This document shows positions 1 to 33,054 of a stretch of 33,054 bases of DNA, piece after piece; positions within the stretch are counted from its first letter, which is position 1; every line of letters starts with the position of its first letter. The stretch comes from Acholeplasma laidlawii (GTDB taxonomy: Bacteria > Bacillota_I > Bacilli_A > Acholeplasmatales > Acholeplasmataceae). The DNA is taken from NCBI RefSeq assembly GCF_015709225.1, contig NZ_JADNRS010000014.1:1-33054 (forward strand). Reading direction: 5' to 3'. The notes beneath the pieces were generated by a model. The model ran no database searches and was not told the origin of the DNA. It saw only the letters and a program-made list of their open reading frames with translations. The position numbers were made by a program, and so were the translations under genes.

Positions 1-173
1 ATCAGAATTCCAGACAAACGGTGCATAGACTCCTCTTTCTAATTGTAAATCTCTTGTTATCTCTTTTGGAATTTTATCTCTTCGCAAAGCTTTTCATGAT
101 TTTCAGGATAATCACATGATGATATAATAAAAACACAAAAAATTAAAACTGTGACAGAAAGTATTTTTTTCAT
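1..173 (-). pseudogene. Frameshifted lipoprotein fragment, cut by window edge
   Basis: An ATG at 173 opens a 38-codon frame that begins as a lipoprotein signal peptide: MKK, a hydrophobic stretch, then I-S-S-C at residues 17-20 as lipobox. It stops at TAA 57-59. From about position 80 to the window edge a different frame stays open and encodes DKIPKEITRDLQLERG followed by VYAPFVWNSD. That tail resembles the repeat pattern of degenerate bacterial Ig-like domains in surface lipoproteins (family resemblance from memory). One added A near 82-84, giving Glu-Glu-Asp-Lys, would join the two frames. A weak ribosome site (AGAGGG) lies about 11 bases upstream of the ATG. I read this as a decayed secreted lipoprotein. 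A sequencing error or a short functional peptide cannot be excluded, and the rest of the gene is outside the window. Confidence 0.55.
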
Positions 174-594
174 TTTAATACCTACCCTCTAATATTTTGA
201 ATTAGTCGTTATCTTGTTTAAATTTTATCACAACTGGTAGTAATTTCTATAACAAGCTTTTTAGTACCAATTTATTGAATATGTTCATATACACTTATTT
301 ATTTGGACAAACACAGGGTATAAAATAGACTTTTCGTATTTTTATTGACCTTTCGTGTTTTTACTAGGTATAAAAAGATAAAAGCCTACCAATCATATTC
401 ATTATATGATGCATAGAATGATATTTGAACAAGAAAAAAGGGATTATCTCCCTATTTTCATATTTTATAAAGTTGATACTTTTCTATCAACACTGTTGTG
501 CTAATATGTGTTGGGATACTAATTTTAATACAAGATTAGCACCCTTAGTTTTTGGAGTATTATTAGAGGTTTAAATCTCGCTATATGCGATGTG
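174..594. other. Gene-free stretch with repeat remnants
   Basis: No credible coding frame is visible. The stretch holds TTTCGT(G/A)T motifs at 332-338 and 351-357, a GGGA/TCCC hairpin at 440-453, and one copy of the TAGCACC-type repeat at about 501-547. All three have counterparts elsewhere in the first 10 kb, so the stretch looks like the debris of old insertions. No promoter or RNA gene can be supported. Confidence 0.5.
501..547. repeat. TAGCACC-family repeat, copy A
   Basis: This copy matches the segments at 2071-2145 and 8725-8810: taatatgtgt, then an imperfect half of GGTGCTA, then tttaatacaa and TAGCACCC. It is the most diverged of the three copies, and the second and third TAGCACC motifs present at 8781 and 8802 are not recognisable here. 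It lies just downstream of the alkC-like gene in the same orientation as the other copies. Probably a remnant of an insertion sequence end. Confidence 0.6.
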
Positions 595-1338
595 CTATTC
601 TTTGATCTTACGACTTCTTAATCCATGATTAATAATCCATTTTGTTGCATCAGTGAGTGCTTCTTTTTGCCACTCATCAATAACTTTGAATGCCAAATTT
701 GGATCATGTTTGTATAAATCATTTAAATTATTACCAACACTTTTTTGGATGAACTTAGATTTATCATCTTTAAGGTTAGTAAGAATTTTCTCATAAATAT
801 TGAAATAATTCAAGGCAACCGTAGTTTTAAATGACCAAGGTAAAGCAATACGCACTGCCTCACTTGCTAGTCTTCTTACATGAACATTTACATCCTTACT
901 CCATTTTAATAAAACATTCATTGTTTTTAAAGGATCTTTAACAAGTAAGTATCTTATTGCATATTCACCTGTCTGTCTTTTAGTGAAATCATATAAGAAG
1001 TCATATGTTGCTATTTCGTCTTTTAAACCGTGTTTTTCTATAAATCTACCCATTGGCCATAACCACCAACCTTCAGTGAACATTCCTGTTTCTTTCTTTA
1101 GTTCAGGCCCCCATATTTTTTTAAACGTTTCTAGATGTTTAAGATAATTACCAGACAAAGACATCTCAAGTGCGTTAACATACAGATCTTGTCTTTGCAA
1201 AAAACTTTCTTCTGCTAGATTGTTTTTTAAGTAATCCAAAAACAAATCAGTTCTAAACAAATGATCAGCACTTTTTAATTTTTCTGATAATTTTAAAGCA
1301 AATGTATAATCGTAATACTCAACAAGTTTTTTTGCCAT
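595..1338 (-). CDS. AlkC-like DNA alkylation repair protein
   Basis: A 247-residue HEAT-like helical repeat protein of the AlkC/AlkD DNA alkylation repair superfamily. Family members are DNA glycosylases that remove alkylated bases such as 3-methyladenine and initiate base excision repair. Visible landmarks are V-R-R-L-A-S-E followed by an L-P-W motif (about 154-170), the repeat KSVGNNLNDL (about 199-208), and a C-terminal segment ATKWIINHGLRSR that corresponds to the HALR(T/R)L region of AlkC. The start ATG has a good ribosome site (AAGGGGAG) 5-6 bases upstream. It is a single-gene unit between two copies of the TAGCACC repeat, with a broken toxin gene upstream. Activity on DNA is inferred from the family; the catalytic residues were not confirmed individually. 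Confidence 0.8.
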   Translation of the reverse strand: MAKKLVEYYDYTFALKLSEKLKSADHLFRTDLFLDYLKNNLAEESFLQRQDLYVNALEMSLSGNYLKHLETFKKIWGPELKKETGMFTEGWWLWPMGRFIEKHGLKDEIATYDFLYDFTKRQTGEYAIRYLLVKDPLKTMNVLLKWSKDVNVHVRRLASEAVRIALPWSFKTTVALNYFNIYEKILTNLKDDKSKFIQKSVGNNLNDLYKHDPNLAFKVIDEWQKEALTDATKWIINHGLRSRKIKE

Positions 1339-1409
1339 AAATACTCCCCTTAATAAATATTAATCTTTTTGAGTTTTCCGATAAATCGAGATGTCCTTTA
1401 CTACAAGAA

Positions 1410-1707
1410 TCAGTGATACGATTGTTTAGAATGGAGAATACGATATACAATGACTTCTTTAGATACTTCATTAATCTTATAAAAAATAAGATGGCTCTCT
1501 ACAACTAAAAATCTATACCCTTGTAAAACAAGCAGTCTGTACCTAGGTATCGACCCTCTATTGGGAAATTGTTTTAAAGATAAAATCGTTTTTTCAATTT
1601 TTGAAAGATAGTCAAGCGCTTGATCTTTGTCACCACTATCCAAAAAATAAACGAAGTAATATTACTTAATCATTTTGAGCACTCTATGTCATTTTTACTT
1701 GATACAT
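1410..1707 (-). pseudogene. Broken RelE/ParE-family toxin
   Basis: The C-terminal 77 residues read as a RelE/ParE toxin: FPNRGS, RYRLLVLQGYRFLVVE, LIFYKI, and the terminal VYRILHSKQSYH. RelE toxins cleave mRNA on the ribosome and ParE toxins target gyrase; ParE-type is the closer look here. The natural start is the ATG at 1707, two bases after the antitoxin stop, giving M-Y-Q-V-K-M-T. The frame then hits TAG at 1684-1686, resumes as S-A-Q-N-D, and meets TAA. The remaining toxin lies in another frame, with one more TAA before Y-Y-F-V-Y-F-L-D-S-G. So there are at least two nonsense codons plus a frameshift in the first 25 codons. The toxin is almost certainly dead, and the TTG at 1643 has no convincing ribosome site. 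Confidence 0.8.
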
Positions 1708-1709
1708 GA

Positions 1710-1976
1710 TCAACTTTTATTAAGCTGACTTTTAACGGTTTTAAAAGCCTCTTCAATTTCAATAACATCGCCTCTATTAACATCGCTTTCAGCTTCTGCA
1801 AGCATCTTAAGAAGCTCTAATTCTTCCATTTGTTGTTCATAAACCGTTTGATTAATGAGCACTGTATCATTTCTACCATTGACTGTGATATAGATCGGCT
1901 TTTGTTCATCTTTACCTTGTTTTGAAATTTCAGCATACTTATTTCTTAAGTCAGCCGAAGGTCTAATAATGTTCAT
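1710..1976 (-). CDS. Phd/YefM-family antitoxin
   Basis: An 88-residue antitoxin counted from the ATG at 1976; a GTG at 1985 would add three residues. The N-terminal half (IIRPSADLRNKYAEISK, then PIYITVNGRNDTVLINQTVYEQ) is the Phd/YefM DNA-binding fold. The acidic, helical C-terminus (ELELLKMLAEAESDVNRGDV) is the part that normally wraps and neutralises the toxin. The toxin gene follows after two bases but is broken, so this is an orphan antitoxin with an intact reading frame. In this family the antitoxin also represses its own promoter, which fits the palindrome just upstream. It may persist as an anti-toxin or anti-addiction relic; that is inference. Confidence 0.85.
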   Translation of the reverse strand: MNIIRPSADLRNKYAEISKQGKDEQKPIYITVNGRNDTVLINQTVYEQQMEELELLKMLAEAESDVNRGDVIEIEEAFKTVKSQLNKS

Positions 1977-1992
1977 ATTAACCACGTCTCAT

Positions 1993-2030
1993 ATATGCAT
2001 ATCATATCATAATTTGATTATTACTGTAAA
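1993..2030 (-). promoter_or_regulatory. Antitoxin promoter and candidate operator
   Basis: On the minus strand there is a -35 TTTACA (2025-2030), an 18-base spacer and a -10 TATGAT (2001-2006). A perfect palindrome ATATGCATAT (1993-2002) overlaps the -10, where a Phd/YefM repressor would be expected to bind. The boxes are seen; the operator role is inferred from family behaviour. Confidence 0.5.
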
Positions 2031-2070
2031 GTAAAAAGTTAGACACAAAATTTGTATCAAACCTTTTCTT

Positions 2071-2145
2071 ATTATATGTGTGATGCTACCTATTTTAATA
2101 CAAATTAGCACCTTACAAGATTTTTAGCACCCCTGTCAAAATACC
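2071..2145. repeat. TAGCACC-family repeat, copy B
   Basis: Nearly identical to the left-hand part of copy C (8725-8810) for about 40 bases: atatgtgtg, TGCTACC, tattttaatacaaat, TAGCACC. TAGCACC recurs at 2106-2112 and 2125-2131, about 19 bases apart, and a degenerate third unit may lie near 2143. TGCTA and TAGCA form an inverted pair around the AT-rich core. The third TAGCACC unit of copy C has decayed. No transposase frame adjoins this copy, so it is a solo end or a MITE-like remnant. Confidence 0.65.
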
Positions 2146-2339
2146 TTTATAAAGCAATCAAAACTATCTTTCATATGGTTTGATTTAAAGAAATTCATAA
2201 TTAAATTTAATGGTATAAACATGTAAAAATCAAACTTACATTAGGTAGTTAATGATCTATCCAATATAGAGTCATGTCTTATTTGATGAGACAGTAACTA
2301 CAAAAATATAAAGTACCAAAAATAGTGTCACAAGTTTAG

Positions 2340-2369
2340 TTGAATAATCTATAACTAATGTGTTATAAT
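2340..2369 (+). promoter_or_regulatory. Promoter of ABC exporter operon
   Basis: TTGAAT (2340-2345) is followed by an 18-base spacer and TATAAT (2364-2369), with an extended -10 TG one base before it. The GTG start of the first permease lies about 39 bases downstream behind a GAGGTGG ribosome site. This is a strong sigma-A-like promoter by sequence. Confidence 0.7.
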
Positions 2370-2407
2370 GAGGTTGTTGTGACATCTACACATTTTGAGG
2401 TGGTTGA

Positions 2408-3616
2408 GTGCTTTCGATTAAAATCGCATTGCAGTTTTTATGGCGAAACTTTGCAAAAACATGCATAACATTACTTGCAGTTGCATTAGGATTCGCTATT
2501 TTTTACTTTATTCTAGATGTCAGTTCAGGATTAAAATATATGGTTCTTCATACCACAGCAGAAACCGATGGTCACATTCGAATTCAAACAAATCTTCCCT
2601 ATGAATCATTTTCAGATCCAGATGCCATCGAACTTCGTGACGAATTGTTTTCACTTTCAAATGAAATCAGTGATGTCTCTTTTTCTTATCGTACATTAAT
2701 TACTTATGAAACTTTTCAAGATAACATGACATTTGAGCTTAGAGGGTTTGATTTTAATTTTGGAGCAAAAATAAGTGATATTGTCCATCGAATTAACTTA
2801 AATCCTGCAAATAAAATACCTGAGAATATGACTGAACAATCCCCTTCATATGATGGTGAAATTGCAGTTGGATTTCACTTTATGGATATACGGAAATTCC
2901 TTCAGATTGGTGATATTATTACAGTAAGAAATCAATTAGATCAACCATTTAATCTAAAAATTGTCGCAATATTTGTGAGTGATCAATCTGCACTTTCAGG
3001 TAATGTCTTTTTTACAACACAAGAAACTGCACAATTGATTGATGGTGTTTCAATCTTCAATTTTATTGAAGTTAGAACCCATAATCCTGTAAATAGCCAT
3101 CAAGTGACACCACTGTTGAAGGATTATAGTGAAGCCAATTTCACGAATTATATTATTAATGATTGGCAAGAAGGTAATCAAACAATCACTAATCTTCTCT
3201 ATATCGAGGATATTTCCGTTCTTCTCATTCAAGTAATGACTGGACTTGCTATTTCATTTGGAGTTGGTAGTGTCATCATGTTCCAAGCCAAACAAAAAAT
3301 CAATCAAATAGGAATACTTAAAGCATTAGGTGTAACCGATCGAGAATCACAATTAATCTTCTTTTATCAAGCATTATTAATAACGGTTATTGGACTTTTA
3401 TTGGGTTTAATAATCGGAGTCTCACTTGGTGCCTTCTTTACAACCAATTTTAGACGAGCGAGTGGTTTACCGTTAGTTCCGCTACAAACAGAATTAATCA
3501 ATTTCTATTCAATACTAACCATTTCAATCATGTTACCAGTCAATTTGATTGCATCACTGATTCCGATTCGTTTCGTTAAAAATTTAAAGATTATTGAGGT
3601 CATTAAACATGAGTAA
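2408..3616 (+). CDS. FtsX-like ABC exporter permease 1
   Basis: A 402-residue membrane permease of the MacB/FtsX/LolC-E class. It has one N-terminal transmembrane helix (about 11-33), a roughly 240-residue extracytoplasmic domain, and three C-terminal helices (about 270-295, 318-345, 365-388). Family members move lipoproteins or peptides, or relay mechanical force across the membrane. The start is a GTG with a GAGGTGG ribosome site; the same M-L-S-I-K-I-A-x-Q-F opening occurs in permease 2, which supports the start and makes the pair paralogous. The cytoplasmic ILKALGVTDRE loop near 303-313 matches the usual coupling segment (KxxGIxxxx). It is the first gene of a three-gene operon with the ATPase between two permeases. 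The substrate is unknown. Confidence 0.85.
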   Translation: MLSIKIALQFLWRNFAKTCITLLAVALGFAIFYFILDVSSGLKYMVLHTTAETDGHIRIQTNLPYESFSDPDAIELRDELFSLSNEISDVSFSYRTLITYETFQDNMTFELRGFDFNFGAKISDIVHRINLNPANKIPENMTEQSPSYDGEIAVGFHFMDIRKFLQIGDIITVRNQLDQPFNLKIVAIFVSDQSALSGNVFFTTQETAQLIDGVSIFNFIEVRTHNPVNSHQVTPLLKDYSEANFTNYIINDWQEGNQTITNLLYIEDISVLLIQVMTGLAISFGVGSVIMFQAKQKINQIGILKALGVTDRESQLIFFYQALLITVIGLLLGLIIGVSLGAFFTTNFRRASGLPLVPLQTELINFYSILTISIMLPVNLIASLIPIRFVKNLKIIEVIKHE

Positions 3617-4298
3617 TGAATTAATCCGAATTGAACATGTTACTAAAACATATGGAACTAAAATTAAAACAGATGTCTTAAAGGACATCAATTTAACATT
3701 TGAAAAAGGTTCGTTTAATTGGATTATTGGTGCTTCCGGTTCCGGAAAGACGACACTACTTAATATTATTAGTGGTCTTGATACGGCAACTTCTGGCAAA
3801 GTTAAGATTGATGGTATTGAACTTTCAACACTAAATATTAAGGAAAGAGCACATTTTCGTTCTACGCATTTAGGTTTCATTTTCCAATTTCACTATTTAC
3901 TTCCTGAGTTTACTGCTTTGCAAAACATATTAATGCCGTTAAGAATTCAGAAAAAGAAAATTGATCAGTCTGTTAAAGATCAAGCACTCGAATTGATGAA
4001 TGAGGTTGGTATTTCACATGTTTCACATCATTATCCAAATCAGATGAGTGGTGGGGAACAACAGCGTACCGCAGTTGCAAGAGCAATCATCGGTCAACCT
4101 CTGCTCATTCTAGCTGATGAACCAACAGGAAACCTAGATAGTCATTCTGCTGAATCGGTATATCAATTACTTCGTAAACTTCATCAAACTTATAAAACAA
4201 CATTCATTATTATTACTCACGATAAGATTACGCCAGAAAAAGGTGATCGTTTACTAACATTAAAAGATGGTACATTAATCAAGGATGTGATTTATTGA
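3609..4298 (+). CDS. ABC exporter ATPase, LolD/MacB-like
   Basis: A 229-residue ATP-binding subunit starting at the ATG at 3609, which overlaps the end of permease 1 by 8 bases; the TTG at 3594 is less likely. Visible motifs are Walker A GASGSGKTT (41-49), Q-loop FIFQFHYLLPEF, ABC signature MSGGEQQRTAVARAI, Walker B LLILADEPTGNLD and the H-loop histidine in IITHD. The Q-loop context HYLLPEFTALQN is very close to LolD-type ATPases. It powers the flanking FtsX-like permeases. In monoderms such cassettes handle antimicrobial peptides, lipoproteins or signalling; nothing here fixes the choice, and no adjacent sensor kinase is present. Confidence 0.92.
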   Translation: MSNELIRIEHVTKTYGTKIKTDVLKDINLTFEKGSFNWIIGASGSGKTTLLNIISGLDTATSGKVKIDGIELSTLNIKERAHFRSTHLGFIFQFHYLLPEFTALQNILMPLRIQKKKIDQSVKDQALELMNEVGISHVSHHYPNQMSGGEQQRTAVARAIIGQPLLILADEPTGNLDSHSAESVYQLLRKLHQTYKTTFIIITHDKITPEKGDRLLTLKDGTLIKDVIY

Positions 4299-5473
4299 TG
4301 TTATCAATTAAGATTGCTTGGCAATTTATCATTAAGTCACCACTACAAAACATCATAACAGTTATTACAATTATTATTGGTATTGGTATTCAGTTTTTCA
4401 TATTATCAATCGGTGCAACATTAACGAATCTCATCTTAGAACATACAACTTCCTATAATGAACATATCTTAGTGACCACTCAAGAATACTCTAACATTCC
4501 ACTGGAAGCTGATCAAACTTTAAAACAAAAAATACTTGATGAAGTTCCTGAGATAGAAATCTTTAATTACATGTTACAGATTGAGTCAGTATCAATCTCT
4601 ACAGATACCATTCCACCAATGAAATTCACGGTGCGCGCAGTTGATGATGAGCGTGGGTATGATTTTTATGGATTAACCGAAGAAAAACACTTAACATCAG
4701 GTACATATCCATCATCACCTAATCAAATTCTTCTTACAAAACAATTTGCTGAACAATATATGATTCAACCACTCGATTGGATAACATTAACTTATGCTCC
4801 GACTGTATTCGAATCATACACAGTTTCATATCAGGTATCAGGAACTTTTGATTTAGGTTTGTTTCGTCAAACATTTGCATATTGTCTTGTTCCATTTGCC
4901 GATTTACCAACACCATATCAATCTTCATCAGTATATGCAGTGATGCAAGTTAACGATCCAAGAAATGCAGACATAGTCGCTGAAACAATCAAAACTTACT
5001 TTAATCCTGATCTTTATTTGGTAAAAACCTGGAAAGATTTGTCTCCGGAAATTTATATGCTTGATACTGCACAGGTCTTAGCCATATCATTTATACAAGT
5101 ATTCTTATCGTTTGCTGTCTTTGTCGTTGTTGCTAGTATCCTAGGATTCTCTGTTCATCAAAAATCCAAACAATTAGGAATCTTAAAAGCAATGGGACTA
5201 CAAGATACTAAAGTTTCATTTGTCTTCCTCCTACAATCATTAATCCTTGGTTTATTTGGAACTTTAGGTGGATTAATTGGTGGAACAATCTTTATAAAAT
5301 TGTATCAAGACTTCATGCGTTATGACGATGGTACTCCAAGAGTAATTTTCCATTATGATTGGTACAATTACGTCATTTCAGGTTTAATTGTTGCAGCAAC
5401 AGTTTTATTAGCTTCTCTTGTTTCCATTCAAAGAGCGAAGAAAATTACAATCATAGAACTTATAAAGACATAA
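4298..5473 (+). CDS. FtsX-like ABC exporter permease 2
   Basis: A 391-residue permease starting at the ATG in TGATG, overlapping the ATPase stop by one base, so translation is coupled. Layout copies permease 1: an N-terminal helix (about 14-40), a large extracytoplasmic domain, and three C-terminal helices (about 258-285, 308-333, 352-378). The coupling loop ILKAMGLQDTK mirrors ILKALGVTDRE of permease 1. With permease 1 it likely forms a heterodimer comparable to LolC/LolE. A terminator follows directly. Substrate unknown. Confidence 0.85.
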   Translation: MLSIKIAWQFIIKSPLQNIITVITIIIGIGIQFFILSIGATLTNLILEHTTSYNEHILVTTQEYSNIPLEADQTLKQKILDEVPEIEIFNYMLQIESVSISTDTIPPMKFTVRAVDDERGYDFYGLTEEKHLTSGTYPSSPNQILLTKQFAEQYMIQPLDWITLTYAPTVFESYTVSYQVSGTFDLGLFRQTFAYCLVPFADLPTPYQSSSVYAVMQVNDPRNADIVAETIKTYFNPDLYLVKTWKDLSPEIYMLDTAQVLAISFIQVFLSFAVFVVVASILGFSVHQKSKQLGILKAMGLQDTKVSFVFLLQSLILGLFGTLGGLIGGTIFIKLYQDFMRYDDGTPRVIFHYDWYNYVISGLIVAATVLLASLVSIQRAKKITIIELIKT

Positions 5474-5501
5474 AAAGCCTGATATTAATCAGACTTTTTT
5501 A
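5472..5501 (+). terminator. Terminator of ABC exporter operon
   Basis: An inverted repeat AAGCCTGAT-atta-ATCAGACTT with one mismatch begins at the stop codon and ends in a run of six T. Confidence 0.8.
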
Positions 5502-5701
5502 TTCATTTATTAATAATCTCAATCCTTTTCGAAAATGGATAGTATGACATGTGAATCTTGAATCATTGACATACACAAGATAGAATTTGAAACTATACTT
5601 GTTTAAACATTGATTTGATAAGGACTTGCTCATTCGCACCATTTAAATTAAATACTCTTCAGCTTTTTTAATTTTGATTTTGAATATGCTATTTCTAATG
5701 T

Positions 5702-6280
5702 TTACAACTTAATCCGCATAATACAGTGATTTTTTCCTTTGGTATCGATATATTCAAACCCAGCTCGCTCAAATATCTGTCTGGTTGAGTTATACAAGAA
5801 TGAACTTGTATATGTTTTTCCTTGAGTATCTTGTGGATAACTTTCGACAATCCCTCCACCGTTTTGTTTGATTAAATCTAATGCGCCATTTAATGCAAGC
5901 GAAGAGATTCCTTGATTACGATAATCACGATCAACAAAAATACACGTTATTCGATAGTCAGGTAGAGGATTTTTAGCCTCCACTTCTTTTTTATGATAGA
6001 TGTTTGGCAATTCAGCTGGTTGGCCATATTGACACCAACCTATGCATTCTTCATCATGAAAGACGAGAGCAGCGTGCGTACTATTATTTTCGACCAGTGA
6101 TTTTTTGTAAATGCGATTAGCTTCATAGCTTCTTTCACGTTCTTTCGGCTTATCATGAAAACTAAGGCACCAACATCCTCCCCAAACACCATGATGCTTT
6201 ATAATGAGTTTTTCATAAGCATCCCATGTTTCAGTATTCAATGGTTTTATCATGTACTGATTGGAATCTACTTTTATCAC
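5702..6280 (-). CDS. GNAT-family N-acetyltransferase
   Basis: A 192-residue acetyltransferase of the GNAT fold. The acetyl-CoA pyrophosphate loop is D-Y-R-N-Q-G-I-S (about 131-138), preceded by the beta-strand RITCIFVD and followed by a C-terminal F-L-Y-N-S and F-E-R-A-G-F-E-Y segment typical of the family. The N-terminus G-V-W-G-G-C-W-C-L-S-F-H, with its clustered W and C, is shared by a subgroup of uncharacterised GNAT proteins. The start is uncertain: GTG at 6280 has AAAGG about 14 bases upstream, and the ATG at 6253 has no evident ribosome site. It stands alone between the ABC operon (convergent) and the SDR remnant. Substrate unknown. Confidence 0.8.
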   Translation of the reverse strand: MIKVDSNQYMIKPLNTETWDAYEKLIIKHHGVWGGCWCLSFHDKPKERERSYEANRIYKKSLVENNSTHAALVFHDEECIGWCQYGQPAELPNIYHKKEVEAKNPLPDYRITCIFVDRDYRNQGISSLALNGALDLIKQNGGGIVESYPQDTQGKTYTSSFLYNSTRQIFERAGFEYIDTKGKNHCIMRIKL

Positions 6281-6403
6281 TAGATATTCACTAACCTTTC
6301 GTTATAAATTAGGTATTACAAATATATTGATTTATCAATAATCATTATAATAAATCTATTCCATCATTTGTTGTATGTGTTTTTAACACACTTTACTTTT
6401 TTT

Positions 6404-6465
6404 GTCAAACAAAAAACACCTATCGATGTGTGATCTTTCGCACTTTATCAACAAGTGTTTTTGAC
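6404..6465 (-). terminator. Long inverted repeat, possible terminator
   Basis: GTCAAACAAAAAACAC (6404-6419) pairs with GTGTTTTTGAC (6455-6465) with a bulge, and an inner GTG/CAC pair is also possible. It lies downstream of the SDR remnant on the minus strand, where the 3' arm is T-rich. A perfect TGTGTT/AACACA repeat with a 3-base loop sits nearby at 6376-6390. Function as a terminator is plausible, not certain. Confidence 0.4.
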
Positions 6466-6525
6466 TAATGACGATGAAATATAAGTACTTTTTCTATGAT
6501 GATTATTTTAAAATTGTTTTTATAA

Positions 6526-7266
6526 CTAGGATAACATTTTCGCTATCATTTTTGCTGTCTTCCGAGGAGAAATACGACTGTAAAAGTCCATGAACTTGGA
6601 ATCACTTCCAACACAGACTCGTACTTTATTCTTCTCCAAAGCATCAATGATAAACGATGCTGCTTTGGTTGGAGATAGCATTTTTGGAGTTTTCTTCATT
6701 GGTTTCTTTAAAAGCATCGTTGCATCTGCATCAGAGTTTTTGGTGATGTTAGTCTCGGTTGCTCCTGGAAATACCGTTGTTACACGAACAGATGTACCGA
6801 GCAATTCCGAATTCAACCCTTCACTTAATAGTTTTAACGCAGTTTTTGAAGCACCATAGATTGTTTGCCCAGGAACAGGAACAAGTGCACCCATACTAGA
6901 TACATTTGTTATGTGTGCTTCAGGACGTTCTAGCAAGATAGGTAGAAATGCTTTAATCATGAATAGAGGTCCAAAAAAATTCACATTCATGACTTGATTA
7001 ATCTTAGGAATTGTAAGTTCCTTTACATGAATAAACGGCTGAATAATACCAGCATTGTTAATGATACCATCAACTTGTTGATGTTTAGCTATAACATCCT
7101 TTGGTAATTGATCGACCTCTTCATTGTTAGTAAGATCAAGTTTGTGGAGTGAGAGTCGGTCTTTCGCATCAAGCGCTAACTCCAATGTTTGCTTAAGCGT
7201 ATCCTCATTGATATCAACTGCAGCAACTTTAGCCCCATGTGCTTTAGTTTTCTTTTCTTGGAGAAG
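6526..7266 (-). pseudogene. SDR oxidoreductase lacking its N-terminus
   Basis: Residues match a classical short-chain dehydrogenase: GAKVAAVDINED (second Rossmann strand), N-N-A-G, the catalytic serine in N-V-S-S-M-G, the Y-G-A-S-K catalytic Tyr/Lys, and PGATETNI. The frame continues upstream of the TTG at 7185 as far as TAG at 7270-7272, but the recognisable protein starts near the K-A-H-G-A-K-V segment (about 7245). The first strand and the TGxxxGxG cofactor loop are missing, and no ATG with a ribosome site exists. The IS3-family element begins immediately upstream, and the missing residues are not found on its far side. The gene was truncated by insertion plus loss. It has the SDR fold but cannot bind NAD(P) normally. 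Confidence 0.8.
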
Positions 7267-7289
7267 ATTCTAATGAACCCTCATATTTA

Positions 7290-8651
7290 TTATATATTAT
7301 TTAAAGAGCGATTTCTATAATCAATTGGATTCGTTTTTAATTTTAGAACGATTCTAGTGTTGTTATAGTATTCAATGTATTCATCAATACCTTTAATTAA
7401 TTCATCAGCTGAATTAAATTCATCTTCATGTCCATACCACATTTCATCTTTGATTCTGCCAAAAAAGTTTTCGGTCGGACTATTATCTAAACAGTTTCCT
7501 TTTCTACTCATGGATTGAATCATCCCTAATTCAATTAGTCTCTCTTGATATCTCGAATTTTGATATTGTATGCCTTGATCTGATTGGATCATCATACCCT
7601 CAATTTGATTCCCATGCTTTTGCTTCAATTGAGTCAGCATATGCATCACTTTATCGACCTTGGCATCTTTGGCTGCTACATAAGACAGAACTTCTCTGGT
7701 ATTAAAATCAATAACTGGAGATAAATAAACTGCTGCGTTTTTAACTCTAAACATTGTAATGTCTGTACCTGCCTTTTCAAAGGGTCTTGTTGTTATAAAT
7801 GTTTGTTTCATATGATTAGGCTTTACATATCCTTTATCCCCTTCATATGATGAGTATTTACGCCATTTCTTGCTTCTAAACTTAAGATATCCTTTGGCTC
7901 TCATAATCTCTAAAACTTTATTGTTTCCTATCTTATATCCTAAATTCTTTAATTCAATGTAAATCGCGTTGTAATGCTGTCTTTTTTTATGCTTCTTTAA
8001 ATATAACTCATCAATTTTATCTTCAATTTCTTGATACTTATTTACCTTGTTTTTAATGACTGATAGATTGTAATAATAAACCGATGGTGCCATCTTTATA
8101 AGGTCTAGAAGGTGCTCTAATTTATGTTTCTTCCTTAACCCTGCAACAATTAAAACTTTATCCTTATTTGTTGCCCCTTCTAACTTTTGGGTTAAGGACT
8201 GAGATTTTTTTAAGTATTCTATCTCTGCACGTAGTCGCTCGTTTTCTTCCTTTAATTTTTTATCTACGATATTTCTTGCTCGCTCATCTTTTAATACATA
8301 ATTCTTTCTTGGATAGGTATCTTGTACGCCTGCTTCACCTTTATTTTTATAGTTCTTAATCCAGTCTTGTAAAATGGTAGGATCTGTTAATCCAAAATCA
8401 AGCGCGACACTTCTGATTGATTCATTACCTTCAAGCACTCTTTTTATCGCCAATAGTTTGGTATCTCGATAGTATATCTTGCCTTCTCGATTCAAAAATA
8501 CCTCTGAACCGAATTTTTTGTACAAATTGACATTGTACTTAATATTACTGACATCGTAATTATCATATGCTTGTGATATATGTGATAGTGATTTACCTTT
8601 CAGTAAATGTTCCTCTACCATTTTTAATTTCATTTCCTGCGTGATTCTCAT
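7290..8651 (-). CDS. IS3-family transposase, single fused frame
   Basis: A 453-residue DDE transposase starting at ATG 8651 behind AGGGGAAC; the TTG at 8705 is a worse start. Two helix-turn-helix segments occupy about 1-110, a Lys/Glu-rich coiled coil about 125-150, and an IS150-type OrfB region follows. Catalytic acidic residues are D297 (AGTDITMF), D358 (IQSDQG) and E394 (SPTENFFGRIKDE). The 35 residues between D358 and E394 are the IS3 hallmark. Most IS3 elements split this protein into OrfA and OrfB joined by a -1 frameshift; here both are in one frame, as also reported for some mollicute IS elements. The frame is intact, so it may be active. Confidence 0.93.
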   Translation of the reverse strand: MRITQEMKLKMVEEHLLKGKSLSHISQAYDNYDVSNIKYNVNLYKKFGSEVFLNREGKIYYRDTKLLAIKRVLEGNESIRSVALDFGLTDPTILQDWIKNYKNKGEAGVQDTYPRKNYVLKDERARNIVDKKLKEENERLRAEIEYLKKSQSLTQKLEGATNKDKVLIVAGLRKKHKLEHLLDLIKMAPSVYYYNLSVIKNKVNKYQEIEDKIDELYLKKHKKRQHYNAIYIELKNLGYKIGNNKVLEIMRAKGYLKFRSKKWRKYSSYEGDKGYVKPNHMKQTFITTRPFEKAGTDITMFRVKNAAVYLSPVIDFNTREVLSYVAAKDAKVDKVMHMLTQLKQKHGNQIEGMMIQSDQGIQYQNSRYQERLIELGMIQSMSRKGNCLDNSPTENFFGRIKDEMWYGHEDEFNSADELIKGIDEYIEYYNNTRIVLKLKTNPIDYRNRSLNNI

Positions 8652-8689
8652 AAAAAAAGTTCCCCTATCTTTAGATTGGTTATATTCAT
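8648..8689 (-). CDS. Short leader peptide overlapping transposase start
   Basis: A 13-residue frame, MNITNLKIGELFL, starts at the ATG 8687-8689 behind a strong GGAGAAAGG site with a short spacer. Its TGA overlaps the transposase ATG (ATGA). The arrangement fits translational coupling that meters transposase synthesis. Whether the peptide itself matters is unknown, and the frame is too short to test by codon use. Confidence 0.4.
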   Translation of the reverse strand: MNITNLKIGELFL

Positions 8690-8724
8690 TATAACCTTTC
8701 TCCAAGATTTGGAAACTATTTCAT

Positions 8725-8810
8725 GTTAATATGTGTGGTGCTACCTATTTTAATACAAATTAGCACCCCATGAACTTTTTTAGCACCCTTGACAGCTATT
8801 TTAGCACCCT
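8725..8810. repeat. TAGCACC-family repeat, copy C (IS leader end)
   Basis: GGTGCTA (8737-8743) and TAGCACC (8761-8767) form an inverted pair. Further TAGCACC units start at 8781 and 8802, so direct copies are 20 and 21 bases apart, about two helical turns. The array lies upstream of the transposase at the outer end of the element, where repeated transposase binding sites would be expected. Copies A and B carry parts of the same pattern. Confidence 0.7.
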
Positions 8811-8875
8811 ATATGAATGGCTTAACAAAGGTATTTTTTATTTAATAACTGTAGTGGTTACCTAATGCAGTCTTG

Positions 8876-9370
8876 TTAGTATCCACGATAAATATAGATT
8901 AATGTGTTTGATTCTTCAAAATAAATCATAATAGTAAGACTTTGTATATAGTATGTATATTCTTCATCCCAATTAGGAGCAAATTCACTCGGAATTTCCT
9001 TCTGTTCCACTAGATGATTCACATAACTTGCTTCAATTTCTGGTAATTTACCTTCAGCAAAATTTAAAGTACCACTGAATGTTTCTCGATAATGCTTTTC
9101 TCCTTCTGGACTAGTCCAGTAATGTTGACCACCATAACTATACTCACTTGTAAAAAAATCTTCATCTACTTCTTTAAATGAAAAAACGGTGTACTGAGAC
9201 CCATGTCCTTGTGCACCAAATGAAGTATCTATATAACTATAAAGTATTTCAGCTTCAGCAGGCATTTTTACACCACTAAAATATTCTATTCTAGATATCG
9301 TTTCATTTTGATTTGTGCAACCCGATAATAATGTAATGAATAAAAATAGTATGAAAATTTTCTTATACAT
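8876..9370 (-). CDS. Predicted lipoprotein of unknown function
   Basis: A 164-residue protein starting at ATG 9370, ten bases after GAGGGGG; an upstream in-frame TTG (9394) contains that ribosome site and is not the start. The signal peptide MYKKIFILFLFITLLSGC ends in an L-S-G-C lipobox, so the mature protein should be diacylated on the cysteine and held on the outer face of the membrane. The mature part is acidic and rich in Tyr, Glu and Ser, with no domain I recognise. It lies alone between the IS element and ssrA. Function unknown. Confidence 0.75.
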   Translation of the reverse strand: MYKKIFILFLFITLLSGCTNQNETISRIEYFSGVKMPAEAEILYSYIDTSFGAQGHGSQYTVFSFKEVDEDFFTSEYSYGGQHYWTSPEGEKHYRETFSGTLNFAEGKLPEIEASYVNHLVEQKEIPSEFAPNWDEEYTYYIQSLTIMIYFEESNTLIYIYRGY

Positions 9371-9534
9371 TGATATTAATCCCCCTCTATTCAAACTCCT
9401 TTCTTATATACTAACATAAGTAGGATTCTTAATCTTTGTGTCTACTGTTCTATATTAACAGCAAAAACGATCATATCGTTATTAATGAAATTATTTTACC
9501 ATATAAGCTGTCGATTCAATATTTATTTATTCCT

Positions 9535-9590
9535 TTATCGTGTAAATGGTTGGTAATCGTGTAAATTGTAATGAAATCGTGTGACTGATT
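9535..9590. repeat. Three phased TCGTGT motifs
   Basis: ATCGTGTAAATG, ATCGTGTAAATT and ATCGTGTGACTG start 19-20 bases apart. This is the spacing of protein sites on one face of the helix. Could be a transposon end with repeated transposase sites or a regulator array; it lies about 170 bases upstream of the lipoprotein start. Confidence 0.5.
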
Positions 9591-9686
9591 GAATATGATT
9601 TTCGTAAACATGTAGTAAAAGTCCTTTTTTTGACAATGCAATTACTATCTTAAATTTGAAAATAGGGAATTCCTCCCTATCTTTAT

Positions 9687-9719
9687 GAAAAAAAGGTCTA
9701 ATACTTATCGTATCAGACC
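9687..9719 (-). terminator. ssrA intrinsic terminator
   Basis: On the minus strand GGTCTGATAC, a five-base loop and GTATTAGACC form a 10-bp stem with one G-U pair, followed by seven or more T, just 14 bases beyond the tmRNA 3' end. Confidence 0.9.
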
Positions 9720-9732
9720 AATGCTTGTATAA

Positions 9733-10087
9733 TGGTGGAACCGATGGGAGTCGAACCCATGTACGAGACTTTTCTTCTATTATAATCTACATGTTTAGTC
9801 AATTTAATAGTTTAATACCGCTTAGTAAATTAACAAAATTAGCAAGTACGAGGCTAGTTTCGAATTTTCATGCTATACACCTAGACATATGTATAACCAT
9901 AACATGCTTTACTGAGGCAAGTCTAAAGTCACATGTAAACTATTAGAGTGCCAAGCAATTTGTCTTAATTAAGCAAATGCTAAAGTTTGTGTTTGGTTTC
10001 CGGTTATTATAACCTCGTGTTTTTAAGCGCACTACCGCTACATGCATATAATAGATTCCAGGCCCCGGCAAATCCATAAACGGCCCC
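9733..10087 (-). ncRNA. ssrA: Transfer-messenger RNA (tmRNA)
   Basis: A 355-nt tmRNA that rescues stalled ribosomes. The 5' end GGGGCCG pairs with CGGTTCC before the 3' A-CCA, making a seven-pair acceptor stem with two G-U pairs; a T-arm GGGTTCGACTCCC lies near the 3' end. The tag frame is at 9969-10001 on the minus strand and reads G-N-Q-T-Q-T-L-A-F-A then TAA, with GGA as likely resume codon. It is short (10 residues) and ends in AFA rather than the LAA of most bacteria; in mycoplasmas tags ending in (Y)AFA are recognised by Lon. The gene's 3' end borders the decayed accessory region. Confidence 0.95.
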
Positions 10088-10113
10088 ATTCCATATATAT
10101 TTTACCTTTTTTA

Positions 10114-10887
10114 TTAAAACTTAGCAAGTTTTTGTTGAACTATGGGAACTCTTTGTAGACCAAGAAATACCGGAGTACCAATAAGTGCTGCAAAGATTGC
10201 TTCTGTAAATCCATTAAATGTCACAATAAGCATTAAAGCATCAAAGACTGACATATTCGGAAATTGCGTTAATATTGCTTCTCTTCCTAAAGTAGCGAGC
10301 ATGATTAACACTAAAGCCGTATGAATTAAAGTCCCTAAAATAAATATAGATGGCACAATCAATGTTTTAAATCCATGCTTAATGAACATATAAGTATAAA
10401 TACCTACAAATATGACAATCACAGACCACGCAATGACATGTATCCAAACTTGATCTAAATAACTAAAGTTAATAAAAGCACTATAATATATTAAAAAGAA
10501 AGTCACAAGTAAGGTAAATCCAATGACAAGTTGACTACCAAATTTTGTTTCTTTTAATATAACAAATAGTTTAAACAAATAGTGTACAGCAAAAGCAAAT
10601 AATACTCTTGGTGGCACACTCACCAAAGGGTTAATAAATGCTACATTTAAACCAATAGGTGTCATGGCTGCTTGTATCAAACTTGTTAACCCAAAAGCTA
10701 GTCCTGTAAGCCAAAAATATTTAGTCGGCAATAAAATTGCAGCTAGTAAGACAGGTATATGTACAATTGTCACAGGGTTACCTGGAATGATACTAATATA
10801 TCCTATTTGAGGTACCATCCCCAATAAAAAAATTAGTGCAACAAAAATAGAAGTTAACACTAATTCGAATGTTTGATTTTTTCTCAT
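10114..10887 (-). CDS. ECF transporter S component (vitamin uptake)
   Basis: A 257-residue integral membrane protein with about six or seven helices. The order IIPGNPVTIVHIPVLLAAILLP, KYFWLTGLAFGLTSLIQAAMTP, NPLVSVPPRVLFAFAVHYLF is characteristic of substrate-binding S components of energy-coupling factor transporters, which capture a vitamin or its precursor and work with a shared EcfA-A'-T module encoded elsewhere. The pattern is closest in my reading to pantothenate-type (PanT-like) components, but folate or queuosine precursors cannot be excluded. The protein is longer than most S components (about 170-200). It has its own extended -10 promoter and a short leader with an AAGGAG ribosome site. 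Substrate remains inferred. Confidence 0.75.
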   Translation of the reverse strand: MRKNQTFELVLTSIFVALIFLLGMVPQIGYISIIPGNPVTIVHIPVLLAAILLPTKYFWLTGLAFGLTSLIQAAMTPIGLNVAFINPLVSVPPRVLFAFAVHYLFKLFVILKETKFGSQLVIGFTLLVTFFLIYYSAFINFSYLDQVWIHVIAWSVIVIFVGIYTYMFIKHGFKTLIVPSIFILGTLIHTALVLIMLATLGREAILTQFPNMSVFDALMLIVTFNGFTEAIFAALIGTPVFLGLQRVPIVQQKLAKF

Positions 10888-10934
10888 ATAATTTTCTCCT
10901 TTTTAGGCCACTTTGGGTCCCATAAGTTAAAAAT

Positions 10935-10971
10935 ATTATACCACACGTAAAATATTTACTACAAGTAAATA
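10935..10971 (-). promoter_or_regulatory. Promoter of the ECF S-component gene
   Basis: On the minus strand TTGTAG (10959-10964), an 18-base spacer and TATAAT (10935-10940) with TG one base upstream of the -10. A 7-bp inverted repeat TATTTAC/GTAAATA (10953-10971) overlaps the -35 and could be an operator or a weak terminator for the upstream lysine operon. Confidence 0.6.
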
Positions 10972-11007
10972 ACCTGAGTATATTAAATATGTAAAAAGTT
11001 TGTAGAT

Positions 11008-11514
11008 TTAAAAATCTAACCTCATTAAATTGTTGTCAAAGTACTCATTATCTATTTTAGTTGATCGTTTATCTACAGCATATGTGTAGAATCCAAACTT
11101 TTCATAAAGTCCGATTGCTTTATGATTATTAGATAATACTTCAAGGTAAATTGTTTCAGTAATACCGGTAGACTTCGCATAATCTATAAGTGTTTTTATT
11201 AACATAGAACCAACACCTTGATTCCAATAAGCTTTTAAAACAGATATACCAATACTAGACTTATGTTTCGTTCTATCTTTTGTATGAAGTTGTATGTGAG
11301 CAGTAGCTATAATTTTTAAATTATCTTTTACAATATACATTTTTTTAAAAGGTGTCTTACTAAAAGAATCTATTACTTTCATCTCTTCTTCTATACTTAA
11401 ACCAACACCTTCTGAACCAAATAATAAGAAGTCGGTTTCACTTCCAACTTCTTTTAGGTAATTTAACATATCTTTAGCATCTTCTCTTTGAACCAACTCT
11501 ACCTTAAATGTCAT
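11008..11514 (-). CDS. GNAT-family acetyltransferase at end of lysine operon
   Basis: A 168-residue GNAT protein. Landmarks are the strand SSIGISVLKAYWNQGVGS, whose Q-G-V-G-S loop binds acetyl-CoA (about 102-106), the LIDYAKSTGITETIYLEVLSNNHKAIGLYEKFGF signature with N-H-K-A-I, and the usual Y-E-K-F-G-F. It follows the 139-residue gene by 13 bases and appears to be the last gene of the lysine operon. Overall type is RimI-like or small-molecule acetyltransferase. It could be a passenger, or could take the acetylation step missing from the pathway; the latter is speculation. Confidence 0.85.
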   Translation of the reverse strand: MTFKVELVQREDAKDMLNYLKEVGSETDFLLFGSEGVGLSIEEEMKVIDSFSKTPFKKMYIVKDNLKIIATAHIQLHTKDRTKHKSSIGISVLKAYWNQGVGSMLIKTLIDYAKSTGITETIYLEVLSNNHKAIGLYEKFGFYTYAVDKRSTKIDNEYFDNNLMRLDF

Positions 11515-11527
11515 TTCATTTCCTCAT

Positions 11528-11947
11528 TTATTCTAATAGTGAAATTTGTCTTAATCTTTCACTTACAACTTGATTAGCATCTTTTGTTTGAAATTGTATC
11601 ATTTTTATCAAATAATCACAACATTTAAGTGCATGTGTTTTTACATGTATTGTAGACACCATATGTGCAAGCGCTCTAATGTAGAACTGTTTGTCATTTT
11701 CGAGTGTTTTAGCTAGTTTATGTAACTTAAAAGCATACGCCCTAGCAGCTAATACATTTTGCAGACCTAAAAGTGATTCATTAATTAGTGAAAGTACTTC
11801 CTTATTATTTAAATCAAATTCAAGCCTAAAATGAGGTTGCATAACATTCTTTAGCCATAGTAAAATAGATTCTTTAGTATGAAAATTAAATCTCTTTATA
11901 AAATCATCATAAACATTGAGTTTGTATTGATTAAATGACGATTTCAT
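11528..11947 (-). CDS. Small helical protein, possibly Imm-5-like
   Basis: A 139-residue, all-helical, basic protein. Its ATG overlaps the stop of the M20 deacylase gene (ATGA), so translation is coupled. The segment A-A-R-A-Y-A-F-K-L-H-K-L-A-K and the block R-A-L-A-H-M-V-S-T-I-H-V-K-T-H-A resemble a widespread family labelled putative immunity protein (Imm-5-like), whose true function is not known. No toxin is nearby, so an immunity role is not supported by context; co-expression with lysine synthesis is the clearest clue. No signal peptide or membrane segment. Function left open. Confidence 0.65.
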   Translation of the reverse strand: MKSSFNQYKLNVYDDFIKRFNFHTKESILLWLKNVMQPHFRLEFDLNNKEVLSLINESLLGLQNVLAARAYAFKLHKLAKTLENDKQFYIRALAHMVSTIHVKTHALKCCDYLIKMIQFQTKDANQVVSERLRQISLLE

Positions 11948-13074
11948 ACTTTGAATAGTCCAAGTGCTTTACTTACTTCAATATAATAGTTTAGGCCATT
12001 CATTAATATCTTTTCATCAAAATTAAACCTCTCATTATGAAGGGGATAGATATATCCTTTTTTTGTATTTCTAGAACCTATAAAAGTAAACATACCTGGG
12101 ATATGTTTTTGGTAAAAGGCAAAGTCTTCAGAAAAAGTATAAGGCTTGATATGAACAATAGCATCTTTATCAATCATATTTTTTACAATATTATATAGAT
12201 GATGATCATTATTGACCGGTGGATACAAATCGATGAACTTTCCCTTAACTTCTACACCATATTGAATTTCTACCGCTTTTGCAGTATCTAACATCTTTTC
12301 CTTCAATATATCAAAGGTTACTTTATTAAATGATCTCATAGTACCAGAAATATGTGCATGATTAGCGATAACGTTCTTAGCATCACCACCATGAATCATA
12401 CCAGTAGATATAACAGCTGGTTCTATTGGATCAATAAATTTTGATATGATTTGGCTAAATCCTACAACAAGTCCAGATGCAGCTAATACAGCATCCTTTC
12501 CTTGTTGTGGTTGTGCACCATGTGACGCATATCCATGAACTGTAAAGTCAAACTCTGCATTACCTGCAAGCATTGGACCGCTAATGATACCAAACTTTCC
12601 TTCATCCAAACCCGGAAATATATGTAGACCAAAAATAGATTTCACATGATAATCTTTGAGCACACCTTCATTAATCATTACTTTAGCGCCACCAGGACCT
12701 TCTTCTGCGGGTTGAAATATAAAGACAATTGATTGATTAAGCATCTCTAGTTTAGATACATACTCCGCAAAGCCAAGCAACATTGATGTATGTCCATCAT
12801 GCGCACAGGCATGCATTCTACCATCAAACCTAGATTTAAATTCAATATTTAAATCTTCCTTAATAGGTAGAGCATCCATATCGGCTCTAAACCCAACTGC
12901 ATCTTTGTTGATTCCTTCTTTAACAGCAACTAAACCTGTCTTAGCATAAGTTTTCGGTTCATAGCCAAACGATTCCAATTTTTCTTTAACATAGGCATAT
13001 GTTAATTCCAAATCAAAACCAAGTTCTGGAATGTGGTGTAAATCTCTACGATATTTTAACATTTTTTCTATCAT
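11944..13074 (-). CDS. M20 deacylase, likely N-acetyl-diaminopimelate deacetylase
   Basis: A 376-residue zinc-dependent amidohydrolase of the M20D family. Metal and catalytic motifs are FRADMDALPI, MHACAHDGHTSMLLG, QPAEEGPGGA and LHNERFNFDE; a central dimerisation lobe starts near VHGYASHGAQPQ. Relatives include N-acetyl-LL-diaminopimelate deacetylase, hippurate hydrolase and IAA-amino acid hydrolase. Its place directly after dapB in a riboswitch-controlled lysine operon favours N-acetyl-LL-DAP deacetylase, which yields LL-DAP and acetate. The ATG has an AAGGAAG site. The acetyl-transferring and aminotransferase steps are not in this window. Confidence 0.8.
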   Translation of the reverse strand: MIEKMLKYRRDLHHIPELGFDLELTYAYVKEKLESFGYEPKTYAKTGLVAVKEGINKDAVGFRADMDALPIKEDLNIEFKSRFDGRMHACAHDGHTSMLLGFAEYVSKLEMLNQSIVFIFQPAEEGPGGAKVMINEGVLKDYHVKSIFGLHIFPGLDEGKFGIISGPMLAGNAEFDFTVHGYASHGAQPQQGKDAVLAASGLVVGFSQIISKFIDPIEPAVISTGMIHGGDAKNVIANHAHISGTMRSFNKVTFDILKEKMLDTAKAVEIQYGVEVKGKFIDLYPPVNNDHHLYNIVKNMIDKDAIVHIKPYTFSEDFAFYQKHIPGMFTFIGSRNTKKGYIYPLHNERFNFDEKILMNGLNYYIEVSKALGLFKV

Positions 13075-13125
13075 ACATACACTTCCTTACTATATTTTTT
13101 TACCTAGATTCATTTAAAACGAATG

Positions 13126-13848
13126 TTAAACACCCAGCAAATCATCCATCCCAAATAATCCAAACTCTTTATCTTTGATGAATTTTGCGGCTTTAATGGC
13201 ACCATCTGCAAAAACACTCTTATCATGCGCAATATGTGTAAATTCTAAAGTCTCACTTAAATTAGAAAAAATCACAGTATGCTCTCCAACATAATTCCCT
13301 AATCGAAGACTATGTACATGAACCCCTTTTTCATTTGAATCACCATGAATAAGCTTTCTTTTTTCATTTAAAGCACCATTGACTGCATCATAGAGTTTAA
13401 ATGCCGTACCACTTGGACTATCTTTTTTATAACGGTGATGCTTATCGATCATTTCTATATCATAATTACTATCTATTTGACTACTTACTATTTTTAGTGC
13501 CTTAGTTAGTAAGTGAATACCAATAGAATAGTTGGCAGAATAAAAGATAGGTATATATTGACTATATGATTTTATCAACATAAAATCATCTTCACTATAC
13601 CCTGTGGTTGCAAGTACTAGAGATTTATTGTGTTTTTTTGCATAATCTAGAATCCTTGGTAACACGGTAGGTGTTGAAAAATCAATTAATACATCAAAAT
13701 TATCTAAGTCATCAAAATTGTCTACTACGCCTTCACCCTTATAACGGTCATAGCCACCAGTATAGGTAATTGATTCATCTAATAAAATTTGTTTTTTTAA
13801 AACCTGGCCCATTTTGCCAAGTACACCGCTAATTGCTATTTTAATCAT
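13126..13848 (-). CDS. dapB: 4-hydroxy-tetrahydrodipicolinate reductase
   Basis: A 240-residue enzyme that reduces 4-hydroxy-tetrahydrodipicolinate with NAD(P)H in lysine synthesis. The N-terminal G-V-L-G-K-M-G (8-14) is the cofactor loop; ATTGYSEDD (80-88) and the substrate motif [15 protein letters not shown] (135-149), with the catalytic H138 and K142, are intact. It overlaps dapA by 8 bases and its ribosome site lies in the dapA tail. Length and order are ordinary for the family. Confidence 0.97.
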
Positions 13849-14722
13849 TGTCCACCAACTTATAATCTCTTAAAACTTTTAATAATGCACGATTATGTTT
13901 TGCACCAAGTTTCGTTAATGGTAACCTTGGTTTACCTACTTCATATCCTAAATGTTCTAGAGATCTTTTAACTGGTATTGGATTAGATTCAATAAACATC
14001 ATATCATGAAGTTTATTGAATTTTAAAAATGCTTCTTTATTATCGATACCTGCTCTAAAGTTTTGAATGAGTAATGAAGTGGATAATGGAATAATATTTG
14101 CAGTAACAGATATGACACCATGACCTCCTAAACTTAAAACATCATATACTTGATCATCATTCCCACTTAGGACAATAAAATCTTCCGGTGTTTGATCAAT
14201 AACGGATTTGACTTGTTCTAAGTTACCACTTGCTTCTTTAATACCTATAATATTTTTGACTTTACTTAAGCGTTTGACTGTATCTACTTCTAAGTTTACA
14301 CCCGTTCTAGATGGTACATTATAAAGCATGATTGGTAAGTTAATTGATTTAGCTACAGCCTTATAGTGGGCTAATAACCCATTTTGAGTTGGTTTATTGT
14401 AGTACGGTGTAACAATTAATAAAGCATCAGCACCTAATCTTTGTGCAGTTCTTGAAAAAGATATCGTTTGTTTTGTATCATTACTACCTGTGCCCACCAT
14501 GATGGGTATACGTTTATTAACGTAATTGACTACAAATGAAATAATTTCTTTTTTCTCACTCAAAGTAAGTGTTGGTGTTTCAGCAGTAGTCCCTAATATC
14601 ACTAAAAAATCTGTTTCATTTTCAATATGGAAATCTAATAAATTTTGTAGTACTGGGTAGTTAATTTTAGACCCCTTAAATGGAGTAACTAGTGCAACCC
14701 CTGAACCTGTAAAATTTTTCAT
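13841..14722 (-). CDS. dapA: 4-hydroxy-tetrahydrodipicolinate synthase
   Basis: A 293-residue TIM-barrel aldolase that condenses pyruvate with aspartate semialdehyde, the first committed step to lysine. The Schiff-base lysine is K162 (GIKEASG), with Y134 (LYNVPSR), the GTTAETP loop at 44-50 and R139 also present. The start ATG overlaps the asd stop (ATGA) and uses the AAGGAG in the asd tail. All essential residues I can check are present. Confidence 0.97.
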
Positions 14723-15705
14723 TTTATAAACTCCTTGTAAATATACTCACCTATTTGTACTGCATTAAGTGCAGCACCTTTTCTAACATTATCCGCCACT
14801 GTCCATAACAGTACCTTATTTGGATAATTTAAGTCTTTTCTAATACGACCGATGTGGACTAAATTTGAGCCACTAGCATCTAAAGGTGTTGGATAATCAT
14901 TTGATGGATATAACTTAATTTCATCCATATTTGCATAGGCTGATTTAAGTTTATCAAGGTCAATGATTTCTTTTGTAGTAGCTTTAATTTGGACACTGTG
15001 TCCTACTTTTACTGGGACTCTCACTGTTGTTGCAGTTATATTTATCTTTGAAGCTAATATTTTTTGGGTTTCTAAAATCATCTTCATTTCTTCTTTAGTA
15101 TAACCATTATCAAGAAATTGATCTATTTGAGGTATAACATTATTATATATTGGTTTTGGATAAAAATTATGTTCTAAGCCTTGTGATGTTCTATCTAAAT
15201 CCTCTATACCGTTAACGCCCGAACCACTGACTGCTTGATAGGTTGTATAATCAACATCCACTAATTTAAATAACTGATGTACTGTATGAAGCGCTACAAC
15301 ACTTTGAATTGTAGAGCAATTTGGATTCGCTACAATATAGTCACTAGCTTTTAGTACGTGCTTATTGACCTCAGGTACAACAAGTGGAATATGTTCTATC
15401 ATGCGATGTGCAGAGGAATTATCTACAACATATATTTTATTAGAACTTGCGATTTTAGCGTATTTTAATGCAAGTTCACTTTCTATTGCAAAAAACACGA
15501 TATTTAATGGATCATTAAAACTATCTTCATTCAGTTCTTTGATGACAATTGTTCGACCCTTAAATAAGACTTCCTTACCTTTTGATCGACTTGATGCATA
15601 CACAAAAAGTGTATCTACAGGTAACGATGATTGTTCCAGTATTTCTAGTATGGTTTGACCAACCAAACCTGTAATACCTACAATACCTACATTGATTTTT
15701 TTCAT
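14719..15705 (-). CDS. asd: Aspartate-semialdehyde dehydrogenase
   Basis: A 328-residue NADPH-dependent dehydrogenase that makes aspartate semialdehyde from aspartyl phosphate. [11 protein letters not shown] (7-17) is the dinucleotide loop; the active-site cysteine is C130 (VANPNCST), and AVSGSGVNG follows. The start is the ATG at 15705 behind AAGGTGG. An upstream ATG at 15729 overlaps lysC and has no separate ribosome site, so it is rejected. Fourth-from-last upstream biosynthetic step in the same transcript as lysC and dapA. Confidence 0.96.
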
Positions 15706-15721
15706 AGATTCCACCTTATGA

Positions 15722-16924
15722 TTAAACATTGAAGTGTTTGGCTAATACTTCAACCACTTTACTCTTATACTTTTTATCAAATGTATAAGAAATAGATATT
15801 TCAGATGTTGTAACTAACTTCACTTCTAAATCATTTTCTGCAAATAACTCAAATACTTCTGCAGCAATACCAGATTGAGTGCGCATCGCACTACCCACAA
15901 TAGATACCTTTACGACCTCATTTACTTTTAATACTTGAATGGTTGGGTTTTTAGCTTCAAATTTATCAAGCACTTCATTTACTGCATCTAAATCATCAGC
16001 ATGTGCCGTAAAAGCAATATTAATGGTACCACCCACACTTGGATTTTGGTTAATGACGTCAATATTAACTTCATTTAATGCTAAATCCTTAAACAGTTCT
16101 GCAGTAATTTTAGTTGAATAAGGTATACGGCGAATTGAAACCATAACTACTTTATCTGTAACAGCAATGCCGGTAATTTTTTTATCTTCCATGTTTTGTT
16201 TGTACTCCTTAATGTAAGTCCCTTCTAAAGGGTTTTTAAGTGATGTGACATAGACTGTTACACCATAGTTTTGAGCAATATCGATACTTCTAGGTTCCAT
16301 GATATTCGCGCCTAAAAATGCCATTTCTTTCATTTCTTCGTAATCGATTTGAGTTAGTTTTTGAGCATCCGGATATAACCTTGGATCAACACCATAAATA
16401 CCTGAGACATCCGTATATATTTCACAAATTGCACCCAGTTTTGCTGCTAAAGCAATTGCTGTTGTATCTGATCCACCACGACCTAAGGTAGTGACTTCAC
16501 CTGCTTCATTAAAACCTTGAAAACCCGCCACAATAACAATATTACCCGATTGAATATGCGCTTCAATACGTCTTGTGTCAATACTTGATATCTTATTCTT
16601 AGTATGTGTACCCTTGGTTAAAATCCCTGCTTTTTCTCCAGTTAAAGCAATCGATTTATATCCCATATCATTTAGCATAATAGAAAGTAATGCAATAGAG
16701 ACGACCTCACCAGTTGATATAAGTAAATCAACATCACGTTTATTGGGATATTTCGTTATATCTTTAGCCATTTTAATTAAACTATTTGTAGTTTTTCCCA
16801 TGGCTGATAATACAACAACGAGTTCATTATAAGTGTTTTTCTTTTCAATGATAGTTTGAGCAACTTCTCTCATCAAATCTAAATTTTGAACACTAGAACC
16901 ACCAAACTTCAAAACTGCTCTCAT
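15722..16924 (-). CDS. lysC: Aspartokinase
   Basis: A 400-residue kinase that phosphorylates aspartate at the head of the pathway. LKFGGSSVQN (5-14) binds the nucleotide, TLGRGGSDTTA (about 146-156) and the aspartate-binding region follow, and two ACT regulatory domains fill roughly residues 255-400, which in relatives bind lysine or threonine. The ATG lies one base after the lysA stop. Feedback control at the enzyme would add to riboswitch control of the operon; the actual effector cannot be told from sequence. Confidence 0.96.
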   Translation of the reverse strand: MRAVLKFGGSSVQNLDLMREVAQTIIEKKNTYNELVVVLSAMGKTTNSLIKMAKDITKYPNKRDVDLLISTGEVVSIALLSIMLNDMGYKSIALTGEKAGILTKGTHTKNKISSIDTRRIEAHIQSGNIVIVAGFQGFNEAGEVTTLGRGGSDTTAIALAAKLGAICEIYTDVSGIYGVDPRLYPDAQKLTQIDYEEMKEMAFLGANIMEPRSIDIAQNYGVTVYVTSLKNPLEGTYIKEYKQNMEDKKITGIAVTDKVVMVSIRRIPYSTKITAELFKDLALNEVNIDVINQNPSVGGTINIAFTAHADDLDAVNEVLDKFEAKNPTIQVLKVNEVVKVSIVGSAMRTQSGIAAEVFELFAENDLEVKLVTTSEISISYTFDKKYKSKVVEVLAKHFNV

Positions 16925-16925
16925 A

Positions 16926-18188
16926 TTAAACTAATGCCTCATCATGGCTTAAAAGATCCATGAAACTTTCTTTCCTTACAACTACTTTAGATTGACCATC
17001 TTTTACAAATACAACCATTGGAATTGTTAGCCTGTTGTAATGAGAAGCCATGGAATAATGATATGCACCTGTTGTTCTTACAACAAGTAGATCATTTGGT
17101 TTAGCTTCTGGAAGTAAAATATCTTCAATAATAATATCTCCACTTTCACATGCTTTACCTGCCACAGTGTATGCTATATCATGAACCATATCTTCCTTAC
17201 CTACAATAAATGCATCATATTTAGCTTGATAAAGTGCAGTACGCATATGATCATTCATAGCACCATCAATAAATAAGTATTTCTTTTTATTGATGGTTTC
17301 TTTAATTTGATTTATTGTATAAAGGGTATATCCTGCTTCAGCAACAATACTTCTACCTGGTTCAATATATACATGTGGTACAGTAATTTCTAAACTGTTT
17401 GCAGTTTGGTAAACAGTGTCTAACAGTTCAGGAAGTACTTTATTTAAGTCTAATCTGATATTTGACTTAATGTATTTCACACCAAATCCACCACCTAAAT
17501 TGACTGCTTGTAAGTCGATTTGGTAAAGGTCTTTAATTTCTTTATAAAATTTTAGAATAGTAATTGCGTGATCATAAAATGAATGTTCTTCAAGAATCTG
17601 GGAACCAATATGAGAGTGAGTGCCTAAAAAGTTTATATTTGGATTATCATAAAATAACTTAATTGTCTCTTTAGTTCTAGGATCTAATATCGACATACCA
17701 AACTTAGAATCTAGTGTTGATGTTTTAATATATTTATGTGTATGTGCATCAATACCAGGATTGACTCTTAGCATGACATTGACTTTATATTTATCATTAA
17801 CAATCTCGTTTAAAATACTTGCTTCATAATCATTATCAACTATGATTGTACCTACTCTAAAATTGAGAGCCATAAGCAGCTCATCTTTAGTTTTATTGTT
17901 ACCGTGCAGCACTATTTTTTCAACCGGAAAACCGGCTTTAAGTGCTGTATATAACTCACCTTGAGATACACAGTCTAAATGTAGTCCTTCGCTCATAACA
18001 AGTTGTGCCATAGCAATCGTTAAAAATGCTTTAGAAGCATAGATAACATTACTTGATACTTTAGGATGTCTAAACTTGCTTATGAAAACTTTACATTGAT
18101 GACGAATCGCTGCTTCATCATAAATATAGAGTGGTGTTTGATACTTACTTTTTAAATCTTCGAAACTGATATTTTGAATTGTTGTCAT
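16926..18188 (-). CDS. lysA: Diaminopimelate decarboxylase
   Basis: A 420-residue PLP enzyme of the alanine-racemase fold that converts meso-diaminopimelate to lysine. The PLP lysine is K53 (IYASKAF); H-S-H-I-G-S-Q, GGGFGVKY, the substrate-binding E-P-G-R-S and A-C-E-S-G-D are intact. The start is the ATG at 18188 behind GAAAGGA; the TTG at 18206 would place the start within the ribosome site. It is the first gene of the operon and follows the lysine riboswitch terminator. It needs meso-DAP, so a DAP epimerase should exist elsewhere. Confidence 0.97.
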   Translation of the reverse strand: MTTIQNISFEDLKSKYQTPLYIYDEAAIRHQCKVFISKFRHPKVSSNVIYASKAFLTIAMAQLVMSEGLHLDCVSQGELYTALKAGFPVEKIVLHGNNKTKDELLMALNFRVGTIIVDNDYEASILNEIVNDKYKVNVMLRVNPGIDAHTHKYIKTSTLDSKFGMSILDPRTKETIKLFYDNPNINFLGTHSHIGSQILEEHSFYDHAITILKFYKEIKDLYQIDLQAVNLGGGFGVKYIKSNIRLDLNKVLPELLDTVYQTANSLEITVPHVYIEPGRSIVAEAGYTLYTINQIKETINKKKYLFIDGAMNDHMRTALYQAKYDAFIVGKEDMVHDIAYTVAGKACESGDIIIEDILLPEAKPNDLLVVRTTGAYHYSMASHYNRLTIPMVVFVKDGQSKVVVRKESFMDLLSHDEALV

Positions 18189-18210
18189 ACTAATTTTTCC
18201 TTTCAATTAA

Positions 18211-18244
18211 AAATAAAAATCACATAGCAAAAGCTAGTGATTTA
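18211..18244 (-). terminator. Riboswitch-linked terminator before lysA
   Basis: On the minus strand AATCACTAGC, loop TTTT, and GCTATGTGATT form a stem with one bulged base, followed by TTTTTATTTTT, directly upstream of the lysA ribosome site. It is the expected expression platform of the lysine riboswitch. Confidence 0.85.
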
Positions 18245-18274
18245 ATAAATTAACTAAAACTTCTGCCTATTCCC

Positions 18275-18420
18275 TTAATAATGCGCAATTCTTTATAACT
18301 TTAGGCGAGTTATAAGAAACAGTTGTAAATTTATTCAATTTACACCCAGCAAATGTTTATGCTTCGGCGAATGACACCTTTCCGTGATGTACTATTTGTA
18401 TTCGCAGCCTCATTATTCGA
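18275..18420 (-). promoter_or_regulatory. Lysine riboswitch (L box)
   Basis: The leader reads GAGGCTGCGAATAC, AGTACATCACGG, AAAGGTGTCATTCGCCGAAG and TTTGCTGGGTG in that order, the conserved core of the lysine riboswitch. AATAATG (18411-18417) pairs with CATTATT (18277-18283) to close P1. Lysine binding should stabilise P1 and favour the terminator downstream, turning the operon off. The family match is by remembered consensus, not by a covariance model. Confidence 0.92.
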
Positions 18421-18441
18421 GATTGATTTAATTTTGTCTAC

Positions 18442-18447
18442 ATTATA
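18442..18447 (-). promoter_or_regulatory. Lysine operon -10 element
   Basis: TATAAT with TG one base upstream (extended -10) lies about 25 bases before the riboswitch P1. The -35 is weak (TTCAAC, near 18467-18472), which fits reliance on the extended -10. Confidence 0.65.
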
Positions 18448-18472
18448 ACATGTAAATTAAATATATGTTGAA

Positions 18473-20206
18473 TTATATATGGATTTGTGAAGAATATGTA
18501 ATTAAGTGAGCAAACAAACTTATATTTTGATTAAACATAATAGGCAGTGTAGTAGACCATGTTTCATATACTTCACTTTGATTCTCTACAGTTTCTACAA
18601 ATAGATCAAGTACAGTAACATCAGTAAATTCAGTAAATTCAGCTGGTTTATCCCGTAAGAACCATTTAGCACCAAATATATAGTCATTTAACGCTAATTT
18701 ATAGATACTTTTCATTTGGATATTATTCTTAGATAAACCCGCTCTAAAATATGCATTTTCACTACCGATTGCATTTAATAGTTCTTCACCTGTTACATCA
18801 ATTAATACAACTGTGTTATCAAATGGTGATATGGCATGAAGTTTTGCATAACTTAAACTTTCACCGTTACGAATGGTATCTCTTGTGCCACCTGCATTAT
18901 GAAGCCCAACATCTGCACCAAACTTTGTTTGCATAAGTTTTCCAATATAATTTGATAAAAGACCTTTATCTATACTTTCACTAGAGACCATAATAGGATC
19001 ATATAGACCTGAAATTTCATTATAGAAGTTATCAATTTTAGATTTAATGCTTGATTGTTCAACATTCAGTCTTTCTTCAGTAAACTGTGTTAAGTTTTCT
19101 TGAGTAAAGTTATAAACGCCTTGTTTTGAGTCATAATTTAGTGTAACGTGTCCTACATGTGATCCATTAGCACCAGATTGCATTACAGGTACGTTATTAA
19201 TGGTTCTTGTATAGTATCTATGGGTATGTCCATTAAGGATAGCATCTACTTTGTAATCACCCTTAAGATTAGCAATCGAGTTATTAAATCCATCATCATC
19301 GGCATGATTAATTGCTATTACAATATCAGCATCATCTTCTGTACGTGCCTTATGGGAAAAATACATGACACGCTCCACAGGATCTATGAATTTGTAGTCT
19401 TTAATTCTTGCGTATGCAATAGAAGATTCTAATCCATAACCCACTGTACCAATCACAGCAACCTTAACACCTGATTTTTCTATGATTGTGTAAGGTTCAA
19501 AACCATCTACCATCTCATTTGATGATTTTTCATAAACGTTTGCGCCCAGTAATGGGAAATTAGCCTGTAAATTACTTTGTCCATTAAAGTATTGTGTTAA
19601 TACATCAACACCCCAATCAAATTCATGGTTACCAGCTACAAATGCATCTAACTCCATGTCATTTAATAGTTCTATTGTTGATGCACCATCATACCAATTA
19701 CTAATTAACTGGCCTTGTAAAATATCTCCACCTGCTAAAAATAAGGTCGAATCGGGATTGTTATTTTTTTCATCCATAATTAGATTACCGATGCGGCTTA
19801 ACCCTATTTGTTCTTCATTATTCAAAACCGCACCATGAAAATCATTAATATAATAAATGTTTAAATCTAAATTTATAATTGTTGATGTTAGAACTACACG
19901 TACATCCACTGTAATCGTTTTATGATATTGCTCATAGTTAAGTTCAAAGTCAACTTGATATTCACCTTCAACTTCATAATTAACTAAACTATCATCGTAG
20001 CTCACAAATTGAATAAAAGTAATGTTATTAATGTCTTTAGCTGTTACATATTCTAAATAAATTGGTCGTTCTTCACCAATAACATATTCAATATCATCAG
20101 CCACTTCAAAAATAATTGTATCCTCACCTGGTGAATCTCCAAGTGTTTGGCAACTAATTAATATAAGTACTAAACTTAATACAATGAAACTCATCAATTT
20201 CTTCAT
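18473..20206 (-). CDS. Surface 5'-nucleotidase-like lipoprotein
   Basis: A 577-residue protein. The signal peptide ends in L-I-S-C with Cys19 as lipid site. Residues 30-110 look like an Ig-type beta domain. The metallophosphoesterase domain (about 115-370) has N-D-F-H-G (121-125), G-G-D (159-161), GNHEFDWG (192-199), N-H-A-D and G-H-T-H, the full two-metal set. The UshA-type C-terminal domain has NAGGTRDTI and SPFDN. That domain is shortened: the segment between DVTGEELLNAI and LALNDYIFG is about 20-30 residues shorter than usual and lacks the FPQVSG-like part. It likely frees nucleosides and phosphate outside the cell for uptake. Ribosome site is weak. Confidence 0.88.
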   Translation of the reverse strand: MKKLMSFIVLSLVLILISCQTLGDSPGEDTIIFEVADDIEYVIGEERPIYLEYVTAKDINNITFIQFVSYDDSLVNYEVEGEYQVDFELNYEQYHKTITVDVRVVLTSTIINLDLNIYYINDFHGAVLNNEEQIGLSRIGNLIMDEKNNNPDSTLFLAGGDILQGQLISNWYDGASTIELLNDMELDAFVAGNHEFDWGVDVLTQYFNGQSNLQANFPLLGANVYEKSSNEMVDGFEPYTIIEKSGVKVAVIGTVGYGLESSIAYARIKDYKFIDPVERVMYFSHKARTEDDADIVIAINHADDDGFNNSIANLKGDYKVDAILNGHTHRYYTRTINNVPVMQSGANGSHVGHVTLNYDSKQGVYNFTQENLTQFTEERLNVEQSSIKSKIDNFYNEISGLYDPIMVSSESIDKGLLSNYIGKLMQTKFGADVGLHNAGGTRDTIRNGESLSYAKLHAISPFDNTVVLIDVTGEELLNAIGSENAYFRAGLSKNNIQMKSIYKLALNDYIFGAKWFLRDKPAEFTEFTDVTVLDLFVETVENQSEVYETWSTTLPIMFNQNISLFAHLITYSSQIHI

Positions 20207-20277
20207 AGACGTCTACTTTCTTTATAAATATCATAAGCATATTATTATAACACTGAATTGGCGTATTTTAAAGCGTA

Positions 20278-20314
20278 AAAAAAAGATGCGAACTCACCTT
20301 ATTCGCATCTTTTC
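20278..20314 (-). terminator. Terminator after GGDEF gene
   Basis: AAGATGCGAA and TTCGCATCTT form a perfect 10-bp stem around a nine-base loop, followed on the minus strand by eight T. The plus strand also has a short T run, so it may work both ways. Confidence 0.85.
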
Positions 20315-20325
20315 CTTGTATTTTA

Positions 20326-21517
20326 TTAATTATTCAGGTTATTTGCTTTGACCATACGTTTGATACGGTACATTTCTGTATCTGCTTGTCTTAATAAATC
20401 ATTGAGTGTCATCCCATGGAGTGGATACTCTGATAACCCAATAGATGCGTTTAAATTAAACACCTTGTTATCTAAATATATTTGACTTTCAATAGCATCG
20501 ATAATTCTATCAATTTTATGTTCCAGTGTATGAGATTTATCGTCTAAATTTAAAATAACAACAAACTCATCTCCCGCATAGCGTGTTACAAAATCTTCTT
20601 CATGTACTGTTTTTAGTAATCTTTTAGCAAGTTGATACAACACCTCATCACCAACAGTGTGTCCATAGTTATCATTGATATCCTTAAAATTATCAAGATC
20701 TATACACATAAGTGTAAACCGTTTATTATCAGTAATTTTAGTGTCGATTATTTTAGTTAAGTATCTTCTATTAGGTAAAGTAGTTAAATCATCATAATAC
20801 GCATAATCGGTCAGTTTTTCATTCATTTGATGCAAATTAGAGATATCAGTAAATGTAATAATAGCATGTTTTTGATCTACATAATTAATGACGGATATTG
20901 AAATAAGTGTTCTTATAATGCTACCATCTGATTTCACTACACTATATTCCATATTATGATATGGATTATTCGACGCCATCATCTGTTTAAATTCTGTTAA
21001 ATGACAGATTTCTTTAAATATTTTAAGTTCACAAACCTGACTTCCAAGTAACTCTTCAATTCTATAACCTAAAAAATCAGAAAATCGGGTATTTACATCG
21101 ACTACTTTCTTATTTTCATCAAGCATCAGCATTGAAACCGGTGAATGATGAAACCCACTATTAATTTTCTTTATTTCACCTCGAGCCCGATTATAGATTA
21201 AATTAGATACAATAAATGTTAAAAGTATCTGTAATAAGAAGGTAAAGATTACAGTGATTGTTTGACTGTCTTTAAGTTCACTATAAGAATTATTATCTCT
21301 AAATATGAACAATATGTGTAGCACTCTAAATGAATATAGTACTATGTAAAGTATCGTTGTAAAGTTTAGTAAAGGGTTTTACCCTCAATATCATCTCTTC
21401 TTAAATTTATAGTAATAGATGATCTCGCATAAATATAGATTAATGAGATATATAAGATGAGTACTTGTAAGTCTAATCTTTCATCTATGTATAAAAAATA
21501 ATTAAATTAAAAACCAT
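20326..21517 (-). pseudogene. PAS-GGDEF diguanylate cyclase, frameshifted N-terminus
   Basis: The open frame covers residues for one membrane helix, a PAS domain (SPVSMLMLDEN to ITFTDIS) and a GGDEF domain (DDLTTLPNRRYL to MYRIKR). The motif is A-G-D-E-F, a variant active in some cyclases; the RxxD inhibitory site is H-E-E-D, hence degenerate. The apparent GTG start (21324) has no ribosome site. Upstream, an ATG at 21517 with GGGGAG starts MVFNLIIF; a one-T gain in the T6 run (about 21494) continues it as LYIDERLDLQVLILYISLIYIY and RSSITINLRRDDIEGK, and a one-A gain in an A4 run (about 21382) joins it to NPLLNFTTILYIVLYSF and the rest. The repaired protein would be 397 residues. Either a pseudogene or two base-call errors. 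Confidence 0.75.
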
Positions 21518-21576
21518 ACTATCTCCCCTAGATGATTTCGTTAACTATATTATATCAATATTATAAAAAAGTGCAT

Positions 21577-21606
21577 AAAAAAGCAGTTTTGATTAAAAAC
21601 TGCTTC
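21577..21606 (-). terminator. guaC terminator
   Basis: On the minus strand AAGCAGTTTT, a short loop and AAAACTGCTT form a 10-bp stem followed by six T, 15 bases after the guaC stop. Confidence 0.9.
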
Positions 21607-21621
21607 ATTACCGTTTTTTAG

Positions 21622-22599
21622 TTAAATCCAATCTCCATTAAAAATAGAGTTTTTAACAATTACATAGTCAACTTTTGTAATTGCTTCAATATCTTTACCA
21701 CCTGCATAAGATATAGATGACTGTAAATCTTCAGTCATTTCTTTTAAGGTATCTTCTATTTTACCTTTGTAAGAAATTAAGATACGCTTACCTTCAACAT
21801 TGGTCTTTTCACCCTTTTGATATTCTGATGCTGAACCAAAATATTCTTTAAGTATTTTTCCATCTTCTTCAATTGTTTGTCCAGGTGATTCTTCATGTCC
21901 TGCAAATAAAAAACCGATCATAATCATAGATGCACCAAATCTGATAGATTTAGCAATATCACCATGCGTACGAATTCCACCATCTGCGATCATTGGTTTT
22001 CTAGCTACTTTACTGCAGCGAGAAAGTGCTGCTAATTGCCATCCACCTGTACCAAAACCCGTTTTAATTTTAGTGATACAAACCTTACCAGGACCAACCC
22101 CTACTTTTGTAGCATCAGCGCCAGCATTTTCGAGTTCTCTTACTGCTTCAGGCGTTGCAACATTACCCGCAATTAAAAATGATGTAGGTAAATGTTTTTT
22201 AATGTGTATAATCATGTCAATAACTAATTGACTATGACCATGTGCTATATCAATTGTAATATAGTCAGGAACTAAATTAAGTCTTGATAGTTCTTCAACA
22301 AAATCATATTCTTGTGGTTTCACACCAACAGAAATCGATGTATACAAGTTAAGTTCCTTCATCTTTTTCATAAAAGGAATACGTGATGCTTCATCAAATC
22401 TATGCATGATATAAAAATAATCATGACTTGCTAACCAGATTGCTAACTTTTCATCAATAATGGTTGCCATGTTTGCTGGAACTACTGGAAGTTTAAATCT
22501 TCTGGGTCCAAATTGAACAGATGTATCACATTCACTTCTAGATTTTACAATACTTTTAGAAGGAATAAGTTGAATATCTTCGTAGTCAAAAACTTTCAT
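21622..22599 (-). CDS. guaC: GMP reductase
   Basis: A 325-residue IMPDH/GMPR-family TIM barrel that deaminates GMP to IMP with NADPH, linking guanine to adenine nucleotides. The catalytic loop is [12 protein letters not shown] with C174; [14 protein letters not shown] and [19 protein letters not shown] are present. The absence of CBS domains and the length fit GuaC (bacterial type 2) rather than IMP dehydrogenase. Single gene with its own terminator. In purine-scavenging mollicutes it is useful for interconversion. Confidence 0.96.
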
Positions 22600-22666
22600 A
22601 AATACGCTCCTTAAATTTTATTGCCATCTCATATTATCATATTTATATGGCAAAAGCTAAATTTAG

Positions 22667-23374
22667 TTATTTAAATTCAATTACTGAATAAAGTGTTTGT
22701 GACTCATCAAAAAACTGTACCAAGAACCCTTCTTCGGTTTGATATAGTTTTAAAACCATTTTTTGAAATAATTGAAAATCCTTTTTATACTCACAAATTA
22801 AAGTGCTAAATTGAAAATCCATAGGAAGCATGTTATATGCAAAATCAACGTATACTGCATTATTTAGATGTTGATAGTAATCTAGATGGGATGGCAATAC
22901 AACTTGATTAAAGGACTTTACAAAGACTAATTTTCTATTCAGACTAATCTTTCTGCCCATATAAGTCATATCATGTTTTTTTCTATTACCTAGTGTTCTA
23001 AGTACTTCATTACTTAGTCTATGTGGTGCCTTACTCTCTAGATGTATAAATGATCCTAAGCAATAAGATTCTACTAATAAGTTACCCATAAGATCATGTA
23101 TTAAGGTATTACGATATCCTAAAAATTGTTTTGTTTCATAAGGATATGTGGTAAGTTCTAACATATCTTTATACTTTGGCCAATATTTAATATGTACATA
23201 ACGAAAATTTAAGACAATTGCAAAATTTTGTTCTCTACTTTCTTTTGCAAGTGCACTTAATGATTCAATATGTGCACCTTCCACATCTTGAATCATATCA
23301 ATAAGATCTGTGATTCTTACCCTATTGTTATAACCAATTTCAGATGCCTGTATGATTCTAGTTTCTTTATACAT
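22667..23374 (-). CDS. Acyl-ACP thioesterase (FatA-like)
   Basis: A 235-residue double hot-dog protein. TRIIQASEIGYNNRVRITDLIDMIQDVEG opens the first hot dog; D-Y-Y-Q-H-L-N-N-A-V-Y-V-D-F in the second corresponds to the N-x-H region of acyl-ACP thioesterases. It releases fatty acids from acyl carrier protein. Members are common in Gram-positive bacteria and mollicutes, with uncertain biological role. It follows a region of divergent promoters shared with the 124-residue membrane protein. Confidence 0.85.
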   Translation of the reverse strand: MYKETRIIQASEIGYNNRVRITDLIDMIQDVEGAHIESLSALAKESREQNFAIVLNFRYVHIKYWPKYKDMLELTTYPYETKQFLGYRNTLIHDLMGNLLVESYCLGSFIHLESKAPHRLSNEVLRTLGNRKKHDMTYMGRKISLNRKLVFVKSFNQVVLPSHLDYYQHLNNAVYVDFAYNMLPMDFQFSTLICEYKKDFQLFQKMVLKLYQTEEGFLVQFFDESQTLYSVIEFK

Positions 23375-23480
23375 ATGTATTCATCCTCTTCTATCTATTT
23401 TGATTCTTTAATTCATAATCAATATACTAATTATATGATACAATAATTATAGTATAAATTTAGAATTAAATGGTGGAATT

Positions 23481-23855
23481 ATGAAACTTTTACTTAAACT
23501 TATCTTGAATCGCTTTATGATTACAATATTAATTATATTTATTTTTGCTTTAGACTATAAATTCGTAAGGTTAAACCCAATGGAACTTTATACAGTTAAA
23601 CGACCGCCTGAGACTTCTGTAGCTGATAGTTATTACATTATAGAATTTGGTGAGACTGATATTTTTATTGAAATAACTTACTTAGATGGTCAAATTCATT
23701 TAGTACCTAAAAGTGAATTATCTAGTCCTTTAACTGAAGAAGATAAACCTTTAATCGCTTGGTATTACTACGCTTTAGGTCTTGCTCTAGCAAATACCAT
23801 TCCATTTGGATGGTTTACTAAATCAAAAAAGGTGTCTAAAAAGCATAAAAAATAG
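23481..23855 (+). CDS. Small two-helix membrane protein
   Basis: A 124-residue protein I do not recognise. A hydrophobic helix at 8-26 (LNRFMITILIIFIFAL) is followed by a polar middle with a Y-x-V-x-R-P-P-E segment and alternating beta-like residues (DSYYIIEFGETDIFIEITYL), then a second hydrophobic stretch (about 92-112), and a Lys-rich tail ending K-K-H-K-K. The start has a GGTGG site and a TATAAAT -10 about 25 bases upstream. It may display a small domain outside the membrane. No neighbour suggests a function. Confidence 0.7.
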   Translation: MKLLLKLILNRFMITILIIFIFALDYKFVRLNPMELYTVKRPPETSVADSYYIIEFGETDIFIEITYLDGQIHLVPKSELSSPLTEEDKPLIAWYYYALGLALANTIPFGWFTKSKKVSKKHKK

Positions 23856-23862
23856 TTTAAAT

Positions 23863-23895
23863 AAAGTGTCTTATGCATTTATGACACTTTTTTTT
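23863..23895 (+). terminator. Terminator after small membrane protein
   Basis: AAAGTGTC and GACACTTT frame a 12-base loop and are followed by a T run. Confidence 0.85.
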
Positions 23896-23958
23896 GTATT
23901 TTTTTATAAAATAGTATCATATAGATGTATAAAAATACATTAAAGGAGGATTTATAGT

Positions 23959-24663
23959 ATGAAGGCATTATTAATAGCCTTAAAAGGGTTTGCCGTTTCA
24001 ATTGGTGGTTTGATCGTAGTCATATTTGCAGTCTTTTGGCATGCAGACATTCTGAATATTATAAAAAATATCGGAACTTTTAACTTAGTTACATTCGGTG
24101 TTTATCTTGGTATCATGATTTTAATGTTTGCAGTCATATGGGCACAATCAAAGTCTAACGCTTTATTATCACATGGTATTTTATTCTTTTTATTTGCATC
24201 ATCTCTTAGTGGATTTTTAGGTGATTTATTCAGTAATAACCCATCAGATGCATTTAATGGGAATCAAATTGTAAGTGTACTTATTATGTTGTATACTTTA
24301 GGTGTAGTTGTTGCATATTTACTTTATGATAGACCAAAACCTGCAAAGGTTAATGAACTCATTTCACTACCAATGATTATCTTCTTTGCAGCATATTATG
24401 TTGTATTTGGATTTAGTTCAACACTTATGGTGTTCTTAATCGTTCTTGCTGCATTTTTATTGGGTTCTGGTACAGTAGGTATTGCATATGCCATGTATGC
24501 AATCACTAACTCCATTTTCTTTAGATTGAATGTCATCTTTACATCATTTTCAAATAATATAGATCAATCTGTTAATGTTTGGTTTACAACGTTGTTATTA
24601 ATTGCAGCATTTGTATTCCTTACTATGAGTGTAGTTAAGAAGATACAAGCAAACGAAGCATAA
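23959..24663 (+). CDS. Multi-pass membrane protein of unknown function
   Basis: A 234-residue, strongly hydrophobic protein with about seven transmembrane helices (roughly 7-27, 39-60, 67-85, 103-122, 131-150, 153-178, 208-227) and short loops, one rich in Asn/Asp (LFSNNPSDAFNG). A strong AAAGGAGG site precedes the ATG. I recognise no transporter or enzyme motif. Single gene between terminators, convergent with fni. Confidence 0.75.
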   Translation: MKALLIALKGFAVSIGGLIVVIFAVFWHADILNIIKNIGTFNLVTFGVYLGIMILMFAVIWAQSKSNALLSHGILFFLFASSLSGFLGDLFSNNPSDAFNGNQIVSVLIMLYTLGVVVAYLLYDRPKPAKVNELISLPMIIFFAAYYVVFGFSSTLMVFLIVLAAFLLGSGTVGIAYAMYAITNSIFFRLNVIFTSFSNNIDQSVNVWFTTLLLIAAFVFLTMSVVKKIQANEA

Positions 24664-24682
24664 AAAAGGTCCATTATTAAAG

Positions 24683-24713
24683 AAAACCATCACTTTTAAA
24701 AGTGATGGTTTTT
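24683..24713. terminator. Shared bidirectional terminator
   Basis: AACCATCACTTTT and AAAAGTGATGGTT form a perfect 13-bp inverted repeat with no formal loop, flanked by A and T runs, so it can end both the membrane protein gene (plus) and the mevalonate operon (minus). Confidence 0.92.
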
Positions 24714-24715
24714 AT

Positions 24716-25687
24716 TTATACTATTTTGTATGTTACTTCTTTTAAATGATTTAAGTTAGAAACACCAAGTATTAGCATGATTTTTTTAAGATCTTCAATA
24801 AATTCCTCGACCTTTTTAACTGCATCATCGAATTCTAAATCTGTTAAATCTAAGAACCACTTAGATAATCCACAAGCCTTAGCACCCAAGATGAGTGATT
24901 TTATCACATCAAGCGGATGACGTATACCACCGGATGCATATATTTCTAAATCTTTTTCATTTTTAAGATTGATTAAGGTTTGGGCAGTATCAATTAAAAA
25001 ATCATTTAAATAACTATAATCCTTAGCACTTCTGGTGGATTCAATATCAATAAATGAAGTACCACCACTACCAGAAACATCAATATATTTTATACCTAAT
25101 GTTTTTAGTTTTTGGATAGTCTTAAGTGATAAACCGAGCCCAACTTGTTTAACAATAACTGGTTTATTTAGATGTTTAACTACAGATTCGATGTGGTTGG
25201 ACCACAATCTAAAATCTCTATCACCTTCGTTCATAACGAGTTCTTGAATCACATTTAAGTGAATCGATAAGGCATTAGCTTCAATTATAGAAACTGCTAC
25301 TTGTGCTTGTTCTAGTGTCATATTCGGGTTAATATTACCTACTATAATACCTTTATGATTATTCCTTATAACCTTAAATGATTCGATTGAGGATGGATCT
25401 TTAAACATAATAGATTGACTTCCAGTAACCATTGGTAAATTGAAATAAGCTGCAATCTTCGATAGATATTCATTAATCTTATGTGCTTTTTCACTACCGC
25501 CAGTCATGGCATTAATATAGAAAGGATATGGAACTTTCATACCTAAAAATTCTGTAGATAAATCAATATCGTCAATAGATAAATCGGGTAAATCTGTACC
25601 TTCTAAAATTATCTTATCAAACATATTTGGTTTTTTCTTGAATGATTTGGCGATATTAATATGATCATCTTTTCTATTTTTACTCAT
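24716..25687 (-). CDS. fni: Type 2 isopentenyl-diphosphate isomerase
   Basis: A 323-residue FMN-dependent enzyme that interconverts IPP and DMAPP. R-K-D-D-H-I near the N-terminus, the N-A-M-T-G-G-S FMN site, L-N-V-I-Q-E (Q in the substrate site), and SGSGGTS are intact. It is unrelated to the plant/animal type 1 enzyme. It is last in the mevalonate operon and overlaps pmvk by 8 bases. Confidence 0.96.
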   Translation of the reverse strand: MSKNRKDDHINIAKSFKKKPNMFDKIILEGTDLPDLSIDDIDLSTEFLGMKVPYPFYINAMTGGSEKAHKINEYLSKIAAYFNLPMVTGSQSIMFKDPSSIESFKVIRNNHKGIIVGNINPNMTLEQAQVAVSIIEANALSIHLNVIQELVMNEGDRDFRLWSNHIESVVKHLNKPVIVKQVGLGLSLKTIQKLKTLGIKYIDVSGSGGTSFIDIESTRSAKDYSYLNDFLIDTAQTLINLKNEKDLEIYASGGIRHPLDVIKSLILGAKACGLSKWFLDLTDLEFDDAVKKVEEFIEDLKKIMLILGVSNLNHLKEVTYKIV

Positions 25688-26720
25688 CGTAATCCCATAC
25701 CTTTATATCAAGTGCAATTAATCCATTTTTAATCCATGCATCTTGAAGCGTTCTTTTATCTGTTTCATTTTTTGTAAGTGCAATACCACAGTCTCCATAC
25801 CCTGCACCACTAGTTTTGGCTGAATAACCGTAATCACTAGCAATTTGAATCATCTTCTTAAATGGTTCTGATTCAATTTTAATACCAGCATTTTCTTCTA
25901 ATTCATTAAGTTTTTGACGATATAGATCAATCATATACTTGATTGTATAATAATCTGATCTTATAAATGCTTCTTTAAATTGGTTAACAATGACTTTAGT
26001 TTTTGCTAAAAAGTTTGCATACCAATTGCTACCACTAAAACTGGTCATTTTATCGGTGTATGCCTTGGTCGAATGAGAAATGCCAGAGAAACATACAGCC
26101 AACTTTATGGAACCTCTCTTAAGTTTTTCTATTTTAAGTAGTGGCCAAGTCATCTCCATGACTTCAGAAATATGTCCTTTTCTGTTTAATATCCAAATAA
26201 GATCATATCTTTGATAAAATATCCAACCACCATAAATGGATGCTGCTAACTCACCACCTGATGTAATATCAGAAATTTCTATTTGCGCTAATACACTTAA
26301 TTTAAATAAATCTAATCTTGCAATTTCAATACCATGAAAATTTAAAATGCCTTTAATAACAGCGACTATAACAGCACCTGATGAACCTAATCCATATTTT
26401 ATGTTATCTTTACTTGTAAGTTCAGAAAAAAGTTCAATACTATAACTTTTAGGTGTAATTTCTTTATATTTTAAATACTTATGAGCTATGTAAACAGCTG
26501 CTTTTGCGTGTGTCAAGGTGTCGTAAACAAAGACAGGTAATTGATCAGATAACATCCATCTAAAATGTCCCATTTCAGAAGAAAATTGGTAATCAGAATC
26601 CTCTTTAACCCTAACATGTATAAACTTATCAACAGCCGCTATTATTGCTTCATTACCAGGTTTAACTACTGAATATTCCCCAATAATGAATAACTTTCCA
26701 GGTATTTTTAGTGATATCAT
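25680..26720 (-). CDS. Phosphomevalonate kinase
   Basis: A 346-residue GHMP kinase that adds the second phosphate to mevalonate. Motif 1 is PGKLFIIGEYSVVKPG (7-22), motif 2 is YGLGSSGAVIVA (about 112-123) and motif 3 is KTSGAGYGDCGIAL (about 302-315). Sequence and position between mvaD and fni fit the PMK family (MvaK2). Its ATG overlaps the mvaD stop (ATGA). Confidence 0.95.
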   Translation of the reverse strand: MISLKIPGKLFIIGEYSVVKPGNEAIIAAVDKFIHVRVKEDSDYQFSSEMGHFRWMLSDQLPVFVYDTLTHAKAAVYIAHKYLKYKEITPKSYSIELFSELTSKDNIKYGLGSSGAVIVAVIKGILNFHGIEIARLDLFKLSVLAQIEISDITSGGELAASIYGGWIFYQRYDLIWILNRKGHISEVMEMTWPLLKIEKLKRGSIKLAVCFSGISHSTKAYTDKMTSFSGSNWYANFLAKTKVIVNQFKEAFIRSDYYTIKYMIDLYRQKLNELEENAGIKIESEPFKKMIQIASDYGYSAKTSGAGYGDCGIALTKNETDKRTLQDAWIKNGLIALDIKVWDYDE

Positions 26721-27664
26721 AAGGAAATTACCCCCATTCCTGTATAACTTACTATAACCTTAGATAATTTTTCATATCTAGCTTTAACTGATTCTACATG
26801 TTCTTTTTTAGTTAAAATTTTAACATTAGCTCCTGCATCCATTGTGTAATATACAGGTATACCCTCATTACGTATTTTTTCAGTTAAATCCATGACCTTA
26901 AATGATTGATCAGTTAAATAAGAAACTCCAGTTTCTTGAATTATATAGTGCATTAAACTTGCATGAGATTCTGCAATAGACCCCATCTTGTCAAAATCAT
27001 TTTCTAGTATGGCTTCTTTCATATCATTAAATGCATCTTCTGTACTTAAAGTCCATAATTCTTTTAAGTCTGGATATTCATTTAATCTGTTCATTGCATC
27101 GGTACTATTTACTTTTTTAGGTGTCTCATCAATTAAACATACAATTAATGCTAAATCATCCATGTGTGTTAAATGTTCTGCATAAGAAGATTTATGATCA
27201 TGTCCTTCATGCCATAAAACCAGACCACCATAGATAGAACGTGATGCAGAACCACTTCCTAATCTTGATAGGGATGAAAGTTCTTTAGAATCAAGATTTA
27301 GTCCATATGCTTTAGTTGCAGCATATGCAAGTGCTGAAAATGCTGAAGATGAAGAAGCTAAACCTGCTTTTTTTGGTACAAAGTTATAAGATGAAATCTT
27401 TGCGTAATATGGAATACTATATAATTTTCTTAACTTATCCATATATTTAGATACTCTTACATACTCTCCACCAGTAATAGTTTCATCATCAATGAGTAAT
27501 ATATCAGCTGTTAATAGTGAATCATATGTAACTGTAGTTTCGGTATAAAAGGCATCTAAAGTTAGACTAATAGAGGAAGTTAGTGGTAAATTCCATTCTA
27601 TGTCCTTTTTCCCCCAGTATTTAATAAGTGCAATATTTACGTTTGCTTTTGCTGTGTGTGTCAT
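26717..27664 (-). CDS. mvaD: Diphosphomevalonate decarboxylase
   Basis: A 315-residue GHMP-fold enzyme that uses ATP to decarboxylate diphosphomevalonate to IPP. ALIKYWGKKD (12-21), SSSSAFSALAYAATKAYG (about 104-121) and SGSASRSIYGGLVLW (about 135-149) are characteristic, and the catalytic aspartate should be in YYTMDAGANVK (about 276-286). It overlaps mvk and pmvk by four bases each. Confidence 0.97.
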   Translation of the reverse strand: MTHTAKANVNIALIKYWGKKDIEWNLPLTSSISLTLDAFYTETTVTYDSLLTADILLIDDETITGGEYVRVSKYMDKLRKLYSIPYYAKISSYNFVPKKAGLASSSSAFSALAYAATKAYGLNLDSKELSSLSRLGSGSASRSIYGGLVLWHEGHDHKSSYAEHLTHMDDLALIVCLIDETPKKVNSTDAMNRLNEYPDLKELWTLSTEDAFNDMKEAILENDFDKMGSIAESHASLMHYIIQETGVSYLTDQSFKVMDLTEKIRNEGIPVYYTMDAGANVKILTKKEHVESVKARYEKLSKVIVSYTGMGVISL

Positions 27665-28617
27665 AATACAATTTCCTTTAAGTCATAAAGCCAAGTATTT
27701 ACTGCCCCTGCATTCTTTAGTGCATCTGCAATTCGTATACCTTGATTTTCATTTTGTGCGAGTGCAATCATGCAACCACCCTTACCACCACCGGTAAGTT
27801 TAGCGCCTAATGCACCGTTTAATAGTGATACATTTACTAATTTTTCAAGTAAGTCATCAGAAACTTTAATACTTCTAAGTAACTGATGTGCCTCTGTCAT
27901 AGCAAGACCAAGTCGAATAATTTCATTGGTCTCTAAATATGTTCGTACCTCATTCGTAAGTTCTTCTAATCTATCCATAATTGGAGATACAATCGTTGGA
28001 TTATCCGTCCATAATTGTTTTACTTCTTGTACTGCTTCTTTAGTTAATCCTTTTTTACCGGTGTCTGCAACTACAATAACTGCATCCATTTTTAGTGGAA
28101 TTAACGTCTTGCCTAAATCCTTTTGATAAAATACAGCTTGTCCAAATGCAATAGTAATTGCATCTAACCCAGATGGATTTACGTGATGTATTTGTTCCGC
28201 TACATCGACAAAATAATTGAGACGTTCTTGACTTAATTCTACTTTGAAAGCATCAAAAAGCGATCTAACAATCGCTATTGAAACAGATGCGGATGAACCT
28301 AGACCACGTTGTGGTGGTAAAGATGATTCAACTTGAATGTGTATACCATGAAATGGTTGTTTTAAATATACTAAGACAATATATGTAAGTTGTTTTATAC
28401 CGTATAATGTGTCCGGAGCATCATCTAAATAACCTTTATGATAAAAAGAATCAATTGTAATTTTATCATTTGTTTTAAAGACTTTTGAGCTAATTTGTGC
28501 TTGTTTAAAGGGTAGTGCAATTGCGGGTTTTCCATAAACTACTGAGTGTTCACCCATTAATATGATTTTTCCGCTTGCGACACCATGTCCAAAATCTATC
28601 ATAAATTTATCGCTCAC
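27661..28617 (-). CDS. mvk: Mevalonate kinase
   Basis: A 318-residue GHMP kinase phosphorylating mevalonate. Motif 1 GKIILMGEHSVVYGKPAIALP (16-36; catalytic E-H-S), motif 2 PPQRGLGSSASVSIAIV (about 105-121) and motif 3 AKLTGGGKGGCMIAL (about 275-289) are intact. The start is taken as GTG 28617 because GGAG lies seven bases upstream; an ATG at 28602 is possible. The -10 TATAAT (28629-28634) ends only 11 bases before the GTG, so the predicted transcript would have a leader of about five bases and little ribosome site. First gene of the operon. Confidence 0.95.
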   Translation of the reverse strand: MSDKFMIDFGHGVASGKIILMGEHSVVYGKPAIALPFKQAQISSKVFKTNDKITIDSFYHKGYLDDAPDTLYGIKQLTYIVLVYLKQPFHGIHIQVESSLPPQRGLGSSASVSIAIVRSLFDAFKVELSQERLNYFVDVAEQIHHVNPSGLDAITIAFGQAVFYQKDLGKTLIPLKMDAVIVVADTGKKGLTKEAVQEVKQLWTDNPTIVSPIMDRLEELTNEVRTYLETNEIIRLGLAMTEAHQLLRSIKVSDDLLEKLVNVSLLNGALGAKLTGGGKGGCMIALAQNENQGIRIADALKNAGAVNTWLYDLKEIVL

Positions 28618-28628
28618 TTTCTATCTCC

Positions 28629-28634
28629 ATTATA
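28629..28634 (-). promoter_or_regulatory. Mevalonate operon -10 element
   Basis: TATAAT with TG one base upstream, unusually close to the mvk start. A divergent TATGAT/TAAAAT for the cyclophilin lies at 28641-28651, so the two promoters nearly abut. Confidence 0.55.
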
Positions 28635-28685
28635 ACATGATATGATAAAATGAAATTAATAATAATTGAAAGGACTCAAAATAAT

Positions 28686-29192
28686 ATGTCAGAAATTCTA
28701 TTATCAATGGAGATTGAAGAATTTGGTACTTTAAAGGTAGAACTCTACCCAAATATCGCACCAAATACAGTCTCTAATTTTATGAACTATGTGAATAAAA
28801 ACTTCTATGATGGTCTAATTTTCCATCGTATCATCAAAGGTTTTATGATTCAAGGAGGCGCAAATCCTAAAGTTAGAGAAATGCCTATTAAAGGTGAATT
28901 TACATCTAACGGATTTAAAAACGATTTAAAACATTCAAGAGGTGTTTTATCTATGGCAAGAACAATGGATAAAAACTCGGCAACTTCACAATTCTTCATT
29001 ATGCATCAAGATTCTCCACACTTAGATGGTCAATATGCATCATTTGGTAAAGTTATTGAAGGAATTGAAATTGTTGATAAAATCGCTTCAGTACGAACAG
29101 ATGGTTATGATCAACCTTTAAAAGATGTCAAAATAAAACATATTACAGTATTAAAATACGACGCTAACTTAGAACCTGTAAAATACGTATAA
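28686..29192 (+). CDS. Cyclophilin-type peptidyl-prolyl isomerase
   Basis: A 168-residue cytoplasmic cyclophilin that speeds proline isomerisation. The active-site [13 protein letters not shown] (about 46-58) and S-A-T-S-Q-F-F-I are intact. The start is the ATG at 28686 with GAAAGGA upstream. The upstream ATG (28650) lies inside the promoter and would add an unsupported extension. No signal peptide. psuG follows after 13 bases, likely on the same transcript. Confidence 0.93.
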
Positions 29193-29205
29193 AGAAGGTA
29201 ATTAT

Positions 29206-30117
29206 ATGAACCAGTTCATTGATATTCATCCAAAAGTGTTAGATGCTCTAAGATCTGGTAAACCTGTGGTCGCATTAGAATCTACAGTTATTGCACATGG
29301 TATGCCTTATCCCAAAAACGTTGAAACTGCACTAAATGTTGAAAAGATAGTTGAACAAAGCGGTGCTACACCTGCTACAATCGCTATCATTGATGGTCGT
29401 ATTAAAGTGGGGTTAAATCCAAACGAACTCACAACGTTAGGCAAACAATCAAATGTACTAAAAGTATCCAAACGTGATATACCTTATTGCGTTATCAAAA
29501 AATACAGTGGTGCTACTACAGTTTCAGCAACTATCCTAATTGCGGACATGGTGGGTATCAAAGTATTTGCAACAGGTGGTATTGGTGGTGTACATAAGCA
29601 TGCTGCTGCAACATTTGATATTTCAAGAGATCTTGAAGAGATTTCTGAAAAACAGATTGCTGTTGTCTCAGCTGGGGCTAAAGCTATACTGGACCTAAAT
29701 CTTACACTAGAGTATCTTGAAACCAAAGGTGTAGAGGTTATTGGATATCAAACAAGCGAATTCCCCGCATTCTTTTCAAATGTATCTGGTTTAAATACTA
29801 CTTATCAATTAGATGAAGCTAGTCAAATCGCACAACTCATGTATACAAAATGGAGTATGGGCTTAAGCGGTGGTATCCTTGTTGCAAACCCGATACCTCA
29901 ACATTATGCAATAGATAAAGCAAGTTTAGACAAAGCAATTTCAAGTGCTATATTATCAGCAAAAGAAAATAATATTACCGGTAAAGAATTAACACCATAC
30001 TTACTTAAAGTGCTACATAGTAATAAGGATATAACAAGTCTTGAATCTAATATTGGTCTTATCTACAATAATGCGAAAATTGCAGCATTGATTGCTGTCG
30101 AATTTTCTAAACTTTAG
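29206..30117 (+). CDS. psuG: Pseudouridine-5'-phosphate glycosidase
   Basis: A 303-residue enzyme splitting pseudouridine 5'-phosphate into uracil and ribose 5-phosphate. [14 protein letters not shown] (about 23-36), the ATGGIGGVH loop and D-I-S-R-D-L-E-E are family marks, followed by the conserved [10 protein letters not shown] and [11 protein letters not shown]. It usually pairs with a pseudouridine kinase (psuK); none is in this window. Co-transcribed with the cyclophilin by spacing. Confidence 0.95.
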
Positions 30118-30119
30118 GT

Positions 30120-30148
30120 TTGAATTATTACCCTTGTTGTGATAAAAT
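30120..30148 (+). promoter_or_regulatory. Promoter of Mn2+ riboswitch-ATPase unit
   Basis: TTGAAT (30120-30125), 17-base spacer, TAAAAT (30143-30148), directly after the psuG stop. Confidence 0.65.
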
Positions 30149-30154
30149 ATTCAC

Positions 30155-30248
30155 TGAGAAGGGGAGTAGTTCCCAAAAATTAATCGTCAATACGGCTAGT
30201 ATCAGCCCGGTTAATTTTCAAGTATAACTTGTAAACGAGACCTTCAAG
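30155..30248 (+). promoter_or_regulatory. yybP-ykoY (Mn2+) riboswitch
   Basis: GAAGGGGAGTAGTTCCC followed by GTCAATACGGC, GCCCGG and a closing AAACGAGACCTTC reproduces the yybP-ykoY core; GAAGG (30158-30162) pairs with CCTTC (30241-30245) as P1. Members bind Mn2+ and turn on Mn2+ exporters. The match is by remembered consensus. Confidence 0.92.
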
Positions 30249-30280
30249 ACCAGTTTTTGGTTTTGATGGTCTTTATTTAT
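30246..30280 (+). terminator. Riboswitch-controlled terminator
   Basis: AAGACCA (30246-30252) pairs with TGGTCTT (30267-30273), followed by TATTTAT. An alternative hairpin TCAAGACCA/TGGTTTTGA (30244-30266) uses the same 5' arm and two bases of P1, so aptamer and hairpins compete. Confidence 0.65.
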
Positions 30281-30298
30281 ATAGAAAGGAAACAAAAT

Positions 30299-33040
30299 AT
30301 GAAAGAAAAAACCGTATTTCAAATGAATGTCGAAGAGGTGCTTGAAAAGCATCAGACATCCTTAAAAGGCTTAAGTTCCGATGAAGCCAAAAAAAGATTA
30401 GAGGCAAACGGTCCAAATGCACTAGCCGAGGGGAAAAAACGAAGTTTATTTGCTAGACTTTTAGATCAGTTTAAGGATTTTATGGTTATAGTACTAATCA
30501 TTGCTGCAGTTGTCGCCTTTGCTGGTGCTATTATTCAAAATAAACCTGAGGAATTAACAGAAGGCTTACTTATTATAGCAATCGTTATCATTAATGCTAT
30601 TTTAGGTGTTGCACAAGAATCTAAAGCTGAACAAGCTTTAGAGTCTATTAAGAAAATGTCCAACCCACACACCACAGTCTTACGAGATGGTCAAGAAATC
30701 ATCATCGATGTTGCTGATGTTGTAGTTGGTGATATTATTGTATTACATGCAGGAGATTATATCCCAGCAGATATTCGAATTATTGAATCTATCAACCTAA
30801 AGACAGATGAATCTGCATTAACAGGTGAACCAATTCCGGTTGAGAAAAACATTGATGCCATCCATCAAGAAGAGATCGCATTAGGTGATAGATTTAACAT
30901 TGGTTACATGAGTACTGTTGTTACTTATGGTCGTGGTTTAGCAGTTGTTACTTCTACTGGTATGCACACTGAGATCGGTAAGATTGCTACAATGCTTTCT
31001 ACTACCGAAACAGAATTGACGCCACTTCAAAAAACTATTTCTAAACTCGGTAAAACTCTAGCTATTATCGCTTTATTTGTAGTTACTATCATCTTTATTA
31101 TTCAAATATTAAGAGGTTGGTTTACTGTTGGTGTAGAAAATATTGCTTGGATTGAAATATTTATGTCATCCATTGCTTTAGCGGTTGCAGCGATTCCAGA
31201 AGGTTTACCAGCGATTATTACAATTGTACTTGCAATCGGTATGCAAAACTTAGTTAAACAACGCGCTATCATGCGTACACTACCTGCAGTTGAAACCTTA
31301 GGGTCTACTTCTATTATATGTTCTGATAAAACTGGTACATTAACTCAAAACGTCATGACAATTACTGAAACATACTTATACGGAAGTACTACTAAGGTAA
31401 CTGATATCATAAACCCTACTAAAGAACTAAAAATGTTAATTGATTATGGTGTTCTATGTAATGATACTAAAGTTCAATTATCTGATGAAAATACGTATAT
31501 TAAAATCGGTGATCCAACAGAGATTGCTTTAACTGATTTGTCTATTGCAACAAATGATGATCCAATTAAAGTCCTAGAAACTTACCCTAGAGTACACGAG
31601 CTTCCATTTGACTCTGAACGTAAGTTAATGACTACTGTTCATGTGATTGATGGTAAGTATGTATCTATAACAAAAGGTGCTCCAGATGTATTATTCGCTA
31701 AGGCTTCTCATATTAATAATCATGGTTCCATCGAAAAAGTTACTCCTACAGTAATCGATACTTTTACTCAACAAAATCAAGATTTCGCAGACCAAGCATT
31801 ACGTGTGTTAGCTATTGCTTATAAAGTATATGAACAAAAACCTGAAGTCTTAGAATTAACTCATGATGATTTAGAAAATGACTTAATAATTCTAGGTCTA
31901 GTCGGTATGATCGACCCTGCAAGACCCGAAGTCAAAGATGCAATTATTGAAACTAAAAATGCTGGCATTATCACTATCATGATTACTGGTGACCATAAGA
32001 ATACAGCGGTTGCTATTGCAACTGATCTAGGTATTCTAGAACAAAGTCATTTAGCAATCACAGGTAAAGAACTAGACCGTATGTCTGATGATGAGTTCTT
32101 TGAAAAACTTCCTCAAATCAGAGTATATGCACGTGTCTCTCCTGAAAATAAAGTACGTATCGTTACAGCATGGAAAACAACAGGTAAGATTGTTGCGATG
32201 ACAGGTGACGGTGTGAATGACGCACCAAGTATTAAACGTGCTGATATTGGTATAGCAATGGGCATTACTGGTACTGAAGTTGCTAAAGGTGCTGCAGACA
32301 TGATTTTAACTGATGATAACTTTGCAACTATCGTTTCAGCAGTTAAAGAAGGTCGTACAATTCTTTCCAACATTAAAAAAGCAATTCACTTCTTACTATC
32401 ATGTAATATTGGTGAAATCATTACAATCTTCTTAGGTGTTACATTAGGTATTGTATTATTCCCAAATGAACCACAATTACAAATTTTAACGGCTGCCCAA
32501 ATCTTATGGGTTAACTTAGTAACTGACTCATTTATGGCGATTGCACTTGGTCTAGAACCTAAAGAACCAGATGTCATGAACCAACCTCCAAGAGATAATT
32601 CAAAAGGCATATTTGCAGACGGTTTAGGTAGAAAAGTTGCTTGGCAAGGTATTTTAATCGGTTTCATCACATTTTTAGCATTTTACATTGGTTATTTAAT
32701 TGGTGATGAAGATAATAAATTACAACATGCCCAAACAATCGGTTTTATGGTATTAGCAATCTCACAATTATTCCATGCATTTAATGTTAGAAGTGAAAAA
32801 CACTCTACATTTAAACTACAACCAAATAAATTCTTAATCTATGCATTCATTGGATGTCTAGTATTACAATTGATCACTGTATTTGTCCCATTTATAGCAA
32901 ACAATATCTTTGGTGTAGATGATGTGTTACATTGGCAATGGTTAGATTGGTTAGTTGTATTAGGCTTATCAGTTACTCCATTAGTTGTTGTTGAACTTGT
33001 TAAATTCATCCAAAATAAATTCTCAAATAAATTAGCTTAA
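30299..33040 (+). CDS. P-type Ca2+/Mn2+ ATPase
   Basis: A 913-residue P2A-type cation pump starting at ATG 30299 behind AGAAAGGA. Marks are A-L-T-G-E-P in the actuator domain, the phosphorylated D343 in DKTGTLT, KGAPD, TGDHKNTA and GDGVNDAPS. Membrane site residues include P-E-G-L-P (E301), an N-I-G-E in M5, and N739/T742/D743 in M6 (NLVTD); the position corresponding to SERCA E908 in M8 appears to be Q. About ten helices. The upstream Mn2+ riboswitch points to Mn2+ efflux, as known for related YoaB-type pumps; Ca2+ transport is also likely. Confidence 0.95.
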   Translation: MKEKTVFQMNVEEVLEKHQTSLKGLSSDEAKKRLEANGPNALAEGKKRSLFARLLDQFKDFMVIVLIIAAVVAFAGAIIQNKPEELTEGLLIIAIVIINAILGVAQESKAEQALESIKKMSNPHTTVLRDGQEIIIDVADVVVGDIIVLHAGDYIPADIRIIESINLKTDESALTGEPIPVEKNIDAIHQEEIALGDRFNIGYMSTVVTYGRGLAVVTSTGMHTEIGKIATMLSTTETELTPLQKTISKLGKTLAIIALFVVTIIFIIQILRGWFTVGVENIAWIEIFMSSIALAVAAIPEGLPAIITIVLAIGMQNLVKQRAIMRTLPAVETLGSTSIICSDKTGTLTQNVMTITETYLYGSTTKVTDIINPTKELKMLIDYGVLCNDTKVQLSDENTYIKIGDPTEIALTDLSIATNDDPIKVLETYPRVHELPFDSERKLMTTVHVIDGKYVSITKGAPDVLFAKASHINNHGSIEKVTPTVIDTFTQQNQDFADQALRVLAIAYKVYEQKPEVLELTHDDLENDLIILGLVGMIDPARPEVKDAIIETKNAGIITIMITGDHKNTAVAIATDLGILEQSHLAITGKELDRMSDDEFFEKLPQIRVYARVSPENKVRIVTAWKTTGKIVAMTGDGVNDAPSIKRADIGIAMGITGTEVAKGAADMILTDDNFATIVSAVKEGRTILSNIKKAIHFLLSCNIGEIITIFLGVTLGIVLFPNEPQLQILTAAQILWVNLVTDSFMAIALGLEPKEPDVMNQPPRDNSKGIFADGLGRKVAWQGILIGFITFLAFYIGYLIGDEDNKLQHAQTIGFMVLAISQLFHAFNVRSEKHSTFKLQPNKFLIYAFIGCLVLQLITVFVPFIANNIFGVDDVLHWQWLDWLVVLGLSVTPLVVVELVKFIQNKFSNKLA

Positions 33041-33054
33041 AAAGTTTAAGGTTA

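Follow-up and report, generated by a model that had tools for sequence, protein, structure and literature searches.

The window, by which we mean the whole stretch of DNA analysed (33,054 nucleotides), belongs to an Acholeplasma genome of 1.33 Mb in 55 contigs (99.7% complete). A PAS-GGDEF gene lies on its minus strand, downstream of an intact gene of the IMPDH/GMP-reductase type (Table 1). The surviving open reading frame (ORF) consists of ~16 unconstrained residues, one membrane helix (residues 25–43), a PAS domain (58–161) and a GGDEF domain (175–323). Pfam matches were obtained with PF00990 (2e-41) and PF00989 (6e-10); the PF00990 match scored 141.8 bits against a cut-off of 23.8 and covered positions 1–156 of the 161 in the profile. 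The GGDEF motif of the ORF is RYAGDEF, an AGDEF variant, and the catalytic motifs are intact. AGDEF is an active variant of the GG(D/E)EF-type motif (PMC10333796). By its full GGDEF domain and its motif the product is a predicted diguanylate cyclase, and the PAS domain and AGDEF motif named in the preliminary description are confirmed.

Table 1. Features of the PAS-GGDEF locus in the window and of other GGDEF/EAL genes in the same genome (contigs labelled C).
Feature	Position	Strand	Description
Surviving ORF	20326..21324	(-)	332 aa from GTG 21324; PAS + GGDEF domains
Membrane-sensor remnant	21325..21495	(-)	Out of frame; homologous to A. laidlawii residues from ~115 on; near-neutral divergence
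Second lesion	21374..21377	(-)	Loss of one base, from alignment with A. laidlawii (ACCC here versus ACACA there)
Original start	21485..21517	(-)	ATG 21517 preceded by AGGGGAG; now reads MVFNLIIFYT (10 codons) up to a TAG stop (21487-21485); ATG and ribosome-binding site shared with A. laidlawii
Deletion joint	21496..21504	(-)	Single copy of the 9-bp TAATTATTT; two copies in the A. laidlawii gene, 304 bp apart, one at each end of the missing piece
Upstream neighbour	21622..22599	(-)	IMPDH/GMP-reductase type, intact; 98% identical to A. laidlawii; same neighbour there and in three other intact relatives
EAL gene	C43		616 bp of the 5' half lost at a 12-bp repeat
GGDEF-EAL gene	C48 (165500-170500; gene 3235-1625)	minus	92.5% identity to A. 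laidlawii from end to end; single GAA-to-TAA at ~codon 99
5TMR-GGDEF-HD gene	C4 (45500-49249; gene near 1713-3728)	plus	ATG to ATA; AAAGGAG to AAAAGAG
GGDEF/EAL genes	C30, C21, C45, C37		Fragments only

The locus was compared with those of seven same-genus relatives (eight Acholeplasma genomes in total). The nearest orthologue (locus L007 of genome G005, which was taken as A. laidlawii) encodes a protein of 506 residues that is 85% identical and lies at the same genomic place, beside the same IMPDH-type neighbour; unlike the window gene, it is intact and has a full membrane N-terminus. In four further species the protein is intact too (502–508 residues) and has a membrane N-terminus of this kind; in three of them the gene lies beside the IMPDH-type neighbour. 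None of the intact relatives (five species) starts at the equivalent of GTG 21324, and the DNA upstream of this codon in the window is homologous to their membrane N-terminus. The preliminary description had placed the true N-terminus upstream of the GTG, behind a proper ATG with GGGGAG, and had proposed a comparison with related strains as a test; the proposal survived comparison with these species, the upstream frame being similar to other GGDEF proteins and ATG 21517 standing directly after AGGGGAG. A search of genome contigs for a second strain of the species matched only distant GGDEF proteins. Compared with its intact orthologues, the window gene has a broken frame, as a pseudogene would. 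It lacks the ~190-residue multi-pass N-terminus, in frame with PAS-GGDEF, that characterizes membrane-sensor PAS diguanylate cyclases of the 506-residue type; one helix is left in the ORF.

Pairwise affine-gap alignment with the intact A. laidlawii gene showed that 304 bp are missing shortly after the ATG (MAFFT, run on the DNA, put the gap in the wrong place). The first 700 nt of the A. laidlawii gene contain just three repeat pairs of 9-bp length, and the pair found at the ends of the missing piece is one of them; junction microhomology of at least 9 bp occurred in 1.2e-4 of random deletions of 200–900 bp at the locus. The alternative that A. laidlawii had acquired these 304 bp by insertion was considered and rejected, the full N-terminus being present in four other species; the deletion is, for this reason, the derived state. 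The piece was probably lost between the short direct repeats via slipped pairing or a similar repeat recombination, as the joint indicates. The first break had been put down to a single-base change in a T6 run near 21494. It is a large deletion instead, and one added T rescues the frame by coincidence: 304 does not divide by three (304 mod 3 = 1), which is why the deletion is out of frame and why a single base restores it.

Downstream, one base has been lost relative to A. laidlawii. The alignment places this loss between 21376 and 21375, beside an A4 run (AAAACACA in A. laidlawii versus AAAAC-CC here), with an in-frame TAA (21381-21379) just upstream. A one-base change in the A4 run near 21382 had been suggested; the loss of one base is borne out, but its site inside the run is not. 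Homopolymer changes therefore do not account for the first break and describe the second only roughly. The arithmetic by which two added bases give 397 residues is correct, and two hydrophobic stretches are indeed present in the remnant (19-residue means 1.7 and 2.0), but the ancestral protein of 506 residues is not restored: as judged from the alignment, the 'repaired' protein would still miss ~100 sensor residues.

The start of translation is the weakest step of the proposed product, GTG 21324 and TTG 21312 both being without a clear ribosome-binding site: no good one was found before either codon. Promoter-like sites near GTG 21324 were at chance level (five found, 4.3 expected).

Selection was estimated from codon divergence between the window gene and that of A. 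laidlawii. The remnant, read in its ancestral frame (78 codons), gave a dN/dS of 0.53 (95% interval 0.29–0.92) with 35 residue changes against 37 expected under neutrality, and the chemical severity of the changes was also at chance level. The downstream 313 codons (last helix, PAS and GGDEF) gave 0.088 (0.056–0.13) and contained no stops. The two parts differed in nonsynonymous changes (Fisher p 5e-10) and not in synonymous ones (0.17); against the first 32 conserved codons the remnant differed with p 5e-4. The best boundary between the two regimes fell at ORF residue 16, and the unconstrained stretch runs on past GTG 21324 to ~21279. Between the window gene and A. laidlawii the last helix is 90% identical and the remnant 56%, whereas in comparisons of A. 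laidlawii with the other intact orthologues the helix is the least conserved part (10–17% identity, against 11–28% in the remnant region). On this codon divergence, selection on the sensor end appears to have lapsed long before that on the enzyme end. The preliminary description had judged the damage recent or artificial and had offered phase-variation sites as one explanation; for the 5' end, where the remnant has diverged like unconstrained DNA, neither recent nor artificial damage is likely, and phase variation is not supported.

Several observations temper the contrast. The old frame of the remnant is still free of stops, where full neutrality predicts 2.3 (P 0.09). Changes in the remnant that were assigned to branches with distant outgroups split 5 versus 9 sites and do not single out one branch, so that part of the contrast in dN/dS may come from the intact sensor having evolved faster in A. 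laidlawii. In the related gene on C4 the sensor part likewise evolves faster than GGDEF (0.14 versus 0.055). Loss of constraint on what remains, a further mark of a pseudogene, is seen in the remnant and not in the 313 codons, but a low dN/dS is no proof of present function, because the dead fragment on C45 (79 codons) is also low (0.15).

The A. laidlawii network comprises 14 GGDEF/EAL proteins (PMC2408644); 13 of the GGDEF/EAL genes of A. laidlawii were compared with the genome under study. Eleven of the 13 are deleted, truncated, stopped or without a start codon here, three of the 13 being absent, and only a gene on C23 and a degenerate-GGDEF gene on C12 are whole. The lesions differ from gene to gene (Table 1). 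The TAA stop on C48 is a very fresh lesion; on C4 the ribosome-binding site is weakened as well as the start codon lost, and the next in-frame start lies ~60 codons further in. Among the neighbouring genes in the same stretches, 49/52 are full length (Fisher p 3e-8; the 52 were counted by hand and picked by convenience, all from the stretches compared), and all three response regulators are kept at full length. The pattern of broken genes is biological and genome-wide.

We consider it probable, on these comparisons, that the lineage is in the course of a stepwise loss of c-di-GMP signalling and that the enzyme half of this gene outlived its membrane sensor. A membrane-bound PAS diguanylate cyclase gene in an Acholeplasma close to A. 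laidlawii has lost most of its N-terminal sensor, the 304-bp deletion and the downstream one-base deletion together cutting the original start off from the rest of the gene. The enzyme half would still have been made long after this, from GTG 21324, from TTG 21312 or by reinitiation, because purifying selection continued to act on the helix, PAS and GGDEF as the remnant changed almost or wholly free of constraint. The product would likely be a one-helix PAS-GGDEF protein, constitutive or differently regulated, without the multi-pass sensor. Since nearly all other GGDEF/EAL genes are broken and their neighbours intact, we infer a network-wide loss in the lineage of the window gene; this gene may be one of the last to survive it, or may have fallen to it very recently.

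The main competing explanation, to which we would give a substantial though less than even chance, is that the whole gene is dead, the sensor having evolved fast beforehand and the PAS-GGDEF frame being open only through very recent inactivation. The poor start signals of the surviving frame would fit, as would the death of most sister genes, some of them very recently (the GGDEF-EAL gene on C48), the low dN/dS of a fragment that is clearly dead and the faster pace of the sensor parts on C4. Yet the divergence of the remnant goes far beyond what the ratio of sensor to GGDEF on C4 predicts, and it looks neutral, which needs time; in that time the 313 downstream codons should have gained many changes and stops, but they have a dN/dS of 0.088 and no stop. 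A sequencing or assembly error, with the gene intact in the organism, seems highly improbable: the assembly is a draft and the one-base loss lies near a homopolymer, but a 304-bp deletion with a 9-bp repeat joint and a neutral-looking remnant is unlike base-call errors, and independent lesions have struck other c-di-GMP genes while their neighbours are nearly all intact. Least probable of all is phase variation, in which the length of a homopolymer would reversibly toggle an intact, full-length frame. T6 and A4 runs do lie near the breaks; they are short, however, the missing base is aligned next to the A4 run and not in it, and no change in the T run restores the ancestral protein when the first break is a large deletion.

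Truncation with loss of the sensor is a known kind of event. N-terminal truncations of ycgG in E. coli arose by independent deletions that remove the membrane sensor, and the catalytic part still works (PMC10333796), as proposed here for the window gene; ycgG, however, encodes a phosphodiesterase of the EAL type, and its shortened form is reported to function (PMC10333796), whereas the present GGDEF protein is predicted from sequence and has a weak start signal. Without a sensor, GGDEF domains often have lower activity (PMC10333796). Many c-di-GMP genes have been lost with a change of lifestyle in the decay of the Shigella network and in the phosphodiesterase loss of Yersinia pestis (PMC10333796); here the organism is a wall-less mollicute, and the lesions are mainly deletions, some at short direct repeats. 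Repeats at deletion ends in a reducing genome, as found here, have also been described in fish-adapted Streptococcus agalactiae (PMC3637634), although the present case concerns another organism and repeats of 9–12 bp in c-di-GMP genes.

On the favoured reading of stepwise network loss, what was suspected to be a sequencing error becomes a set of ordered events, in which a sensor was lost through a repeat, the enzyme half survived and one second-messenger system disappeared almost completely. The loss falls between two close species, with neighbouring genes and response regulators kept. It is conceivable, though we think it rather unlikely, that shedding of sensors is itself a stage of network loss, the last active enzymes including sensor-less cores (from the present gene and the EAL gene on C43, both cut short by a deletion at a short direct repeat) that are unregulated and hold a basal c-di-GMP level. 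The genus could reveal the steps by which a c-di-GMP network is taken apart and which receptor, if there is one, continues to respond to it: a search of the eight Acholeplasma genomes found no PilZ domain, despite up to 15 GGDEF hits.

Another genome of the genus (G001) gave two GGDEF and two EAL hits, against 8–15 GGDEF hits in the other seven genomes; its network seems to have been lost independently. Synonymous divergence from A. laidlawii varies from gene to gene: 0.02–0.07 in some genes, 0.2–0.5 in most and 0.8–1.3 in the PAS-GGDEF gene of the window and the EAL gene on C43. The pattern was seen at positions 7290-8705 of the window, at L133:1953-3035 and in neighbours in L147 and L151, and suggests recent homologous exchange in places. 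The gene on C23, the sole dedicated GGDEF gene that is whole, sits in a stretch of low divergence.
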